Virus record (IMG/VR): IMGVR_UViG_3300047335_000068
Coordinates: 1-59,809 of that record
Direction: 5' to 3' (one strand)
Origin: a virus
Length of the DNA stretch: 59,809 bases
Both the position numbers and the translations under genes were made by a program. Of this stretch, positions 1-59,809 are shown piece by piece (position 1 is the first letter of the stretch; each line of letters starts with the position of its first letter). Below the pieces are notes generated by a model that ran no database searches, was not told where the DNA came from, and saw only the letters and a list, made by a program, of their open reading frames with translations.

Positions 1-323
1 GCCATCAAGCGCTCGATGGTGGCGAGCTCTTCTCTCGCGCCGTTGAGGTTGAGGACGTATTCCTCTTCCCCAGCCTCATGATTCATCCGCCGCGCTTGAT
101 GGCGAAGCCGGTCTGCGGGACTCTGATGGATCTTCTCTGCATCCACCAAATCGAGAGCAGCCGCTTGGCGCTCAAGGCCCTGAGCTTCGTAGCTCACCAC
201 TTTGCGCCGCGCGGCCTGGCGCTGCGCATAAAGCACCAGCCACTTGCCGTCTGGCGTGTAGCGTGCGCCCGCGACGAAGAATTCCTGCTGGAAATCGGAA
301 TTCGACTGATGCGTCGCGTGCAT
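1..323 (-). CDS. Small tail-region protein, 5' part (crosses the window edge)
   Basis: This is the first 107 codons of a gene that leaves the window at base 1. Its ATG overlaps the stop of the upstream tail gene (TGATG at 325-321). The protein is hydrophilic, begins MHATHQSNSDFQQEFF, and has an alpha-helical, Glu/Arg-rich second half. Joining base 1 to base 59809 keeps the frame open for 12 more codons, giving about 119 aa and a TGA at 59775-59773. It lies between a fibre-like protein and the glycine-rich adhesin-like gene. I do not recognise the family; a fibre-assembly or tail accessory role is only a guess from position. Confidence 0.75.
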   Translation of the reverse strand, partial: MHATHQSNSDFQQEFFVAGARYTPDGKWLVLYAQRQAARRKVVSYEAQGLERQAAALDLVDAEKIHQSPADRLRHQARRMNHEAGEEEYVLNLNGAREELATIERLM

Positions 324-1291
324 CACATATTCCCTGGATTGCTTGAGGCTGGAAAATAAACCTGCTGCTCGCCACCGTCCGGCGCAAATGCGGTCGGCGA
401 TATGGAGACAGTTTGTGTTGCCCAGTTATAAAATTCAATTCCATTGACGATTGGAGTAGCGCTCCCCCATTCAAAGAAGACGGCATAAGTTGCGTTGCTG
501 ACGCCGGCGCTCTGTTCGGTATTGCCCATCTCATAGGACGCGAATGTCTTGGTGAACGCAGGCCCCGCCGCGGTAGTGTTGGTCGCGAACGTGTAGACGC
601 TGGAGCCGAAGGTCACAGCAAATTCACTACTCAAAGACTGTGAGATTGCTTGGGTCGCGCAACTCGCGGACCCGATGCCCGGTGTAATGCCAGTGCCACC
701 CGGCGGAGTAATCGAGAAGGCCGTTGACACTCCGGTCGCGAAGACGATGTCGCTCGTAAAGAAATAGCCCGTTGTCGCAGAATTTAGAGGTTGCGGAGAA
801 GCGACGGGAACGGCAGCAAGAGGACTAGAGCCGCTGACTGGCGAGTAGGAATGTGAGGCAAATGTCGCAATGACGTACCCCACGACAGTCGGCACATACC
901 CGGACCCAGGCGGATAAGCACCGAAAACGCTGTATAGGATGAGATACCCGTTTGCGACGTTAGACGCACTAAAATCGTATTGGTGTACGATGCCCCACCC
1001 TGCGTCCTGAATAATCATGGCCTCGGTGGCGAAGGTAAACAGGAAGTTTTCGCCGGCCTCCGAGTTGTTGGTGTTGTAGAGGACTTCAGTGGAGTTGCCG
1101 ACCGATCCGCCGAAGGAGGCAAAAGGCTCTCCGAACGACGGCAGTGACGTAATGGCATAAGTCGCGAAGTCAAAACGAAAAGCCGCAACATCGTCGGATC
1201 GGCCGCTAATGGCGTAACCGGCGCTCGTGGGCGGGCCGCCCCCGCCCCCGGAGCCCGTGCTCCATAGCCAGAAATCCCATAGATGCGGCAT
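323..1291 (-). CDS. Putative tail fibre or distal tail protein
   Basis: A 322 aa protein rich in Gly, Ser, Thr, Ala and aromatic residues, typical of beta-structured virion proteins. A short WLW-containing N-terminus leads into a Gly-rich linker at about residues 13-20. There is no signal peptide or membrane segment. It sits directly downstream of the tail-fibre N-terminal-type gene (stop and start separated by one base), which makes it part of the fibre cassette. I see no enzymatic motif and recognise no domain. It is probably a distal fibre or receptor-contact subunit, inferred from position and composition. Confidence 0.7.
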   Translation of the reverse strand: MPHLWDFWLWSTGSGGGGGPPTSAGYAISGRSDDVAAFRFDFATYAITSLPSFGEPFASFGGSVGNSTEVLYNTNNSEAGENFLFTFATEAMIIQDAGWGIVHQYDFSASNVANGYLILYSVFGAYPPGSGYVPTVVGYVIATFASHSYSPVSGSSPLAAVPVASPQPLNSATTGYFFTSDIVFATGVSTAFSITPPGGTGITPGIGSASCATQAISQSLSSEFAVTFGSSVYTFATNTTAAGPAFTKTFASYEMGNTEQSAGVSNATYAVFFEWGSATPIVNGIEFYNWATQTVSISPTAFAPDGGEQQVYFPASSNPGNM

Positions 1292-1292
1292 A

Positions 1293-1889
1293 TCAGGCTA
1301 CCGAGCCGGCAAGCGTAAACGAAAGACTTGCGGCCGTTGAGTCAACGGACGAGGGCGCCGTCACGGTCAGGCGATCGCCCGCCACCAGGATCACGGTCGA
1401 AGCGGCGGTGAATGTGGCCGTATGGGAGCTAGCTGCGAAAACCATGGTGCCCACGGACGTGCCGTTCTGCGCGACCACAAACGTCATTGACGCAGTAGGG
1501 GCAGTATTGAGATAGCCGGCGCTGGCTGTGAAGCTTGCGGGAAATGTCGTCTGCCGCACGGCGATGAGTTCGAGCACAATCTGGTAGGACGTTAGCGCGC
1601 CCGAAGCACCGCCCGAGATATCGTAAGGGATCGATGTGGTTCCCGCAGCGATCATGCTCTGGATTGCGGTGAAGACTTGGTTTCTGACGGTCTTGCTCAG
1701 CGTACCGCCAGCGCCCGTGACGATATTGCACAGTTCTTCCTGGACAGCATTCAGCCAGTCGTCGTCAACGATGGTAGCTGCCACGCCGGACCCTGGGTTT
1801 CCATCGGTAAAAAACGAATTTGGGTTTGGTCCAACAGCACCGGGCGTCGGCAACGTGGTCGCGGCGGTGGAATTATCGATTTGATACAT
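1293..1889 (-). CDS. Tail fibre protein with Mu/P2-type N-terminal motif
   Basis: A 198 aa protein starting MYQIDNSTAATTLPTPG and continuing FFTDGNP...ATIVDDDWLNAVQEEL. This is the conserved N-terminal motif of many phage tail fibres that attach to a Mu-like baseplate. The C-terminal half (about residues 100-198) is Ser/Thr/Ala rich and probably beta-structured. The ATG at 1889 has a GAGG ribosome site just upstream. It follows the gp48-like baseplate gene, the usual place for fibre genes in contractile phages. At 198 aa it is short for a whole fibre, so the receptor-binding part may be supplied by the next genes. Confidence 0.85.
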   Translation of the reverse strand: MYQIDNSTAATTLPTPGAVGPNPNSFFTDGNPGSGVAATIVDDDWLNAVQEELCNIVTGAGGTLSKTVRNQVFTAIQSMIAAGTTSIPYDISGGASGALTSYQIVLELIAVRQTTFPASFTASAGYLNTAPTASMTFVVAQNGTSVGTMVFAASSHTATFTAASTVILVAGDRLTVTAPSSVDSTAASLSFTLAGSVA

Positions 1890-1900
1890 CGGAACCTCAG

Positions 1901-2533
1901 TCAGATAAAGGCGGAGGTAAAATCAGTGCTAAAGTCGGAGTAACCGAAGATTACCTTCGTATGCGCGGGTGACAGGCGCTCAATCTCGCATTGCAAGACG
2001 AGGTTGCCCCATGAGGCCAATGGTTCGCCGGCCGAACCGGTGCCGGCAGAGAAGTAAAATATGCTGACCGCTGGGGCGTTGACCCGCCAAGCGAAAGCCC
2101 ATTCTTGGGAGCAATCTGGCTGGCCGGCGCGGCTGGCTCCAGCCCTGAACGGCGCATACTGCGCGATGCTTATGTCGTAGCCGAGGGCCTTGGCAAAATT
2201 GACGAAATAGCTGATCGACTGGCCGCCGCTGGCAGTAAAGCGCGCGAGAACCTGCGCCTGTTGTTGCGCGAGCGTAGGAAGCGCCCCCGCGCAAGGGTCG
2301 GGCAGCCCGAGCGACTCTTGCCATTCTGGCAAGAGCTCGACCGTAGTCGAGGGAAAGCCGTCGATCAGCAAATTCGCAGCGCGCGCGACAAGCCGCTGGA
2401 ACGTGGGGGCAAGCGCCGCGATCGTCTGCGCCTGCACGCTCAGCGGGTCGCGCGGCCAAGCCTTGCCGGTCGGCAAATGCTGCTGAAAAGCCGTCGCCAG
2501 GTCGGCGTCGGTCCATGCGGGAATGCCTGACAT
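1901..2533 (-). CDS. Baseplate/tail protein, Mu gp48-like (YmfQ/DUF2313 family)
   Basis: A 210 aa protein that starts with AWTDADLATAFQQHLPTG and WPRDP, followed by PEWQESLGLPDPCAG near residue 70. These are family hallmarks of Mu gp48 (YmfQ, DUF2313). In Mu-like tails this protein caps the wedge between the baseplate J protein and the fibres. The gene lies exactly in the Mu order gp45-gp46-gp47-gp48-fibre, with three bases between it and the gp47-like gene. Nothing looks truncated. Confidence 0.9.
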   Translation of the reverse strand: MSGIPAWTDADLATAFQQHLPTGKAWPRDPLSVQAQTIAALAPTFQRLVARAANLLIDGFPSTTVELLPEWQESLGLPDPCAGALPTLAQQQAQVLARFTASGGQSISYFVNFAKALGYDISIAQYAPFRAGASRAGQPDCSQEWAFAWRVNAPAVSIFYFSAGTGSAGEPLASWGNLVLQCEIERLSPAHTKVIFGYSDFSTDFTSAFI

Positions 2534-2536
2534 GGA

Positions 2537-3730
2537 TCAGCTGGAGAAGGTAATCGTGCCGAGCGTCGGCAGGTCGCCCGTTGGCGGAGTGATCGGGGAC
2601 GAGGGCGACGGCACCGAAAAGGATGTGACACCCGCGACGGACGAGATCGCGCCGAACCAATCGGAAGCCACAATGCTTGGCCACGCCGCGCCGGTCGCCG
2701 GGTTCGTCGTTCCGCCGACGTTCCCGTATTGCAGGAACATATTCTGCAGGGCAGCGGTGATCGCGGCCTGGTTCGCGCCGGTATTGGCCGAGCCCAGATT
2801 GGTGATCGTGAAGTTGGTCGGGTAGGCTGTCGGCGCATAGCTGTAGACGAGCGCGGTCACCGGCTGCTTGAGGATGATGCCATTGGCGACGGTCAGCTGG
2901 TCACCTGTCGCGACCGTCGCGCGAGGCGTCACGCCGTCGGGCCCCACATCGTATTGCGAGACGCCGTTCGACCCCTGCGGAAACCCGCCAAAGGCCGCCT
3001 CGGTGATATCGAACATCGTGAAGACGGTGACGGTGCCAGCCCCGCCGAGGTTCGGGGCGACCCATGCGCGCGTGACACCGGCGATGTCGGTCGCCCACTC
3101 GATGTAGTCCGCGCGATCGCCGCCCTGCGGAGGAGCCGCGTATTCGGCCAGCATCCGCGTGCGGTAAGCCGAAAAGGTCTCCTGGTTCGCGCCAGCGGTC
3201 AGCACCGTTCCAGTGCCCACCGAGGGGATGCCGGGGATCGGCGTCTCGATCGTCATGGTCGCCGTCCCGCCGACGACGATGTTATTCAGGCCGGTCGTCA
3301 GCGCCACGCAGGGCGCGGTCACCGCCCCGGCCGAGACCGTCGCGTCGGCGGTCGTCTGAAACTGAATGCCGTCCTGCCGATTGATCAGCGTGCCGATCGG
3401 CAGATCCGTGCCATTCACGCCCCCGGTCGAGACCGTGAACTGATCGGTCTCGGCCGTCGCATCCTTGGGGTAGACGCCCTTCAGCGCGCCCCAGGCATAG
3501 GCCCATTCGTCGGTCGCCGTATAAGGGTTGGTCTGCAGCGAGATGTAGTCGAGATAGCCGTAGAGCTCATAGGTCAGCCCGGCTTCGGCGTTGCCGACAT
3601 CGAGCAGCACGGCCTGGCTCAGCAGGCCTTCCAGCTGAAGGCCGATCGTCGGGCTCGTAATCTGCGCGGCAATGATGTCGTTTTGAACCTGAGTGAGCAG
3701 CTGTTGGAGCGTCGGCCGCGCATAGGGCAA
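2537..3730 (-). CDS. Baseplate J-like protein (Mu gp47-like)
   Basis: A 397 aa protein with the layout of the Baseplate_J family. The N-terminus MPYARPTLQQLLTQVQND is followed by a helical region and the WAYAWGALKGVYPKDATAE segment near residue 90. A repeated beta-domain core follows (IPGIPSVGTGTVLTAGANQE) with an R-rich stretch YRTRMLAEYAAPPQGGDRAD and the APNLGGAGTVTVFTM motif. It forms the wedge of the contractile baseplate. Length fits the family. It lies between gp46-like and gp48-like genes. Confidence 0.93.
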   Translation of the reverse strand: MPYARPTLQQLLTQVQNDIIAAQITSPTIGLQLEGLLSQAVLLDVGNAEAGLTYELYGYLDYISLQTNPYTATDEWAYAWGALKGVYPKDATAETDQFTVSTGGVNGTDLPIGTLINRQDGIQFQTTADATVSAGAVTAPCVALTTGLNNIVVGGTATMTIETPIPGIPSVGTGTVLTAGANQETFSAYRTRMLAEYAAPPQGGDRADYIEWATDIAGVTRAWVAPNLGGAGTVTVFTMFDITEAAFGGFPQGSNGVSQYDVGPDGVTPRATVATGDQLTVANGIILKQPVTALVYSYAPTAYPTNFTITNLGSANTGANQAAITAALQNMFLQYGNVGGTTNPATGAAWPSIVASDWFGAISSVAGVTSFSVPSPSSPITPPTGDLPTLGTITFSS

Positions 3731-3733
3731 AGC

Positions 3734-4183
3734 TCAGCCTCCGGCCCAGACCCAGGCAAATTGGAATTGATTGACGGCGCCGCTCGGCTCGACGAGCTCT
3801 ATCGAGAGCGCGATCGTGTCCGGGCCGGCAAAGGTCGCGGTGACATTGATCGTCGCCGCCACCCCCTCGGTGATGAGCCAGGCCAGCGCGTCGCTCGCAT
3901 AGGTCTCCGCTTGCAGGAGGAGCGTGGTTCTGTCGCCAATCGCGGTCCGCTCCAGGAGCCAGAGCAGCGAGCCGATCTGGATCCCTGTGTAGCTGTCCGA
4001 CCAGCAACCACGGAGGTCGGCCGATGGGTAGGGAAGGGTCGTGCCTGCTGGCGCGCGCTTGTCAGTGAAAAGGCTGCGGATGACGGCGGTCTGAAGCGTG
4101 TTGCCGCTCACCAGGTCACCGACGCCCACCTGCCAGTCCGCGTGCTGGTTGACGTTATCCCAGACGAGGGTCAGATCGCCCAA
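3734..4183 (-). CDS. Mu gp46-like baseplate protein
   Basis: A 149 aa protein starting MGDLTLVWD, with DLVSGNTLQTAVIRSLFTDKRAP and a C-terminal segment on ETYASDALAWLITEGVAA. This is the pattern of the GP46/gpW-like baseplate subunit of Mu-like phages, which connects the central hub to the wedge. It ends in WVWAGG. It sits between the gp45-like spike-assembly gene and the gp47-like gene with two- and three-base gaps. The family call is firm; the structural role is by analogy with Mu. Confidence 0.88.
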   Translation of the reverse strand: MGDLTLVWDNVNQHADWQVGVGDLVSGNTLQTAVIRSLFTDKRAPAGTTLPYPSADLRGCWSDSYTGIQIGSLLWLLERTAIGDRTTLLLQAETYASDALAWLITEGVAATINVTATFAGPDTIALSIELVEPSGAVNQFQFAWVWAGG

Positions 4184-4185
4184 TT

Positions 4186-4836
4186 TCAGGTGCCGGGCTG
4201 CGGCGGCCCGGACAAGCCAGTGCCCCCGCCATTCTGCTGCTGATGATTCAAGAGGCTCACCTGGCTGGCTCCCGAGTTCGCAATGACGTCCCCGGTTGTC
4301 TTGATCGTGCCGGTGAAGTTCAGAGCCGTGCCGCCCTCGCCGGTGCCGGTGATGGCGTTGTCGACCGTCACGATGCCGGTGCAGCTGTCCAGCAGGATTC
4401 CGCTCGAGCTCGTCACGATCTGATTGCCGAATTTGTCCTGGAGCACGAAGCCGGCCGAGGTGCTGGTGAGCGTGTTTCCGCTCTTGTCGGTCCAGCGGAT
4501 GCCCGCGCGGTTGATGTGAACCGACTGGCCCTGGTCGTCGTAGATTGCGGCCTCGCCCTCGACGAGCGAGAATTGGTAGCGCTGATCGTTCGACGCCACG
4601 ACCACAGCGCGTCCGAAATCGCCGGACATGGAAACCGTCAGATGGTCACAGCCAAGATGGGGCCGGCTGGCGAAGCCGTATTGCTGCATGAACGGCGTCG
4701 TGTCCGTGGTCGTCGCGAGCGACGTGTAGCCCAGCTGCACGGTGCGAATCGCGCCGCCATCGGTCACCGCCGTCGTGCCGCGCGCGAGGGCCACGACCTG
4801 CAGCGAGCGCCGCCAGAGGCGCTTTACCGCGTCCAT
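4186..4836 (-). CDS. Baseplate assembly/spike protein, Mu gp45-like
   Basis: A 216 aa protein beginning MDAVKRLWRRSLQVVAL. The conserved central part of the Mu gp45 (gpV-type) spike family is visible: YGFASRPHLGCDHLTVSMSG near residue 52, then GEAAIYDDQGQSVHINR near residue 92. The C-terminal half is made of short repeating beta strands (GNTLTSTSAGFVLQDKFGNQ), as in trimeric membrane-piercing spikes. The start overlaps the stop of the hub gene (TGATG). This is likely the tip of the tail tube. Confidence 0.9.
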   Translation of the reverse strand: MDAVKRLWRRSLQVVALARGTTAVTDGGAIRTVQLGYTSLATTTDTTPFMQQYGFASRPHLGCDHLTVSMSGDFGRAVVVASNDQRYQFSLVEGEAAIYDDQGQSVHINRAGIRWTDKSGNTLTSTSAGFVLQDKFGNQIVTSSSGILLDSCTGIVTVDNAITGTGEGGTALNFTGTIKTTGDVIANSGASQVSLLNHQQQNGGGTGLSGPPQPGT

Positions 4837-6113
4837 CAGCTTGTGCCTTGTGGGCTGTTGCCGCCTCCAAAAGGCAGCGGCGCAGCGTTTGAAGTCCCGG
4901 TGCCGGAAGGCTGAGCGCTTTGGCCGATCTGCCAGAAAAACTGCTGGAGCACCGCCGGCTCGACCGCAAAGGCCTCCGGCGGCATCAGCGTGACTTCCGC
5001 GCGCGTGCCTTGCTCATCGCGCAGGAACGAGACCTCCGTGATGAGCCAGGTCGCCTGGACCTTGGCCGATGGCAGCGACACCGGCGCGAGCCAGTTCGGC
5101 GTCCAGAGCGTGCCGTTGCTGTCGCGCCAGCTGTCGCACACCACCGTCACGGCCTGGCTGCGTCCGACGCGGCGCGCCATCTCCCACTGGATGCGCTGCT
5201 CGATGAGGTTCTGGGCGAGAAGGTCCGGTTCGGCCAGGATCAGGAGCGGGCGATAGCGCGGGTTGCCATCGGCGCGGGCTGGCAGGGTCGCGTCGGTCGC
5301 GAAGGGCACGCCGACATAGGGCAGCGGGAGCGTACTGGTATCATTGGTCAGCACCGAGGTCGTCTGCGTGATCGCCGCGATCGAGGTCATGCGATCCTGG
5401 GTCGTGAAGGTGCCCGTCACCGCCTGGACGTTGATGCCCTCCGTGAACCCCGACGCCATCGCATTGTCGCCAACGGAGGCGAGCACCAGGTTGCCTCCGG
5501 TGTCGTCGTAGACGAGCCTGGCATAGGCCCTGGCCGCGCGCTCGATGACCTCGTAGGGCGTCTCGGTGACGATGATGTTGAACTGCGGCAAGACGCCGGT
5601 GTCGCCGTCGGGAAGCGAAACGGTCACCCCGAAAGGCTGGCAGAGCTTCGTTGCCAGGCCGCCGAGGGTCGGATTGTTGAACTGGACGGTCTGCAAAAGG
5701 CACGAGCAGTCCACCAGGTCCTCGCACGTGGACCGGCCTCCAATGTGGACCTCATGCTGCTGCTTCGTGAGCGCAGGCGCATAGGTGTCGACATAACCCG
5801 TCAGCACGGCGTCCGAGCCAAGGCTCAGCACGCAGGGCGTGCCGGGGATCACGTCGATCGAGGTAAGCGAGCCGGGATAGAGCTCGGTCGCGATCAGGTC
5901 GAAATCGGCCGGGAACCGCTCGATGCCGCGCGTGACGCGGACATTCAGCCAGCCCGACAGCTGCATGGTGCCGAGCGTGATCGTGACGGTGTTGGGGTCG
6001 GGCGGAGGCTTCGGAGCCGCCACCGGAGGTCCATTGGGCGTGCCGAACGCCGCCTCACTCTCCTGAACGGACAATGCCCGTAGCTGAACTTCCGCAGGCG
6101 AGAGATCGCTCAA
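4836..6113 (-). CDS. Baseplate hub protein, Mu gp44-like
   Basis: A hub protein of about 425 aa. The family pattern is clear from residue 30 on: TITLGTMQLSGWLNVRVTRG, then ERFPADFDL, GYVDTYAPAL, HIGGRSTCEDLVDCS and PYEVIERAARAYARLVYDD. I chose the TTG at 6113, because the frame upstream only reads through the preceding gene and this TTG overlaps its stop as TTGA. The C-terminal end is a Gly/Pro-rich tail. In Mu-like tails gp44 forms the hub under the tube. The start is the least certain part. Confidence 0.85.
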   Translation of the reverse strand: MSDLSPAEVQLRALSVQESEAAFGTPNGPPVAAPKPPPDPNTVTITLGTMQLSGWLNVRVTRGIERFPADFDLIATELYPGSLTSIDVIPGTPCVLSLGSDAVLTGYVDTYAPALTKQQHEVHIGGRSTCEDLVDCSCLLQTVQFNNPTLGGLATKLCQPFGVTVSLPDGDTGVLPQFNIIVTETPYEVIERAARAYARLVYDDTGGNLVLASVGDNAMASGFTEGINVQAVTGTFTTQDRMTSIAAITQTTSVLTNDTSTLPLPYVGVPFATDATLPARADGNPRYRPLLILAEPDLLAQNLIEQRIQWEMARRVGRSQAVTVVCDSWRDSNGTLWTPNWLAPVSLPSAKVQATWLITEVSFLRDEQGTRAEVTLMPPEAFAVEPAVLQQFFWQIGQSAQPSGTGTSNAAPLPFGGGNSPQGTS

Positions 6114-6688
6114 GAGTTCAACGCCGTGAAGGACAGCGGCAGAAAAGCGGGGTTGATCGGGTTGGCGCTCGCGATCAGCTGGTCGGCCCGCGTCGCGTCG
6201 CCGTAGAGCTTGTAGGCCATCGGCAAGGCCGCCACAGGGACCGCTGTCGTGAAGGTCGCGAGCGTAGGCAGCTGCGCGCCCCGGGTCGTCAGATCCTGGA
6301 TCACCGCCGTCCGCAGCTGCTTGAGCGCGGCATAGGTCATGTCGTCGTCGGCGTCGGCCGCCACCAGCATCTCGGCGTCGATCAGCTCGGCCACCATGTT
6401 CCGCAGCGTGATGGCGTCGTTGTAGGAGCTCGGCTGGTATTCCGACGTGGCGCGCGCGAGCGAGATCAAGGCGCACCGGCGGGCCACGGCCGCCGTGATG
6501 GTCTCAGCCGTCGCGATCGTCTCGCCGATCGGCGCGGTGGCGACCGGCGGGGTCGGAAAATAGTCCGCAAGCGCCACCATCATCCGCACTTGGTCGGCGG
6601 GGTCGATCGCAGCAGCGCGGAGGGCTTCCGCAAGCGCGGCGAGGCCTGTGACCAGGGCGCTTGCCGCGGCCGTCACGGTGGCGCTCAT
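6110..6688 (-). CDS. C-terminal half of a DNA-circularisation-type tail protein (Mu gp43-like)
   Basis: A 192 aa, Ala-rich helical protein. Its last third, LPMAYKLYGDATRADQLIASAN followed by INPAFLPLSF, matches the C-terminal end of gp43/DNA-circularisation proteins. The N-terminal half of that family is encoded by the separate upstream gene at 6685-7455. The two overlap by four bases (ATGA), so translation is probably coupled and the protein works as two chains. Mu gp43 is a single protein, so the split is unusual. I see no slippery site that would fuse them. Confidence 0.75.
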   Translation of the reverse strand: MSATVTAAASALVTGLAALAEALRAAAIDPADQVRMMVALADYFPTPPVATAPIGETIATAETITAAVARRCALISLARATSEYQPSSYNDAITLRNMVAELIDAEMLVAADADDDMTYAALKQLRTAVIQDLTTRGAQLPTLATFTTAVPVAALPMAYKLYGDATRADQLIASANPINPAFLPLSFTALNS

Positions 6689-7455
6689 AGGGCGTTCGCC
6701 AGGCGTGTTGCCTCGGTCCCGGCGTCCTGCACCGTCGTGCGAGCGGTCGTCATGTTCGCCAGCACGCTTGAGAGGGTGCTGGTGCCCGAGACAGGGCCGG
6801 TGAGGCTGCCGAGCGAATAGCGCCCGAAGTTGCCCGTCAGGCCCTTCGTGGCGCCAATGACGAGGCCTGCGTCACCCACCAGGCTGTTCGCCTGGGCGAC
6901 GACGCCCTGCACCGCCGCGACCGCTCCTGTGACCACGGCCGCGCCCTGCTGGAGGTCTGCCGCGCCGGCCTCGGCGGGCTGCACGATGTCCGTCTGGAAA
7001 TCGATGCCGACACTCATCAGCGCGGTGTTGGCGAAATTCTCAACGTTCGTGATCGTGTTGGTGATGAAGCTCGGGAAGATCGGCGCGGGCTGCCCCTCGA
7101 CGAAGCTGAACTCCAGCTCGACCATGCGGCCCTTGTCGTACGTCTGCGTCGACGAGTAATCGACCAGCGAAACGCTGACAGCGCCGAGCGACGGGTGGAC
7201 GAGGGTCCCCGGCCCCGCGACCTCCACCGCCGCAAGCATCGTCTGTTCCTGGATGTAGCAATCGTCGCCCACCAGGAATCCGCGGAACGAATAGATTCGG
7301 GTGCCGCGCCCGAGGTCTTCGACCCAGACCGGATCCCGAAAAGGATACTCGTGCAGCGCCGTTTTCCGGCCGCGGACCAGGCGCGATTCCAGCACCGAAA
7401 AGCCGACACCGCGCCAGCTGGCAGGCTGGAGAAAGTTCAGCCAGCTCCCGCTCAC
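6685..7455 (-). CDS. DNA-circularisation protein N-terminal domain (Mu gp43-like)
   Basis: A 256 aa protein with the DNA_circ_N signature: WLNFLQPASWRGVGFSV at residues 5-21, then RGRKTALHEYPFRDPVWVEDLG and IYSFRGFLVGDDCY. Despite the family name it is a tail/baseplate protein near the tape measure in Mu-like phages. The domain fills residues 1-110 and the rest is helical and Ala-rich. It ends early compared with single-chain relatives; the missing C-terminal half is the next gene. The ATG overlaps the end of the tape measure gene by four bases. Confidence 0.88.
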   Translation of the reverse strand: MSGSWLNFLQPASWRGVGFSVLESRLVRGRKTALHEYPFRDPVWVEDLGRGTRIYSFRGFLVGDDCYIQEQTMLAAVEVAGPGTLVHPSLGAVSVSLVDYSSTQTYDKGRMVELEFSFVEGQPAPIFPSFITNTITNVENFANTALMSVGIDFQTDIVQPAEAGAADLQQGAAVVTGAVAAVQGVVAQANSLVGDAGLVIGATKGLTGNFGRYSLGSLTGPVSGTSTLSSVLANMTTARTTVQDAGTEATRLANAL

Positions 7456-9692
7456 GGCGCCGCCGGCTGCATGGGTGTTTCGACGCGCGTCTTGCCCACG
7501 CCCGTCCCTTTGGCGGTCGTGGTGCTGGTGATCTGGCCGTTGTGGGACACCTTGATGTTCACGTCGACCTTTCCAGAAGCGGGCTCGGCCGGACCCGTCG
7601 CGGGCATCGGAACGTCGGGAGCCGACTGGGACAAAATGTGCGCCACAAATTTGCTGACCTGGGCATTGGCAGCTTCATTCTGAGCGTTGATCTTTCTGTA
7701 GTCTGATGCGCCGGCGGGCTGCTGCACGTCCGGGCCAAAGCCCGGATCGCCGCCAGGCCCGGTCGGTGAGCGGCCCGGCCCACCGCCAAAGCCCAGATCC
7801 TGCGCAACCGGCGTGACCGTGTTGGGCGCTAATGTCGGGTTGGGCTTGGGCGTTTTCACCGGGCCGAGTTCTTCATTCAGGGCCTGATTGATTTCAGCGT
7901 CGCTCGGCGTGATGCCGGTCTCGCGCCGGATGTCGGCCTTGAGGAAAGCCGCCGCCGTAACTCGGTTGCGAAGGTCGTAGACCTTGTTTGGGTCGACATT
8001 GCCCATCCAGCCCGAGATGTCTTTGATCATCCCGGCGGTGTCATTTTCGGATGGGGGCGAGCGCCGCGTGATCTCCTTGGCGACCGTATTGTAGCCGCGA
8101 TCCTGGTCGATCAGCATTTGATGCAGACCGCCGGCGATGCCGTCGGCCACGGTCTTGTAGACCGCCCATCGGCCATTCGCGCCGATCGCGTAATTCTGGC
8201 CAGGATAGGCTTCGAGATTGGTCGGGTTGTTGTTCTTGAACTGGCTGGTCTGCGAAGGGCCCGAGCTCGGCAGCCCACCACCATAGCTGCGGACGCCAGA
8301 GAGGCCGGGAAATTGGCGCATCAGCGCATCGTCCTGACCGCTGCCGACCTGTGGGCCGTCAGGCAGGCCGTTCATGAGGACCTGCAGCGCAAGCCCGAGA
8401 GGCCCCGGAATGTTGCGGAGGAAGTTGGGACCGATCGCCCTTCCAGCCGCGCTTGCGGCGGTCTCGGCCGCTGCGGCCTGGCCGGGCACGGCTCTAAGCG
8501 ATGCGACAAGCGATGCCACTTTGAGGGTCACGCTCGCTATCGCCACCCCGATCGCGACGAAAGGAGCAACGATCGATGCGACCCAGGACGCGCCCATGAC
8601 GGCCGCAATGCCGATCAGCGCATCCTTCCAGCCGCCGATCGCCGTCACGATGTCGTTGATGTCGGCCCAAACTGCCTTGATATCGTTCCCGACGTTTTTC
8701 CAGTTGATGCTCTTCAGCACCGAGACGACGTTGCCCACGACCCGCGACACATCGTTCGCGATGAGCTGCCGGTTTGCCGCGATCCAGTCGGCCAGCTGGG
8801 TCAGCAGAGGGGTCAGAACGGGCGAAAGGCTGGCGGAGATCGTGTTCACGAGGCCGTGGACCGCCAGGTCGACCTTGACCTGGGACATGCGCAGCGCGTT
8901 CGCGGCCTGGGCCTGTGTCTGGGTGATCGCGCCGTATTTCAGGGCCGCCGCGTTGTATTCCGCGATGGCCTTCGCGCCGAGACGCAGGAAAGGCAGGAGC
9001 TCGTCGGCCGCGCCGCCGAAGGCGATGCTGGCGGCCTGCGCCTGGGCGTAGGGGTCCTTCATCGCGGCGATCTTGTCGGCCAGCTGCGGCAGAACCTGGA
9101 GGACCGACTTGGCGTGCCCGGCCGTGTCGCGGAAGGAAATGCCGAGCTGGTTGAACAGCGCGACGGCCTGGGTGTTGCGCCCGCCGACCGCATCGTAAAG
9201 CGTCTGGCCGAGCCCCTGGAGACCCTGGGTCAAAGCAGCCGACGACGTGCCCGCGAGCTCGGCCGCGCCTTGCAGGCCTTGCAGCTGGGTGACCCCGATG
9301 CCGATGCGCTGGGCGGTAAAATTAAGCTGCGAGCCAAACTGCGCGAAGGCCGTCACCAGCCCGTAGATCCCGGCGATCGAGGTCGCGCTCGTGATCAGGC
9401 TCAGCGGCGTCACGATGCGCGCGACATCGCGGAAGGCATCGAGCGAGCCGAGGGCCAGGGTCTTGAAGCCGGCGCTCACCTTGACAATCGCGCCGCCGAT
9501 CTTGTCCACACCGAGCAGCTTGCTGGTCTGGCCGATCGACTGGCCGAGACGCTGCCAGGGAGCGATGGCGGCCTCGACGTTTTTGTTGGCGAGCGCCTGG
9601 CTCGCCGCGAGTTCCCTGTTGATCCTGTCGAGCGTGCCGGTGACACGATCGACAGCGGTGATGGTAACGGAGAAGCCGCCGCCGGAGGCCAT
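7452..9692 (-). CDS. Tape measure protein with embedded lysozyme-like domain
   Basis: A 746 aa protein. The first 400 residues are long Ala/Leu/Gly-rich helices with hydrophobic segments near 90-115 and 360-400, as in tape measure proteins that set tail length. At about residues 488-590 a different domain is present: NNNPTNLEAYPGQNYAIG, GRWAVYKTVADGIAGG, RRSPPSENDTAGMIKDI. It resembles the virion-associated cell-wall-degrading domain seen in other phage structural proteins (P5-like). The C-terminus is Pro/Gly rich. It follows the chaperone frameshift region, the expected site. Degradation of peptidoglycan during entry is inferred. Confidence 0.88.
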   Translation of the reverse strand: MASGGGFSVTITAVDRVTGTLDRINRELAASQALANKNVEAAIAPWQRLGQSIGQTSKLLGVDKIGGAIVKVSAGFKTLALGSLDAFRDVARIVTPLSLITSATSIAGIYGLVTAFAQFGSQLNFTAQRIGIGVTQLQGLQGAAELAGTSSAALTQGLQGLGQTLYDAVGGRNTQAVALFNQLGISFRDTAGHAKSVLQVLPQLADKIAAMKDPYAQAQAASIAFGGAADELLPFLRLGAKAIAEYNAAALKYGAITQTQAQAANALRMSQVKVDLAVHGLVNTISASLSPVLTPLLTQLADWIAANRQLIANDVSRVVGNVVSVLKSINWKNVGNDIKAVWADINDIVTAIGGWKDALIGIAAVMGASWVASIVAPFVAIGVAIASVTLKVASLVASLRAVPGQAAAAETAASAAGRAIGPNFLRNIPGPLGLALQVLMNGLPDGPQVGSGQDDALMRQFPGLSGVRSYGGGLPSSGPSQTSQFKNNNPTNLEAYPGQNYAIGANGRWAVYKTVADGIAGGLHQMLIDQDRGYNTVAKEITRRSPPSENDTAGMIKDISGWMGNVDPNKVYDLRNRVTAAAFLKADIRRETGITPSDAEINQALNEELGPVKTPKPNPTLAPNTVTPVAQDLGFGGGPGRSPTGPGGDPGFGPDVQQPAGASDYRKINAQNEAANAQVSKFVAHILSQSAPDVPMPATGPAEPASGKVDVNIKVSHNGQITSTTTAKGTGVGKTRVETPMQPAAP

Positions 9693-9884
9693 CTAGCGCC
9701 TCCTTGGTATGCGGTTCGCTTTAGCTTTTTCGATTTCCGTCACGCGCCGGGCCCAGTCAACCAGCCGGTCGCCTTCCATCTCGTCGATCTCAGCGGGTGA
9801 CCACCCGAAGTAGGCGGCGAGGTCGAGGCTCAGACTGTTGTAATTGCCGGGCCACCGGGCAAAAAACTTGCGACGAACGCCCAC
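9693..9884 (-). CDS. Frameshift extension of the tail assembly chaperone
   Basis: This frame has no need of its own start. A -1 shift at the slippery heptamer T TTT TTG (9866-9860) in the chaperone gene carries ribosomes into it, adding about 55 residues beginning ARWPGNYNSLSLDLAAYFGW. The segment YFGWSPAEIDEM followed by LVDWARRV resembles the short gpE/T-type extension that binds the tape measure. The fused product would be about 239 aa. A separate protein from an internal ATG at 9884 (63 aa) is possible but less likely. Confidence 0.8.
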   Translation of the reverse strand: MGVRRKFFARWPGNYNSLSLDLAAYFGWSPAEIDEMEGDRLVDWARRVTEIEKAKANRIPRRR

Positions 9885-10411
9885 GCCTCGAAGAAGATGT
9901 CGTCGTCGAGCGTGGTGATCACGCGCTGATCCACATTCGCGCTGCGGGCAACGAGCGAGATCGAATAGTTCGTCAGCGCCTCGGGATGCTGACCGTTTCG
10001 GAGGTAGCCCTCGGCCTGGCGCCGCCAGCCCAGCTTGGTCTTCGTCAGGATCAGCTGGCTGTAGCTCCGGTCCTCGACCTTGATCTCCGGGAACTCGATC
10101 ATGCGCGTGGACTCTTCCGGGTCCGCGTCCTGCTGCGGCGCATTCTGGAACGCGACCACAAATTGCAGGGCCGACACGAAATCAGGCTCGTAGAGCTCCT
10201 CGATCACCGCGGCATCGACGCCCGCGCATTTCCCGATCAGTTCGCCATGATACCGGCTCAAAGCCTCCGGATGCTGACCACCGCGCAGGTGCCGCTCGGC
10301 GCGCAACCGCCACCCGACCTTGGGAGGGATGAGGTTCAGTTCGCGGTATTCTCTGTCTCCGACTTTGACGGCGCTCGGGAGCTCGATCAGTTTGGTCCTG
10401 ACTTCGATCAA
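9830..10411 (-). CDS. Tail assembly chaperone with tandem-duplicated domain
   Basis: A 193 aa protein made of two copies of one domain, residues 6-88 and 102-183. Each contains a TKLIELP-like start, an LNL/LIL...K.GWR core and GQHPEAL at positions 45 and 140, exactly 95 residues apart. Position between tube and tape measure, together with the frameshift signal at its 3' end, identifies it as the gpG/Mu gp41-type chaperone. The start is TTG at 10411, overlapping the tube gene stop as TTGA. A duplicated chaperone domain is unusual. Confidence 0.85.
   Translation of the reverse strand: MIEVRTKLIELPSAVKVGDREYRELNLIPPKVGWRLRAERHLRGGQHPEALSRYHGELIGKCAGVDAAVIEELYEPDFVSALQFVVAFQNAPQQDADPEESTRMIEFPEIKVEDRSYSQLILTKTKLGWRRQAEGYLRNGQHPEALTNYSISLVARSANVDQRVITTLDDDIFFEAWAFVASFLPGGPAITTV
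9860..9866 (-). promoter_or_regulatory. Programmed -1 ribosomal frameshift site, T TTT TTG
   Basis: Read on the minus strand with the chaperone frame as AGT TTT TTG CCC, the heptamer T TTT TTG fits the X XXY YYZ rule. After slipping one base back, the frame runs GCC CGG TGG CCC into the extension at 9693-9884. The zero frame stops 31 bases downstream at the TGA at 9832-9830. Frameshifting at this point in the chaperone gene is conserved in long-tailed phages. Confidence 0.82.
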
Positions 10412-10809
10412 GAGCTTGTCACCGGGTTCTCCGTGACGTTACCCATGAACATCACGCTGAACGTGCCCTCGACGGTGTTGACCTTGCTGCATTCGGTGCA
10501 GAACATCCCATCACCGACCGCGGTCTTGCCGTTGATCATCACCAGCTTCACGCTCGAGTTGGTTTTCTGCTTGATGGCGCTGACCGTCAGGCTTCCGCTG
10601 TCTCGGCAGGTCCCGCCGATCTGCCCGTATTTCGGCATCTCCGAAAAACCCTGCACTCCGGACTGACCGACAAGCGGCTCGCGGACGAGGTTCGTCGCGT
10701 CATAAGTGCCCTCGCCCACCAGGTCGTAGACCTCGCCATCGATCTCCAAAGTGGCGAGGCCCGCGCGCGCGCCGGGCGTGCCGAGATACGTGCCATAGAC
10801 ACCGCTCAT
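10408..10809 (-). CDS. Tail tube protein (Mu gp40-like)
   Basis: A 133 aa protein with the tail-tube family pattern: an N-terminal tail, LEIDGEVYDLVGEGTYD near residue 22, then MPKYGQIGGTCRDSGSLT and a C-terminal beta segment CSKVNTVEGTFSVMFMG. It would form the inner tube inside the sheath. It is directly downstream of the sheath gene and upstream of the chaperone, the standard order. Length is normal for the family. Confidence 0.9.
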   Translation of the reverse strand: MSGVYGTYLGTPGARAGLATLEIDGEVYDLVGEGTYDATNLVREPLVGQSGVQGFSEMPKYGQIGGTCRDSGSLTVSAIKQKTNSSVKLVMINGKTAVGDGMFCTECSKVNTVEGTFSVMFMGNVTENPVTSS

Positions 10810-10823
10810 GACAGGTTCCTAAC

Positions 10824-12296
10824 TCACGATTTCGTAAACAGAACGAGCGACGCAATGACGCGCAGCTGGTTCGCGAGGTCGAAGGGAAGCGACAGCTTTA
10901 CCTCGCCAAAGCCCGCATTCTGAGCCACCGCGCCCGCCACGAAGTTCGCGTAGTTCTGGCAGATCGCGAGCGTGCAATAGGTCTGGTAGCGACCGAGTAC
11001 AGAGGCCAGGATCAGCTGTGCCGTCGTCGCGTTGCTGCCTGCCGCGATGATCGAGCCATCCGCCACCAGCTGCTTGCGCGCGTACGTCGCTTGCAGGAAC
11101 GAGCGCAGGTCCCGGATGACATACATCAGCTGGAACATCGTCTCGACATCGAGATAGGACGCATCGGGCGCGCCAGCGGCATTCAGCTGATAGGTCGTGA
11201 TCATCCGGCCGATCGATACCTGGCCGAAGTCATTCACGGAGATCGTCGAGATACCGGCGTAGAGAAGCGAGTTCAGCTCTCCGATCGTGAACTGGCTCTT
11301 GATCGGCGGTGCCGGCATGTTCAAAGGCAAGGTCTGGAGCGGCTGCGCCGGATTGGCGCGCAGGCTCACCGCGCAGGCGCCCGTCACATCGGCAGCGCAG
11401 CGATACATCGGCCAGGGCGTGTCGTAGACGCCCAGGATGCTCTCGTGCTGGTCATTGACCGTCGCGCCCTCGGTGACGAGCGCCGCGAGGGTGCCGCGAT
11501 AGGCATAGAAAGCGTGGCCGAAAAGCTCTTCCGACCAGGACCACCGCCCGGTCTGATCATTCAAGAGCGCGAGCACCGAGCCGCGCGATACCGAGTCATT
11601 GAACTCGCAGGTGATGAAATCGAACGTCTTGTTGCCGAGGTTGGCGAGCGCCGTCGTCAACGAAGGGCTTGCGACGCCGCCGCTGAAAGCGGTGATGGTG
11701 AAGGCCACCCCGGCCGGCGTCGATTGGCCCGCGGCCGTGCCGCCGTAGTTGAAGCGGATATCGATGTCGCCGCCGGAGATCGTCGTATCGACGGCCGTGA
11801 GCGTCACCGTGCCGGTCGCCGCCGACGCGGTCACCGGAAAGCCAACCAGGGCGTTGATGGCTGCGGCGACGGCGGTTCCGATCGCGGTCGCGGTCTCGGT
11901 CGAGGTGATCGGGACGGTGACCAGCTGGCCCGCAATGTAGAGATAGAGGTTGCCGTTGGCGGTCGCGGGGCCGGTGAAGGCGATCGAGCCCGTCGCGGCC
12001 GAGCCGGTCGGCAAGGTGATCGGCAGCACCCAGAGCTCGCCGAAGCTGTCCTGGTTCTGGTAGTCCGCCACCATCTGCGCGGCGACCGAGGCCGCGCCGT
12101 ACTTCGCCTGGGCATCTGCGACGCCCGCCGAGATTACCGGGATGTTCGGGAGCGCCGTGGCGCTTGCCGCCATACAGGCGATGATGAGCGCGCGCTGCTG
12201 CTGCTGTCCGGTCTGGCCCTGCGGCTGGACGACGAAATAGTCGCCCGGAACCCGATTGGTGTCCGGATAGCCGGGAATGCTGATCGACGCGCTCAT
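10824..12296 (-). CDS. Contractile tail sheath protein (Mu gpL-like)
   Basis: A 490 aa protein. The N-terminus SISIPGYPDTNRVPGDYFVV is followed by QQQQRALIIACMA. A variable beta-sandwich insertion rich in Thr/Ala lies at about 100-215, and a conserved C-terminal domain contains YQTYCTLAICQNYANFVAG and ends FDLANQLRVIASLVLFTKS. The family and order (DUF2635, sheath, tube) match Mu-like phages and make this a myovirus. The start overlaps the preceding stop as ATGA. Confidence 0.93.
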   Translation of the reverse strand: MSASISIPGYPDTNRVPGDYFVVQPQGQTGQQQQRALIIACMAASATALPNIPVISAGVADAQAKYGAASVAAQMVADYQNQDSFGELWVLPITLPTGSAATGSIAFTGPATANGNLYLYIAGQLVTVPITSTETATAIGTAVAAAINALVGFPVTASAATGTVTLTAVDTTISGGDIDIRFNYGGTAAGQSTPAGVAFTITAFSGGVASPSLTTALANLGNKTFDFITCEFNDSVSRGSVLALLNDQTGRWSWSEELFGHAFYAYRGTLAALVTEGATVNDQHESILGVYDTPWPMYRCAADVTGACAVSLRANPAQPLQTLPLNMPAPPIKSQFTIGELNSLLYAGISTISVNDFGQVSIGRMITTYQLNAAGAPDASYLDVETMFQLMYVIRDLRSFLQATYARKQLVADGSIIAAGSNATTAQLILASVLGRYQTYCTLAICQNYANFVAGAVAQNAGFGEVKLSLPFDLANQLRVIASLVLFTKS

Positions 12297-12475
12297 GCGT
12301 AGTCATCCTCGACAGGCGGTTGCGGCTTTTCGGGTGCGGCGAGCGTCACGTCACCCTGCTCGAGACGGCGCATCCAGAAGCCGTTTTCGGGGACTTCCCA
12401 GCCCTCAGCAGGGATCTTCCGGCGCGTGATCGGGTCGCGCAGACCTTCGCGGCCCGCGACAGGATAGACCTTCAT
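12293..12475 (-). CDS. DUF2635 small tail protein (Mu gp38-like)
   Basis: A 60 aa protein, MKVYPVAGREGLRDPITR, then KIPAEGWEVPENGFWMRRL, which is the DUF2635 pattern. I use the ATG at 12475 because it has AGGA 8 bases upstream and lies just after the preceding stop at 12486. A start at 12508 would run into that gene. It is always found directly before the sheath gene in Mu-like phages; its role is not known. Confidence 0.85.
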   Translation of the reverse strand: MKVYPVAGREGLRDPITRRKIPAEGWEVPENGFWMRRLEQGDVTLAAPEKPQPPVEDDYA

Positions 12476-12485
12476 GCGTGCTGTC

Positions 12486-13055
12486 CTATTGAGGGAGGGG
12501 AGCTTCAAAGCTGTCGCTCTGGCCTTCGGTATTGACCGTGATCACGGTCAGCGGCTTCTTCGGCTGCTGCCAGCCGTCGGCGGCCGTGAACTGGCAATCG
12601 AGGCAGAACGTCCATTGATAAAAAAGCCGAGCACGGTCGAAGCTGACGAGGCCGGCCCCGCCGGAATAGATGCCCTTGGATGAGCGGTTGACGGGCGTGT
12701 AGAGGCTCGTCACCAGGTCGGGATTGTCCTGCGTGGAGTCTGGTCGCCAGTTGAGGATCGCGGAGAAGATCGAGAGCCGCGCGACCTCGTAGAGCTCCGT
12801 CACGCTCTGGCCGCGCCGGTCGACCGTGTTGTCGAAAACCACGATCACCTGGAACCGCTCGGTGAGCGTCTGATAGAAGCTGTTCAGACCGGGCTGGTCA
12901 CCGGCGTCCTCGTCGAGCGGGACGACGTAGGCCGCAGGCAGCGGCAGCCATACCTGGTCCTCGACGCCATGCGCGTAGGCAGCGGCCCCCGCGACATTGC
13001 CATTGAAAAACGGCGCCAGGAGCTTCAGCTGGTTGATCAGGAAGCTGTAGTTCAC
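12486..13055 (-). CDS. Tail terminator-like protein (Mu gp37-like)
   Basis: A 189 aa protein with the features of tail terminators that end the tube and join it to the head: a helical start MNYSFLINQLKLLAPFFNG, a DQVWLPLPAAYVVPLDEDA segment, the RFQVIVVFDNTVDRRGQS strand pair and a long C-terminal beta segment. The GTG start overlaps the neck gene stop (GTGA). It sits between the gp10-like neck gene and DUF2635, as expected. Confidence 0.78.
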   Translation of the reverse strand: MNYSFLINQLKLLAPFFNGNVAGAAAYAHGVEDQVWLPLPAAYVVPLDEDAGDQPGLNSFYQTLTERFQVIVVFDNTVDRRGQSVTELYEVARLSIFSAILNWRPDSTQDNPDLVTSLYTPVNRSSKGIYSGGAGLVSFDRARLFYQWTFCLDCQFTAADGWQQPKKPLTVITVNTEGQSDSFEAPLPQ

Positions 13056-13558
13056 GGCTCCCGCACCCAGGCGAAGCCGTCATTCACCGCGAGCTTCATG
13101 CGCGTCTCGATGCTGGCGCGCTTCGCGTCGAGGGCCGGTTCCATGAACGGCCGCGCGAGCAGAACGCGCTGCGAGGACGGTTTGGCCGTGGACTGGCTGC
13201 GGCGGCGATGCTGCCGCTTGCGGCCGCTGCCCTTCTTGCCCCCGCCGCCGACGGCGCCGACTTCCAGGCTGCTCGCGTAGGGAGCCGTGTCGCTGACGGT
13301 CACGCCCTCGCCATTGCGCCAGACGCGGGTTTTGATGCTGCTCCGGAGCTCGCCGGTGCGGCTCATGGGCGGCTGGCCTGGCGCCGATGCGCCCCGCACG
13401 ACACCGCGGCTCACCTGCGCCTTGGTCAGCTTCTTGGCGATCGAGGCGCGCGCTGTCGCGGCCACTTCCTGCCCGGCCTTGCGGAGGACGAGCGTGAGCT
13501 CCTTTTTGCCAAAGATGATCTTGCCGCCGCCGCGCACCGTCACCTTCAGCTGCGGCAT
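13052..13558 (-). CDS. HK97 gp10-like neck/tail completion protein
   Basis: A 168 aa basic protein. The stretch GASAPGQPPMSRTGELRSSI at about residues 56-75 is the signature of HK97 gp10-like proteins, followed by DTAPYASSLEVG. A Lys/Arg-rich insertion (KKGSGRKRQHRRR) lies near residue 108. The end PFMEPALDAKRASIETRMK is also typical. It acts at the head-tail interface. Confidence 0.83.
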   Translation of the reverse strand: MPQLKVTVRGGGKIIFGKKELTLVLRKAGQEVAATARASIAKKLTKAQVSRGVVRGASAPGQPPMSRTGELRSSIKTRVWRNGEGVTVSDTAPYASSLEVGAVGGGGKKGSGRKRQHRRRSQSTAKPSSQRVLLARPFMEPALDAKRASIETRMKLAVNDGFAWVREP

Positions 13559-13566
13559 GACGGCTC

Positions 13567-13935
13567 CTACGTGACGACGTTCTGCTCCAGCTCGGCCTCG
13601 ATCCGGCAGAACCGCTTGCGGCCGTCGAGCTCCATGATCCGGCGCACCCGAAAAACCTCCAGGCGGTTGCGACCCTCGCGCAGCCGCGTCGTGCGGAGCA
13701 CCGCGTGCGTATTGTCGAGCGCGTCGACCCAGCGGAGCGTGATGAGATGGGTCACCGGCGTATCGACCTGCTGGGCCGCGTAGAAGGTCAGCGGCCGGAT
13801 CGGCTGCACATCCGCATGGACTGTCACCAGCTGCGTGTAGGCCTCAAGGATGCCGGCGCCGGCGGGATTGGGACTCTGCTGACGCTCGGCCAGAATAACC
13901 CGCCAGCGGAGAGTCCCGACAGCGACCGAGGTCAC
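13567..13935 (-). CDS. Head closure / head-tail adaptor protein
   Basis: A 122 aa beta-rich protein with LRWRVILAERQQSPNPAGAG near the start and ITLRWVDALDNTHAVLRTTR in the middle, the shape of SPP1 gp16-like head-tail adaptors. The GTG at 13935 is chosen because it overlaps the connector stop as GTGA. An ATG at 13971 would overlap the connector by 40 bases. It lies between the connector and the gp10-like gene. Confidence 0.75.
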   Translation of the reverse strand: MTSVAVGTLRWRVILAERQQSPNPAGAGILEAYTQLVTVHADVQPIRPLTFYAAQQVDTPVTHLITLRWVDALDNTHAVLRTTRLREGRNRLEVFRVRRIMELDGRKRFCRIEAELEQNVVT

Positions 13936-14576
13936 GGCGACCACATCATGCGGTAGGGATCGAGCAGCCACTCGATCGCGCGCGGCATGGGCACGTCCGC
14001 TTCGTCACCGCGATGCTCGTAGAGGTTCGCGGCCGTCATCAGAATAGCATCGATGATCGGCTGCGGGATCGCAGGGCCGGACGGCGCGTAGCCGGCGACA
14101 AAGGTCACCTGGACGTATTCGAGGTTCGTCTCGCAAAGCTCGCGCATGTTGGCCAGGATCGTGCGCGGGCTGATCCTCAGCCGCGCCGGTTCCTGGGCCA
14201 GGTCCGCGATGTAGCCAGTGAAATAGTTCGGGTAGACGACCGGCAGCACGGCGGCGGCGATCGTGGTCGAATAGCCCTGTCGGTCGAGCGTGACCACGGA
14301 GCTGACCGACTGCACCGGCATCCTGGGGAGCTCCAGCGTCCACCAGAGGCCATGGTTTCGCGGCCACACCGGGTTGACCGGCTGCATCGTCCAGAGAAGC
14401 GTCTGCGTCACCAGCGCCCGGCTGAGATAAAGCTCAGCCATGGTGCGGGCCGCCCGCAGGTAGTTAGCCAGCAGGAGGTCGTCGTTTGCCGTGTCGACGC
14501 GGAGGTGTGACCGGAGGAGATCGATTGACACGGGCTCCGTCGCCGGCGGCGTCACGATCGTCACCGTGCTGCGCAT
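13932..14576 (-). CDS. Head-tail connector protein (phiE125 gp8-like)
   Basis: A 214 aa protein starting with TPPATEPVSIDLLRSHLRVD, the conserved N-terminal motif of gp6/phiE125 gp8-like connectors. A helix AARTMAELYLSRALVTQTL and a C-terminal PQPIIDAILMTAANLYEHRG segment follow. It binds under the portal. The ATG has GGGAG upstream at good spacing. Length is normal. Confidence 0.87.
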   Translation of the reverse strand: MRSTVTIVTPPATEPVSIDLLRSHLRVDTANDDLLLANYLRAARTMAELYLSRALVTQTLLWTMQPVNPVWPRNHGLWWTLELPRMPVQSVSSVVTLDRQGYSTTIAAAVLPVVYPNYFTGYIADLAQEPARLRISPRTILANMRELCETNLEYVQVTFVAGYAPSGPAIPQPIIDAILMTAANLYEHRGDEADVPMPRAIEWLLDPYRMMWSP

Positions 14577-14655
14577 CGGCGGGCTCCCGTTTCAGGTCGC
14601 GTTCGACGACGGCCAGATCCCGGCGCTCGCGGGTGAGGTACTGGTTACGGCGCAT
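14464..14655 (-). CDS. Possible small basic protein overlapping the connector gene
   Basis: A 63 aa frame whose ATG overlaps the stop of the decoration-like gene upstream (TGATG). Its first 27 residues (MRRNQYLTRERRDLAVVERD) lie in the only gap in this part of the operon. The remaining 36 codons overlap the connector gene in another frame and are Arg/Pro-rich, as expected from shadow reading. The coupled start argues for expression and the long overlap against it. No family recognised. Confidence 0.25.
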   Translation of the reverse strand: MRRNQYLTRERRDLAVVERDLKREPADAQHGDDRDAAGDGARVNRSPPVTPPRRHGKRRPPAG

Positions 14656-15014
14656 CAGGTGATCAGCGGGATTGTCTGGAGCAAGATCGTCGCCGCGGCC
14701 ACCTGGTTGACCGGCGACCCGGATGTCCCGCTGCGCACCCGAAGCATATTAAAGCCGCCCCACAGGTAGGGATCGACATTGAAGGCGATGCCCGCGCTGA
14801 CCGTGTAGCCGACAGCAGCTCCGGTTCCATCCTGGAGCTCATACCAGGTCGTGCCGCCGTCGGCCGACACCTGAAAGGTCAGGCCGGCCGCCGTCCAGAC
14901 GGCGGGCATGACGATGCCTGTCAGCACACCGGCGCCGAGCGGGGTCGCAGCCGACAGCGAGGTCCCCGCCGCGATGACGGCGGATTGGCTGACAAGGCCT
15001 ATCGGATAGGCCAT
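14655..15014 (-). CDS. Head-module virion protein, unknown
   Basis: A 119 aa, mostly beta protein with TFQVSADGGTTWYELQDGTG in the middle, a pattern seen in small phage surface domains. No membrane segment or enzyme motif. It is the last of three co-transcribed Ala/Thr/Gly-rich genes between the capsid and the connector, the slot usually taken by decoration or capsid-stabilising proteins. A decoration role is inferred. Confidence 0.6.
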   Translation of the reverse strand: MAYPIGLVSQSAVIAAGTSLSAATPLGAGVLTGIVMPAVWTAAGLTFQVSADGGTTWYELQDGTGAAVGYTVSAGIAFNVDPYLWGGFNMLRVRSGTSGSPVNQVAAATILLQTIPLIT

Positions 15015-15017
15015 GGA

Positions 15018-15770
15018 TCAGACCTTGGCGCTGGCGAGCTTGATGGACCCCAGCAGCATCGTGCCGAGCCCGGCCGATGCGGTCTTGTACATGCTCGCAT
15101 AGGGCTGGAGGACGGCGTTCGCGCCGGTCGCGGCGAAGCTGATCCCGGCGCCGCCCACCTTCACGCCGTTGATGTAGTAGGCGACGCTGGTCGGATCGCT
15201 CAGGTCAATGCGGAAGACGTTGAACACGCCCGCCGTGAGCGTCACGCCCGACGAAACCGAGAAGGTGTTCACACCGTCTTTCGACTGGCAATTGACCAGG
15301 CCGGAGCCGTTGACCTGGAAACGGGAGTAATAGGCCGCATTGTCCGGTCCCGAGATCCAGGCGGGCTGCATCCCCAGCACCATTTCCACACCGGCCACAG
15401 AGGGCACCACCGAGAGGGCCGCGACGGCCTCGAAGACGGTGCCCTTGCTGAGGTCCCAGGCGCGCTGGTCATTGGCATAGAGCGCCGCCTCCTGAGCCTC
15501 ATTGGTGGCGTCCAGGGCCAGCTGCACCTGGCCCCCGAGAGCATTGGCCACATAGCCGACCGTCGGGCTGCCGCTCGTCAAGGTGAGCTTTTTGACCCAA
15601 GGATAGCCGATCACAGGCGACCCAGCCGTCGGGATCGTCGCGTTCGAGTTGATGAAGTCCTCGAGCAGGAGCTGGGTCTGGAGCGGGAAGATGCTTTCAG
15701 ACGTGCTCCTGTCCGCGAAGGCCTTATTGTTGCCGTCGCGGTCAAGGAAGACGGTGGGGATCGTGGTCAT
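15018..15770 (-). CDS. Lectin-like decoration protein candidate
   Basis: A 250 aa protein. From about residue 95 it has the beta-sandwich rhythm of concanavalin/LamG-like domains: GTVFEAVAALSVVPSVAGV, NAAYYSRFQVNGSGLVN, NVFRIDLSDPTSVAYYING, VLQPYASMYKTA. The N-terminal part is different and may anchor it. Its place among head genes suggests a capsid surface decoration that may bind glycans. The fold call is from pattern only. Confidence 0.6.
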   Translation of the reverse strand: MTTIPTVFLDRDGNNKAFADRSTSESIFPLQTQLLLEDFINSNATIPTAGSPVIGYPWVKKLTLTSGSPTVGYVANALGGQVQLALDATNEAQEAALYANDQRAWDLSKGTVFEAVAALSVVPSVAGVEMVLGMQPAWISGPDNAAYYSRFQVNGSGLVNCQSKDGVNTFSVSSGVTLTAGVFNVFRIDLSDPTSVAYYINGVKVGGAGISFAATGANAVLQPYASMYKTASAGLGTMLLGSIKLASAKV

Positions 15771-16291
15771 TACACATTCACCGTCGGCGGGTTCAGCTGG
15801 GCGAACCGAAGCGGCGTCATGATCAGCAAGGCGCTCGTGATGTTCGCGGCATTCGACGCGCCCGTCTGGATCGCGATGTGGTTGAAGGGCTGGATGTTCC
15901 CCGAGGCGTTGACGCCAGTGTTAGAGTTCAAATCCATGCTCTCGATCGGATCGATCTCGAAAATGACGATCTTGTCTTCGACGCCGGCGTCGGTCGTGAA
16001 GTTGGCCGCCGCCGGTTCGATCGTGAACTGGTCGCTCGCGGCGGTATTGAGGTTCGCCGCGATCGGCGCGTTGGCCGTGAGCACCTTGGAGCCGGTGCCG
16101 GAGGTGTCGAGCGCCTGCAGGGGCGTGAGCGCGATCGTGGCCGCGTTGCCCTGGTTGATGAAGACCACGATGAAAGCCTTGACGCCGTTTGCCAGCGACA
16201 CATACGTCGAGGTCCGGCCGCCCGCATCGGCGGCAGGCGGCAGCAGGGAGACGACGGACGCGTTTTCCCAAAGCCGAAATTGGCGAGCCAT
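15770..16291 (-). CDS. Head-module virion protein, unknown
   Basis: A 173 aa protein rich in Ala, Asn and Thr without Cys, starting MARQFRLWENASVVSLLPPA. It is the first gene downstream of the major capsid protein and has a good AGGAG ribosome site eight bases before its ATG, suggesting high expression. Predicted character is beta-rich. No family recognised. It is likely an abundant head protein (cement or decoration). Confidence 0.6.
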   Translation of the reverse strand: MARQFRLWENASVVSLLPPAADAGGRTSTYVSLANGVKAFIVVFINQGNAATIALTPLQALDTSGTGSKVLTANAPIAANLNTAASDQFTIEPAAANFTTDAGVEDKIVIFEIDPIESMDLNSNTGVNASGNIQPFNHIAIQTGASNAANITSALLIMTPLRFAQLNPPTVNV

Positions 16292-16356
16292 ATCAAGCTA
16301 CTCCTATTTCAATATCTGAAAGGGACGATCCAGCTTCAGGCTCGGGCTTAGGAAGC

Positions 16357-17589
16357 TCAGCGCTGGGCGAGAACGATGAACGGGCTCTTCGTGTTGGTGC
16401 CCTGGTACGGCGTCAGAGCGCTCTGCCAGATGCTCTGACCGTCGACGCGATAGGTGATGCGGAAGGTCATCTCGTCGGTCGTGAAGCGCACATGGATCGA
16501 GGACATCTGCTTCATCGCATTCTTGTCGACCATCACGAACTGGGTGAGGTCGAGCAGCATGATGTCGCCCGGGGTGCCGAGCGTGTTCGCATACTCGATC
16601 GGGATGACAGGACGGCCGAACAGCGTCGCGTAGGGCTTCTCCGAGATGCCGCCAGGCGGCAGGTAGACCGGCACGCCCGCGGTCCCGATCACCTGGTTGA
16701 CCGCATAGAGCTGGGGCTCGACGTCCTGGTTGATGAACCACACCGCATTCAGGCGCGACCGCGCCCACATGCGCGCCCACATATTGAGGAGGTTCTGGTA
16801 GACGATCGTCTTGGCGGCCTGGCCCTTTTCGATCGGCACGGTGATCAGCGCGTTGCAGTTCAGGATGCCCTGCGGCATACCCGCGCCGGTGCCGCGGACC
16901 ACGCTGTCCTCCGTGAAGAACATGAGCTCCTGCGCGAAGGCTTCGTTGGCGATGCCCGTCAGCATCGATGCGTCCTGCATGAGCTCGTCGGTGACATACC
17001 AGAGCGCGCCGAGCTTCTTGAGGTCGAGCTCGATGAGCCTGAACTTCGGGCGGGTCGCGCTGATCGGATCGCCTTCACCCAGCCAGTACGCCTGCACACC
17101 ACCCCAGCGGCTGCCAGTGACACGGCTCGTTTCGTCGATGCCGGGGATTTTGATGCCGTTGGCCGTGGTCGAGATATGCAGCCGGAAAACACGGCTCGCG
17201 ATCTCGCCCATATCGTAGATGCGTTGCAGGATCGTCTGGGCGAAGTCCACCTGCACCGGAAAGCCGCCCGCGCTCGGATCGGTTTCGCCCATGCCCGCCG
17301 GGGCCCGGAGGCGCATGTCGAGGTCGCCGGTCGTCGCGTGCCGGCGAATCGCCATGAGCTGCTCGCCAAAGCTCCTGAAGCGCGTGGGGTCGTCCTGGTC
17401 CGCGCTTCCGCCGCCGACCGGCCGCGCCAGCTTGGCGGCCCGCTTTTGCGCGCTCTCGGCCAGGCCGATCTGCTCTTCGAGCTTGTCGATGTCGTGCTCG
17501 AAAATCTTGAACTGCTTGGGGTCCGAGCACTTCGTCAGCTCATCCAGCTTCGCGCCGAGAGCTTGGCGGAGTTCCAAAAGTCTCGACAT
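16357..17589 (-). CDS. Major capsid protein, HK97 fold
   Basis: A 410 aa protein. The ATG at 17589 has AGGAG upstream and starts MSRLLELRQALGAKLDELTK, a helical delta domain with KLEEQIGLAESAQKRAA. The HK97 core follows with TDPSAGGFPVQVDFAQTIL near residue 130, FAQELMFFTEDSVVRGTG, and the late RPVIPIEYANTLGTPGDIM and MTFRITYRVDGQSIW segments. It follows the protease gene by about 30 bases. The delta domain suggests scaffold-like help in assembly. Confidence 0.95.
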   Translation of the reverse strand: MSRLLELRQALGAKLDELTKCSDPKQFKIFEHDIDKLEEQIGLAESAQKRAAKLARPVGGGSADQDDPTRFRSFGEQLMAIRRHATTGDLDMRLRAPAGMGETDPSAGGFPVQVDFAQTILQRIYDMGEIASRVFRLHISTTANGIKIPGIDETSRVTGSRWGGVQAYWLGEGDPISATRPKFRLIELDLKKLGALWYVTDELMQDASMLTGIANEAFAQELMFFTEDSVVRGTGAGMPQGILNCNALITVPIEKGQAAKTIVYQNLLNMWARMWARSRLNAVWFINQDVEPQLYAVNQVIGTAGVPVYLPPGGISEKPYATLFGRPVIPIEYANTLGTPGDIMLLDLTQFVMVDKNAMKQMSSIHVRFTTDEMTFRITYRVDGQSIWQSALTPYQGTNTKSPFIVLAQR

Positions 17590-17620
17590 GCGAGGCTCCT
17601 CTGTTCGTTCGGTTAAGGGT

Positions 17621-18811
17621 TCAGGCCACGCGGGCGCGTAGCGTCTTGAGGCGACGCAGAAGGGCAGCCTTGCCCTCTTCATTTACCTCGTCACCAGCGG
17701 CCTGCGGCGGGGGCGACGCATCCAGAGCGTCCGTAACCGTGTCGAGATAATCCATCGCCTTGTCGTAATAGTCGTCGGCCTGATCGAGGTGATCGCCCAT
17801 GGACTTCATGTGCATGCTGCACATGCGAATCGCCTTTTCGTGGTCTGGCGCGAGGTCAGGACGAGAGCCGTCTTCGCCCTCGGGATTGCTGTCGTCGGCT
17901 TCGCGGCGACGACGCGGAAGACGCTTGTTGATCGCGGCGGTCACGGCCTTTTCGATCAGCGCGGTGAGAGCCTTCTCGTCTTCGGTGTCGGCCATGCCAG
18001 CCCCTCCGGTTCCATGAATTGAACACTCCGACACATCTTTCATGCCGCACTCGGAGGCGAGCGGCCGGCCACAGTTGCCGATGATCTGAGTCTCTTTGCG
18101 ATCGTTGTCTTCGTCGGCGCGGCGGCGCGGCGCGGGTCTGGCGCGGGTCTTGGTCACCTTCAGCTCCTTTGCGGCGCGACGCAGTTCTTCCAGTTCCGAA
18201 CGGGGCAGGACGATCTTTCCGCCGCCCTCAAGGGTTTTCTCGGCCCACTCCACGAGCGGCCGCGTGTCGATGCCGCTCTTGCGGGCTTCCGCCAGCGCGT
18301 TTCCGTTGGCGGGCACAGGGCAAACCGAGACCTCCAGGAGCTCCTGTTGCGTGAAGTCGAGGCCCCATTCGCGGTCGTCATCCTCGGACCAGTCGTACTC
18401 GAGGGGCAGGAACCCGACCGAGACGGCATTGAGGAACTTGCCCATCACCAAGCGATAGATCGTCTCCGCGAACGGGTAGACCTCGGGCTCCGCGAAGGTG
18501 ATGTCGCCCATCAGCCGGAGGTCTTCGACCATCAGGTTGCTCGACCGGCCGATCGGCGGCGCGCTACTATCGTGAGCCCAAAGAGCGACCGGGTTCTTCA
18601 TGTAGCTGTGCGTCAGCCAGCCGGCAGGATCGATGGTGTCCCCCATGCGATCGACGGAGCCGTCAGAAAAGCAGAACCGCACGGTGCGCGGCTGGTCGTC
18701 GAGAGCGCGGGGCTCCGCCACGCTCCCCCGGTACAGCGCGGCGCGCAGACGGTTCTTCTCGCGCGCGGCGCGGCGGAACGCCGCAATGTCGACGTAACCG
18801 ATGGCGTCCAC
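17621..18811 (-). CDS. Prohead maturation protease, S78 family, with long C-terminal extension
   Basis: A 396 aa protein. Residues 42-190 are the HK97-type protease with the catalytic His in LWAHDSSAPPIGR (H80) and Ser in NAVSVGF (S131). From about 230 the protein is different: charged, Arg-rich, with a short Cys-containing part (CGRPLASECGMKDVSECS) and an acidic, Asp-rich helical end. The extension may serve as scaffold removed by the protease. The start is GTG at 18811, one base after the upstream TAA. Confidence 0.92.
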   Translation of the reverse strand: MDAIGYVDIAAFRRAAREKNRLRAALYRGSVAEPRALDDQPRTVRFCFSDGSVDRMGDTIDPAGWLTHSYMKNPVALWAHDSSAPPIGRSSNLMVEDLRLMGDITFAEPEVYPFAETIYRLVMGKFLNAVSVGFLPLEYDWSEDDDREWGLDFTQQELLEVSVCPVPANGNALAEARKSGIDTRPLVEWAEKTLEGGGKIVLPRSELEELRRAAKELKVTKTRARPAPRRRADEDNDRKETQIIGNCGRPLASECGMKDVSECSIHGTGGAGMADTEDEKALTALIEKAVTAAINKRLPRRRREADDSNPEGEDGSRPDLAPDHEKAIRMCSMHMKSMGDHLDQADDYYDKAMDYLDTVTDALDASPPPQAAGDEVNEEGKAALLRRLKTLRARVA

Positions 18812-18814
18812 GGT

Positions 18815-19219
18815 TTAACCTTCGTCGGTCGGCGGCTCGGCGGCCTTCTGGTCGTGCAGCGCCTTGGTCTCGATCGTGTCGATCAGCTCGACCACGGCGT
18901 GAGCCAGCTGGTCGATCATCAGCGTGCGCTTGACCGCGCCAGCCATGTTCTTCAGCTGGGCCAGGCGAGCCAGGAACACCTCAGAGGCCGAAGGCGGTTT
19001 GACCGGCAGGCCCGCGCCGAGCGCCGAGGCCTCTTCCGCGGCGGTCTTTGCCTTCGCAGCCGCCTCGTCAGCCTGATTCGCCAGGTCGTCGGCCTCGACG
19101 GTCTTGTCGTCGAATGCCTTCTGCCGGTCCGCGAGCTCGTCCGTCTCAGTCGAAGCGGACTCGTCCTCGGGCACCAGCTCTTCCGTCTCGCCCTCATCGT
19201 GGTGTTCGGTATCGCTCAT
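18815..19219 (-). CDS. Acidic coiled-coil protein in the head module
   Basis: A 134 aa, very acidic protein. Residues 1-30 are Glu/Asp-rich, 30-70 form an Ala/Lys/Glu helix (QADEAAAKAKTAAEEASALG) and the C-terminal helix holds LAHAVVELIDTIETKALHD. It lies between portal and protease, a common place for assembly helpers. A scaffolding or portal-accessory role is possible. No family recognised. Confidence 0.6.
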   Translation of the reverse strand: MSDTEHHDEGETEELVPEDESASTETDELADRQKAFDDKTVEADDLANQADEAAAKAKTAAEEASALGAGLPVKPPSASEVFLARLAQLKNMAGAVKRTLMIDQLAHAVVELIDTIETKALHDQKAAEPPTDEG

Positions 19220-19234
19220 CGCTTTGCTCCGTGA

Positions 19235-20575
19235 TCAGGGTTTGTCGTCGGCCGGCAGGCGATTGGCGTCGCCGTCGCCGCCTTCGGCGGGCGTTCCCGT
19301 CGTGTCGCTGCCGACGCCGCCGGGCGGGGCCGGGCTGTCTTTCGGCTCGTAGTCGAGGCCAGCCATGTTGGTCGGCTTCTGCACCGCGTCGCCGTCGGGC
19401 ACCCGTTCCAGGTCCTCCTGGGCACGCGCCTCGTTGACGGACATCCAGGGGCCGCCGACGGCCTGGCGGTAGGCCGTATAGCGGGTCTGGATGTCGGCCT
19501 TAGTGAAGTGCGTAAAATCGAAATCGAAATAGAGGTCACCGCCGTCGAGCTGGAAAAACTTCTCCAGCTTGGAGGTCCACCGGCTGCAGTACCCCGACAC
19601 GACGTCGTTCAGATATTGCTGGTTCTGCTGCACCATCGAAGGACCCGAGCTCTCGCCCTCGATCCCGAGCTTGTAGGGCGGCACGCGAAACGCGCGGGCC
19701 GCGTCCCGCAGTTGGAAATTGCGGCTTTCGATGAACTGGCTGTCCACCATGGTCAGACCCATCGGTTGCCATTTGAGACCCTGCTCCAGGACCGCCGTCG
19801 CGCCGCTGTTGCGCGGTCCGGTCTTGAAGGCCTGCCACTCCGACTTCAGCTGGTTGCGCGCCTCGGCCGCGAGCTTCTGGTCGGTCGAGAGCACGCCAGA
19901 CGGCCGCGCGCCCTGGCCGGTGAACCGCGCCTGGTGACGCTCCATCCCCATCGCGAGCCCGATCGACTCTCGGATCAACGTGATGCGGCTTGAGCCGAGG
20001 AGCGAGTTCCACTGCGACAGCCAGCGCAGGTGCAGCACGTCTTCCGACGGGACCATGATCGGCACCTCGGCAAGCACCGCCATGTCGTGCAGGCCATTGC
20101 GGGTCACGAAATAGAAATATTCGCCGGTCGGCGCTTCCCAGAGCGCCACGCGATCAGGATGCACCGGCACCAGGTATTGCACGCGGCCGCGGAAGTCCCT
20201 GACCGCCACCGAATAGGCGTTGCCGCGCAAAACAAGCGCGGACTGCATCATCTCTTTCCATTCAAATGCGGTCTGCCAGTCATTTGGGTTACGCATCAGA
20301 CCGTGGAGGTAGCTGTCGGTCGCGACCTCACGCCCGCCCTTGGTATTATGACGGCAGATGTCGAGCGGGATCTTGGCCAGGTCTTCGGCCAGGATCGACA
20401 CGCACGCCATCACGGCAACGTGGCTCATCGATGTGAAAGAGTTCACAGCGACGCCGGAATCGCCCCACTCGATCCCTTCTCCGAACCAGTCGTAGAACTC
20501 GGAGCCGACAGAGCCGGTCGCGGGTCCGCTGCCGGAGCGCGTGAACGCGCCGGCGATCCTGGACCACAGGCTCAC
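19235..20575 (-). CDS. Portal protein, HK97 family
   Basis: A 446 aa protein. I use the GTG at 20575, which overlaps the terminase stop (GTGA). The sequence upstream in this frame is out-of-frame terminase. Family motifs are clear: FTSMSHVAVMACVSILAEDL, LMRNPNDWQTAFEWKEMM, LVLRGNAYSVAVRD, LGSSRITLIRESIGLAMGME, and the FRVPPYKLGIEG region near residue 320. The end is Pro/Gly-rich and acidic. It forms the dodecameric DNA entry channel. Confidence 0.94.
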   Translation of the reverse strand: MSLWSRIAGAFTRSGSGPATGSVGSEFYDWFGEGIEWGDSGVAVNSFTSMSHVAVMACVSILAEDLAKIPLDICRHNTKGGREVATDSYLHGLMRNPNDWQTAFEWKEMMQSALVLRGNAYSVAVRDFRGRVQYLVPVHPDRVALWEAPTGEYFYFVTRNGLHDMAVLAEVPIMVPSEDVLHLRWLSQWNSLLGSSRITLIRESIGLAMGMERHQARFTGQGARPSGVLSTDQKLAAEARNQLKSEWQAFKTGPRNSGATAVLEQGLKWQPMGLTMVDSQFIESRNFQLRDAARAFRVPPYKLGIEGESSGPSMVQQNQQYLNDVVSGYCSRWTSKLEKFFQLDGGDLYFDFDFTHFTKADIQTRYTAYRQAVGGPWMSVNEARAQEDLERVPDGDAVQKPTNMAGLDYEPKDSPAPPGGVGSDTTGTPAEGGDGDANRLPADDKP

Positions 20576-22269
20576 AGCACGAGCAGCCCGCGCCCGTCGG
20601 CGTACGGAGACTCCTCGGCTCCGGCCAGGCTGCGGCCGACCGCCATGATAGCCGCGACGATCGGGTCGATGCGCTCGATACTCCTCTCCTTGTCCGGCTT
20701 CTGATTGCCGGCGGGATCGGTCCGCACCGTCACGTTCGAGGCGCACCAGGTCGCGATGGGATCGCCGCCGTGTTGCAGCTCACCGGCCAGGAGCTTGCGC
20801 ATGAACTCCGCGGTCGGTGGGCCCATGCTGAAGAACCCCTGTCCGAACTCGACGCAGTTCACGTTCTCGTCCGTCAGGTTGCGGATGATCTCGCCAGCGA
20901 AGGTGCGGTCGAAGGCGAGGTCCGCGATGTCGTAGATGCGGGCGAGCTCCAGGATGCGATGCTCGATGAACTTGAAGTCCGTCGTGTTGCCCTCGGTAGC
21001 GACGAGGTGTCCCAGGTCACGCCAGACGAGATAGGGCGCGCGGTCGCGCCGCGCCCGCTCCACGATGTCGTCCTCCGGGCACCAGTGGAACCAGAGGATC
21101 TGCCAGCGTTCCCCGGGGTCGACCGGCGGGAACAGCAGCGCCAGCGAAGATAGGTCGTTCACGCGCGCCAGGTCGAGGCCGCCATAGCAGCGGCGGCCAC
21201 GAAGCGCGGCCACGTCGATCGCGTCCGACCCGCGCGCCCAGAGGTCCATGTCCAGCCAGCGGGTCAGCTGCTGGGTCCACTGGTTCAGCCGGAGCCTGCG
21301 GATGCTGTTCTGCTTGCCGGGCATCTGGCGCGCCAGCGCCACCTCGGCCCGCAGGTCCTCGATCTTGAGCAGATGTCCGAGCGAGGGGTTCGCCTTGTGC
21401 CAGGCCCGCTCATCCTGCCAGTCGTCGTCGTCGTCGACGGTCGCGATGAAGGCAAACCAGCGATCCGCGACCTCGAAAGGCACGGTCTCTTCGAGGACCT
21501 TGATCGAGAACTCCCAGTGCTGGAAGCAGATCGAATGCCGGTTCACGCCAGCGGTCGTCGTCTCGTACATCAGCGGCTCAAGGCGGGCGCCCATGCCGGT
21601 ATCGAGCTTCTCGATCACCTCCGCAGAGGGATGCTCGTGCAGCTCGTCCACGAGCGCCACGAACACATTCAGGCCGTCCATCTTCGACGCATCCGCGGAC
21701 AGCGGCCGGAACCAGCTGGCGGTGTCGATCACCGAGAGGTTGTTGGTCGTCGAGACGATGCGGCGCCGCAGCGCGGGCGATGCCGCCCGCATCCGCTCCG
21801 CTTCCGAGAACACGATCCGGGACTGCTCGCGCGTCGTCGCGGCCGCATAGATTTCGGCGCCAGGCTCCTGCTCGTCGACGAGCGCCTTGAGACCAATCCC
21901 GGCCTCGATGGTCGATTTCCCGTTCTTGCGCGCGGTCGAGACGAAGGCTGTGCGGAAGCGCCGGATCCCGCCGAGCTTCCAGCCGAAGATCGATCCGACC
22001 ACGAACTGCTGCCAGGACATGAGCTCGAACGGCGTGCCCGCGTACTGGCCCTTGCTATGGCGCAGGACCGCCGGGAAAAACTCGATCGCCCGCATCGCTG
22101 TCGGCAGGTCCCAGCGGAGGCCGCGCGAGGGACCTCTCACCAGGTCTGCGATGTGCCGCTCGGCCGCGAGGCGCACGAGCTTGCCGGTCGGCAGGTCGCC
22201 ACGGCAGACGGCCTCAGCGTAGGCTCTAACGGGGTCTGGCGGCGCCGTCGGCCTACGCGCGCGGGCCAC
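20572..22269 (-). CDS. Terminase large subunit (HK97-like TerL)
   Basis: A 565 aa packaging motor. The Walker A-type loop is STARKNGKST (residues 111-120), the Walker B is VALVDELHEH (D208, E209), and the C-terminal nuclease domain starts with GGLDLARVNDLSSLALL near residue 350 and has an Asp in IADLAFDRTFAG. It starts with GTG at 22269, overlapping the small subunit by 17 bases. The family (Terminase_1-like) normally pairs with P27-type small subunits, as here. Confidence 0.95.
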   Translation of the reverse strand: MARARRPTAPPDPVRAYAEAVCRGDLPTGKLVRLAAERHIADLVRGPSRGLRWDLPTAMRAIEFFPAVLRHSKGQYAGTPFELMSWQQFVVGSIFGWKLGGIRRFRTAFVSTARKNGKSTIEAGIGLKALVDEQEPGAEIYAAATTREQSRIVFSEAERMRAASPALRRRIVSTTNNLSVIDTASWFRPLSADASKMDGLNVFVALVDELHEHPSAEVIEKLDTGMGARLEPLMYETTTAGVNRHSICFQHWEFSIKVLEETVPFEVADRWFAFIATVDDDDDWQDERAWHKANPSLGHLLKIEDLRAEVALARQMPGKQNSIRRLRLNQWTQQLTRWLDMDLWARGSDAIDVAALRGRRCYGGLDLARVNDLSSLALLFPPVDPGERWQILWFHWCPEDDIVERARRDRAPYLVWRDLGHLVATEGNTTDFKFIEHRILELARIYDIADLAFDRTFAGEIIRNLTDENVNCVEFGQGFFSMGPPTAEFMRKLLAGELQHGGDPIATWCASNVTVRTDPAGNQKPDKERSIERIDPIVAAIMAVGRSLAGAEESPYADGRGLLVL

Positions 22270-22720
22270 TCAGAAAGCCCTCGGCGGGGTCCGCAGCGCC
22301 GGGCGGGTCGCCGGCCTTGATGCGTGACCGCGCCGAGCCCGAGAGCCCGATTTCGCCGGACATCTGGCGCAGCTGGTCCATGGCGCGGTTGGCGGCGGCC
22401 AGATAGGGCGAGTACATCGGGTAGCCGTTGGGCGACTTCACGATGAGCCCGGTCGTCTCAAGCATCCGCTCGCATTCGCACCAGCGGCCCCAGGCCTGGC
22501 AGTAGGCCGTGACGACGGCGCGATCCAGCTGGGCGATCAGGCCCACCTCCTGGAGCAGCACGGTGACGCGCTTCCACTCCTTCAGCGCCTCGCCCTTCAG
22601 GATCGAAGGCGGGTCCGGGATCTGGACGCGCGGCTTGGCCTCGCTCTCGTTAAGCCGCTTTCTTCCGGGGTTTCCGGTGATCAGCTTGAGCACGGTCGGC
22701 TTCCGTGGCGGTCCCGGCAT
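22253..22720 (-). CDS. Terminase small subunit, P27 family
   Basis: A 155 aa protein, PGPPRKPTVLKLITGNPGRK at the start and DRAVVTAYCQAWGRWCECER in the middle, which is the P27/YqaS pattern. I use the ATG at 22720 because GAGGAAA stands just before it; a GTG at 22732 is the alternative. It recognises phage DNA for packaging. The gene overlaps the ParB-like gene by 71 bases, a long overlap for this genome. Confidence 0.92.
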   Translation of the reverse strand: MPGPPRKPTVLKLITGNPGRKRLNESEAKPRVQIPDPPSILKGEALKEWKRVTVLLQEVGLIAQLDRAVVTAYCQAWGRWCECERMLETTGLIVKSPNGYPMYSPYLAAANRAMDQLRQMSGEIGLSGSARSRIKAGDPPGAADPAEGFLSGPRA

Positions 22721-23456
22721 CGGTTTCCTCACTCGCTAAAGCGCGGCCTGCGAGCTCGGCCATCAGGCGGAGTGCGACGGCGGTGTTGTGGACATTCTTC
22801 GCGGCCTTGACCGCGATCAGGGTCTCGAAGAACACGCCGAAGTCGGCATAGAGCCCAACCAGGCGCTCGCGGCCTTGTTTCGATTTCGCGATCTTGTCGA
22901 GCCACTCGGAAAAGACCGGGCCGTCGCCGGGCAGGAAGGAGATGGTCAGCTCCTCGTAGAACGGCGCCTGCACATGGAGCGCGGAGATGTCGAGCTCTTC
23001 GATGTTGAAAGCGTCGTCGGTGAGGCCCGAATATTCCTTCCAGTTGAAGTCGAGCTCGTCATAGAGCGACCGCAAAATGCTGGGATCGTCCTGGCCCACG
23101 ATCGCGTTGTGGCTCAGCTGGAGCGCCACGAACTGCTGATGCGTCAGAGGGTTCGTCACCTCGATCACATCGCTCTCGACGATCCCGGCCTTGATCGCGG
23201 CCGAGACGCGGTGGTTACCCGACACCACCACCAGGTCGTCACCGCGCCGATAGACCAGCGGGAAACTCGTCAGGCATCCATCCCGTCGGATGTTCTCGAC
23301 GAGACGGTTAAACTGCGGCCCCTTCATGAACCGGGCGTTCTTTTCGAGCAGCTTGAGGCTGGACAGCGCCACCCGGATGACGCGCGTTTGCAAGGAATCG
23401 CTGGAACCAGTCGGCGTAGATTTCGGCGGGAGTTTGGCGGCGGACCTTGCTGGCAT
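22650..23456 (-). CDS. ParB/Srx-fold protein of the modification module
   Basis: A 268 aa protein. Residues 26-120 form a ParB N-terminal-like domain: VALSSLKLLEKNAR, then FNRLVENIRRDGCLTSFPLV and VVVSGNHRVSAAIKAGI. There is no DNA-binding HTH of partition ParB. Fused or neighbouring ParB/sulfiredoxin-fold proteins are known in phage base-modification gene sets, where some act as ATP-dependent enzymes. The gene lies next to the methyltransferase-like gene, overlapping it by 149 bases. AAAGG stands before its ATG. Role in modification is inferred from context. Confidence 0.8.
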   Translation of the reverse strand: MPARSAAKLPPKSTPTGSSDSLQTRVIRVALSSLKLLEKNARFMKGPQFNRLVENIRRDGCLTSFPLVYRRGDDLVVVSGNHRVSAAIKAGIVESDVIEVTNPLTHQQFVALQLSHNAIVGQDDPSILRSLYDELDFNWKEYSGLTDDAFNIEELDISALHVQAPFYEELTISFLPGDGPVFSEWLDKIAKSKQGRERLVGLYADFGVFFETLIAVKAAKNVHNTAVALRLMAELAGRALASEETDAGTATEADRAQADHRKPRKKAA

Positions 23457-24669
23457 AGTACAGCCTTTCCGGGAACCGCTTCATCAGCTCGAAGACGCCA
23501 CGATATTTCATGCTCACCGGGCGCGTCGTGTAGGCGGTGGTGTAGACGTTCTCGATCCGCTGCATCAGCTTGATTTCCATGCGCGACAGGATCGTCTCAG
23601 ACGTCGCCAGCATGATAATCAGCTTGGACAGGCGGGTCTTCGCGCCCATCGAGAAGTCGCACAGCATGTAGATGCCGTTCTCGCCGTACTTCGCCCGGAT
23701 GAAGATGAACCCGCCGGCGAGCCTGCCATCGAGCATCACCAGGAAATTGGCGATCCCGTTCGTGTGCTGGATCTCCTTGGCGAGATGGCTGTCCTTGAGG
23801 AAGTTCATCTGGGCCGAGGTCGCGTTGATGATCTCGACCTTGGAGCTCGGCGTCAGAGCGTCAACGTCGCAGGGCGTGTAAGCGAAAGCCTGGGCCGCGC
23901 GCGGCAGGCGCTTGACCGAAGAGAGCGCGCGATCGGCATACGTGTAGACCGGCTTCAGCTGGCCGTAGAACACGGTCGCGGGGTCGTGCCGGGTCAGCTT
24001 GCGCTCGACCAGGACGCAATAGCGGACGCCCATCTCCTTGAGCTCGTCGATCCAGCTCTCGAGCTCGGCCGGGTTCCAGAGCCGATAGGCGGGGCGCTGC
24101 CAGTCGGCATTTTCGTCGACGAAGCGATACAGCCGCTCATAGTCGTTCTTGTATGTCGGCGGGAACGCCGCGACACCGCCTCCAGCCGCGAAAGCCCGGC
24201 CTGCCTGGTCCCGGAAATCTCCGCCATGGAAACTCGCGACCTTCAGCGGCTCGATGTAGCGCTCGAGGCGCAGCGCCGCGATCGTCAGGAACTCAGCGAA
24301 GCGCTCCTGGTAGTGGGCAAAGTGCGACACCGCGAAAGCGTTCTTGCCGCGGTACTTCGCCATCTCCTGGGCGATCTGAATGGCGCCACAGCGGAACAGC
24401 AGCGGCTTGCCTGCCAGGTGCTCCTCGACGAAGGCAAAGCGCCCCTTGAACGTCATCGGAAAAGGCGCGCCGGTCACCAGGGCTCCAAGCGAGCAGCTGA
24501 TCAGCGACACGTCGTTGGCATGGACGCGGACGGTCGGATGCACGTCATGCACGGCGCGGTCGAAGCGGAAAGAGCCGGAGCACCCGACGAAGACGTCCCG
24601 CCATTCGGTGAAGGGCACCGTCCGCGTGACCTGCTCGATTGCTTGCTTGGGAACGGCGCCGAAGAACAT
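23308..24669 (-). CDS. Putative antirestriction adenine methyltransferase / GNAT-like DNA modification protein
   Basis: A 453 aa protein. Residues 1-230 look like an adenine methyltransferase: a glycine loop VGCSGSF at 28-34, ND at 52-53, and FPPTYKNDY at 169-177 in the place of the catalytic DPPY. Residues 285-405 look like a GNAT/Mom-type acyltransferase: IANFLVMLDGRLAGGFIF, then KYRGVFELMKR. The last 45 residues are Arg/Pro-rich and overlap the ParB-like gene. Phage relatives are known as putative antirestriction adenine methyltransferases. This is the first gene of the late run. The domain split is my reading. Confidence 0.7.
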   Translation of the reverse strand: MFFGAVPKQAIEQVTRTVPFTEWRDVFVGCSGSFRFDRAVHDVHPTVRVHANDVSLISCSLGALVTGAPFPMTFKGRFAFVEEHLAGKPLLFRCGAIQIAQEMAKYRGKNAFAVSHFAHYQERFAEFLTIAALRLERYIEPLKVASFHGGDFRDQAGRAFAAGGGVAAFPPTYKNDYERLYRFVDENADWQRPAYRLWNPAELESWIDELKEMGVRYCVLVERKLTRHDPATVFYGQLKPVYTYADRALSSVKRLPRAAQAFAYTPCDVDALTPSSKVEIINATSAQMNFLKDSHLAKEIQHTNGIANFLVMLDGRLAGGFIFIRAKYGENGIYMLCDFSMGAKTRLSKLIIMLATSETILSRMEIKLMQRIENVYTTAYTTRPVSMKYRGVFELMKRFPERLYYASKVRRQTPAEIYADWFQRFLANARHPGGAVQPQAARKERPVHEGAAV

Positions 24670-24743
24670 GGGCTAGGCGGCCGGGCCAATGGCCGCGGAG
24701 GACAAGCCCCCACGGCCAAAGGCAGCCCGTCGGCCGCGGATCC

Positions 24744-24750
24744 CTACCAC
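24744..24750 (+). promoter_or_regulatory. Single CTACCAC motif in the divergent early/late spacer
   Basis: The spacer 24670-24881 separates the late minus run from the first plus gene. It holds one copy of the CTACCAC motif (context ATCCCTACCACAGGATC) that recurs as paired copies before other plus-strand blocks. I see no convincing sigma70 promoter, although an AT-rich stretch with TGTGCTATGTT at 24840-24850 could be an extended -10. The spacer must contain promoters for both directions. Confidence 0.35.
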
Positions 24751-24881
24751 AGGATCGCGGGCAGTCTTGCCTGTGCGCGGGGCGGTAGTCAATTCCGCAG
24801 ATCGCGAAGTCGATTTCAAGTATTCGCGCAATAATAACCTGTGCTATGTTGGAAGTTGGGACTTAACATCAGGATAGCGTA

Positions 24882-25298
24882 GTGATGATCAAGACTTCGT
24901 CGTGGTTTACCAAGTTGCCGAGCGATCATTTTCGGATCGGCATTTCACGCGGTCAGCCACGCAATGCGGCGGCCGGGTTTAGGATGTATCGCAAGCTCGC
25001 GCCTGGTCCCTGGTTTCACTCAGTCGGGGTCGACGAGTATCGTCAACGGTATCAGGCCGAAATTCTCGATCGCCTCGATCCAGCCGAGGTCGTGCGCGAG
25101 CTTGAGGAGCTCGCCGTGGGGCGTCATCCGGTTCTGCTCTGCTACGAAGCGCCGAACGGCTCCCAGGGGTTCTGTCATCGGTCTCTGGTCTCGCTCTGGT
25201 TCGCCAGCACAATCGGTCTCGTCGTGCCCGAGTTCGGTTACGAGCGCTGCGCGCACGACCAACACCCGCTGCTGCCAGGGATAGCGAAGGCCGTCTAG
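24882..25298 (+). CDS. DUF488-like protein
   Basis: A 138 aa protein (GTG at 24882, ATG directly after; AGGA at 24871-24874). The C-terminal half has HPVLLCYEAPNGSQGFCHRS and WFASTIGLVVPEFGYE, with the paired CYE and CHR motifs of DUF488-like proteins. Function of the family is unknown. It is a single plus-strand gene at the early/late border, followed by a strongly structured element. Confidence 0.75.
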   Translation: MMIKTSSWFTKLPSDHFRIGISRGQPRNAAAGFRMYRKLAPGPWFHSVGVDEYRQRYQAEILDRLDPAEVVRELEELAVGRHPVLLCYEAPNGSQGFCHRSLVSLWFASTIGLVVPEFGYERCAHDQHPLLPGIAKAV

Positions 25299-25301
25299 CC
25301 A

Positions 25302-25366
25302 GGAGCGGGTCCCGGATTTGCACCGGCCGCGCCGAGGGTATCGGCGCGTCCACTAATGGTTCCCGC
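25302..25366 (-). other. tRNA-like folded element (degenerate tRNA-Gly?)
   Basis: Read on the minus strand this 65-base segment starts GCGGGAA and ends CCCGCTCC, giving a 5-bp acceptor-like stem followed by U and CC, as in tRNA-Gly. Inside are a perfect 8-bp stem (25328-25335 with 25341-25348), which in 5-bp/7-base register shows loop ATACCCT with anticodon-position ACC (Gly), and a 4-bp stem with a seven-base loop TGCAAAT like a T-arm. The D-arm is far too short and two acceptor pairs fail, so it is not a normal tRNA. It could also be a three-way-junction RNA on either strand, or an integration-site remnant. Confidence 0.3.
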
Positions 25367-25401
25367 AAAAAAAACAGAGTAAAAACCGCGATTACTTGCC
25401 G

Positions 25402-25467
25402 AATACTGTGGACGAAAGAACCAACTCACAGTATTGATTGATCTACCAACTCCCTACCACCTACCAC
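25402..25467 (+). promoter_or_regulatory. Inverted repeat plus CTACCAC direct repeats before the first early block
   Basis: A perfect 9-bp inverted repeat, AATACTGTG (25402-25410) and CACAGTATT (25427-25435), is followed by CTACCAA (25443), CTACCAC (25454) and CTACCAC (25461). The first two copies start 11 bp apart and the third directly abuts. The ATG of the next gene is at 25483. The same arrangement precedes genes at 27836 and 29969. It looks like an operator or activator site, or a leader acting in RNA. Confidence 0.6.
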
Positions 25468-25482
25468 ACAGGACAAATCCAA

Positions 25483-25866
25483 ATGGCTCGCAAGAAGACC
25501 TATGCCCAGAAGACCGGCCAAAACTCTCTGGGCGCTTCGCTCCTGGCCGCCGCGATGTTTCAGAAAATCGAGACCACGGAAGACGAAAACGGAAACGTCA
25601 TCCGCCTCTGGAAGTCGTATGAGGGCAATCAGTTCACGAACGGCCAGCTGCGCGAGGTTCTTTCGAACCGCGTGGCGGTCGAGACGAACGAGTTCCTGGG
25701 CATCGTGCCGCCTGCCGCGATCAAGTATTGCGTCAATAAGCGCTTCATCATTCCGGCGGGCGCGGACCTCTACCTCGTGACCGACATCGCGGCCTTCGAG
25801 CTCAAGCTGCCGCGCAAGTTCACCGGCCGCTTCAAGGGCCGCACCATCCCGTTCGCGAAGGGCTGA
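25483..25866 (+). CDS. Conserved-looking small protein, unknown
   Basis: A 127 aa protein starting MARKKTYAQKTGQ, basic at both ends (ending FKGRTIPFAKG). No membrane segment or metal motif. I use the ATG at 25483, after the CTACCAC leader with AGGA about 9 bases upstream; an earlier in-frame TTG would run through that leader. First gene of the block to 27754. Family not recognised. Confidence 0.7.
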   Translation: MARKKTYAQKTGQNSLGASLLAAAMFQKIETTEDENGNVIRLWKSYEGNQFTNGQLREVLSNRVAVETNEFLGIVPPAAIKYCVNKRFIIPAGADLYLVTDIAAFELKLPRKFTGRFKGRTIPFAKG

Positions 25867-25870
25867 CCCG

Positions 25871-26473
25871 ATGTATGGCACCGAGCTCGAAACCCTCCGC
25901 ACGTCCTACCAGCTCCTCCCGGCGAAAGATCAGGAGTTCGCCCTCTCGCTGATCCTTCAGCACCAGCGGCGCGGCAACCTCAGCGACAAGCAATGGCCCT
26001 GGGTCAAGAAGTTGTCCGACCGCCTCACCGCACCACCGACCGAGACGAGCACTGCGACCCTTGGCGACACCGCCGCGCTCAAGGCGCTCTTTGATCGCGC
26101 GGCTGCAAAGATCAAGTTCCCGAAAATCCAGTTCTCCGAGCCCGGCCGCGCCGACCTTCTCAAGCTGTACGTCGCCGGCCCGCGCGCCAAGGTGCCCGGC
26201 AGCTTCACGGTCGTCACCAGCGGCTCGGAACGCGCCTATGTCGGCCGGATCACCGCCGACGGATCGTGGCATCCAGGGGCCTCTGCGGGCAGCAGCGTCG
26301 CGTCGGTGCTGTCCCGTCTCCTGGCTGATCCCGTCGGGTTCCTGGCCGACAACGGCAAGCAACTCGGCTCCTGCTGCTATTGCGCGATCGAACTTACCGA
26401 CGATCGCAGCATCGCCGCCGGGTATGGTCCCGTCTGCGCCAAGAAATGGGGCCTTCCCTGGGGCAAGAAATGA
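25871..26473 (+). CDS. DUF6011-type zinc-motif protein
   Basis: A 200 aa protein. The C-terminal motif CCYCAIELTDDRSIAAGYGP followed by VCAKKWGLPWG (residues 166-198) is the DUF6011 Cys cluster, probably binding zinc. The central region (75-150) is a small mixed domain with a SFTVVTSGSERAYVGRI strand pair. Such proteins are common among phage early genes and may bind nucleic acid, but no function is known. Confidence 0.75.
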   Translation: MYGTELETLRTSYQLLPAKDQEFALSLILQHQRRGNLSDKQWPWVKKLSDRLTAPPTETSTATLGDTAALKALFDRAAAKIKFPKIQFSEPGRADLLKLYVAGPRAKVPGSFTVVTSGSERAYVGRITADGSWHPGASAGSSVASVLSRLLADPVGFLADNGKQLGSCCYCAIELTDDRSIAAGYGPVCAKKWGLPWGKK

Positions 26474-26709
26474 GACCGCGCATCAGCAAGACCGACCAGC
26501 TGAAGGCCCACATGGCGCGCGGCGATTGGACCCGCGCGCTCAGCCTCGCCAACACCTTCCGTCATCTCGGCCCGCATCGCACGACGATCCGGCGGGCCCA
26601 CGAATGCCGAGTGTTCCCGCACTTCTTCGAGCAGCTCGGCCACGACCCGGAGGCGATGATCGCCGCCGGTATCCAGGCGCTCAAAGCGCTCTATCCCGAA
26701 AGGAACTGA
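26470..26709 (+). CDS. Small early protein, unknown
   Basis: A 79 aa basic, helical protein starting MRPRISKTDQLKAHMARGDW. The ATG overlaps the preceding stop as ATGA, which decides the start. It contains ALSLANTFRHLGPHRTTIRR, which could be a helix-turn-helix-like pair but is too short to call. No family recognised; sits in the early block between two metal-motif proteins. Confidence 0.65.
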   Translation: MRPRISKTDQLKAHMARGDWTRALSLANTFRHLGPHRTTIRRAHECRVFPHFFEQLGHDPEAMIAAGIQALKALYPERN

Positions 26710-26712
26710 TCG

Positions 26713-26898
26713 ATGGTCATGCGTTTCAAACTTGAGGAGCTGCAGGAGGCGTCCGCGCACTACCAGGGCTTCTGCATCGCCTGCGGCGCGCAGCGCGACA
26801 GCTGCGAGCCGGACGCCTGCAACTACGACTGTGACGCGTGCGGCCAGGACAAGGTGTTCGGGGCCGAAGAGCTGATGCTGATGGGCATGGTCAGCTAG
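26713..26898 (+). CDS. Small Cys-rich (zinc ribbon-like) protein
   Basis: A 61 aa protein with six Cys: CIACGAQRDSC and then ACNYDCDACGQD. The first and last CxxC pairs would suit a zinc ribbon. The start context is MVMRFKLEELQEASAHYQGF. It is spaced 3 bases after the preceding gene. A DNA- or protein-binding adaptor role is possible but unproven. Confidence 0.7.
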   Translation: MVMRFKLEELQEASAHYQGFCIACGAQRDSCEPDACNYDCDACGQDKVFGAEELMLMGMVS

Positions 26899-26918
26899 CG
26901 CCTAAGACGTGCCAATCC

Positions 26919-26925
26919 CTACCAC
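26919..26925 (+). promoter_or_regulatory. Single CTACCAC motif before the 26942 gene
   Basis: The 43-base spacer 26899-26941 carries one CTACCAC copy 17 bases before the ATG, without the inverted repeat seen at the three fuller sites. It is the weaker form of the recurring leader and may be a partial copy or a translation-leader element. Confidence 0.4.
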
Positions 26926-26941
26926 ACGAATGGAAACCACA

Positions 26942-27133
26942 ATGTCCGACCTCACCATCCCACGCCCGCCCAAACCCTTTCCCGTCTCGCCCTGGGCCAG
27001 GCGCATCGCGATCTTCCGCGCCTACCTCTACCAGACCAAAGCCGCGGAGACCGCAGCTCGGCAAGGGCGACCAAAGCTGGCCGAGGCTTGCCATCGCGAA
27101 GCCCGCAGGCTGCTCGAGGAGTCACGGTCATGA
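26942..27133 (+). CDS. Small basic protein, unknown
   Basis: A 63 aa protein, MSDLTIPRPPKPFPVSPWAR, then an Ala/Arg-rich helix to the end (EACHREARRLLEESRS). I use the ATG at 26942 after the CTACCAC motif. It is coupled to the next gene by an ATGA overlap. No family recognised. Confidence 0.6.
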   Translation: MSDLTIPRPPKPFPVSPWARRIAIFRAYLYQTKAAETAARQGRPKLAEACHREARRLLEESRS

Positions 27134-27462
27134 CGTTCAACAAACACCGCCTGCGCCTGGAGCTCCAGGTCGTCACCGCCGTCGTCGACGAAGCCCTCAA
27201 GCGGGGCTGGGCGGTTTCCGTCTTCGACGGCGAGGAAACCACCGTCGAGCAGTCGAAAGACCGCGAGGCGATCATCGCCGCCCTCCGCACCACCGACGAG
27301 GACCAGCTCACCTTCCACACCGACGACAGCATGACGCGCGCCTGGGTCCGGCTGATCTACGGCAACCTGCCCTGGGAGGTCGTCAACGACTACAGCGTGT
27401 CGCTCGAAGACTTCATGCAGCCGATCGACAAGCTCTGCGAGACCCTGGAAGCGGAGGCTTAG
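27130..27462 (+). CDS. Small acidic protein, unknown
   Basis: A 110 aa protein starting MTFNKHRLRLELQVVTAVVD. It contains GWAVSVFDGEETTVEQSKDR and a C-terminal acidic helix. The pattern of hydrophobic strand, FDGEE turn and helix is shared by several small phage early proteins of unknown role. The start overlaps the upstream stop (ATGA). Confidence 0.65.
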   Translation: MTFNKHRLRLELQVVTAVVDEALKRGWAVSVFDGEETTVEQSKDREAIIAALRTTDEDQLTFHTDDSMTRAWVRLIYGNLPWEVVNDYSVSLEDFMQPIDKLCETLEAEA

Positions 27463-27466
27463 TCGC

Positions 27467-27754
27467 ATGTGGGAAATCGTAGGCTACGGCCTCCTCGTCA
27501 TCTCACCGCTCAGCTTCGTAAACCGCCTGCTCAGCTTCAACCCGCTGCTCTGGATTTACGGCGCTGTCGCCTGCGTCTTCGGGCTCCTCTCGGGGCTCGT
27601 CGTCCTCGCGGTCTCGCATAGTCCGATGCCGAACGACCAGGAAATCCGATGGTACATCGATGGGGTCGCCGCGCTCGGCGGCCTCATGATCCTCAGTCGC
27701 TTCTGCAGTTTCATGCTGCGTTGCTTCGCGCCTGGAGACAAAAACAAAGTATAG
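27467..27754 (+). CDS. Small membrane protein
   Basis: A 95 aa protein with two or three membrane segments: residues 5-20 (IVGYGLLVISPLSFV), 28-50 (LWIYGAVACVFGLLSGLVVL) and about 66-85. A short hydrophilic segment follows the second. It ends with a Lys-rich tail. It closes the first early block and ends in TAG just before the second leader. Function unknown; inner-membrane location is likely. Confidence 0.65.
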   Translation: MWEIVGYGLLVISPLSFVNRLLSFNPLLWIYGAVACVFGLLSGLVVLAVSHSPMPNDQEIRWYIDGVAALGGLMILSRFCSFMLRCFAPGDKNKV

Positions 27755-27768
27755 ATTGCGCTATTTAC

Positions 27769-27821
27769 TAGCATTCACGCCACACAATGCTATGAATACT
27801 TCTCTACCACACACCTACCAC
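27769..27821 (+). promoter_or_regulatory. Inverted repeat plus CTACCAC direct repeats before the second early block
   Basis: TAGCATT (27769-27775) and AATGCTA (27786-27792) form a perfect 7-bp inverted repeat. CTACCAC occurs at 27804 and again at 27815, 11 bp apart. The segment from about 27786 to 27822 is nearly identical to 29923-29959 (two mismatches). The ATG of the DUF2786-like gene is at 27836. TATGAAT at 27791-27797 could serve as a -10 element. Confidence 0.6.
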
Positions 27822-27835
27822 AGGAAACCGACCCA

Positions 27836-28552
27836 ATGTCTGACCGCAAGACACGCGAAGCGCAAATCGCGCGCATCCGCGCCCTCATGGCCAAAACTGT
27901 CAGCAACGGCTGCACCGAGGAGGAAGCCAAAGGCGCGGCGGCCGCCGTCGACCGGCTGCTTGCCACCTACGAGCTGTCCCTGGACGAGATCAATGTTCGC
28001 GAGCAGCCGATCGAAGAACGTGGCGTTCCGAACACGCGGCATCATCTGGTCATCAACGTCGCTCGGGCGATCTCGAAGTTCACCGACACGCGCGTCTGGT
28101 ACGTCGGCTCCGATCTCGTCTTCTTCGGCTTCAAGATCGACACCGAGATCGCGGAGTATCTGACCTTCGTCTTCAAGCGCGCGATCGACAGCCACAGCTC
28201 GGCCTACACGCTCTTCAATCCAGAATACGATCGGGCCAGCGCCTCCGGCCGGAGTGAGATGCTCCGGAGCTTCGGTCTCGGCATGGCGGACCGGCTGGGC
28301 GAGCGTCTGTTTGAGCTCAAGTCGAAACGAGACTTCCACGCGACCCAGACCACCGGGCGTTCCCTCGTCGTGCTCAAGCAGCCGATCGTCAAAGCCGCCT
28401 TCGATGCGCTCGGCCTCACCCTCGGCAAGCGGAGCCAAACGCGCCGTCCCCAGGACGAACGGGCTTTCCACGCAGGCCGCGCCGACGCCGAGAGCGTCCA
28501 GATCAACCACGGCGTCGCGGCGCGCGCTCAGACGTCGGGAGCAATCCGATGA
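27836..28552 (+). CDS. DUF2786-family protein
   Basis: A 238 aa protein. The N-terminal helical hairpin QIARIRALMAKTVSNGCTEE followed by EAKGAAAAVDRLLATYELSL is the DUF2786 signature. The C-terminal part (90-190) holds YVGSDLVFFGFKIDTEIAEY and a conserved-looking MLRSFGLGMADRLGERL helix. Common in phages and plasmids of Proteobacteria; function unknown. First gene after the second CTACCAC leader. Confidence 0.8.
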   Translation: MSDRKTREAQIARIRALMAKTVSNGCTEEEAKGAAAAVDRLLATYELSLDEINVREQPIEERGVPNTRHHLVINVARAISKFTDTRVWYVGSDLVFFGFKIDTEIAEYLTFVFKRAIDSHSSAYTLFNPEYDRASASGRSEMLRSFGLGMADRLGERLFELKSKRDFHATQTTGRSLVVLKQPIVKAAFDALGLTLGKRSQTRRPQDERAFHAGRADAESVQINHGVAARAQTSGAIR

Positions 28553-28905
28553 TCGACACGTCGCACTTCTGCGGAACCGAGAACTGGTATCGCTACGAAA
28601 TGCTTCCTGGCTACACGTACACCGACGGCGTGCGCTTCGTCGCGAGGCAGGCGCAGGCCTACTGGCTCCTCGATGTTATCTTCTCCTGGCAGCTCGACAG
28701 CCGCGCCAGGCGCGAAGAGTTCCAGGTCTGGAGGCTCACGCAGGTGGGCGACGGCGCCAGGGTCACCATGACCGATGGCGACTCAGACCAGCCCGTCATC
28801 ACCCAAGACATCGAGGCGACCGACTTCCCTTTCGACGAGTTCCGCGATGGGGCGGTCGAGATGTGGCTTGAGGGCAAAGTCCTGATGTTGCCGTCGGAGC
28901 GCTGA
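28549..28905 (+). CDS. DUF6876-like protein
   Basis: A 118 aa protein: FCGTENWYRYEMLPGYTYTD, then AYWLLDVIFSWQLD, EEFQVWRLTQ and ATDFPFDEF near residue 90. This order of motifs (GTE.YY, WLLD.I, FQ.W, TDFP) is that of DUF6876 phage/plasmid proteins. No function is known. The start overlaps the upstream stop as ATGA. Confidence 0.75.
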   Translation: MIDTSHFCGTENWYRYEMLPGYTYTDGVRFVARQAQAYWLLDVIFSWQLDSRARREEFQVWRLTQVGDGARVTMTDGDSDQPVITQDIEATDFPFDEFRDGAVEMWLEGKVLMLPSER

Positions 28906-28908
28906 CCG

Positions 28909-29496
28909 ATGAGCAACCCCTTTGACCAGCTTCTCTGGCAGGCCGACATCGACAACGAGCGCCGCCAGTTCAACAAGACAAACGCCCACCTGCCCGCCGA
29001 AATCGAGGAGGCGGTCAGGTTCCACCGCGAGCAGATCAAACGCTACCACGCGGCGATCCTGGTCCCGCACTACGAAGCCGCGGACAAGATCGAGGAGGAG
29101 GCTCACAACATGGCGGTCAGGGTCAACGGGGGCGAGCCGGGCATCCTCGCCGGCCCGGACGCTCCCGGCGAAGTCCTCGCGCGCCGCTGCCAAGCGAAGG
29201 CCGGAAAAGTCCCGATGTGGGGTCAGAAAGGCCTGTTCAACGTCCAGGTCGGCAGCTGCGTCGTGCAGATCAAGATGGACGGCATGTTCGGTCTCAGACC
29301 GCCGTTCGGGTTCGCGGCTTACGCCGTCGAGCTCGACAAGCCCTTCATCAGCGAGACCGGGTTCCGCAGTTTCCTCAGCGGGCGCTTCCCCTATCTCGAA
29401 CCGAACACGTCGACCCACACCTGGGCCACCAGGGCGATCGAGGAACACATAGGCACCGAGCTCAAAGGCAAGCTGATCAAGATCAAGGAACGCTGA
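28909..29496 (+). CDS. Early protein, unknown
   Basis: A 195 aa protein. The first 60 residues are charged and helical (NERRQFNKTNAHLPAEIEEA). The C-terminal half is beta-like with GLFNVQVGSCVVQIKMDGMF, FGFAAYAVELDKPFISETGF and the ending GTELKGKLIKIKER. No Cys cluster or membrane part. Family not recognised. Confidence 0.65.
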   Translation: MSNPFDQLLWQADIDNERRQFNKTNAHLPAEIEEAVRFHREQIKRYHAAILVPHYEAADKIEEEAHNMAVRVNGGEPGILAGPDAPGEVLARRCQAKAGKVPMWGQKGLFNVQVGSCVVQIKMDGMFGLRPPFGFAAYAVELDKPFISETGFRSFLSGRFPYLEPNTSTHTWATRAIEEHIGTELKGKLIKIKER

Positions 29497-29498
29497 CG

Positions 29499-29891
29499 AT
29501 GGCGCGCACGACGCCCGAGTACGTCACCAGGAACGGGCCGCTGTCAAAAATCGAAATGACTTCGATCGAAGAGCTCACCATCGGCGGCCGACCGGCGGCC
29601 GCGATCGCCAAGCGCCTCGGTCGACACCCAGCTACGGTCCGATGGGCGCAGGCCCGGCTCGGGCTGCGCGTGCCGACGTTTCCAAACCGGCGCGACCACC
29701 AGCGCGGCACAACGACGGTTCGGGTCTTCAATGCCGAGCAGGACGCCTACCTCGAAGCGCAACGTGTACGAGGGCTGAACTTCCGGCAGATAGCAGACAC
29801 CTGGAACGACCGCTTTGGTTTTCCCAGGAGCCAGCACACGCTGAGAATGCGCTGCGTCCAGCTGGCGAATTTCCATGAAAAGGAAGCATAG
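29499..29891 (+). CDS. Double helix-turn-helix DNA-binding protein
   Basis: A 130 aa protein. Residues 20-50 hold a homeodomain-like HTH (SIEELTIGGRPAAAIAKRLG, RHPATVRWA). Residues 75-120 hold a second, Myb/SANT-like unit (FNAEQDAYLEAQRVRGLNFR, QIADTWNDRFG). The first ATG after the preceding stop is used. A regulator of early or late genes is plausible; nothing identifies its target. Confidence 0.65.
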   Translation: MARTTPEYVTRNGPLSKIEMTSIEELTIGGRPAAAIAKRLGRHPATVRWAQARLGLRVPTFPNRRDHQRGTTTVRVFNAEQDAYLEAQRVRGLNFRQIADTWNDRFGFPRSQHTLRMRCVQLANFHEKEA

Positions 29892-29901
29892 ATAGCTGTT
29901 T

Positions 29902-29958
29902 TTACTGGCTATTACTGCCAGTAATGATATGAATACTTCTCTACCACGCACCTACCAC
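29902..29958 (+). promoter_or_regulatory. Inverted repeat plus CTACCAC direct repeats before the ParB block
   Basis: TTACTGGC (29902-29909) and GCCAGTAA (29917-29924) form an 8-bp inverted repeat; the same bases also contain the perfect palindrome ATTACTGCCAGTAAT (29911-29925). CTACCAC follows at 29941 and 29952, 11 bp apart. The downstream ATG is at 29969 with GAGG before it. Near-identical copy of the leader at 27786-27822. Confidence 0.6.
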
Positions 29959-29968
29959 AGAGGCTCAC

Positions 29969-30247
29969 ATGAAAACTTTCAAGCGTGCATCAGCGGCCAA
30001 AGCCGCGGCCAACGGGCTGCCCATCATCCGCATTGGCCTCGGCAAAAAGTCGGTCTGGATCGTCACCGACGAGCCCGATCTGGTCGGCGTCGGCCTCACC
30101 GAGGTCTCGGTCATCGCGCCCGATGGCTGCGTGACCGGCTTCGTCACCCTCCGTCACCTGGACCGGCTCGGAAACGCAAATTGGGCCAGCTGCGGTGAAC
30201 GCCAAAGCGGCGGCCGGTCGGCCTTCCCGGCGGGGAGCCGGTCATGA
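29969..30247 (+). CDS. Small protein upstream of ParB, unknown
   Basis: A 92 aa basic protein starting MKTFKRASAAKAAANGLPI, with SVWIVTDEPDLVGVGLTEVS in the middle. The last 20 residues are Gly/Ser/Arg-rich. Its stop overlaps the ParB start (ATGA), so the two are co-translated. No family recognised. Confidence 0.6.
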   Translation: MKTFKRASAAKAAANGLPIIRIGLGKKSVWIVTDEPDLVGVGLTEVSVIAPDGCVTGFVTLRHLDRLGNANWASCGERQSGGRSAFPAGSRS

Positions 30248-31131
30248 CGAACGTTACGTCCCAGGATGCAATCCAGACGCTTCCGATCCACCTAATCTCG
30301 GGCGATCCGGGCCAGCCCCGCAAGATCTTCGACAAGGCCGGCCTGCGCGACCTCGCCGCTTCCATCAAGGCCGACGGGCTGCTCCAGCCGATCACAGTCC
30401 GCGCCGTCGAGGGCGGCTACATGATCGTCGCCGGCGAGCGCCGGTGGCGCGCCTCGCTGCTCAACGAGGCCAAGACGATCCGCGCCGTCGTCATCGTCCC
30501 GCGCGACATTGCCGACGTGCGGGTCAAGTCCATCATCGAAAACGATCAGCGGGTCGATGTGACGCCCATGGAGCAGGCCCGGTCCTACCAGTCGCTGATG
30601 GACGAGACGGGCATGACCGTTGACGAGCTCGCGGCCCGGCTCGGCAAGCCGCCGCACCGCATCACCGAGCGCATTGTCCTGCTGCGGCTCAAGCCCGAGC
30701 ATCAGGCCATCCTGGACAGCGGCAACCTCAAGCCGGGCGAAGCCTACGAGATGGCCCGGCTCGATCCGCGCGGCCAGGACGTGCTGTTCAACGCGATCCG
30801 CACCGGCAAGGCCAAAAGCTACGCCGACGTGAAGGCCATGGCCGAGGCGATCCTGAACGCGGCCGCGCAATCGTCCTTCCTGTCGCCAGAGTCCGACCCG
30901 GCAAAGTCCGAGGCCGATCGGCACCACGTCAGCCAGTTCGAGGCCGGGGTCGACAAGCTGGCAGCCTTCCTCGCCTCCAGCATCAAGGACAACAAGATCG
31001 TGGCGGTGCGCCGGGTCAACCCGGATCGGGCGGAGCATCTCGCGAACATGATGGCCGCGATGCAGAAGGACATGCGCCGGATCGAGGTCGCGCTCCGGGA
31101 AGTCGCGGTGCAGCTGGAGCTCGCGTCATGA
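30244..31131 (+). CDS. ParB/RepB/Spo0J-family protein
   Basis: A 295 aa protein with the whole ParB core: IHLISGDPGQPRKIFD, LRDLAASIKADGLLQPITVR, YMIVAGERRWRASLLNEAK (residues 60-80, the GERRxR CTP-binding box), then an HTH around GMTVDELAARLGKPPHRITE. The C-terminal part is helical. No ParA gene exists anywhere in the window, so plasmid-style partition is unlikely by itself. It could act as a nucleoid-like DNA organiser or regulator, or use a host ParA. Confidence 0.88.
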   Translation: MTNVTSQDAIQTLPIHLISGDPGQPRKIFDKAGLRDLAASIKADGLLQPITVRAVEGGYMIVAGERRWRASLLNEAKTIRAVVIVPRDIADVRVKSIIENDQRVDVTPMEQARSYQSLMDETGMTVDELAARLGKPPHRITERIVLLRLKPEHQAILDSGNLKPGEAYEMARLDPRGQDVLFNAIRTGKAKSYADVKAMAEAILNAAAQSSFLSPESDPAKSEADRHHVSQFEAGVDKLAAFLASSIKDNKIVAVRRVNPDRAEHLANMMAAMQKDMRRIEVALREVAVQLELAS

Positions 31132-31394
31132 GGCGGCGCATCGAGTCCTTCACCGTCATCCTGCTCTACCCCGACTACGCCCAGCAGAACGGAGACGACA
31201 CGTTCGTCTATGTCGGGCGGCACACCTGCGCGCAAAAGGCGATGGATGCCGCCCGGCTCGCTGGAGCCCAGGCCAACACCGGGATCGAGCAGGACGACTT
31301 CGCCGTCGTCGCTTGCCTCTCGATCCTCAATCCGCGCAAGGAAAGCGCGATCGTCTTCAGCCTTCCAGAAGCGGCACCAAACCCAACAGGCTGA
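31128..31394 (+). CDS. Small protein downstream of ParB, unknown
   Basis: An 88 aa protein starting MRRRIESFTVILLYPDYAQQ, with a short hydrophobic strand and GIEQDDFAVVACLSILNPRK. The start overlaps the ParB stop (ATGA). It ends one base before the convergent membrane protein gene. No family recognised. Confidence 0.6.
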   Translation: MRRRIESFTVILLYPDYAQQNGDDTFVYVGRHTCAQKAMDAARLAGAQANTGIEQDDFAVVACLSILNPRKESAIVFSLPEAAPNPTG

Positions 31395-31565
31395 TCAGAG
31401 GCCGCCGTAGCGGTAATATCCGCCACCGACCAGCACCAGCAGCAGGATCACCACCACCAGCACGATCCACAGCAGGTTGTTGCCACCGACCGCGAAGCCG
31501 GACCGATACCCGTAACCGCCGGCAAGCACGAACACGACGAGAACGATCAGCAGCAGAACTAACAT
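31395..31565 (-). CDS. Small Gly-rich double-membrane-span protein
   Basis: A 56 aa protein almost wholly hydrophobic: MLVLLLIVLVVFVLAGGYGY, a short SGFAVGGNN turn, then LLWIVLVVVILLLVLVGGGY. Two membrane spans with Gly/Tyr-rich edges, resembling DUF3309-type peptides. An alternative ATG at 31601 would add 12 residues. It is convergent with the ParB block. Function unknown. Confidence 0.55.
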   Translation of the reverse strand: MLVLLLIVLVVFVLAGGYGYRSGFAVGGNNLLWIVLVVVILLLVLVGGGYYRYGGL

Positions 31566-31591
31566 CGCGAACCCCCACCGCTTCCACCAGA

Positions 31592-31620
31592 GCCCGGCCA
31601 TTTTTTGGCTGGGCCTTTTT
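31592..31620 (+). terminator. Rho-independent terminator for the early plus-strand block
   Basis: GCCCGGCCA (31592-31600) pairs with TGGCTGGGC (31606-31614), with one G-U pair, around a T-rich loop and is followed by CTTTTT. It ends plus-strand transcription about 200 bases after the ParB block, inside the spacer upstream of the small membrane gene. This is the clearest intrinsic terminator in the window. Confidence 0.7.
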
Positions 31621-31723
31621 CGCGAAGACGAACCCCCACAGGCCGCCGAACCCTCCCGTCGTTCACCCGCGCCATGTAAAAGTTTACCTCGGGGCGGTAC
31701 GGCGCGGCGATCCGAGGCGGAAA

Positions 31724-32032
31724 TCACACCCCCATACGGGCCTGCGAGGCGGTGTGGCTGCTGTGGCATGAGTGGCACAGCGGCCGGAGATTGGGCCGAA
31801 AGAGCCGCAGATCGGGGCGCGCGGCGACGGTCTGAATGTGATCGACATCGGTCGCGGGCACCAGGCGGCCCTCAGCGCGGCAGAACCGGCACATCGGTTC
31901 CTCAGCAAGCACGATGAGACGCACGCGCTGCCACCGCGCATCATATCCGCGTTTGCTGGGGCTCAAACGAGGCGACGCGAGCGACGGTTTGTGACCAGGA
32001 TGCAGATTGTGAACGGGTGGTCTGGTTGGCAT
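31724..32032 (-). CDS. HNH endonuclease
   Basis: A 102 aa protein, MPTRPPVHNLHPGHKPSLAS at the start, then RGYDARWQRVRL, CRFC, ATDVDHIQTVAARPDLRLF and NLRPLCHSCHSSHTAS. The HNH motif (DVDH...N...H) and two CxxC zinc pairs are complete. Such small HNH proteins help terminase cut DNA in HK97-like phages. Here the gene is 9 kb from terminase, so a packaging role is possible but not shown. Confidence 0.85.
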   Translation of the reverse strand: MPTRPPVHNLHPGHKPSLASPRLSPSKRGYDARWQRVRLIVLAEEPMCRFCRAEGRLVPATDVDHIQTVAARPDLRLFRPNLRPLCHSCHSSHTASQARMGV

Positions 32033-32134
32033 TGGTAGGTTCCACACCTGCCGCAGCGTATCGATTTCGCGCGTACAGCCTTCCGGAGTCAATAATCGCA
32101 AGTCACAATCAGGAAGTTTGATAGGAGACGCGCC

Positions 32135-32560
32135 ATGATAGCCTATCTGGTCAATCCTTTTGACAGGACGATCAAGCAAATCGAACCGCTGGACTGGTCG
32201 GAGTTCGGCGACGTCGTTGGCGGAACTCTGTCACTTGCTGCTCGCTGGTCGACCGGCGACGTGCTTTATGTCGACGACGAGGGTTTCCACAAGTAGCCGC
32301 AGGCGTTCTTCCGACTTGCCGAGCGTCAGGATCAGCCTTTGGTCGGACGGGCTCTCATGGTCGGGCGCGAGCACGCGACGGAGGAGAGCAACGCGCCGCC
32401 GACGATGACGCTGGCCGAGCTGGGTGAGCGCATAACCTGGCTCAGCTACGACGAGGCCGCCGAGATGGTCAGGGGCAAGATCGCCAGCACCATCACGACG
32501 AACGATGGACCGACGGAGGTCGTCACATGGTGGGACGATTTTCTGCCGCCGAGGAAATGA
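32135..32560 (+). pseudogene. DUF3846-like gene interrupted by an in-frame TAG
   Basis: An AGGAGA site stands six bases before the ATG at 32135. The frame reads MIAYLVNPFDRTIKQIEPLD and on to LYVDDEGFHK, then TAG at 32294-32296, then continues in the same frame PQAFFRLAERQDQPLVGRAL to a stop at 32560. The two parts together (about 141 codons) have the DUF3846 order: NPF near the start, YVDDEG in the middle, then PL.GRALMVG. The break is a single nonsense codon with coding-like sequence on both sides. Either a recent pseudogene, an amber readthrough site, or a sequence error. Confidence 0.75.
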
Positions 32561-32563
32561 GCA

Positions 32564-32671
32564 ATGGTCACGGCACTCGTGGGGCTGGCTTGCTTCGTCT
32601 GCGGCTTCATGATCGGAGGCTGGGCGTTCTGCAACTTCTCCCAGCTCGCCCTGAAAGACGACCGGGAATAG
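32564..32671 (+). CDS. 35-residue single-span membrane peptide
   Basis: A very small frame, MVTALVGLACFVCGFMIGGW, then AFCNFSQLALKDDRE. One hydrophobic span of about 22 residues with a charged C-terminus. GAGG lies nine bases before the ATG, inside the end of the DUF3846-like frame. Tail-to-tail with the next minus gene (one base between stops). Function unknown. Confidence 0.5.
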   Translation: MVTALVGLACFVCGFMIGGWAFCNFSQLALKDDRE

Positions 32672-32672
32672 C

Positions 32673-33014
32673 TCACGGCGGGAAATGCTTGTCCTTGACG
32701 GTCTTGTTCGCGAGCTCGACATCGTAGACCTCGACGCCCTCTGACACCGCGCGGAAGCCAGGAAAGGCCAGCTCCATCCTGTTGTCGAGCACCATCGCCT
32801 CGGCGTTAATCTGCTTCGTGTATTCCTCGGCGGTGAATACGCCCTTTCTGAACAGGAGGACCGCCAAAGCGCTGTTCTCGACGCGCATCACCAACCATTT
32901 GTCCATGAGGTCGCGCATGGCGGCGACACCTGGCTCGTCGACGGTCTTGGTCCCGAGATGCCAGCCGGCGAGCACGGTTCGCCATTTGCAGAGCTTGTTC
33001 AACGGATCGATCAT
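32673..33014 (-). CDS. Small helical protein, unknown
   Basis: A 113 aa protein starting MIDPLNKLCKWRTVLAGWHL. It contains DLMDKWLVMRVENSALAVLL and FTAEEYTKQINAEAMVLDN, a mostly alpha-helical layout with heptad-like spacing. Ends KTVKDKHFPP. Last gene of the minus run that carries replication genes upstream. No family recognised. Confidence 0.65.
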   Translation of the reverse strand: MIDPLNKLCKWRTVLAGWHLGTKTVDEPGVAAMRDLMDKWLVMRVENSALAVLLFRKGVFTAEEYTKQINAEAMVLDNRMELAFPGFRAVSEGVEVYDVELANKTVKDKHFPP

Positions 33015-33307
33015 GGTCGGCTCCTAAAGCGATCCACCATAAGCTGTCTGGACCAGTCGGCGCGGAGCTTTTCGATGGCGCGGTCGACCGCAGCCGCGTG
33101 TTCAAGCACGTAAGCGGGGTCACTTTCGGCGCGTTGGCGCAAGTGCCGGATCCAGAGGATAAGGAAAAAGCAGCGCAGGTGGAGCTTCCACCGACTAGGT
33201 GAGATCAGCCATGTCCTCCGGCACCACAGCACGACCGTGACAATCAGCCACAGCCATGTCGGAGCGAAACGGCAAAACACGACCACGATCGCGGCGATCT
33301 GGGTCAT
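33011..33307 (-). CDS. Small membrane protein, unknown
   Basis: A 98 aa protein with hydrophobic spans at residues 3-30 (IAAIVVVFCRFAPTWLWLIV) and around 45-55, and a charged helical C-terminus. ATGA overlaps at both ends place it in the operon. Function unknown. Confidence 0.6.
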   Translation of the reverse strand: MTQIAAIVVVFCRFAPTWLWLIVTVVLWCRRTWLISPSRWKLHLRCFFLILWIRHLRQRAESDPAYVLEHAAAVDRAIEKLRADWSRQLMVDRFRSRP

Positions 33308-33561
33308 TGGCTGACGCCGAGATGCTCGGCCACGCCATCGACGACCTCTCTCGCCAGGATGTCCATGGCCTGTCTGACAGAGGCGAGCTGGTGAGCAGGC
33401 GGCGCGTTTGCGTCGCTCAGGAAGCCGATCGTCATGGAGGTGAACAGCAGAAGCATGGGCAGCATGTCGAGCTCACCCAGGGGCGCGTCGTCGAGGGAGT
33501 CGGTCACGACCCTGAACGCCTGGGTTGCCACCGCGAACCGCGCTTGCTCCCGGCTTTTCAT
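33304..33561 (-). CDS. Small protein, unknown
   Basis: An 85 aa protein with a hydrophobic middle (LDMLPMLLLFTSMTIGFL), probably buried helix or one membrane span, and a C-terminal helix LAREVVDGVAEHLGVSQ. ATG at 33561, overlapping stops both sides. No family recognised. Confidence 0.55.
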   Translation of the reverse strand: MKSREQARFAVATQAFRVVTDSLDDAPLGELDMLPMLLLFTSMTIGFLSDANAPPAHQLASVRQAMDILAREVVDGVAEHLGVSQ

Positions 33562-33830
33562 GATAGCTCGTCGAAAATGCTACAGAGCGCCCGCATTCGT
33601 CCCCTGACCTTGATCACGAGTTCCTCGCAGATCTCCTCGCCCGAGAACTCCTGGAGCGACTTCAGAAAAGCGCTGCAGGTCGCCTTGTAGCGGTCAATCA
33701 GCTCATCGCCGGCCGCAAGCGCCGCCTCCGCGTCGAAGGCGACGCCGCGGCCGAGCTCGCCGGCGCCGGTGGTGACAACCCAGGCGATGCCCTGGTCGGT
33801 GCTTTCGATTTCCGTCGTGATCCGGTTCAA
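33558..33830 (-). CDS. Small protein, unknown
   Basis: A 90 aa protein with a beta start MNRITTEIESTDQGIAWVVT and a helical end around FLKSLQEFSGEEICEELVIK. The start is TTG at 33830, overlapping the upstream stop as TTGA, one of several such starts in this genome. No family recognised. Confidence 0.55.
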   Translation of the reverse strand: MNRITTEIESTDQGIAWVVTTGAGELGRGVAFDAEAALAAGDELIDRYKATCSAFLKSLQEFSGEEICEELVIKVRGRMRALCSIFDELS

Positions 33831-34471
33831 ACCCGCGTCTCCTCAAGGTAGCGGGCTTCGATGACCTCGAGCACGTCCTGGAACATGGCGCCGACGCCCG
33901 CGCGGCGCGTGCGGCAGGCGTGGGCATATTCGTCGAGGGTGCGGCCACCGATCACGACCCAGGCTGTCAGCATGTGCAGGTCCATCGGGATCAGCGCCCA
34001 GACGCGGCGAACACGGCCCAGGGCGAGTATCTGGGCGTCCTCTGGCCACATTGAGCCGGTGTACTGGCTTCTGATGCCCGCGAGGCGGTCAGGCTGCTCA
34101 GGACGCGCCCCAGACGCGATCTCGGTGTCATCCCGAAAGGCGCAGACGGCGTGCCACTGCATCTCGGTCAGCAGGTTGCGGCTTTTCATGGCGCGGACGC
34201 CATCGCGCACCCGGCCACCAAGCAGCAGGGGCCCGACCTCGGGGTCCGGATCGGTCCGGTGTTCCGGTTCGATTTCCTTCCGCAGCAGCCGCACCGGCGG
34301 CCCGAAATCGCTCTTGCCGACGAAGCCAGCGCCGGCGCCGACCTGGCGCGCGCGGGCGATGCGCTCGTTGTCGAGGCGGGCTGCTTCCATGCGCAGTTCC
34401 TGGCGTGCCCAACCGAGGAAAATCGGGCAAACAGCCTCGAGACGCGCGAGTTTTGCATGATGTTGGTTCAT
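33827..34471 (-). CDS. Replication-region protein, unknown
   Basis: A protein of about 214 aa (ATG at 34471; ATG at 34489 is possible). The N-terminus is an Arg/Glu-rich helix (LEAVCPIFLGWARQELRMEA). The C-terminal third has LALGRVRRVWALIPMDLHML and TAWVVIGGRTLDEYAHACRT, which looks like a helical, perhaps DNA-binding, domain. Its 5' end borders the GTAGGA repeat array, so a link with replication is possible. No family recognised. Confidence 0.6.
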   Translation of the reverse strand: MNQHHAKLARLEAVCPIFLGWARQELRMEAARLDNERIARARQVGAGAGFVGKSDFGPPVRLLRKEIEPEHRTDPDPEVGPLLLGGRVRDGVRAMKSRNLLTEMQWHAVCAFRDDTEIASGARPEQPDRLAGIRSQYTGSMWPEDAQILALGRVRRVWALIPMDLHMLTAWVVIGGRTLDEYAHACRTRRAGVGAMFQDVLEVIEARYLEETRV

Positions 34472-34552
34472 GCCATGCTCGCTACGCATCTTCTCAAAAA
34501 AAAGCCTTGCAACTCCTTATAGGGCCCTCCTTTGATACTCTTTATATCTCTT

Positions 34553-34664
34553 GTAGGACTTGTAGGATAAGTAGGAAGAAGAAAGAAAGTAAGTAAGAAC
34601 AGTAATATAGTACTCCTACACGTCTCGCTAAAAACGTAAAAAGAAGCGTAGGAGTCATGTAGGA
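34553..34664 (+). repeat. GTAGGA repeat array in an AT-rich segment (origin candidate)
   Basis: GTAGGA occurs at 34553, 34562 and 34571 (9-bp spacing), again at 34648 and 34659 (11-bp spacing), with the inverse TCCTAC at 34614. ACTCCTAC and GTAGGAGT form a perfect 8-bp inverted pair around the AT-rich middle. The whole segment 34490-34670 is AT- and purine-rich in a GC-rich genome and borders the VapE/prim-pol genes. Iteron-like origin is the main reading; a regulatory leader is the alternative. Confidence 0.5.
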
Positions 34665-34670
34665 AAGGGC

Positions 34671-35921
34671 TCATTTTCGCCTCCAAACCCGCCTTGAATC
34701 AGCTCCTCGGCCCGTCACCGTCGACACCCAGCCCAACTTGCGTAGGACGTCTGTCGCCCGGACCGTGGCTTTGCGGTCATGCCGCTCGCGCGGAACGCCG
34801 AGACCGTCAGACAGCGCATTGGCCGTCGTGCATTCAAGACGGTCGAACAACCAATCGGCCAGAAGCGGCTGCCAGGTATCCTCTGTCAGGCGGCTGCGTT
34901 GCATCTCGACGGCCGCGACCGCGATCTCCTCGTCATCCAGCCAAATGCTCTCGCCGTTAGCCTCACGAACCGCGGCCTCCGCCCAGAGCTGGTCACGATT
35001 GACTTCAACCCAGGTTTTGTCTGCCGTTTTGCATTCGATCGGCCAGAAGCGGCGGTTTCCGCTCACATCGCGCAGATAGTCCGTGCGATTTGTCGTCCCG
35101 CAGACGACGCACTGGCGCTTGACCCCGATGAACCCGCGCCCGTACGGCACGCGGTATCGATCCACGGCACGCGACAGGAACGCTTTGACGGTCTCCACGT
35201 CGGCGCGGATGATCTGATCGATCTCAGGGAACTCGGCGGCCCAGACGCCGTGCAGCGCCATCGCGGCGTCGCGGGAGCCTATGTCGGCTGGCATCCCGTC
35301 GGTGAAGTAGCTGGCGCCGAACAGCGCGGCGATCGCGGCACTCTTGCCGAGGCCCTGGTCGCCCTCGAAGATCGGCATGTGGTCGTATTTGCAGCCGGGC
35401 TCGCGCACGCGGCGCGCGGCCGCGAGCAGGAACTTCGTGCCGACGGCGCGGGCATAGGCAGAGTCCGGCGTGTCGAACACGTTCGTCAGCCAGGTGTTTA
35501 TGCGCGGCTTCCCGTCCCAGGCCAGCCGGGCGAGATAGTCGAGGATCGGATGAAAAGGGTGCTGGCGGGCGACCGCGCCCAGCGCGCGCTCCACCACGCC
35601 GACCGTGAAGCTCGCGGTCCAGACGCGCTGGAGATACGACAGGATCATCTGGACGTCGTCGTCTTCCCAGGGGCGCGGGAACGGGCCAGGCGCGGGGCGC
35701 GAGGTGTCGTGCGAAAACGGCGGCGAGCGCATCAGCACGCCACGGCCGAGCATGTCGTCAAAGCCGAGGAGGCCGCGGAGCTCAGGCTCCAGGTCGAGCA
35801 GGATGAGCACGTTCGCCGTGTTCGCGAGCACCTGCTTCTTCTCGCCACGCGAGAGCAGCCCGATGAACCGCATGTCGGGGCCGCCTGGCGGATTTCCCCC
35901 GAAGGGCACGACGTTGCTCAC
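34671..35921 (-). CDS. VapE-like replication helicase/ATPase
   Basis: A 416 aa protein. Walker A loop EGDQGLGKSA at residues 186-195; downstream GVWAAEFPEIDQIIRADVET, SRAVDRYRVPYGR and CVVCGTTNRTDYLRDVSGNR fit the VapE (virulence-associated E) superfamily 3-like helicases. The end (DTWQPLLADWLFDRLECTT) is a winged-helix-like tail. The GTG start overlaps the prim-pol stop. It works with prim-pol to open the origin and unwind DNA. Confidence 0.9.
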   Translation of the reverse strand: MSNVVPFGGNPPGGPDMRFIGLLSRGEKKQVLANTANVLILLDLEPELRGLLGFDDMLGRGVLMRSPPFSHDTSRPAPGPFPRPWEDDDVQMILSYLQRVWTASFTVGVVERALGAVARQHPFHPILDYLARLAWDGKPRINTWLTNVFDTPDSAYARAVGTKFLLAAARRVREPGCKYDHMPIFEGDQGLGKSAAIAALFGASYFTDGMPADIGSRDAAMALHGVWAAEFPEIDQIIRADVETVKAFLSRAVDRYRVPYGRGFIGVKRQCVVCGTTNRTDYLRDVSGNRRFWPIECKTADKTWVEVNRDQLWAEAAVREANGESIWLDDEEIAVAAVEMQRSRLTEDTWQPLLADWLFDRLECTTANALSDGLGVPRERHDRKATVRATDVLRKLGWVSTVTGRGADSRRVWRRK

Positions 35922-36730
35922 GCGGGCCGCCGGCCGCCGGCGCGCAAGCCCGATCTGATCGTGTCCTGGGCCTCCTTTCGCGGGAGGCCGGCATGGAGCG
36001 CGGCATCGAGCAGCGAGCGTTCGACGGTCGACTTGTCGAGCTGGCCAGCGGCCACCAGGGTGCCCAGGTGATACGAGCGGCGGTTCAAGAGATCGTTGCG
36101 GCCGCCGTCGCCACCAAAGCGCACCGCGTCGATCGCGCGGTAGAGCGCCTTCATGGCGCGCTCGCTGGTCATGATGTAGGGCGGCGCAGGCTGCTCCGGG
36201 AGCGGCGCCAGGAGCTCGGCAAGCCAGGCTGGGATCGCGGGCGGAGGCGTCTCCCAGGGCGGCACGCGCCAGGTGTATTCGCCGCCTGAGATCGGATGCC
36301 GGCTCGGCGGGATCATCACCGCCTGGCGTCCACGGTGGGGATCGAGCCCGGGCGCGGGCACCCCGGATTTGCCACGGAGCTTTTCACCCGCATGGCGGAA
36401 AAACAGCGCGGCGCCGCCAGAACCCCCCGATTTCGTCATGGGGCGCTGCGGCAAGCATCCATGACGATCGACGAGCGCTGAGAGCGCCGCGAAACCATCA
36501 TGGGCGTGCAAGCCGGGCCTGTCCACGTCGAGGGCGAAAAGGTGCGAGGATCCTGTGACCACGCGCCAGTTGCACCGCCGGAAGCGGAAGGCCCACTCGT
36601 CGATGGTGGCAAGGTCACTGGTCGCGGCGTCGGTTGCACCAGGGAAGCAGCCAGCTTTACTCGCGGTGCTCGCGGGGTAGACTTTCCACCCGAGGAGCGC
36701 CACCCGTTCAATGTCGGCCGGGATGGTCAC
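35918..36730 (-). CDS. Bifunctional DNA primase/polymerase (prim-pol)
   Basis: A 270 aa archaeo-eukaryotic primase-type protein. The metal-binding DxD is in LFALDVDRPG (D68, D70). TKSGGSGGAALFFRHAG gives the second motif, and RQAVMIPPSRHPISGGEY followed by TW the third. It starts with GTG at 36730 and overlaps its neighbours by four bases on both sides. Directly upstream of VapE. It should make primers for replication; elongation would need host polymerase. Confidence 0.92.
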   Translation of the reverse strand: MTIPADIERVALLGWKVYPASTASKAGCFPGATDAATSDLATIDEWAFRFRRCNWRVVTGSSHLFALDVDRPGLHAHDGFAALSALVDRHGCLPQRPMTKSGGSGGAALFFRHAGEKLRGKSGVPAPGLDPHRGRQAVMIPPSRHPISGGEYTWRVPPWETPPPAIPAWLAELLAPLPEQPAPPYIMTSERAMKALYRAIDAVRFGGDGGRNDLLNRRSYHLGTLVAAGQLDKSTVERSLLDAALHAGLPRKEAQDTIRSGLRAGGRRPA

Positions 36731-36966
36731 AACGGGGCTTCCGCAGCGGCGTTCGCCTTGGCCTTCGCGCGGTGTACGGCGTCGCGGCAGAAGGCTGCCA
36801 GCTCCTCGCGGCTGGGCGTCGCGCCGGTCACGACCTGGCGTTCCAAGGCCAGAAACTCGGCCTCGAGCTCGTTGCTGAGGGTCACGATGTAGGCGCGGCC
36901 CCGGCGCTCCTGTTCCATCTGCTGTCGGAAGAAGCTCTGCTGGCGGGTCTCCTGGGGCGGTTTCAT
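36727..36966 (-). CDS. Small helical protein upstream of prim-pol
   Basis: A 79 aa, Gln/Glu/Arg-rich helical protein starting MKPPQETRQQSFFRQQMEQE. The ATG at 36966 overlaps the preceding stop (ATGA). It ends AKANAAAEAPL with GTGA into prim-pol. No family recognised; strict coupling suggests a role in the same complex. Confidence 0.6.
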   Translation of the reverse strand: MKPPQETRQQSFFRQQMEQERRGRAYIVTLSNELEAEFLALERQVVTGATPSREELAAFCRDAVHRAKAKANAAAEAPL

Positions 36967-37136
36967 CCGCACGGCCGTTCAGCCCGGCGCCGATCGTCGC
37001 GGGCCTTGTTGGCGGCCGCCATCGCTTCCGCCATGACGTTTGCGATCGTGGGTTCGGACGCGACGGTCGTCAGGGCGGCAAGCACGACCGCGAGATAGGC
37101 CTCGCACATAACGGCGCGCTTCTCGAACTCGTTCAT
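36963..37136 (-). CDS. 57-residue helical protein
   Basis: A short gene, MNEFEKRAVMCEAYLAVVLA and on to EAMAAANKARDDRRRAERPC. Both ends overlap neighbouring genes as ATGA, and third codon positions are GC-rich, which is why I call it real despite its size. Amphipathic helix with a basic tail. Function unknown. Confidence 0.6.
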   Translation of the reverse strand: MNEFEKRAVMCEAYLAVVLAALTTVASEPTIANVMAEAMAAANKARDDRRRAERPCG

Positions 37137-37354
37137 CGGCGCAGCCCCGAAGCGCGGTCCTCAAGGTAAGCGACGCCGGCCGCCGTGGCCTTCGCGTTGG
37201 CGATGTCCAGGGTTTCGGAGATCGTGCGCAGCAGCATCTGCGACGAGGGCGCGCCGAGGGCTGCGGTCTGGTTGGCGAGGATGCGCAGCTGGTCGTGCAG
37301 GGCGTTGGCGTAGGCCTTGGCAATGGCGAGGTCGAAAGCCAGGTCCTCGGTCAT
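37133..37354 (-). CDS. 73-residue helical protein
   Basis: Starts MTEDLAFDLAIAKAYANALH; one long helix to QMLLRTISETLDIANAKATA. The ATG at 37354 overlaps the preceding stop. No metal or membrane motif. Family not recognised. Confidence 0.6.
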   Translation of the reverse strand: MTEDLAFDLAIAKAYANALHDQLRILANQTAALGAPSSQMLLRTISETLDIANAKATAAGVAYLEDRASGLRR

Positions 37355-37566
37355 CGGCGCGCCCGCCTGGGCTTGGGCGTTTCGGTCTTGAGCCAGGGCC
37401 AGCCTTCGGCCTCGGCATGTTCGATCGAGCACCAGGCGCGTGCCGAGCGGCCGGGCTTCACCAGCCCTACCACCTGGTTCACCTCGGCGGGCGTGCCAGG
37501 ACACCCCAGGAGCAGGTCAGGTGACCCGCAGGGGCATGTCAGGCCCTCAATGTGGAAACCAGTCAC
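37351..37566 (-). CDS. Small Cys-containing protein
   Basis: A 71 aa protein from a GTG at 37566, overlapping the resolvase stop (GTGA). LTCPCGSPDLLLGCPG carries three Cys and a further Cys follows in SARAWCSIEH, perhaps a zinc site. The tail is Lys/Arg-rich (KTETPKPRRARR), fitting nucleic acid binding. Unknown family. Confidence 0.6.
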   Translation of the reverse strand: MTGFHIEGLTCPCGSPDLLLGCPGTPAEVNQVVGLVKPGRSARAWCSIEHAEAEGWPWLKTETPKPRRARR

Positions 37567-38099
37567 GCGGCGTCTCTGAGCGCCCGGCGGCGCAGCATCT
37601 CGCGGCGTCCGAAGGCCCAGCATAGCCGCGCGTCGGCCTCATTGTCGTCGGTCACGTCAAGCCAGCCCTGGCTATGGCACCAGGCGAGCACGGCGCGCTT
37701 GGCGTTCATGCTGCCGTTGATCCGTTTGCCGGTCGCCGGGTCGCGGTCGGCAAAGCTCGCTGTGCCGAGGATCTGCCGGCGCATCGTGTTGACGGACTGC
37801 TCGCGGCACCGAACGTCGAAGCGGTAGCAGACCATCAGCACGACATTCGCCAAGCCGATCATGAGGCGCGCCGCCGTCTGCTGCTTTTCCAGGGGCGCCT
37901 CGGTCAGCACGAGGCGCGGCCGGTGCGCGACGATCGCGTCTCCGAGTTCGTTTTCGAGAGCTACGAAGCACCCTGCTAGATTTGACATGGGCGGAAGCAT
38001 CCAAACGCCGGAGATGGGTTCAGCGTCGTCGAGGCAGCCGTAGCAAAAGCCTGTGCGGGTCGAGAGGTCTAACGCCAGGATCCCGCCCTGGCGGCTCAC
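37563..38099 (-). CDS. RuvC-like Holliday junction resolvase
   Basis: A 178 aa protein with RNase H-fold acidic residues: ILALDLSTRTGF (D11), RLVLTEAPLEKQ (E67) and the C-terminal DDNEADARLCWAFG (D152, D156). KRAVLAWCHSQGW lies just before the last motif, as in phage RuvC-like resolvases. It would resolve branched DNA before packaging. The GTG start overlaps the upstream stop. All expected catalytic residues are present. Confidence 0.88.
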   Translation of the reverse strand: MSRQGGILALDLSTRTGFCYGCLDDAEPISGVWMLPPMSNLAGCFVALENELGDAIVAHRPRLVLTEAPLEKQQTAARLMIGLANVVLMVCYRFDVRCREQSVNTMRRQILGTASFADRDPATGKRINGSMNAKRAVLAWCHSQGWLDVTDDNEADARLCWAFGRREMLRRRALRDAA

Positions 38100-38647
38100 T
38101 GCAGAGAGGCGGAGGCGCCGTTCGTCGTCCGCTTACGGCGGGTCGACGCGATCTTGCGCTTCGGACCGAGCCCCTTGGCGATCACGGTCTGGCCGTCCAG
38201 ATAGGCCTTATCCCAGACCGCGTAGGCCTCGGTGCCATGCGGGTTCGGGTTTTCGTCCCGCCCGCGTCCGGCCTTGCCCGCGGCCTCGCCAAGCTTGGAC
38301 ACTTCCCAGCGGTCATGCTCGGTCAGATCATCGTCTAGGTCGCGCGGTTCGGGCATGGCGGGCGCGTCACCGAATAGGTCGGCCTGGGTCAGCCGGATCA
38401 TGCAGAGGCCGAGGTAGCGGACATAATCGCGCGTGTCCTGGGCGACCGCCTCCTGGTCCCGCTTTTTCGACAGGAGTGCTGCGATCAGCTGCTTCTGGTT
38501 GATGCCATCTTTCTTGGCGGCCTTAAGCGCGCTGCGATACTCGCCGTTGGCTTCGTCGAGCTGCTCGCGCGCGCCAGTGATGAGGCGGATATGTTTCTGA
38601 ATCACAGCGTCCGGGACGTTGGACTTTTCCGCCAGAGACAGCGCCAT
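38096..38647 (-). CDS. GapR-like nucleoid protein with RMF-like tail
   Basis: A 183 aa protein. Residues 13-75 (REQLDEANGEYRSALKAAKK, DGINQKQLIAALLSKKRDQE) follow the GapR/DUF2312 pattern, a coiled-coil DNA-binding family of Alphaproteobacteria. Residues 115-155 contain GRDENPNPHGTEAYAVWDKA, like the Gly/Pro-Trp end of ribosome modulation factor-like modules. Then a Lys/Arg-rich tail. The combination is not one I know. It may bind phage DNA. Confidence 0.55.
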   Translation of the reverse strand: MALSLAEKSNVPDAVIQKHIRLITGAREQLDEANGEYRSALKAAKKDGINQKQLIAALLSKKRDQEAVAQDTRDYVRYLGLCMIRLTQADLFGDAPAMPEPRDLDDDLTEHDRWEVSKLGEAAGKAGRGRDENPNPHGTEAYAVWDKAYLDGQTVIAKGLGPKRKIASTRRKRTTNGASASLQ

Positions 38648-38650
38648 CGT

Positions 38651-38902
38651 TTATCGTCCTTTTCTCTTTTTGGTTGGTGTCCTTGCTTGGAGCAGGACCT
38701 TGAGGTTGACGCCGGCGACCTGTCGTGTTTCGGCCAGCTGCGCGAGGTCATGTACGCGCGTGGCTGGAATGCCCACCTTGCGCCAGGTGCTGATTGCGTT
38801 CTTGCCGATGCCGATCGCCTCTGCGAGAGCAGCGTTGCCACCGAAAGCGTCGACAATCTGGCTCGCGTTCATTCCCTCGTCTTCGATCAGATGCTTTGAC
38901 AC
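38651..38902 (-). CDS. Cro/YdaS-like HTH regulator
   Basis: An 83 aa protein. IVDAFGGNAALAEAIGIGKN followed by AISTWRKVGIPATRVHDLAQ is a compact Cro-type HTH of the carph-isopro/YdaS kind. GTG at 38902 is used; an ATG at 38872 directly before the HTH is equally possible. The upstream spacer holds TTTGACAC repeats that look like its operators, so it probably controls itself and the divergent recombination genes. Confidence 0.75.
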   Translation of the reverse strand: MSKHLIEDEGMNASQIVDAFGGNAALAEAIGIGKNAISTWRKVGIPATRVHDLAQLAETRQVAGVNLKVLLQARTPTKKRKGR

Positions 38903-38963
38903 TCAGCTGGTTTGACCTCATATCTGAGCGCCCGTACAAATACGAGGGTGTCAAACACTTTGA
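38895..38963 (+). promoter_or_regulatory. Divergent control region with TTTGACAC operators and a promoter
   Basis: TTTGACAC (38895-38902) and GTGTCAAA (38948-38955) are exact inverse copies 45 bases apart; TTTGACCT (38911) and TTTGA (38959) are partial copies, the latter making TCAAACACTTTGA. On the plus strand TTGACA (38896-38901) followed after 17 bases by CATATC could be a sigma70 promoter overlapping the first operator. It lies between the Cro-like gene and the Sak4-like gene. Confidence 0.5.
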
Positions 38964-39000
38964 TCGTTTCTAGCACGGGACATTGGGCGGAGATCCTGTA

Positions 39001-39894
39001 ATGGCATCACGATTGCGGGCAGTCGTCCCCAAAGCTGCTGTACCCAGCAAGCCCAAAATCCTGATCTACGGAAAGCCCGGCGTCGGAAAAACCTGGGGCG
39101 CGTTGGATTTTCCCGGCGTCTACTACATTGATCCTGAAGGAGGAGCCGACCTCGAGCACTATACCGACAAGCTGGCGGCAGCGGACGGGATGTACATGGG
39201 GCCGGATCTCGGCGCGAACGATTTTCCAACCGTAATCGATCAGGTCAAGGCTCTTGCGACCGAGCGTCACGATTTCAAAACGCTCGTCATCGACAGCGCG
39301 AGCGTGCTGTTCCACACCGCGATCGCGGAAGAGTCCGAGAGCCTCGGTGACAAGGATCAGTTCGGCGCCAGCAAAAAGGCGGGCGTGCGGCACATGCGGA
39401 TCCTGATCCGCTGGCTTAAGAAGCTGAACATGAACGTGCTTCTCGTCGCGCACTCGATCCCGGAATGGGGATTGGTCAATGGGCGGCGCGAGCAGATCGG
39501 CGATGCGCCTGATGTATGGGAAAAGGTGGAGTACGAGCTGCACCTCTGTTTGCAAATCGAAAAACAGGGCAAGTCGCGGTTCGCCCGGGTGCGCAAGACG
39601 CGGCTCAAGGAATTTGAGGATGCCGACCGTTTCCCCTGGTCGTATGAGAATTTCGCTCAGCGCTACGGGAAGACCATCATCGAGGCCAACAGCACGGCGA
39701 TCGAGCTCGCCTCGCCCGAGCAGGTCGCAGAGCTGACAGGGCTTCTCAGCGTGGTCAAAGTCCCGGATGGCTGGGGAGAGAAATATCTTTCAGACAATGA
39801 TGCCGAGACCTGGGCCGACGTGCCCGCCGCAAACGTCGCTGCCGTCATCGCCAGGCTTCACGCCAACGTCTCGAAGATCAAGGAGACCGCCTGA
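39001..39894 (+). CDS. Sak4-like RecA-fold recombinase/ATPase
   Basis: A 297 aa protein. Walker A YGKPGVGKTW at residues 23-32, GVYYIDPEGG after it, Walker B FKTLVIDSASVLF near 96-108, then MNVLLVAHS, the layout of phage Sak4-like single-strand annealing/RecA-core ATPases. ATG at 39001 has GGAG upstream at good spacing. It is paired with a DUF669 protein, its usual partner. Role: homologous recombination during replication. Confidence 0.85.
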   Translation: MASRLRAVVPKAAVPSKPKILIYGKPGVGKTWGALDFPGVYYIDPEGGADLEHYTDKLAAADGMYMGPDLGANDFPTVIDQVKALATERHDFKTLVIDSASVLFHTAIAEESESLGDKDQFGASKKAGVRHMRILIRWLKKLNMNVLLVAHSIPEWGLVNGRREQIGDAPDVWEKVEYELHLCLQIEKQGKSRFARVRKTRLKEFEDADRFPWSYENFAQRYGKTIIEANSTAIELASPEQVAELTGLLSVVKVPDGWGEKYLSDNDAETWADVPAANVAAVIARLHANVSKIKETA

Positions 39895-40403
39895 TGCGCG
39901 TCGTGCCCAAGACCGAAGAGGAGCTGAAACAGGAAGGGTCTGGCCCGCGCGAGCTCCTCCGCGACGGCATTTACGATTTCACGGTGTCGACCGCCGAGGA
40001 GGGGACCTCCAAAAACGGCAACGACATGATCACGGCCAAGCTGGACGTCTTCGACAGCGCCGGGGTGAGCCACTGGGTCTACGATTACCTCACCGACGGC
40101 GCCATGGCGTACAAGCTCCGGCACCTGGCCGAGTGCGTCGGGCTTCTGGGCGACTACGAGGCCGGCGAGCTCAGGGCGATCGACCTTGAGGGCAGGAGCG
40201 GTCAGGTCAGGATCGGCCGCGAGGGAGCCAAGGGCGATTTCGGGGCAAAGAACCGCGTTGTCGACTATGTTCCAGCGCGCAAGGCTGCCCAGAGCGAGCG
40301 CCAGGTATCCCGGCCGGCCCGACAGGCTGCCCAGCCGGCGCGCCGGGATAGCCCACAGACGCGCCAGGCATCCCGCGACCTCGATGACGACATCCCGTTC
40401 TGA
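39894..40403 (+). CDS. DUF669 single-strand DNA-binding protein
   Basis: A 169 aa protein. The OB-like domain (residues 20-125) has LLRDGIYDFTVSTAEEGTSK, NGNDMITAKLDVFD and KLRHLAECVGL, as in DUF669. A basic linker follows, and the protein ends DLDDDIPF, the acidic tip typical of SSB proteins that recruit partners. Start overlaps the Sak4 stop. It should coat single strands for the Sak4-like protein. Confidence 0.85.
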   Translation: MRVVPKTEEELKQEGSGPRELLRDGIYDFTVSTAEEGTSKNGNDMITAKLDVFDSAGVSHWVYDYLTDGAMAYKLRHLAECVGLLGDYEAGELRAIDLEGRSGQVRIGREGAKGDFGAKNRVVDYVPARKAAQSERQVSRPARQAAQPARRDSPQTRQASRDLDDDIPF

Positions 40404-40405
40404 TC

Positions 40406-40720
40406 ATGTCCGGGCGCGAAAATGTGACTGCGCGGCTCTGGGACAATGATAAGGAGCAGAGCACAAGCTCAGGGAGCGCACCGATGCCGCTCGACCTCGA
40501 AGCGCTGGAAAAAGCATGGCAAGCCTGTATGGACGCGGCGGCCGCGGGCGATCTCGTCGCGTTCCAGCTTTGCCACATGAAGCTTGACGGCGCGCTCAAG
40601 CGCATTTCGTGGCAGGCCTGGCAATCCAAACCGGAGGCGCCAAAGCCGGTTGCCCGCCCTCGCAAGTTGCATGGCCCGCGTCGCCGGACGGGACAGGCCT
40701 ACGCGCCGAGGTCTTATTGA
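40406..40720 (+). CDS. Small protein, unknown
   Basis: A 104 aa protein, MSGRENVTARLWDNDKEQST then a helical core DLEALEKAWQACMDAAAAGD and a basic C-terminus RPRKLHGPRRRTGQAYAPRS. Could bind DNA through its tail. Follows the SSB-like gene directly. No family recognised. Confidence 0.6.
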   Translation: MSGRENVTARLWDNDKEQSTSSGSAPMPLDLEALEKAWQACMDAAAAGDLVAFQLCHMKLDGALKRISWQAWQSKPEAPKPVARPRKLHGPRRRTGQAYAPRSY

Positions 40721-41184
40721 AAAGCCACCTGGATCCCATCACGACCAAGCCCACGATAAAGGGCACCTATGGTCGCGCCTGGCTTTACCCCGTCGGTCCG
40801 GCGACGCCGGAGTGCGTGGCGGCATGGATTATCGAAGCGCCGTGGGCCCATCCGGTCTGGCACAGCTACCTTCTTAATGTCATCCACCTGCGGCCGTCTG
40901 AGCGCGATCCGAACCCGATCATTTACCTCGATGGCGCGACCCACGAGCTCTGCATAGAAGCCCTCGACCCCGAAAAGCCGCGCCAGCCGTCGATCGACGG
41001 CGGCGAGGTCTGGGCGCTCTCACCGCCAAACTTCGCCGGGCAGATCATTTGTGGGAGCGACGTAGCGGCTTTCGCGAGGGCGGAGAACGCGGTGTTCATG
41101 ATCCTTGAGCGGCATCTTTCTCCCGACACCGACTATATCTACGAATGGATCCGGCTTTTCGGAGACAGCATGATCAAGAAATGA
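40717..41184 (+). CDS. Protein of unknown function
   Basis: A 155 aa protein from a TTG at 40717 that overlaps the previous stop (TTGA) and has GAGG just upstream. Reads LKSHLDPITTKPTIKGTYGR, AAWIIEAPWAHPVWHSYLLN, and ends DSMIKK. Many aromatic residues and a mixed fold; no metal or nucleotide motif. An ATG further upstream would overlap the preceding gene by 112 bases. Family unknown to me. Confidence 0.6.
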   Translation: MKSHLDPITTKPTIKGTYGRAWLYPVGPATPECVAAWIIEAPWAHPVWHSYLLNVIHLRPSERDPNPIIYLDGATHELCIEALDPEKPRQPSIDGGEVWALSPPNFAGQIICGSDVAAFARAENAVFMILERHLSPDTDYIYEWIRLFGDSMIKK

Positions 41185-41191
41185 GGCAGCG

Positions 41192-41389
41192 ATGGACGAT
41201 CACGCGCCCTGGACGCCAGGCCCCGATCCTTACGAGGAGGCGGTGGCGGCGCTCAGAAAACTCCATGCGAAGCAGGTAGCCCTGTTGAAACAAGTCAGGA
41301 TCCTCCATCAGGGTGCCGCCTTTTTCATGCTGGTGACCATCGCGTGCGCCGGCCTCAGCATCTACAACGTTTTCTTTCGTCACCCATGA
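41192..41389 (+). CDS. Small tail-anchored membrane protein
   Basis: A 65 aa protein with a soluble helix (DPYEEAVAALRKLHAKQVAL) and one membrane span near the C-terminus (AAFFMLVTIACAGLSIYNVF). Overlaps the next gene as ATGA. Function unknown. Confidence 0.6.
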   Translation: MDDHAPWTPGPDPYEEAVAALRKLHAKQVALLKQVRILHQGAAFFMLVTIACAGLSIYNVFFRHP

Positions 41390-41646
41390 CGGCGTGCCCG
41401 CATTGCGCCGCGGAAATCAGCTCGGGCGTGTTCTCCTGCCAGACGGGCGAGCCGCGATCGGCGCAGACCAACGTCATCGGCGTCTGCATCGAGTGCGCGG
41501 GGATCATCGGGTTCGGCTCCGACCTCAACATCGTGGCGCTTTCCGAGAGCGATCTCACCGGCTTTTTCCCTGGCATCCGCTTCGGCGTGCGCAGGCTCCA
41601 GCGCCTCGTCCTCGAGTACCGGGCCGCAAACCCACGTCCGGTCTAG
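41386..41646 (+). CDS. Small zinc-ribbon-like protein
   Basis: An 86 aa protein, MTACPHCAAEISSGVFSCQT and later GVCIECAGIIGFGSDL. CxxC pairs at both sites suit a zinc ribbon. The ATG at 41386 overlaps the preceding stop. It ends the recombination block, 28 bases from the convergent winged-helix gene, with no clear terminator between. Confidence 0.65.
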   Translation: MTACPHCAAEISSGVFSCQTGEPRSAQTNVIGVCIECAGIIGFGSDLNIVALSESDLTGFFPGIRFGVRRLQRLVLEYRAANPRPV

Positions 41647-41674
41647 CTCTCGGGCTAGCCAGTTGCCAGGAGGT

Positions 41675-42190
41675 TCACGACTCGATCTGATGAGAGTCAG
41701 AGGTTCCGATTCGTTCCCTTGGTCGTCGCAACCGCTCTTCCATGCGCCTTGCCACAGCCGCCAATGCCTCCTGGGCCGAGCCCGCTGGAGGCAAGGTCTC
41801 GGGCGGTAAGACGAGAATCTTAGTACTCTGGATCTTCTCTCCCCGGGAAACAGACTCGCGGTGAGGGCTGGCGAAGACGTAGGCGTTGGCGAGCTGACGC
41901 CAGGCCTTCCCGCCATTGGTCCAGAGCACGAGCAGCCGACGCTTCTCGACGCGGAAAAGCCCGACCTCCTGAAGCCGCGCAATGGCCTTGGCTACAGTGT
42001 CGCGGCAGACATGGGCGATCCTCTGGATGCGGCTGTAAGCGATGATCACCTTGGCGTCATTCTTGCGGCGTTCGCCGTACAGCAGCGCGTCCAGGACGCA
42101 AAACTGGTGATGGGTGATCTGGCCCGACTTCAGCAGTTTGCGGGCTCTATAGGCGATTGTCGCGGCTTCTGGCTCCTGAAAGGGGCGCAT
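41675..42190 (-). CDS. Winged-helix DNA-binding protein
   Basis: A 171 aa protein. The ATG at 42190 has GAGGA at good distance. Residues 20-95 form a winged helix: ITHHQFCVLDALLYGERRKN, YSRIQRIAHVCRDTVAKAIA, RLQEVGLFRVEKRRLLVLW. This type is common on phages and plasmids of Alphaproteobacteria, near replication genes. A regulator or replication organiser; the 12-bp inverted repeat at 42282-42316 in its upstream region may be its target. Confidence 0.7.
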   Translation of the reverse strand: MRPFQEPEAATIAYRARKLLKSGQITHHQFCVLDALLYGERRKNDAKVIIAYSRIQRIAHVCRDTVAKAIARLQEVGLFRVEKRRLLVLWTNGGKAWRQLANAYVFASPHRESVSRGEKIQSTKILVLPPETLPPAGSAQEALAAVARRMEERLRRPRERIGTSDSHQIES

Positions 42191-42281
42191 GGCTTCGTCC
42201 TCGGCATGACCGAGACGCACCGATCACCAGGCAAAGCACCCCCATCCCCTGTCAGAGGGGTTGATCGAAGGCTTGGGATGT

Positions 42282-42316
42282 GGGAATATCGCGTTGCGGT
42301 TTTTCGCGATATTCCC
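42282..42316. repeat. Perfect 12-bp inverted repeat
   Basis: GGGAATATCGCG (42282-42293) and CGCGATATTCCC (42305-42316) are exact inverse copies around an 11-base spacer. It stands in the 328-base gene-free segment 42191-42518, about 90 bases upstream of the winged-helix gene. Operator-like in size. The rest of the segment holds a second hairpin (42338-42366) and an AT-rich end, but no gene I can support. Confidence 0.6.
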
Positions 42317-42337
42317 GGTGTGCTGCCGGTCTTTTGG

Positions 42338-42366
42338 AGGCCGTTCCTTTCGCTGAGGAACGGCCT
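42338..42366. repeat. Perfect 11-bp hairpin
   Basis: AGGCCGTTCCT (42338-42348) and AGGAACGGCCT (42356-42366) form a perfect stem with a seven-base loop. Neither side is followed by a T run, so it is not a standard terminator. It may be a second protein target, or block transcription from 42519 onward by another means. Confidence 0.45.
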
Positions 42367-42518
42367 TCGGCTTGTCTGGGGTCTGGGTTTCTGTGTGACT
42401 CCGTCCCGCCACCGTGGCGGTTGGCCAGCATGGCACATTAATTTCCCGAGGCAAACGCTCGTAAAAGTACTAAAAACAAGCCCTTGAGAGTCTTGACTTT
42501 AGGCCGCGTCCGGGAATT

Positions 42519-42755
42519 TCAGCCGCTAGACACGCGGACCATGATCGTGCCCGGCGACACGCCGGGACCGCGATCAACGATTCGGATGCCGGGGAATTTT
42601 GCGAGCAGCTTTTTCACGTAGCGATCGGCCTTGGCCTCGCTCTCCACGATGAAAGCGTTCACGACGGGCTTGAGCGGCGCGTCCATCACCGAAGCGCCGA
42701 TCAGCTTGATCCGCTCGTCTTCCTGAAGCCGGTGCAGGTCGATCGCTCGTGTCAC
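42519..42755 (-). CDS. Small protein, unknown
   Basis: A 78 aa protein from a GTG at 42755, overlapping the preceding stop (GTGA). VTRAIDLHRLQEDERIKLIG, then VNAFIVESEAKADRYVKKLL and GVSPGTIMVRVSSG. Mixed alpha/beta, might fold as a small ferredoxin-like domain. No family recognised. Confidence 0.6.
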   Translation of the reverse strand: MTRAIDLHRLQEDERIKLIGASVMDAPLKPVVNAFIVESEAKADRYVKKLLAKFPGIRIVDRGPGVSPGTIMVRVSSG

Positions 42756-42901
42756 GGAATTTTCTCCATCTCGACGACGCGCCACCCGGCCTTCTCGATC
42801 GCGGCCAGGGCCGCACGCGCGGCCAACCGGCTCACAGGCGCGCCGGGCCGCGCCTCGGCAAGCGCCTGGACGATGGCACGCCCGAGGTCCCACTCCATCA
42901 T
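42752..42901 (-). CDS. 49-residue helical protein
   Basis: Starts MMEWDLGRAIVQALAEARPG and ends EKAGWRVVEMEKIP. It is accepted because its start and stop overlap the neighbours (ATGA and GTGA) and codons are GC-rich at third positions. Two short helices. Function unknown. Confidence 0.6.
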   Translation of the reverse strand: MMEWDLGRAIVQALAEARPGAPVSRLAARAALAAIEKAGWRVVEMEKIP

Positions 42902-43140
42902 GTCGCGAGGGATTGGCACGTCAGGAGCTCATCAGGCGTGACGGCGTGGCCGCAGGCGACGCAGGCATATTTCCCATTATTCGCGCCGTAGTGGTCGCGG
43001 AGCAGCCACCAGCCCTTGTCGTGCGGGCAGCATAGGTCGCAGTTTGTCATGTGGTTCTGGTCATAGGCCCAGACCCGCAAGCCAAGGCACCTCGGGCAGT
43101 CGCCGAGCACCTCATCGGGCCCGACCGGCGTGGTCGTCAT
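42898..43140 (-). CDS. Small Cys-rich protein
   Basis: An 80 aa protein with LGDCPRCLGLRVW, HMTNCDLCCPHDKGWW and YACVACGHAV, eight Cys in all, mostly CxxC pairs. Probably binds two zinc ions. The TGATG junction ties it to the hydrolase gene upstream. Unknown role. Confidence 0.65.
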   Translation of the reverse strand: MTTTPVGPDEVLGDCPRCLGLRVWAYDQNHMTNCDLCCPHDKGWWLLRDHYGANNGKYACVACGHAVTPDELLTCQSLAT

Positions 43141-44846
43141 CAGTACAGCGTCTTGACGGCGATCGCGGCCGTCGCCCCGGTGCTGAAGAGGCTGGCCGGG
43201 GTTCCGAAGCGGACGCCATCGACCTCCACGTAATCGACGTAGAGGTTCCGATCGGTCGCAGGCGTCCCGGCATAGGCGTCATTCAGGAAGGTGACCTCGA
43301 CCGTGTGGCTTCCCGCGCCATAGCTGCCCGCGAAGGTGAAAGCCTGCCATTCGCCCCAGTTATGGACGGCGCTCACCGAGACGCCGGTCGCGACCAGTTT
43401 TCCGTCCACCGCGATCGACGCCTGGGAGTCTCCGTCGTAGAGGTCGGCGGACAGAACGATGGTGAATACGCTCTGCGCCAGGGCGGTCGTGCTCATGATC
43501 CAGCCAATCGGCGGCATAATGAGCTCGACGCCAGCCGACCCGTCGAGGGGCTGCGTCCACCAGACCCCGGCGCTGTTCAACTGGTCGAGCTGGGTGCCGG
43601 TCCAGAAGAGCGTGACGACGCCGGCCGAGGAAGAAACCACGACGCCGTTGCGCGCGATCTGGGCCGCCGAGGTGATGTTCCAGGCATTTCCCTCGTCGTC
43701 ATAGATCGTGCCGCCTGCCCCGTTGACCTGGGTTCCGGCGGCACTGGGCGCGTGGGCCACCTGGGGTTGCGCTGCGGCGCCGAAATACTGTGCCCAGGCC
43801 GCGGCCTCCTTGGGCTTGCCAGCGGTCGCCACCGGCGTGAAGGCGTACTCCCCTCCCCCGTTCGAGTCCCAGATGCTGACAAAAGCGACATCCGCGGTCG
43901 AGGCGCCGAGCGTGCTGGCAAGCCAGGACACGAAGGTCGGGTTGTCCGTAAGGCCTGCGCCGTCCCCTGACGCGCCCGCGCCGGTTTCGCAAATGGCGAT
44001 CGGCTTTCCCTGGGCGGCCGCGAAGGAGATGAGCTCCGCGAGCGACAAGCAGCTCCCGCCACTGGCGTCGAGTGAACTCTCGGTCGATGCGGGATAGCTG
44101 TAGTAGTGCTCCAGGTTCACCGGATCGCTGGCGAAGGTCACCAGGTTGCTGAACACCGGGTTAGGCGAATTGAGCACCTGGCCGCTCTTGGACCAGTCGT
44201 AAATCTGATTCGGCGCGCCGAACGGGTAGAGGTCGCCGTAGACATCCGCGCCAATGATGTCGACATAGGCGGCTCCCGGCCACAGCGTCACCGTCGCTTT
44301 GCCGGCAGCGGTGTCATTCGTGATGCCGGGGTTCCAGATGACGAACAGGGTCACGCCGATCGCCGCGGCCTGGGCGTGCATGACGGTGTAGATGTGGCGA
44401 AAGGCCGCGATCCATTGCGCCTGGAGCGAAGCATCCGAGCCGACGAAGCCCGGGGTCGAGCTCAGGTTCATCTCGACGCCGGGCCGCCAGTACTGGGTCT
44501 TGTAACCCGCGTTGGCCCAGCCGGAGACCATGCCCTGCAATGCGGCGTCATAGGCGCCGCTGACGAAGTTCCCGAGGATGGTCTGGGCCGAGGGCGCGCC
44601 TGCATAGCTGGAGCCCATCGGCAATGCGATCATGGGCGTGGTCGTCTGCCAGCCTGGCGTCGACGAAAACTCGCCAACGGAATAGCTGTTGCTGCCGCTC
44701 AGGGGCTGCGGCTGGGTGTAGTCAAGGTAGGCATTGAGGATGACGGGCGGCGCGCCCATCAGCGATGTGAAATCCGCGAGCGCGGCTGCACTACCGGCAT
44801 CCTCCGGGTTATCCACGAAGCAGCCCAAGACGTACGGGGTCGGCAT
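43140..44846 (-). CDS. GH26-like glycoside hydrolase with carbohydrate-binding module
   Basis: A 568 aa protein from the ATG at 44846 (AGGAG 8 bases before). Residues 1-370 look like a GH26-type barrel: YWRPGVEMN gives a candidate acid/base E125, YVDIIGADVYGDLYP is a typical strand, and IAICETGAG gives a candidate nucleophile E287. Residues 440-560 look like a CBM60/36-type beta module (LYDGDSQASIAVDGKLVATG, NLYVDYVEVDGVRFG). No signal peptide. Far from the tail genes. It may be a virion-attached depolymerase or act at lysis. Confidence 0.7.
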   Translation of the reverse strand: MPTPYVLGCFVDNPEDAGSAAALADFTSLMGAPPVILNAYLDYTQPQPLSGSNSYSVGEFSSTPGWQTTTPMIALPMGSSYAGAPSAQTILGNFVSGAYDAALQGMVSGWANAGYKTQYWRPGVEMNLSSTPGFVGSDASLQAQWIAAFRHIYTVMHAQAAAIGVTLFVIWNPGITNDTAAGKATVTLWPGAAYVDIIGADVYGDLYPFGAPNQIYDWSKSGQVLNSPNPVFSNLVTFASDPVNLEHYYSYPASTESSLDASGGSCLSLAELISFAAAQGKPIAICETGAGASGDGAGLTDNPTFVSWLASTLGASTADVAFVSIWDSNGGGEYAFTPVATAGKPKEAAAWAQYFGAAAQPQVAHAPSAAGTQVNGAGGTIYDDEGNAWNITSAAQIARNGVVVSSSAGVVTLFWTGTQLDQLNSAGVWWTQPLDGSAGVELIMPPIGWIMSTTALAQSVFTIVLSADLYDGDSQASIAVDGKLVATGVSVSAVHNWGEWQAFTFAGSYGAGSHTVEVTFLNDAYAGTPATDRNLYVDYVEVDGVRFGTPASLFSTGATAAIAVKTLY

Positions 44847-44915
44847 TCCGGTACTCCTGCAAGGGGGCTCGGTATAGCTGAACACCCCTATCAGGTAACC
44901 TGATCGGCCGCCCGG

Positions 44916-45467
44916 TCAATCCGCCCCTTGAAACGGGACTCGCTGCTCGAAGGGCACCCAGGCCGCGATCTCCGCGCCGATATCGGGGCCGAGGTTGAAG
45001 ATCCGCAACCGCGAGCCGAGCTCATCGAGCGCCGCGTTGCAGAAGCTCCAGTAGGTGTTCAGCAGTTCGCCGGCGGAAAATTCGGAAAGACTGTCGACTC
45101 TGCGACCGGTGGCTTCCAGGTAAAACAGGCGCTCGAGGTGCGACAGGAAGCGATCGGCCGTGTGGCGGCGCACCGACGCGATCCAGACTGCGGCCGGGCG
45201 CCGCACCAGGACGAAGCGGGCCAGTGGGAGCGCCGCTGCCGCCTGGCGGTAGACGATCGGCCAGGGCAGGTCGGAAAACACCTCACCGTTGGCGAGCATC
45301 GGCCTCACCATGTCCCAGAGCTCGTCCGAGTTCCTGGGCTTTTCGGCAAGCGCGTCAAAGGCCTCACCGGGCCAGTGACGGGCGGCCAGGCCGTGCGCCG
45401 CGCAGAAGGCCGTGAAGTTCTTCGTGGCGGAGCGGTGCGGGCTGATGTTGATAATGAGCTCAGACAT
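44916..45467 (-). CDS. Sulfotransferase-like protein
   Basis: A 183 aa protein. IINISPHRSATKNFTAFCAA (residues 5-24) resembles the PAPS 5'-phosphate loop (SPPRSGT type), DLPWPIVYRQAAAALPLARF follows, and FVLVRRPAAVWIASVRRHTA fits the 3'-phosphate site (R...S). Short relatives with this order are annotated as sulfotransferase family. It sits between a glycosyltransferase-like and a glycoside hydrolase gene, hinting at work on glycans. Substrate unknown. Confidence 0.65.
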   Translation of the reverse strand: MSELIINISPHRSATKNFTAFCAAHGLAARHWPGEAFDALAEKPRNSDELWDMVRPMLANGEVFSDLPWPIVYRQAAAALPLARFVLVRRPAAVWIASVRRHTADRFLSHLERLFYLEATGRRVDSLSEFSAGELLNTYWSFCNAALDELGSRLRIFNLGPDIGAEIAAWVPFEQRVPFQGAD

Positions 45468-46482
45468 CGACCGAGTCCTCGTTCCGCCGGCGGTTGTACC
45501 GTCGCAGGCCGTCCCGCAGCTTGCGATTGTCGCCGCAGAGCGTCGGCAGGCCGTTCACGTCCAGCGCGATGTCGCGATCGGGGTCGAACCCGGAATCACG
45601 CATCACGTCTTCCCGCGTGCCGTAGAAGCGCGAGGTCTTCGGGCCATGCCAGCCATGGGTGATCGTCCCTGGCAGGCAGCCGATGTCCTGGCGGATATGC
45701 ACGTCGCAGAGAGATGCGAACTCTGCCAGCCGCCGATAGTAGCTCGGGGCATAGCCGCCCGAGGCGCGGCCGGCCTCGATGAGCTCGGGAAGCGTGCCGG
45801 CGAAGCCATGGCCCATGTGATAGTCGCCGGAGCCTATGATCATCCAGTCGAGCAGCCGCCCGATCCCTTGGAGCGGGCCGCGCCGGATGACCCAGGACGC
45901 GCCGGTGTGCTGCCGCCAGTCGCGGTCCTTGCTTTCCGGCAGCAGCGCGCGGGTCGTGTTCGGCGCATAGGCTCCGTTGCAGGCGCGCACGTCGCCGGCG
46001 AGCCAGGCCGCGCAGAAGGACCGATCGACGTCGTTCCCCCACTCGTTCCGCGCGACGTTGCCGGTCGGGTCCAGGTCTATCGCATGAGTCCACGTCTGGC
46101 CGACGCGATGGGTCTGGAGCATGTGCAGCGCGTCCGCGACCCAGCTGGGCTGCAGGTGAACGATGTCGGTATCCTGCCAGCAGATGTATTGGGCATCCTC
46201 TGGCAGGCGCGCGATGGCCGCGTTGTAGAGCGCGTGCTGAAGCCAGAGCTCCTGCTCGGCGCCGCCCCGGATGTTGACCAGATTCACATGCTTGAGGATC
46301 GGGTCTTTCTCGGGATCTAGGTCATGCGCGCGTGCGCCGATCGTATGCTGCGCGATCGTCACGCGCGCTCCGCTCTCTAGCAGCGGGGGGAGCCAGTGAT
46401 TGAGCAGGAGCCGGGGACGCACCGCATACCGGCGCGGGTTGTTGTAGGCCGCCACGACGTGCAGCATGTCAGGCGACAGCAT
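45460..46482 (-). CDS. GT-A-type glycosyltransferase-like protein
   Basis: A 340 aa protein starting MLSPDMLHVVAAYNNPRRYA. AQYICWQDTDIVHLQPSWVA carries a DxD metal site as in GT-A glycosyltransferases, and NGAYAPNTTRALLPESKDRD plus GASWVIRRGPLQGIGRLLDW give later parts of the fold. The ATG at 46482 has AGGGG upstream at a long distance; a TTG at 46566 is the alternative. Overlaps the sulfotransferase-like gene by eight bases. It may glycosylate a virion protein or host surface. Confidence 0.7.
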   Translation of the reverse strand: MLSPDMLHVVAAYNNPRRYAVRPRLLLNHWLPPLLESGARVTIAQHTIGARAHDLDPEKDPILKHVNLVNIRGGAEQELWLQHALYNAAIARLPEDAQYICWQDTDIVHLQPSWVADALHMLQTHRVGQTWTHAIDLDPTGNVARNEWGNDVDRSFCAAWLAGDVRACNGAYAPNTTRALLPESKDRDWRQHTGASWVIRRGPLQGIGRLLDWMIIGSGDYHMGHGFAGTLPELIEAGRASGGYAPSYYRRLAEFASLCDVHIRQDIGCLPGTITHGWHGPKTSRFYGTREDVMRDSGFDPDRDIALDVNGLPTLCGDNRKLRDGLRRYNRRRNEDSVDV

Positions 46483-46590
46483 TCCGGCGGTGCCCCTTAG
46501 TATTTCTACGCGGGGAGCTACGCTATCGCGGGCCTTGTTGCACGCGCGAAGGCGAGAAAGGTTCAAGATTCTTGTGTGAGCTTCTAGCGA

Positions 46591-46902
46591 TCACGCCGAG
46601 CCGCGCGATTTGCCAAAGCGAAGCTCGAGCTCGCGCCTGATGGCCTCCATTTCGTTCGCGATCAGCTCCATGCGGCGCATGTCAGTCGGGGTTGCATCAG
46701 AACCAGGATACAGAAACGAAAACATCGACGCGAACGTGTGCTGGGCGCCGGCCAAATAGGCGAGACGAAGCATGTCGATCTCGGCCGCGGGTTTGTTGGT
46801 CAGCGGCGCCACTGCGCGCAAGGCGGTCCATCCCGCCTGGATCAGCTTGCCCTCGTCCGCAAGCCGGCGGCTAAGGGCGTCGAGGTAGGCGCGATCAGCC
46901 AT
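46591..46902 (-). CDS. Small helical protein, unknown
   Basis: A 103 aa protein, MADRAYLDALSRRLADEGKL through EIDMLRLAYLAGAQHTFASM to MELIANEMEAIRRELELRFG. Nearly all helix. Similar small proteins occur in other phages of the same kind but I know no function. Its ATG overlaps the upstream gene by eight bases. Confidence 0.6.
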   Translation of the reverse strand: MADRAYLDALSRRLADEGKLIQAGWTALRAVAPLTNKPAAEIDMLRLAYLAGAQHTFASMFSFLYPGSDATPTDMRRMELIANEMEAIRRELELRFGKSRGSA

Positions 46903-47188
46903 CGGCTGACACCCTGAACGTCACCAGCTTCAGCTTCACGATGCGCATGGACGAGTGCATGGCATGTCGCTGCACGCGACGGGCGATCGGCTCGGCGGCT
47001 TCGGCGCTCGCGCGGCTGCTGTTCATCAACGGCATGTGGCGGTGGCCCAGGCCATTTGGCATCGGCAGGTCAGCGCTGACGATGCCCTCGCTGCCGTCAG
47101 GGTAGATCGCGATCCAGACGTGAAGCTCGGTGATGCGTCGCCCGGTGGGCGGCGGGGTGTCCAGGTAAACGAAGTCGGGGTCAGACAT
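46895..47188 (-). CDS. Small protein, unknown
   Basis: A 97 aa protein starting MSDPDFVYLDTPPPTGRRIT, with ELHVWIAIYPDGSEGIVSAD. GGGAG stands before the ATG. Basic C-terminus (IVKLKLVTFRVSADG). No family recognised. Confidence 0.6.
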   Translation of the reverse strand: MSDPDFVYLDTPPPTGRRITELHVWIAIYPDGSEGIVSADLPMPNGLGHRHMPLMNSSRASAEAAEPIARRVQRHAMHSSMRIVKLKLVTFRVSADG

Positions 47189-47190
47189 TT

Positions 47191-47460
47191 TTACTCCCAG
47201 CTCTCCGTGCCTGGTTCGTAGGCCTCGCCGGTCGGGCCCCGCAGCATGTGCATCAGGTCGTCCAGCCGAACGGGTAGCTCAGGCAGCGCGCCGGTGCGCC
47301 CGGCCGTCCCCGGGATTGCCCTGGCGCAGATCATCAGTGCATCCGCGCGGGACATCCGGGCTGCCTGGGACAGGCGCTGGGTGTACCCGAAGCCGCCTGG
47401 GGACCACCAGGCTGCATGTTCGTGCGACCAGACGAGGTAAGTTTCGGCTTCGTCGTTCAA
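47191..47460 (-). CDS. Small protein, unknown
   Basis: An 89 aa protein from a TTG at 47460, overlapping the preceding stop as TTGA. ETYLVWSHEHAAWWSPGGFG and YTQRLSQAARMSRADALMIC resemble small phage proteins built as one compact domain. An ATG further upstream would read far into another gene. No family name known to me. Confidence 0.55.
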   Translation of the reverse strand: MNDEAETYLVWSHEHAAWWSPGGFGYTQRLSQAARMSRADALMICARAIPGTAGRTGALPELPVRLDDLMHMLRGPTGEAYEPGTESWE

Positions 47461-47945
47461 TGCAGGCGCTCCGAACCAGGCCAAAGATTGAAGCTCAGGG
47501 AGTGGAGACCGAACGCCCACGCGGCCAGTTCCCAAAGGGGCGGTTCGTCTCGCTCCTCGATCTCGCGCTCGATCGCCGCGAGTTCCGCGTTGATGGCTTC
47601 GATCAAGGTCCGGTCGACGGGCAGGCCTTTGAACCTGTCGAGAAGCAAGGAGATATAGCGCAGGCGTTCCTGGAGCACGAGCACAGTGCATTCCGCGAAA
47701 ATACGCTTGAGCTCCTCGGGGATGAACTCATCGATGCACACCATCCGGCCGGACACTTCGTCTTTGGCCTGCGGGAGCGGCAGGGTGACCATGAGGGACA
47801 GGGGCCTGCGGTTGTCGAGGTCCACTTCCAAACCGCGGCCGCGAAGATGCCGCACTATTTCAGGGAGTACCCACCGGCCGCCGAGCCACCGGGCTTCTTT
47901 TTCCCAGATCTCTTCGTAGGGCAGGAAGGGGAAGGGCTCGGCCAT
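47457..47945 (-). CDS. Protein of unknown function
   Basis: A 162 aa protein starting MAEPFPFLPYEEIWEKEARW. Charged helices in the second half (AELAAIEREIEERDEPPLWE). The ATG at 47945 directly follows a TTG that overlaps the upstream stop; either could start it. No family recognised. Confidence 0.6.
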   Translation of the reverse strand: MAEPFPFLPYEEIWEKEARWLGGRWVLPEIVRHLRGRGLEVDLDNRRPLSLMVTLPLPQAKDEVSGRMVCIDEFIPEELKRIFAECTVLVLQERLRYISLLLDRFKGLPVDRTLIEAINAELAAIEREIEERDEPPLWELAAWAFGLHSLSFNLWPGSERLH

Positions 47946-48148
47946 CAATTCTCCAAATCTGCATTTTGGGAAGCTGCGGCCACCCTCGCGTTGGTTGCCT
48001 TAGTTATTTGCCACTTGCGCGGCTCGGCCAGTAGCACGTCATCCACGAACTTGCAGTGACCGCAGAACCGCTGCCTGGCATCTTCCGGGTTCCATGACCT
48101 TCGGCCGCAGATCGGGCAGGTGAAGGCCGGAGGCGGATCAGTCTTCAT
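47945..48148 (-). CDS. Small zinc-finger-like protein
   Basis: A 67 aa protein, MKTDPPPAFTCPICGRRSWN, then QRFCGHCKFVDDVLL. Two CxxC pairs 17 residues apart suit a zinc ribbon. ATG at 48148, one base after the upstream stop. Unknown role. Confidence 0.6.
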   Translation of the reverse strand: MKTDPPPAFTCPICGRRSWNPEDARQRFCGHCKFVDDVLLAEPRKWQITKATNARVAAASQNADLEN

Positions 48149-48149
48149 C

Positions 48150-48446
48150 TCAGCCGCAATACTCTGCACCACAAGGCCAGCATCCGATTATTCCGCGAGG
48201 GCACCGCCCGCCCGACACCGCGGTCGGATTGACCCTTATCTCGCGCCCGTTCTCGAGCGCCGCCAGCCGCGCTCGAAGGTCGATGATCTCGTCCATGAGG
48301 ACCACGAAGATAACCGCGGCCGTGGGCTGCTCTCCCCTGGCTTCCGACCGGCGCAGCGATTCCGCAACGCCGACGGCGGGGACGAGATCCCTACACAGCG
48401 CGCGAGCTCGCTCGAGCAAGACCGGCACGCGACGCTTATCTGTCAC
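48150..48446 (-). CDS. Small protein with Cys-rich end
   Basis: A 98 aa protein from a GTG at 48446 with GGGAG upstream. VPVLLERARALCRDLVPAVG, then a hydrophobic helix TAAVIFVVLMDEIIDLRARL and a C-terminal CPRGIIGCWPCGAEYCG with four Cys. No family recognised. Confidence 0.5.
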   Translation of the reverse strand: MTDKRRVPVLLERARALCRDLVPAVGVAESLRRSEARGEQPTAAVIFVVLMDEIIDLRARLAALENGREIRVNPTAVSGGRCPRGIIGCWPCGAEYCG

Positions 48447-48465
48447 AAGGTTGCTCCCATCCGGT

Positions 48466-48738
48466 CTAGTCTCGCGTCGGCGGCACGTAAGACGGCGGCG
48501 GCCGCAACGGCTCCGGTGCGCCGATCTCTTTTCCGACGGCCTCATGCACCATCATCAGCAGTTGAGCCTGCTCCACCGGCATGATCGCGATGACGCGCGT
48601 CACAGCGTCAGGCAAGGCCGCAAGAACCGCGGCGCGGGCGCGGGACACGCGGGCGGCCGACCAGTCCGCAAGGGCCTCTGGCATCAGCCGAGGGTCGTCT
48701 GTCTCGACCACAAGCATGATCGCCAGGGCGTGTTTCAA
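48466..48738 (-). CDS. Small protein, unknown
   Basis: A 90 aa protein from a TTG at 48738 that overlaps the upstream stop (TTGA). KHALAIMLVVETDDPRLMPE, helix-rich, Pro-rich end (PEPLRPPPSYVPPTRD). No family recognised. Confidence 0.55.
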   Translation of the reverse strand: MKHALAIMLVVETDDPRLMPEALADWSAARVSRARAAVLAALPDAVTRVIAIMPVEQAQLLMMVHEAVGKEIGAPEPLRPPPSYVPPTRD

Positions 48739-48920
48739 AGGAGTGTGTCCTGGCTTGCGGGATCCTGTTCCCGGACCGCCCGGCAGGTCTCCATCATGCG
48801 ACCGGTGTAGCCAAGAACGACAATGAGGATGTCCACGTCGCGGGTGCTGAAAGCATTCGCATTGACATAAAGGCGGTCGCCGTCAAACGAGAGCGTGAAT
48901 TTAAGCGTTCCGATGGTCAT
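48735..48920 (-). CDS. Small protein, unknown
   Basis: A 61 aa protein, MTIGTLKFTLSFDGDRLYVN then a hydrophobic strand VDILIVVLGYTGRMMETCRA. ATG at 48920 overlaps the upstream stop (ATGA). Role unknown. Confidence 0.55.
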   Translation of the reverse strand: MTIGTLKFTLSFDGDRLYVNANAFSTRDVDILIVVLGYTGRMMETCRAVREQDPASQDTLL

Positions 48921-49210
48921 TCGGGCGCGTGCTCCGCCGGGCTTGCGAGCAGACGCGCAGCATAAGCGACCTCGGCCTCGCTGAGATCGACTAAACCCGA
49001 AAATTGCCCTCGAGCGACACCCAGCTCTCCCCAGCGGCGTTCGGTGTCCTGGTAGAAAATACGGCACATATCGACGTCCACGCCGTAACTTTTGAGCTCA
49101 TTCACGACGTTTTCGGCGTCGTTCGTGATGGACTTGGGGCCATCCATGTCGACCAGGATGACGACCCCGGCATGGGTGATTATGACCATGCGGTAATAAG
49201 CGCGGGTCAC
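48917..49210 (-). CDS. Small protein, unknown
   Basis: A 97 aa protein from GTG 49210 (GTGA overlap). RAYYRMVIITHAGVVILVDM, then an acidic helix NDAENVVNELKSYGVDVDMC and a C-terminal helix SEAEVAYAARLLASPAEHAP. Alpha/beta look; no family recognised. Confidence 0.55.
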   Translation of the reverse strand: MTRAYYRMVIITHAGVVILVDMDGPKSITNDAENVVNELKSYGVDVDMCRIFYQDTERRWGELGVARGQFSGLVDLSEAEVAYAARLLASPAEHAPE

Positions 49211-50097
49211 AGCTTCAGACGTTCCATTTTCGGGAAGGGGTCGCCGGAAGCCCAGGCGAGCGCGTTCGCCTTGATTGTCTCGCCCCGGCGATAGGCGTTC
49301 CAGGCGAGAATGCCGAGCGCCAGCCCGGACGCTCGTTGCGTTTCCTCCCGCGACAGTCCGGCTGCCAACAGAGCCTCCCGCAATCGCATGGGCGGGCTGC
49401 TGGCTTTGCCGATCCCGGTTTTCAGCTCATCGAAAAACGCTGTCACAAGACGCTCTCTGGCCGAGCGACCGGCCAGAAAGGCAAGGCCGCCGACCATGGA
49501 AACCCTGAACGGCTTCGGCATGGTGCCGCAGACTCTCGCGCCTTGCACGGCGTCGGGCCAGCGGTGCAATGCCTCCGCGATCCGCGCGTTTGGCATTCGC
49601 CAGCGCAAAGATGACGGCAGGCCATCCTCGTAAGCCAGGCCAATCCGCAGCACCGCCGCCAGCCGCATCGTGTTGGTAAGACCCATCCCGGACAAAGCCT
49701 GGCCAGCTGATCGGCTACCGCCGCTGTTCGTGGCTGGGTAGGCCGCGCGCGCGATTCCGAAACGCAAGTCCATCGGGACCGCGATCCCCGTCTCGACCAC
49801 CGCCGTCAGCCGATGCTGGCCGTCATTGAGCAGGCGCTCGTCGGACATGATGATGGGCTCGCCGGTGTTGGTCCACTCAGCTCGCATCAGCGCGAAGGCG
49901 ACGGCTTTGACGCCAGCTCGGGTCACCGGACGGTTCGCCTCCCCAGGCCGGTTGTACTCGAGGATCGTCTTTGCGATCTCGGGCGTGACCAGCACGTCGA
50001 TGACGCTGAGCGGGTTACCGGCTTCGATCCAGGCTCGGACCTGCTTGCTGGTAACCGATCCGGGCGCTTTCGGGACGACTTCGAGCTGCTGCAGCAT
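49207..50097 (-). CDS. DGQHRL-motif (ParB-like) protein
   Basis: A 296 aa protein. ALMRAEWTNTGEPIIMSDER followed by LLNDGQHRLTAVVETG (residues 70-103) is a DGQHR-type ParB-fold motif found in many phage proteins. The C-terminal half is helical (LREALLAAGLSREETQRASG). First gene of the accessory minus run. This is the third ParB-fold protein in the genome. Function unknown; the fold may use or bind nucleotides. Confidence 0.75.
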   Translation of the reverse strand: MLQQLEVVPKAPGSVTSKQVRAWIEAGNPLSVIDVLVTPEIAKTILEYNRPGEANRPVTRAGVKAVAFALMRAEWTNTGEPIIMSDERLLNDGQHRLTAVVETGIAVPMDLRFGIARAAYPATNSGGSRSAGQALSGMGLTNTMRLAAVLRIGLAYEDGLPSSLRWRMPNARIAEALHRWPDAVQGARVCGTMPKPFRVSMVGGLAFLAGRSARERLVTAFFDELKTGIGKASSPPMRLREALLAAGLSREETQRASGLALGILAWNAYRRGETIKANALAWASGDPFPKMERLKL

Positions 50098-50133
50098 TCT
50101 CTTCTTGCCCCGCGAGGAGTACTCGGTCCTTGC

Positions 50134-50168
50134 AGAGATTCACCGGGCATGGGTAAGAGTCAATCTCT
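50134..50168. promoter_or_regulatory. Inverted repeat in the divergent spacer before the RHH gene
   Basis: AGAGATT (50134-50140) and AATCTCT (50162-50168) are exact inverse copies with 21 bases between them, so centres fall on the same face of the helix. It lies between the DGQHRL gene and the ribbon-helix-helix gene at 50188, a natural place for an autoregulatory operator. Confidence 0.45.
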
Positions 50169-50187
50169 TTGATCATGGAGGATACCT

Positions 50188-50580
50188 TTGACTGCGACCG
50201 AGGATGACCGGGCTCGACCCTGGAACATCAAAAATGTCCCGGAAACCGTGCGAAACCGCGCGACGGCGGCTGCCGCCAAAATCGAGGCCCAGATCGGCGA
50301 ATACGTTACGCAAGCACTCATCGAGAAAATCAGCCGCGACCGCTCGACGGGCAAGCAGAAGCCCGAGGTGTTCGACCCTCATCAGAATATGGACGCGCTG
50401 GAAAAGCTGGTGACGCTCGCCATGCAGGTCTCCGAGCTCAATAAGGGCGAGCCGCCACCGGCGCACCTCACCCGGGCGATCTACGTCCTGATCAACCGCC
50501 GGGTGAAGGCGATCGGGGAGGTCGGCCATACCCGGTTGCTCACCGGGCCAGGCGCCGAGCCCGCGGACGGATCGGGGTGA
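50188..50580 (+). CDS. Ribbon-helix-helix DNA-binding protein
   Basis: A 130 aa protein from a TTG at 50188 with GGAGG at ideal distance. RPWNIKNVPETVRNRATAAA followed by AKIEAQIGEYVTQALIEKIS is an Arc/CopG-type ribbon-helix-helix. The C-terminal helical part may dimerise. First gene of the plus accessory run and likely its regulator. TTG rather than ATG may keep its level low. Confidence 0.7.
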   Translation: MTATEDDRARPWNIKNVPETVRNRATAAAAKIEAQIGEYVTQALIEKISRDRSTGKQKPEVFDPHQNMDALEKLVTLAMQVSELNKGEPPPAHLTRAIYVLINRRVKAIGEVGHTRLLTGPGAEPADGSG

Positions 50581-51152
50581 GCCCGGCAGGCGACGGGTTC
50601 ACCATCTATGGCTTGCCAGTGCGCGGCAGGAGCTGCGCAAGCTGCAAGCTCTGCTGCACCCTGGTTCCAGTCGAGCTCGACGACGGCTGGAGCAAAGCGG
50701 GCGAGGCCTGCAAGCACCTATGCAGCAAAGGCTGCGGCATCTACCCCAAGCGCCCGAGCTCCTGCCGCTACTGGTCGTGCCGGTGGCTGTTCGACCCGGC
50801 CACCTTGGGGCTCCGGCGCCCGGACCAGGTCCACTACCTGATCGACGCCATGCCGGACCAGATCCGGTTGACCTATGATGACGGCGAGGCCCACATGATC
50901 GACGTCGTCCAGGTCTGGGTGGACCCAAGGCACCGGGGCGCCTGGCGCGACCAGCCGCTTCTCGACTATCTCGATGCGCTAGGCCGGACGCACCGCATGG
51001 CGGCAATCCTGCGGTTCAGCAGCACCGACTGTCTCGTCCTGTTCCCGCCGTCTGTTTCGGCCGACGGCAAGTGGCACGAAAAGAGCGGCAGCATGTCGAC
51101 CGAGATCGGGAACCATTCGGCGCATCCAATGGGCGGGAGGCCGCCGCTTTGA
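50577..51152 (+). CDS. YkgJ-like Cys-cluster protein
   Basis: A 191 aa protein from a GTG at 50577 (GTGA overlap). CASCKLCCTLVPVELDDG, then CKHLCSKGCGIYPKRPSSCR follow the YkgJ/CxxCxxCC pattern thought to bind zinc or iron. A small beta domain follows (DQIRLTYDDGEAHMIDVVQV). It occurs on its own in some phages. The last 40 residues differ and overlap no other gene. Function unknown. Confidence 0.75.
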   Translation: MSPAGDGFTIYGLPVRGRSCASCKLCCTLVPVELDDGWSKAGEACKHLCSKGCGIYPKRPSSCRYWSCRWLFDPATLGLRRPDQVHYLIDAMPDQIRLTYDDGEAHMIDVVQVWVDPRHRGAWRDQPLLDYLDALGRTHRMAAILRFSSTDCLVLFPPSVSADGKWHEKSGSMSTEIGNHSAHPMGGRPPL

Positions 51153-51481
51153 GGCGCGATTACGTCGAGACCTTCCTGCGCACCTTTGACAACGCGCACA
51201 CCGTCCGCGCCTATACGAGAGTGCTCGACAGTTTCATGAGGTTCTGCGACCAAAAGCGCCTGAAAGTCTTCAACCGCGTCACGCCGACGCATATCGCGGA
51301 TTGGGTCTGGGAGCTGAGCTTCAGCAAAGCAGCCTCCACCGTCCGAGCCATGATTGCGGTCGTGCGCAGCTTCTTCGACTGGCTCATCACCGGCGGTATC
51401 GTCCGGACCAATCCAGCGGTCGCGATCCGCGCTCTGCCAGCTCGAGTGCGGCAGGCGATCGAGAGAAGGGCCGCGCGGTGA
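51149..51481 (+). CDS. Orphan core-binding domain of a tyrosine recombinase
   Basis: A 110 aa protein from a TTG at 51149, with GGGAGG upstream and TTGA overlap. DYVETFLRTFDNAHTVRAYT, RVLDSFMRFCDQKRLKVFNR, TVRAMIAVVRSFFDWLITGG and NPAVAIRALP are the four-helix core-binding (SAM-like) domain of phage integrases. The gene stops at RRAAR where the catalytic domain should begin, and no catalytic domain follows in any frame. Remnant of a lost integrase, or a DNA-binding protein in its own right. Confidence 0.75.
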   Translation: MRRDYVETFLRTFDNAHTVRAYTRVLDSFMRFCDQKRLKVFNRVTPTHIADWVWELSFSKAASTVRAMIAVVRSFFDWLITGGIVRTNPAVAIRALPARVRQAIERRAAR

Positions 51482-51693
51482 TGGTCGACGCGCTTGAGTT
51501 TTTCGTCATCGCGACATGCCGACCGAGCACCACGACGTGCTGCAGGTACCTCTGCATGTCATCGAGAGGATGGGAATGCGCTAAGCTGTCAAAGAAGCTG
51601 CGGCGCACGATCGATGGCCGCGTGGCAACGGGAAAATCGCGCGCGACAGGCGATAACTGCAAAGGACGCCAGCTGGCGGGTGGGACATGGTAG
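51481..51693 (+). CDS. Doubtful small frame after the recombinase fragment
   Basis: A 70 aa frame, MVDALEFFVIATCRPSTTTC to GRQLAGGTW, whose ATG overlaps the preceding stop. Cys/Arg/Thr-rich and less natural than its neighbours. Another frame in the same bases (from an ATG at 51514) reads more naturally but is stopped by TAA after 22 codons, then stays open again. The segment may be decayed sequence. Confidence 0.3.
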   Translation: MVDALEFFVIATCRPSTTTCCRYLCMSSRGWECAKLSKKLRRTIDGRVATGKSRATGDNCKGRQLAGGTW

Positions 51694-52034
51694 AAACGAA
51701 GCTCGTCGAGGTGCGGGACATCGGCACTTTCATCCCAGCACTGGTGATCAGGATGACAGCCGAGAACGAGAGCCAGGGGTATCTGATGGGCCGGGCCGGC
51801 TTTCTTAAGCCGCCGTTGCAATTCCAGCCGAGCGTGATTCTCATGAAGCTCAGCGACCAGGAAGCAACAGCCGACTCCTACGCCTGGAAAAGCGGCGCGC
51901 GCACAATGCCGGTCGCGCATGAATGGCTGCTCGATCACTTCGACGACATCGAGGATGGCAGCGTCGTGGATGTCGAGTTCATCCTGGGCGAAACCAATGA
52001 GCCGAAGAAGTCTGAGCGGGGCGGGCTTTTCTGA
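51687..52034 (+). CDS. Conserved phage protein, unknown
   Basis: A 115 aa protein, MVETKLVEVRDIGTFIPALV through YLMGRAGFLKPPLQFQPSVI to DHFDDIEDGSVVDVEFILGE and TNEPKKSERGGLF. I have the impression that this pattern is common in phage accessory regions, without a known function. Overlaps the next gene by one base. Confidence 0.7.
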   Translation: MVETKLVEVRDIGTFIPALVIRMTAENESQGYLMGRAGFLKPPLQFQPSVILMKLSDQEATADSYAWKSGARTMPVAHEWLLDHFDDIEDGSVVDVEFILGETNEPKKSERGGLF

Positions 52035-52255
52035 TGATCGTCAAGGTTCAGACCGCCATGTTTTCGACGACCGGGAAAGAACGCGGCCGGGGCCTGGTCT
52101 ACGACGAGAACCGCGAGCACCAGATCGAGCAGCCGATTCCGATGGAGGTCTATAACCAGGTCGCAAAATTGCCGCGGCCGAAGGCGTTTTTCCACGCCAC
52201 ATGGGCAGGCAGCTTCTGGGAGATCGGGCCGCCAGCCGAATGGCAGTCATGGTGA
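52034..52255 (+). CDS. Small protein, unknown
   Basis: A 73 aa protein, MIVKVQTAMFSTTGKERGRG, LVYDENREHQIEQPIPMEVY, ending FWEIGPPAEWQSW. Mostly beta. Coupled to genes on both sides (TGATG and ATGGTGA). Unknown family. Confidence 0.6.
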   Translation: MIVKVQTAMFSTTGKERGRGLVYDENREHQIEQPIPMEVYNQVAKLPRPKAFFHATWAGSFWEIGPPAEWQSW

Positions 52256-52470
52256 ACGAGCTCGACACCGTGCGAGAGCACATGCTGTTCGTGAACGACC
52301 ACGAGCATTCACGCGCCATGGTGACAACCCGCGCCGCGCGCGCGTCATTCCTGACGACCGTCGAACAGCACCGGCAGATGGGGCTCGCCCCCCGGGTGAC
52401 CTTCGCCCTCTACGCTCTCAAGAGCGAAGGGCATTACGAGCTCCTTGAGCGCCGAACAGCCGGAGGATGA
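52249..52470 (+). CDS. Small helical protein, unknown
   Basis: A 73 aa protein, MVNELDTVREHMLFVNDHEH, one helical domain ending LLERRTAGG. ATG at 52249 overlaps the preceding stop by seven bases. No family recognised. Confidence 0.55.
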   Translation: MVNELDTVREHMLFVNDHEHSRAMVTTRAARASFLTTVEQHRQMGLAPRVTFALYALKSEGHYELLERRTAGG

Positions 52471-52473
52471 CCG

Positions 52474-52863
52474 ATGGACCTGCTGCCGGGCTTTTACTAC
52501 GTCCTTGCCGAAGACGGCCGGAGCGTGATCGAGGCAAGCTTCATGGATCAATGGTGCGAGATGTTCGAAAATAGGGAGGCCCGCACCGTGGGTCGAACCG
52601 AGCTCGACCACGACGTCCTCATTTCGAGCGTCTTCGTCGGCACAGACCTTGGTTTCCTTCACACAGGAACGCCGATCACATTCGAGACGGTGATCTTCGG
52701 GCTCGACCCGGATGATGGCTACCAGGAGCGATATTCCACCTGGGAAGAAGCCGAGCGCGGGCACCAGAGAGCCGTCGACCACGCGATCGCCGTCCTGGTG
52801 GCGGCCAATATCGACAAGACCTTCGACAGCCTTGTCGGAAAAGGCGAAACAAATGAGCGATGA
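52474..52863 (+). CDS. Protein of unknown function
   Basis: A 129 aa protein, MDLLPGFYYVLAEDGRSVIE, then TELDHDVLISSVFVGTDLGF and TFETVIFGLDPDDGYQERYS. The ending is a helix EEAERGHQRAVDHAIAVLVA. Beta-rich start. Unknown family. Confidence 0.6.
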   Translation: MDLLPGFYYVLAEDGRSVIEASFMDQWCEMFENREARTVGRTELDHDVLISSVFVGTDLGFLHTGTPITFETVIFGLDPDDGYQERYSTWEEAERGHQRAVDHAIAVLVAANIDKTFDSLVGKGETNER

Positions 52864-53551
52864 GAGACGGGTCCGGCTCAGAACGAGCTCGGACGCCGCA
52901 AAAAGCCTCGCGCAATACGAGGAGATGCGGAACAGCGACGACATCGCACAGGCAATGATCATCGCGGAAAAGCACGATGGAACCTGGGTGATTGTTGGTC
53001 AGGGGATGAGCCCGGCAGCCATGGGGATTGCGCTGATGACCGCGGCGCAAGCGGTGGAGCAGGCTACGCTCCAGGGCCGCGAAGTGCGGCTAACGCCCCA
53101 TGTCGAGCCAGAACGGCGGGGCGTGCGAAGCGGGGAGAAGGCGCTCCCCCGCTTGATCACAAAAAACAAGGATGGCGTGTTGGTGCCGCCGGCGGGCGAG
53201 AATTTCGTCAGCTGCGGCGAATGCCACCACCCGCACTGGTTCATGCTGCACCGGAACGACGATGACAGCATTGCCCGGTTCGCCTGCACGCATTGCGGCA
53301 ATGAGCTCGAGGCCGCCCCGGCGCCAGATCGCGTGATGGAGTTCGCGGCGGCCGCGCTCGGAGATTACGTGGGGAGCCTGCTCGAAGACCCGAGCGAGCT
53401 CGTCCACCCGGACAGCACAATCAGTCCGAGCCACGCGCTGAGCGAAATGAGGCTGGTCGCAAGAGACCTCGGCATCGACTTCGAATCGCTGCTGGCGAAA
53501 GGGTCCCATTTCCAGCGCCACCGTCTTGCGAACCTGGAGCGGGGCAATTGA
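52853..53551 (+). CDS. Protein with central zinc ribbon, unknown
   Basis: A 232 aa protein from the ATG at 52853 (11-base overlap with the preceding gene). VSCGECHHPHWFMLHRNDDD and RFACTHCGNELEA give two CxxC pairs at about residues 120-152. The N-terminal 60 residues are helical. The C-terminal part is helical with ARDLGIDFESLLAKGSHFQR. Unknown role. Confidence 0.6.
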   Translation: MSDERRVRLRTSSDAAKSLAQYEEMRNSDDIAQAMIIAEKHDGTWVIVGQGMSPAAMGIALMTAAQAVEQATLQGREVRLTPHVEPERRGVRSGEKALPRLITKNKDGVLVPPAGENFVSCGECHHPHWFMLHRNDDDSIARFACTHCGNELEAAPAPDRVMEFAAAALGDYVGSLLEDPSELVHPDSTISPSHALSEMRLVARDLGIDFESLLAKGSHFQRHRLANLERGN

Positions 53552-54219
53552 ACGAAATCCCGCCCGACGCCCGACGGCGCCTGCTTGGACTGCTGCCCTG
53601 GGCGCGCGGCGAAGCAAAAAAGAGCGAAGATCGCGTGGTCGTCCACTCGGCAGCGGCGACGTCACAACTGCAGTATCTGACCGAGGACAACCTCGGCGGC
53701 ATCTGGGTCTATCCGGCCCCGCTCGGCGGCTGGCATTGCGACCTGTTGCTGAAAAACGTCCCGCCTGGCGTTCCGAATGCAATGGGGACCCAGGTCGGGG
53801 CGCCGCTCAAGACGCGCGCCGAGGCCGAGGAGCTGGCAAAGACACTTTTGATCGCCGTGCTGGTCATGATGGAAATGCCGAAGAAAAAACAGGATCCGGT
53901 CTTCCTGCTCTATGGCTGGAATATGCCGCTGCCGCGTATCGCGATTGCCCGCGCTCCCGACTTCTACCCAGAGTTCGGCGCCGGGTTTGAGTCGATCGAC
54001 CACGCGGAGGCCGCGATCATCGACCGGCTCATGGAGCTCTGCCCTGATGGCGACGAGGCCGGCCTGGCTGACCTCAACGACTGGAGTGCCGAGAAAAAGT
54101 CGCGTCTTCTCTCAGTCCTGGTCCGAGCCGCGATGACCGGGCTTTTCGTCTACCCGCGTCGTCGCGACGGCGTGCCGGTCGACCACGATGTCAGACGCGA
54201 CGCTCCACCGCCGAATTGA
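53548..54219 (+). CDS. Protein of unknown function
   Basis: A 223 aa protein from a TTG at 53548, overlapping the preceding stop as TTGA. Begins NEIPPDARRRLLGLLPWARG; two beta/helix parts around GIWVYPAPLGGWHCDLLLKN and DPVFLLYGWNMPLPRIAIAR. Its 3' end overlaps the end of the late minus run by 29 bases, so the two runs collide. Unknown family. Confidence 0.6.
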   Translation: MNEIPPDARRRLLGLLPWARGEAKKSEDRVVVHSAAATSQLQYLTEDNLGGIWVYPAPLGGWHCDLLLKNVPPGVPNAMGTQVGAPLKTRAEAEELAKTLLIAVLVMMEMPKKKQDPVFLLYGWNMPLPRIAIARAPDFYPEFGAGFESIDHAEAAIIDRLMELCPDGDEAGLADLNDWSAEKKSRLLSVLVRAAMTGLFVYPRRRDGVPVDHDVRRDAPPPN

Positions 54220-54616
54220 GCTGCATCAGGATCGCGTGCATTGCCGGGAGCGGTTCGAGCTTCGTGTCCACCTTATCGAGACGCACCTCGAGCTTGCCGA
54301 GGTTGAAATTGAGCCGGCTCTCCATCGTCTGAAGCTCGTTCCTGGTCGCGCTGTTGTCCCTCATGCGGCCCAGCTCGACTTGAATATCCGCGATGAGCTT
54401 TTGAACGTCGGCCGCCATCCTGTCCCGCGCGGACCTGTCCATGGCGTCCCCCCGCTCGATGTCTTTCTCCAGATCACGCCGAAGCGCCTCGATCTCCTCA
54501 GACAGCCTCTCGGCATTCGCGTTGATGCTGTTCTGCAGGTAGGCGAAAACGCCGCCGAGCGACGCGAGGCAGGTCAACACCGCGCTGAACAGCGCAATCC
54601 AGTTGGCCTCGTCCAT
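54191..54616 (-). CDS. Membrane-anchored coiled-coil protein (lysis accessory candidate)
   Basis: A 141 aa protein. NWIALFSAVLTCLASLGGVF at residues 5-24 is a membrane span, followed by about 110 residues of coiled coil (AERLSEEIEALRRDLEKDIE, ESRLNFNLGKLEVRLDKVDT). This shape fits an i-spanin or similar lysis helper, but also other anchor proteins. Last gene of the late run, ending inside the convergent gene. Confidence 0.55.
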   Translation of the reverse strand: MDEANWIALFSAVLTCLASLGGVFAYLQNSINANAERLSEEIEALRRDLEKDIERGDAMDRSARDRMAADVQKLIADIQVELGRMRDNSATRNELQTMESRLNFNLGKLEVRLDKVDTKLEPLPAMHAILMQLNSAVERRV

Positions 54617-55023
54617 CACGCACCTCGAGCGCCCAGCTGCGCAGCCGCCAGAATGAACTTCAACCCCCCGAGGAGGCTGAACAAGCCAAATGACGACAGA
54701 AAACCGCCATAGATCGCAGAGAGCGTCGTCACGGAGCCGATGAACAGCCAGAAGACAATATTCGCGAAAAACACCCAGGCCGCACACCGCGACCGGTCAC
54801 AAAGCACGACAGCGACCAGGGCCGCCGCATCCGCGAGCATCACGAGGCCCATCATCCAGGCGGAGACGCCCAGCTTCTCGACAAAGTGGAATGTGGGGGC
54901 GCGGTCAAAGACATGGCCGGGTCCGAGCAGCATCAGCGCGACCACCAAGCACCAGCAGGCCCAGATAATCGAAAAGGAGCGCGGATCAAGCTGGAGAAGC
55001 CGGCGGAGCCGACCGGATTTCAT
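54616..55023 (-). CDS. Four-span membrane protein
   Basis: A 135 aa protein with hydrophobic spans near residues 17-35, 51-75, 82-100 and 108-130 (for example MMGLVMLADAAALVAVVLC). Basic start MKSGRLRRLLQLDPR. ATGA and TGATG overlaps tie it into the late run. A holin or other lysis-linked membrane protein is possible; nothing proves it. Confidence 0.55.
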   Translation of the reverse strand: MKSGRLRRLLQLDPRSFSIIWACWCLVVALMLLGPGHVFDRAPTFHFVEKLGVSAWMMGLVMLADAAALVAVVLCDRSRCAAWVFFANIVFWLFIGSVTTLSAIYGGFLSSFGLFSLLGGLKFILAAAQLGARGA

Positions 55024-55541
55024 GCGCCGGTCAGCGACTCAAGGATGAAGCCCCAGGTGATCGCCGTCGCGGCAATGCCGGTCGCCGTGATCGTCGGGCC
55101 CGAGCTGCCAGCGCCGAGCGTCAGAACCAGGCCTGTCAGGGTCGAGTCCTGGTAGAAGACCGTTGGCGTCGTGTTGCCGAAGGCCGCGCAGTTCGGGGCG
55201 CTCGCGGTGCGCGTGACGGCGAGCTCGATCTCCCAGACCGAAAACACGCGGGTCGACTGGTTCTGGGCAACGACGCGCCCTTTGAGGACCGCATAGCCGC
55301 CGGTCGAGGGGATCGAGGGCAGACCGGTAAACGGGGTCGCGGTCGCGCCGCTCGTCACCAGGGAGCCCTGGATCACGCCCTCGGCCACCGCGCTCGCGAT
55401 GAGGTCGAGGTTGGCGAGCTTCGTCAGCGGGGCTGCGCCGTTCACGCCAGGGACGAGGATCGGGTAAAAAGCGCCGGGCATGTCCGCGCTCGTCGCCTCC
55501 GGCTGGTCGATCATCTCCGCATAGGTCTGGCTCTGGCTCAC
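55020..55541 (-). CDS. Late virion-like protein
   Basis: A 173 aa protein, Thr/Ala/Gly rich and Pro-containing, starting MSQSQTYAEMIDQPEATSAD. ESTRVF-like strands appear around QSTRVFSVWEIELAVTRTAS and GLVLTLGAGSSGPTITATGI. Composition is that of a virion surface protein. GTG start, GTGA overlap. No family recognised. Confidence 0.55.
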   Translation of the reverse strand: MSQSQTYAEMIDQPEATSADMPGAFYPILVPGVNGAAPLTKLANLDLIASAVAEGVIQGSLVTSGATATPFTGLPSIPSTGGYAVLKGRVVAQNQSTRVFSVWEIELAVTRTASAPNCAAFGNTTPTVFYQDSTLTGLVLTLGAGSSGPTITATGIAATAITWGFILESLTGA

Positions 55542-55984
55542 GACGGCGCTCCGCTCGGGAAGGGGACGCCACCAAGCAGGACGACGTCCTGGTTATTCGT
55601 GACGATGGTCGGGTCAGGCACCGGCACCGGGTACGGGGAAATGACCTGAAGCAGAAGGTCGAAGGTCACGCGCTCCGCGGTCTCCAGAAACGTCAGGTGC
55701 GTGCGCACGACATAGGACACGCCGCTCGTCCCCTGGCACAGCTTGAACCCGGCCTTCATGCCGTCGCTGGAAATGGCGACCGATGGGATCGTCAGCGCGC
55801 CGTCGCCGGCGACGATCGATCGTCCGGCCTGGCCGATCGTGTCGCCCAGGTCATTGCAGAACAGCGTCGCATCGACCCACCAATAGTCGCTGTCGAGCGG
55901 ATGCTTGATGCCCCAGAGGATCGGGCTGGCGCCGCCGGCCCGGATCGGCCGGGCGACGCGCAGCATCGATGACATCCCGCTCAT
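55538..55984 (-). CDS. Late virion-like protein
   Basis: A 148 aa protein, RAGGASPILWGIKHPLDSDY, SGVSYVVRTHLTFLETAERV, FDLLLQVISPYPVPVPDPTI. Beta-rich, similar in length and style to the next upstream gene; the pair may be subunits of one structure. Both follow the gp80-like tail gene. No family recognised. Confidence 0.55.
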   Translation of the reverse strand: MSGMSSMLRVARPIRAGGASPILWGIKHPLDSDYWWVDATLFCNDLGDTIGQAGRSIVAGDGALTIPSVAISSDGMKAGFKLCQGTSGVSYVVRTHLTFLETAERVTFDLLLQVISPYPVPVPDPTIVTNNQDVVLLGGVPFPSGAPS

Positions 55985-56322
55985 AGCCCGGCCACCTGGA
56001 GGATCGCGCTGCGGTAGAGCGTGGAACCCGACTGCGTGACGACGCCGACGCGGATCGCATAGGTCGAACCCGGGATGCCGCCCGTCAGCAGAACGCCCGC
56101 CTTGAGCGGGTCGGTGTTGATCATCCTGGCGGTCACGGCAAGCGGCGCCCCCATGATCGTGTCGCCGGGCGTGTCCCAGCCGATCGTCAGCGGGAAGGGC
56201 TGGGCGGGCTGGAGCGTCGCGGTTGCCGAGACGATGGACGAAAGAGGCTCCGCGAACCGGAGCCAGTACCAGGCAATATCCGCCGGGTCTTTCGGCCAGG
56301 GAAAGGCGACGGTCGTCGGCAT
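55981..56322 (-). CDS. Late virion-like protein
   Basis: A 113 aa protein from ATG 56322, one base after the upstream stop. MPTTVAFPWPKDPADIAWYW, then AVTARMINTDPLKAGVLLTG and SGSTLYRSAILQVAGL. Compact beta domain. Similar in style to 55538-55984. No family recognised. Confidence 0.55.
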   Translation of the reverse strand: MPTTVAFPWPKDPADIAWYWLRFAEPLSSIVSATATLQPAQPFPLTIGWDTPGDTIMGAPLAVTARMINTDPLKAGVLLTGGIPGSTYAIRVGVVTQSGSTLYRSAILQVAGL

Positions 56323-56323
56323 G

Positions 56324-56506
56324 TCACGCCTCGCGCGGATCGACGGGCAGGATCGCCTCACGCCAGCCAAGGACGGCGGGAGGGTCGAGCGTGGCGGTCT
56401 GGGAGCTGGTGGACGCAAAAGCAGCGGTCAGGCCCAGGCGGCCTGTCAGCGTCGCGAAAACGAAGCTCTGCGAGGCCGCCGAGAAAGCGATCGGCCGCGT
56501 GGTCAC
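56324..56506 (-). CDS. 60-residue protein in the late run
   Basis: MTTRPIAFSAASQSFVFATL, then TAAFASTSSQTATLDPPAVL. Small beta peptide from GTG 56506 (GTGA overlap with the gp80-like gene). It ends one base before the next start. Probably a small virion subunit. Confidence 0.55.
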   Translation of the reverse strand: MTTRPIAFSAASQSFVFATLTGRLGLTAAFASTSSQTATLDPPAVLGWREAILPVDPREA

Positions 56507-56892
56507 GTCAGGCTGACCGTGAGCGCGCCAGCCGCCATCGTCGCCTCGTCACCGACGGCATAGGTCACCGGCGAGACGGCAGGCCCCTGCGCCAGGCAGC
56601 GGCCGCCCGTCGACGAGTCCCAAACGGTCACGTCCGTGACCGTGCCCCAGGAGGTGCCGGTATTGGGACCCCAGGTCAGCTGGGCGGTGTTTTCCGCGAT
56701 GTTCCCGGTCAGAGAGAACGTCACGGCCTGGCGGGCATAGCCATTGCCGACGAGCTCGTTGTTCGCGCCGGAGCCGCCGTTCGCCCCGGCATGGAGCGCC
56801 ACATACCAGGCGGTCGGGCGGGTTACCGTGCCGCTGGTGAGCAGGTAATCGAGCGCGAGCGCGTCCGCGAGCGGCGTGAGCGTGCCCGACAT
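56503..56892 (-). CDS. Gp80-like tail fibre-associated protein
   Basis: A 129 aa protein. DYLLTSGTVTRPTAWYVALH, GNGYARQAVTFSLTGNIAEN and TSWGTVTDVTVWDSSTGGRC follow a pattern I know from tail-associated phage proteins (LLDHLLG...YVALF...GYARQ.VTF...WGTVTH..I.D), and the end AGALTVSLT is typical too. Likely a tail or tail-fibre adaptor, though the gene is placed among lysis genes. Confidence 0.75.
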   Translation of the reverse strand: MSGTLTPLADALALDYLLTSGTVTRPTAWYVALHAGANGGSGANNELVGNGYARQAVTFSLTGNIAENTAQLTWGPNTGTSWGTVTDVTVWDSSTGGRCLAQGPAVSPVTYAVGDEATMAAGALTVSLT

Positions 56893-57338
56893 CAGGCGCT
56901 CGAGGCCTTGGCCGCGGCCTTCGTCAAGCCGAGGCGGGCATCGACCTTCGAGGCGATGACTTCATTCGTCAGCCCGAGCCGCTGCATCTCAGGTCCGGCG
57001 TTGTCGATGACGTACTGCACGCCCGCTTGGAGCGTGGCGGGCACGCCGGGGATCGGGATCTTGAGGTTGGTGCTTGCTAGGCCCGTCGTCGCCGCCTGCT
57101 CAAGCGCGCCGAGGCTGTGACCGACCGCGGCGTCGATCGTCGCCTTCGCCGCCTGGTCCTTGATGTGGTTGTTGACCCAGACCGGCACGATGATGCTCAG
57201 GACCGAAAAGACCAGGGCAATCAGCATCGAGGCGACGCCGCTCAGGTCGACTGTCGCCCCTCCGGAGGTCGCGGCCGCCTGCGCGCCATGGATCATCGCG
57301 ACCGCAAGCAGCAGCACCAGAAGCAGGAGCGTCCTCAT
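56892..57338 (-). CDS. LLH-type holin candidate
   Basis: A 148 aa protein. Hydrophobic start (MRTLLLLVLLLAVAMIHGAQ, a signal peptide or span), a second span at about residues 34-57 (VASMLIALVFSVLSIIVPVW) and a soluble helical tail with VNNHIKDQAAKATIDAAVGH. This plan matches LLH-type phage holins. It is next to a lipoprotein and the lysozyme-like gene, which supports a lysis role. Confidence 0.55.
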   Translation of the reverse strand: MRTLLLLVLLLAVAMIHGAQAAATSGGATVDLSGVASMLIALVFSVLSIIVPVWVNNHIKDQAAKATIDAAVGHSLGALEQAATTGLASTNLKIPIPGVPATLQAGVQYVIDNAGPEMQRLGLTNEVIASKVDARLGLTKAAAKASSA

Positions 57339-57694
57339 GGCGAGGTCGGCACCGATGAGGGCGTCACGCCGTCGCCCGGCGCGCTCGTGAGCAAATAGGC
57401 GAGCAGGCTACCCGCCGCGCCGATGGCCTGGGTCGACTCGGGGCCGTATTGCGCGATCGCTGTCTGCGCCTCGCTCTGGAGCTGGGTGGCTTCCTTGACG
57501 ACGGCCGCGCTCGGGTTCGGCGTGTTCTTGTAGACCGCGAATGCCCCGCCGGCGATCGCCAGCGCTTCGTTCGCGTCGGTCACGCCGGTCGCCACATATT
57601 TCTGCGCGATCGCCGTGTCGGTCTCGACCTTGGCGGCCGCGCCCGCGCAAGCCGCGAGCGCCTGGCACACGAGGAAAAGGACAATGAGACGCAT
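57335..57694 (-). CDS. Small lipoprotein (o-spanin-like candidate)
   Basis: A 119 aa protein. MRLIVLFLVCQALAACAGAA contains a lipobox LAAC at residues 13-16, so it should be lipid-anchored after cleavage. The mature part is helical, Ala/Gln-rich (VVKEATQLQSEAQTAIAQYG), and the end Pro/Ser-rich. Placement between holin candidate and endolysin suggests an outer spanin; size and sequence do not prove it. Confidence 0.6.
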   Translation of the reverse strand: MRLIVLFLVCQALAACAGAAAKVETDTAIAQKYVATGVTDANEALAIAGGAFAVYKNTPNPSAAVVKEATQLQSEAQTAIAQYGPESTQAIGAAGSLLAYLLTSAPGDGVTPSSVPTSP

Positions 57695-57705
57695 GGTGGA
57701 GCCCT

Positions 57706-58191
57706 TTATGCGTTGATGGCAGCTTGGAATTTGGGCGTATTGGTCTCGATGCTTGCGGCACCGCCGGCGGTGTTGAACCAGGTCTTGTGATAGGTCGCGA
57801 GACCGACGGCATCGTCAGCGGCTGGCAACGGTTCGCGAACGCGCCAATATTTGATGCGCGAGACAGCGACGCCGAAGTACATGTTGCCGTGCAGCTGGTC
57901 TTCACGCGTGAGCGCGGAAAACAGAAAGCTGTCGACCCCAGCCTTGAGATAGACATTCTCGGGGTAGTCGAGAAACGTGTTGTACTGATCGTTCAGCGTG
58001 TCGAGTTCGATCTCGTCGAAACCGATCGCGGGTCCGCTTGGGAACTGGGCCAGATAGTCGAAGTTGCTCTCGGCGTCTGGGGTTCCGGTGAGAAGGTTGA
58101 TCGCGGCCGGGCTGTTGAGCTTGGGTTGCACCGCGCCCAGGATCGTCAGCACCGGCACCACGACAAGAGCCTTGTACTGGCTCAGGTTCAT
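57706..58191 (-). CDS. Lysozyme-like endolysin
   Basis: A 161 aa protein. INLLTGTPDAESNFDYLAQF carries the likely catalytic Glu (E43); GPAIGFDEIELDTLNDQYNT, MYFGVAVSRIKYWRVREPLP and YHKTWFNTAGGAASIE follow the known order of a phage lysozyme-like family (ESxF, GPAIGxxExE, RVPEPLP, WK..NT). No signal peptide, so release needs a holin. An ATG at 58191 is used, since the frame upstream is out-of-frame adhesin. Confidence 0.75.
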   Translation of the reverse strand: MNLSQYKALVVVPVLTILGAVQPKLNSPAAINLLTGTPDAESNFDYLAQFPSGPAIGFDEIELDTLNDQYNTFLDYPENVYLKAGVDSFLFSALTREDQLHGNMYFGVAVSRIKYWRVREPLPAADDAVGLATYHKTWFNTAGGAASIETNTPKFQAAINA

Positions 58192-58213
58192 TCCGCGATG
58201 ATTAGATGACGCA

Positions 58214-59776
58214 TCACAATCCCCCCTGAACAAAACATTCGCCCGCGCCGCCCGCGCCGCCGGCGGTAGCAGTCGAAAGACCGCCGCCGCCGCCCGGTTG
58301 AGTTCCAGCGTAGCCGGTGCCCTCATTCGCTGCGCCACCCGCTCCGCCAAAGACGCTGGTTCCTCCAGCTCCGTAGCCGCCACTGCCAGTCGCGCCGCCG
58401 CCGCCGCCGCCGCCATAGATCGAGTTTCCACCCGCAGCTATCGCTGATGAGGTTGGCGTGTCACCGCCGCCGCCGCCGCCGCCATAAAACGAACTTCCTG
58501 GCCCGACTGATCCGCTAGACGCGGCTCCTGCCCCGCCGAAACCGCTATTGTCCGCGCCTGCGGCGCTGCTTAACGGTCTGCCGCCAGCGGTATAACTACC
58601 AGCGGAGAAGGCGCCGCCGCCGCCCTGCGCGCCGCCATAGGCATAGATCGAGCCGAATTGGCTGTTGCCCCCAGCCGGACCGTTGCCGGTGGAAGCGCCG
58701 TTCCCGCCGGCGCCGACCGTGCAAGTGGCAGACGCTCCCGCAGATCCGAGAGACGCCGATTTTAGGCTGAATGGCACAGCCGCGCCGCCGCCGCCGCCGT
58801 AATATAACGAGCCGTTGCCGCCGCCACCGCCGGCGCCCCAGACGATACCCGAAAAAGTCTGATACCCTGGAGGGATCGTGATCGTGGTTGTGCTGAGCAG
58901 CGTGAGCGAGAATGGATTGACAACGATTGAGTAGAAGGCCGTTCCGTTTGTCTGGATGAGGCGCACCTCGCCGGGATACATCACATAGGACGAGAGCCCG
59001 TCGATCGTGCCAGAGGCCGGGGTAAGCGTGATGTTGCCCGTTCCGGAATTCTGGACATATTCCCACCACCCGGTGCCCAGCGTGCCCGGAGCAGTAAACG
59101 TCAGCGTCCACGTGCCAGAGCCTAAGATCACTGTGGCGTTGTCGCCTGCGACGGTCGTGTAATTGGCACTTTCCGTTTTGCGGGCAAGCGTGTTGCTGCC
59201 GGTTGAGATCGTGTTGCAGCCGAAGCCGCTGCCGCTCGTCCATGTCAGCGCGTTGGTCGCTCCTGAGCACGACGGCACTGCTTGCGCGGACGGTGTTGTT
59301 GCCGTCAGAGCCCCGAGCACAGTATTTGCGCTCAACGAAGGGAGGGCAGTAAGTGCCAGTTGGCCGCCGAGCGTGATCGTGCCGCTGCCAGTGATCGGTC
59401 CGCCTGATGTTGTCAGTCCCGTCGTGCCGCCCGACACTGCGACGCTGGTCACCGTCCCCGAGCCGCCACCGCTTGCGCATGCCGACCCGGTGCCCGAGAG
59501 CACGCCCGTGCTTGATACCTGGAGGCATTGGGACGCGCCGGTGAGACCGAGGAAAGTCGTCGTCCCGCCAAAGGACGGGTTGGTGGCCGTGCCATTGGTC
59601 ACATCGAATTTCGCGGCAAGCGCAGCGTTGACAGCGGCAGAGACCGTCAAGGGCGTGTTGGTGCCGACGCCAAACGGCAGAATGACGGTTCCTGCGGACT
59701 GCGCAAATGCGAAGGTCGGCGCACCGAGCAGGGTCAGGACTGCGGCAAGCCGGAGCGATCCCAGGAGTCTCATCAT
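58214..59776 (-). CDS. Glycine-rich tail adhesin-like protein with signal peptide
   Basis: A 520 aa protein. MMRLLGSLRLAAVLTLLGAP ending FAFAQ is a clear signal peptide (cleavage near AFA-Q), unusual in a virion protein. A Thr/Ser/Gly-rich middle (residues 50-290) follows, then from about 295 a Gly-rich region with GGGGG runs broken by YGG or SLG, ending GAGGAGECFVQGGL. The Gly-rich part resembles T-even gp38-type distal adhesins. It follows the fibre genes, so receptor binding is likely. The signal peptide may mean export instead. Confidence 0.7.
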   Translation of the reverse strand: MMRLLGSLRLAAVLTLLGAPTFAFAQSAGTVILPFGVGTNTPLTVSAAVNAALAAKFDVTNGTATNPSFGGTTTFLGLTGASQCLQVSSTGVLSGTGSACASGGGSGTVTSVAVSGGTTGLTTSGGPITGSGTITLGGQLALTALPSLSANTVLGALTATTPSAQAVPSCSGATNALTWTSGSGFGCNTISTGSNTLARKTESANYTTVAGDNATVILGSGTWTLTFTAPGTLGTGWWEYVQNSGTGNITLTPASGTIDGLSSYVMYPGEVRLIQTNGTAFYSIVVNPFSLTLLSTTTITIPPGYQTFSGIVWGAGGGGGNGSLYYGGGGGAAVPFSLKSASLGSAGASATCTVGAGGNGASTGNGPAGGNSQFGSIYAYGGAQGGGGAFSAGSYTAGGRPLSSAAGADNSGFGGAGAASSGSVGPGSSFYGGGGGGGDTPTSSAIAAGGNSIYGGGGGGGATGSGGYGAGGTSVFGGAGGAANEGTGYAGTQPGGGGGLSTATAGGAGGAGECFVQGGL

Positions 59777-59809
59777 TCTGGGGTTCCTTCAATCGCAAGT
59801 GGCGGGAGC
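59773..59809 (-). CDS. 3' end of the gene that leaves the window at base 1
   Basis: Twelve codons (the first shared with bases 1-2), reading A-LPPLAIEGTPE and TGA at 59775-59773. The stop overlaps the ATG of the adhesin-like gene as ATGA. It is the in-frame continuation of 323-1, so the two pieces are one gene split only by the cut made in the sequence. Confidence 0.8.
   Translation of the reverse strand, partial: LPPLAIEGTPE

What the first reader, a model, noticed from the sequence alone, without database searches (positions are those of the whole stretch)
22650..24669. Methyltransferase-GNAT protein paired with a ParB-fold protein: candidate DNA hypermodification module
The 453 aa protein has a methyltransferase-like half (VGCSGSF, ND, FPPTY) and a C-terminal half with GNAT/Mom-like character, overlapped by a ParB/Srx-fold gene without an HTH. 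Mom-like acyltransferases and ParB/Srx-fold enzymes both occur in phage DNA-modification sets. The pair is the head of the late run, directly before terminase, when packaged DNA would need protection. The fused arrangement may give an adenine with an added acyl group rather than simple methylation.
Basis: partly seen in the sequence, partly recalled or inferred. Interest (0 to 1): 0.75.

Follow-up and report, generated by a model that had tools for sequence, protein, structure and literature searches.

The report
Phage MTase-GNAT enzyme with ParB partner
This phage carries a widespread, previously unexplained two-gene unit, a DNA-methylase-like domain joined to an acyltransferase-like domain plus a ParB-type partner, sitting just before the DNA-packaging genes; it most likely alters phage DNA chemically, but its methylase half has lost the usual catalytic residues, so the product is probably not ordinary methyl-adenine.

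Summary
The 453-aa protein (MTG) is a two-domain fusion: Pfam DAM-like-phage1 plus GNAT-phage-like, both E~1e-39. AlphaFold2 (pLDDT 92) with Foldseek confirms a Dam/AviRa-type methyltransferase fold and a GNAT fold. The overlapping gene is ParB/Srx-fold, followed by overlapping terminase genes. I found the pair in phages and prophages whose records name more than ten bacterial phyla. In 62 of 62 non-redundant relatives the ParB gene is adjacent; TerL follows in 34 of 51, and a DUF488-N3-like gene sits just upstream in 26. There are two subfamilies. A gut-phage one keeps canonical methylase motifs (EPCAGAF, NPPTY). The window's has lost the motif-I Glu and has an aromatic residue in place of the catalytic Asn/Asp (F/Y/W/H in 146 of 152 aligned rows), while a glycine and acidic cofactor-site positions and a GNAT PVSMKYRG block stay near-invariant. 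Inteins sit inside motif IV in four relatives. The GNAT half is no closer to Mu Mom than to ordinary GNATs, so 'Mom-like' is not supported. Best reading: a DNA-modification module making something other than canonical N6-methyladenine. The chemistry is untested. Domains known to Pfam; paired module and motif swap appear undescribed in the papers I could search.

The parts
23308..24669 (-). MTG: 453-aa DAM-like methyltransferase-fold + GNAT-fold fusion protein
   Evidence: ORF; Pfam/PHROG; AF2 pLDDT 92.4, pTM 0.82; Foldseek
23932..24666 (-). DAM-like-phage1 domain (residues 2-246)
   Evidence: PF22555 E 4.7e-39; Foldseek AviRa 1o9h 8e-4, E. coli Dam 4rtp 2.9e-3
24568..24588 (-). motif I-like loop VGCSGSF (residues 28-34); the Glu of the Dam-type EPxxG is replaced by Val
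   Evidence: G32 152/152, C30 147/152; residue 28 V/I in 143/152, E only in the two N-subfamily rows
24511..24516 (-). motif II ND (residues 52-53), acidic residue at the end of strand b2
   Evidence: D53 151/152; strand E48-53
24151..24165 (-). motif IV FPPTY (residues 169-173); catalytic D/N position is Phe; intein insertion site in four relatives
23398..23844 (-). GNAT-phage-like domain (residues 276-424)
   Evidence: PF22559 E 3.3e-39
23497..23520 (-). near-invariant GNAT block PVSMKYRG (residues 384-391)
   Evidence: S386, M387, K388 150/152, R390 151/152
22650..23456 (-). ParB/Srx-fold partner (268 aa), no HTH detected
23208..23219 (-). GNHR nucleotide-binding motif (ParB box II equivalent, residues 80-83)
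   Evidence: S79, G80, R83 invariant in 60 sequences; H82 at least 90%
22253..22732 (-). terminase small subunit (P27 family), overlaps the ParB gene
20572..22269 (-). terminase large subunit
24882..25298 (+). DUF488-N3a-like gene, divergent neighbour, recurrent third component
   Evidence: PF22751, E 1.9e-7; recurrence

Best explanation
The MTG and ParB genes form a two-component phage DNA-modification module expressed with the packaging genes. The ParB-fold protein (nucleotide-binding motif kept, no HTH detected) loads or positions the enzyme on double-stranded DNA in an NTP-dependent way. The DAM-like half holds DNA and presents a base in a remodelled cofactor/base pocket. The GNAT half, or the two halves in sequence, attaches a group other than the methyl of canonical N6-methyladenine, making virion DNA resistant to host restriction. 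Shown here: the folds, domain order, obligate pairing, terminase linkage, motif conservation and motif swap. Inferred: DNA as the target, NTP-dependent loading, an acyl or other non-methyl product, protection of virion DNA. Which base is modified is not known.
For: Both domains assigned by Pfam and structure. ParB adjacent in 62/62 non-redundant relatives, in all 15 phage records found with MTG plus ValentiniPuff, and in 77 of 82 loci of the N subfamily, four of the five exceptions being contig ends. TerL within 3 kb downstream, same strand, in 34 of 51 with room. The ParB partner is related to the ParB domain of ParB-N6/N4-methyltransferase fusions (phrog_498, E 1e-11); in phages L298 and L299 such a fusion is encoded near, in L299 immediately before, the terminase genes. 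The literature reports ParBc genes beside phage carboxymethylcytosine enzymes (PMC12783734) and ParB folds fused to phage methyltransferases (PMC12704722). Near-invariant residues in both halves and inteins inside motif IV in four relatives point to two functional sites. The best viral structural match is a 695-aa 'amidoligase' protein aligned over 444 columns (E 7.8e-23), suggesting an amidoligase-MTG fusion, i.e. conjugation chemistry. FP_Brigit encodes a methionine adenosyltransferase about 2 kb upstream of MTG.
Against: No direct evidence that the substrate is DNA. The GNAT loop after b4 lacks the usual [QR]xxGx[GA] (RLSKL instead), so CoA binding is uncertain. Profile similarity to Dam is weak (hhalign probability 8%), and Foldseek hits are fold-level only (9-14% identity). 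Motif-I Glu and motif-IV Asn/Asp are lost in this subfamily, so the MTase half might be a non-catalytic scaffold. The amidoligase fusion could not be read as sequence, and a search for amidoligase genes in 40 MTG records found none (its controls did not ring, so inconclusive).
Confidence: 0.55

Rival explanations
1. Ordinary orphan DNA methyltransferase for anti-restriction: the DAM-like half methylates DNA; the GNAT half is only a DNA-binding or specificity domain and ParB a loading factor.
For: The N subfamily keeps EPCAGAF and NPPTY; Dam and AviRa are among the fold matches; ParB-methyltransferase fusions are common in phages (PMC12704722); a SAM synthetase lies near MTG in FP_Brigit.
Against: In the window's subfamily the motif-IV D/N position is aromatic in 146/152 rows and the motif-I Glu is V/I; the GNAT half has its own near-invariant polar block, unlike a passive domain.
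Confidence: 0.2
2. Protein modifier: the DAM-like half is a pseudo-enzyme that docks on DNA, and the GNAT half acetylates a protein (terminase, capsid, or a host factor), controlling packaging or the host.
For: Loss of canonical MTase residues; most solved Foldseek matches of the C half are amine or protein acetyltransferases; terminase linkage.
Against: Cofactor-loop glycine and the acidic residues after b2 and b3 remain near-invariant; ParB/MTase linkage in phages points to DNA; I know of no phage packaging regulator of this kind.
Confidence: 0.14
3. RNA or ribosome modifier, as suggested by the AviRa rRNA methyltransferase fold match.
For: AviRa is the best-scoring methyltransferase in Foldseek PDB (1o9h 8e-4).
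Against: ParB-type partner and packaging-operon position fit DNA better; the fold match is generic (14% identity).
Confidence: 0.06

Closest known systems
Pfam PF22555 DAM-like-phage1 / PF22559 GNAT-phage-like; PHROG 7858
   Same: Full-length match of both domains; this is a member
   Different: These are names without an assigned function; the entries as returned here do not mention the ParB pairing, the two subfamilies or the motif-IV swap
Dam / D12-class N6-adenine methyltransferases (E. coli Dam)
   Same: Fold; order of motifs I-II-III-IV; loop Gly and acidic residues after b2 and b3
   Different: Motif-I Glu and motif-IV D/N lost in the window's subfamily; fused GNAT; very low sequence similarity
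Phage Mu Mom
   Same: GNAT fold; phage; proposed non-methyl DNA modification
   Different: No profile similarity beyond that to ordinary GNATs; no Pfam Mom hit; Mom has no MTase half or ParB partner
Phage ParB-N6/N4 methyltransferase fusions (phrog_498)
   Same: Related ParB domain with a DNA methyltransferase, encoded near or next to the terminase genes in two phages read here
   Different: Fused rather than separate; canonical methyltransferase; no GNAT
CmoX carboxymethylcytosine system (PMC12783734)
   Same: Phage SAM-type enzyme with frequent ParBc neighbour; non-methyl modification
   Different: Cytosine C5 enzyme using carboxy-SAM with a separate AMP-forming ligase; no GNAT
DpdB/DndB (ParB-fold partners in bacterial DNA-modification systems)
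   Same: ParB-fold NTP-binding partner of a DNA-modifying enzyme
   Different: Unrelated catalytic partners

Membership tests
PF22555 + PF22559 (DAM-like-phage1 / GNAT-phage-like) proteins | Both profiles above their cut-offs in order | tested here: met
   134.7 and 134.8 bits against cut-off 27
GNAT superfamily | GNAT fold | tested here: met
   Foldseek to 1y9k, Naa50/Naa60, Mom and others, E 3e-4 to 5e-3
GNAT superfamily | [QR]xxGx[GA] CoA loop | tested here: not met
   Loop reads R-[LVI]-[SA]-K-L after b4; the fold stays GNAT, the motif is degenerate
Mom family (PF25680) | Sequence/profile similarity to Mom above that to other GNATs | tested here: not met
   No Pfam Mom hit at E<=1; hhalign score 24 over 24 columns against Mom versus 18-24 over about 45 columns against ordinary GNATs
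Mom family (PF25680) | Acyl-type modification of adenine in DNA | not testable with these tools
   needs nucleoside mass spectrometry
D12/Dam N6-adenine methyltransferases | Class-I MTase fold | tested here: met
D12/Dam N6-adenine methyltransferases | (D/N/S)PP(Y/F/W) catalytic motif | tested here: not met
   FPPTY; aromatic at position 1 in 146/152 rows. NPPTY only in the other subfamily
D12/Dam N6-adenine methyltransferases | Sequence profile match | tested here: inconclusive
   hhalign probability 7.8% with motif II, III and IV in register
ParB/Srx fold | ParB-N fold with GxxR nucleotide motif | tested here: met
Canonical ParB partition proteins | HTH DNA-binding domain after ParB-N | tested here: not met
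   No HTH_ParB hit; a separate canonical ParB with HTH lies at 30244-31131

The most novel reading that the evidence does not exclude
The window's subfamily is a new class of DNA-base modifier: one polypeptide in which a methyltransferase fold with an aromatic motif IV and an altered cofactor pocket works together with a GNAT domain, loaded by a ParB switch, to install an undescribed (for example acyl, carboxymethyl-derived or amide-bearing) base in phage DNA.
Probability: 0.3. Interest if true: 0.8.

Novelty: new variant of a known kind. Interest (0 to 1): 0.57.

Why it matters
Phage DNA modifications are found one enzyme at a time and many phage enzymes in databases remain unexplained. This module is widespread (phages and prophages in records assigned to more than ten bacterial phyla), its two genes are nearly inseparable, and cultured examples exist on laboratory hosts (M. 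smegmatis phages, Gordonia phages, FP_Brigit), so mass spectrometry of virion nucleosides could settle it directly. If the product is a new base it adds a chemistry and would also give a use for the ParB-fold partners whose role beside phage modification enzymes is stated as unknown (PMC12783734).

Tried and rejected
Mom-family membership: rejected after hhalign against Mom and against about 20 ordinary GNAT profiles as controls. The Mom profile was shallow (mostly Mu-like sequences; 8 of 299 Pseudomonadota genomes gave any hit), so this is a weak negative. Solved-structure search by sequence or profile for MTG: no meaningful hit. NCBIfam: no model matches MTG. Amidoligase co-occurrence in MTG genomes: none found, but the controls failed too; the amidoligase-MTG fusion suggested by Foldseek could not be recovered as DNA. 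Literature: no held paper names these Pfam families; the polyvalent-protein, jumbo-phage, Dnd, BREX and NAD-ADPr papers do not describe this pair in the passages searched. Iyer et al. 2013 (doi 10.1093/nar/gkt573) is not held. A promoter scan of the divergent region found nothing. One search was a useless query, an alignment too divergent to search, wrong handle type.

Full report
What is there. On the minus strand the window encodes a 453-aa protein (23308-24669, here MTG), a 268-aa protein (22650-23456) whose ORF overlaps it by 149 nt, then terminase small subunit (22253-22732), terminase large subunit (20572-22269) and portal (19235-20746), each ORF overlapping the previous one (annotations). 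MTG matches PF22555 DAM-like-phage1 over residues 2-246 and PF22559 GNAT-phage-like over 276-424, both near E 1e-39, and phrog_7858 of unknown function over nearly its full length. The partner matches phrog_7405 and, more weakly, many ParB families.

Structure. AlphaFold2 on a 60-sequence alignment (A3) gave mean pLDDT 92.4, pTM 0.82. Foldseek against PDB finds acetyltransferases for the C half, including phage Mu Mom (8bv8, E 7.5e-4) among many, and AviRa (8e-4) and E. coli Dam (4rtp, 2.9e-3) for the N half. The ParB partner model (pLDDT 84.9, pTM 0.55) matches ParB, Noc and sulfiredoxin, and its profile matches solved ParB sequences (7bnr 8e-5). No HTH was found by Pfam; the C-terminal helical part of the model is of mixed confidence, so absence of an HTH is likely, not proven.

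Conservation of the pair. Scans of IMG/VR and of GTDB genomes, plus four annotated phages and the window, gave 166 loci entries (with L019-L022). Among 62 representatives under about 65% identity, all 62 have the ParB-like gene adjacent, usually overlapping, immediately downstream except in the two Desulfo-type representatives where it is immediately upstream. All 15 INPHARED records with MTG carry it next door, and the sixteenth ParB record (ValentiniPuff) turned out to have a distant MTG just upstream. TerL lies within 3 kb downstream on the same strand in 34 of 51 representatives with enough sequence. Record titles name more than ten phyla, with the caution that many are metagenome bins.

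A third component. A DUF488-N3a-like gene, present in the window at 24882-25298 (+), lies within 1.5 kb upstream of MTG in 88 of 166 loci; among the 62 representatives 26 have it there (53 of the 62 have more than 1.5 kb upstream), in either orientation. Its function is unknown.

Active sites. In 152 aligned members the cofactor-loop glycine G32 is invariant and the acidic residues after strands b2 (D53) and b3 (D151) are kept in 151 each. But position 169, the catalytic D/N/S of motif IV, is F in 130, Y in 14, W in 1, H in 1, S in 4 and N in 2; and position 28, Glu in Dam-type EPxxG and in the other subfamily, is V or I in 143. The tree places the N-type members in a single clade (100/100) apart from all others. 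Wider searches of that clade gave NPPTY, NLPTY or NPPTH in 74 of the 75 members where the pattern was found, and ParB adjacent in 77 of 82 loci (some loci are the same contig fetched twice), four of the five exceptions being contig ends. The GNAT motif differs in parallel: PVSMKYRG in the window's subfamily against PEAKxxRG in the other. This is one divergence, so it suggests but does not prove that the two halves work together. The GNAT CoA loop is degenerate in both.

Inteins. Relatives L040, L063, L088 and L159 carry an insertion exactly inside motif IV, FPP[TF][YF]K|C...HN|[STC]GYE, with intein hallmarks (N-terminal Cys, TxxH-type block in most, LAGLIDADG-like WLAGMFDGEGS, C-terminal HN) (Pfam intein score weak). 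Inteins usually sit in conserved functional sites (general knowledge), so this supports motif IV as functional.

Links to DNA modification. The partner's ParB domain is related to that of phage ParB-N6/N4-methyltransferase fusions (phrog_498); in phage L299 such a fusion is next to the terminase genes and in L298 it is about 7 kb from them. Published surveys report ParB-fold fusions to methyltransferases in phages (PMC12704722) and ParBc neighbours of the carboxymethylcytosine enzyme CmoX, with function unknown (PMC12783734). The best viral structure match of MTG is a 695-aa 'amidoligase enzyme' aligned over 444 columns (E 7.8e-23), which suggests an amidoligase-MTG fusion; I could not read its sequence, so this is a lead.

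Mom. The GNAT half scores against a Mom profile no better than against ordinary GNATs. It may still work like Mom, but is not a Mom-family member by what I tested.

Verdict. 'Acylated adenine' specifically is one option among several. Simple m6A is less likely for this subfamily because the catalytic residue is gone. What appears new relative to the databases is the obligate ParB pairing, the DUF488-N3 association, the two subfamilies with opposite motif IV, and the inteins; what is known is the existence of the two Pfam domains. I found no held paper naming them, but the library lacks most subscription journals.

Noticed in passing
L040, L063, L088, L159 (MTG genes): LAGLIDADG-type inteins inserted at the same site inside motif IV of MTG relatives from Pseudaminobacter, a gammaproteobacterial MAG, a Planctomycetota MAG and a viral contig.
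   Followed up: partly
window 24882-25298 (+): DUF488-N3a-like gene, recurrent just upstream of MTG in many relatives, in either orientation; function unknown.
   Followed up: partly
window 30244-31131 (+): A second, canonical ParB with HTH (ParB_N + HTH_ParB) in the same phage.
   Followed up: no
window 43140-44885 (-): 581-aa protein with a C-terminal xylan-binding CBM60 module (E 8.5e-18), possibly a virion or tail carbohydrate-binding protein.
   Followed up: no
window 34671-36730 (-): VapE-like helicase and Prim-Pol primase encoded as two adjacent genes.
   Followed up: no
L298, L299: Heliusvirales phages carry an amidoligase and a gamma-glutamyl cyclotransferase close to ParB-N6/N4 methyltransferase fusions and the terminase; L298 also has a 606-aa protein with a C5 cytosine methylase domain.
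   Followed up: no
L021:6870-8048: FP_Brigit encodes a methionine adenosyltransferase about 2 kb upstream of MTG.
   Followed up: no
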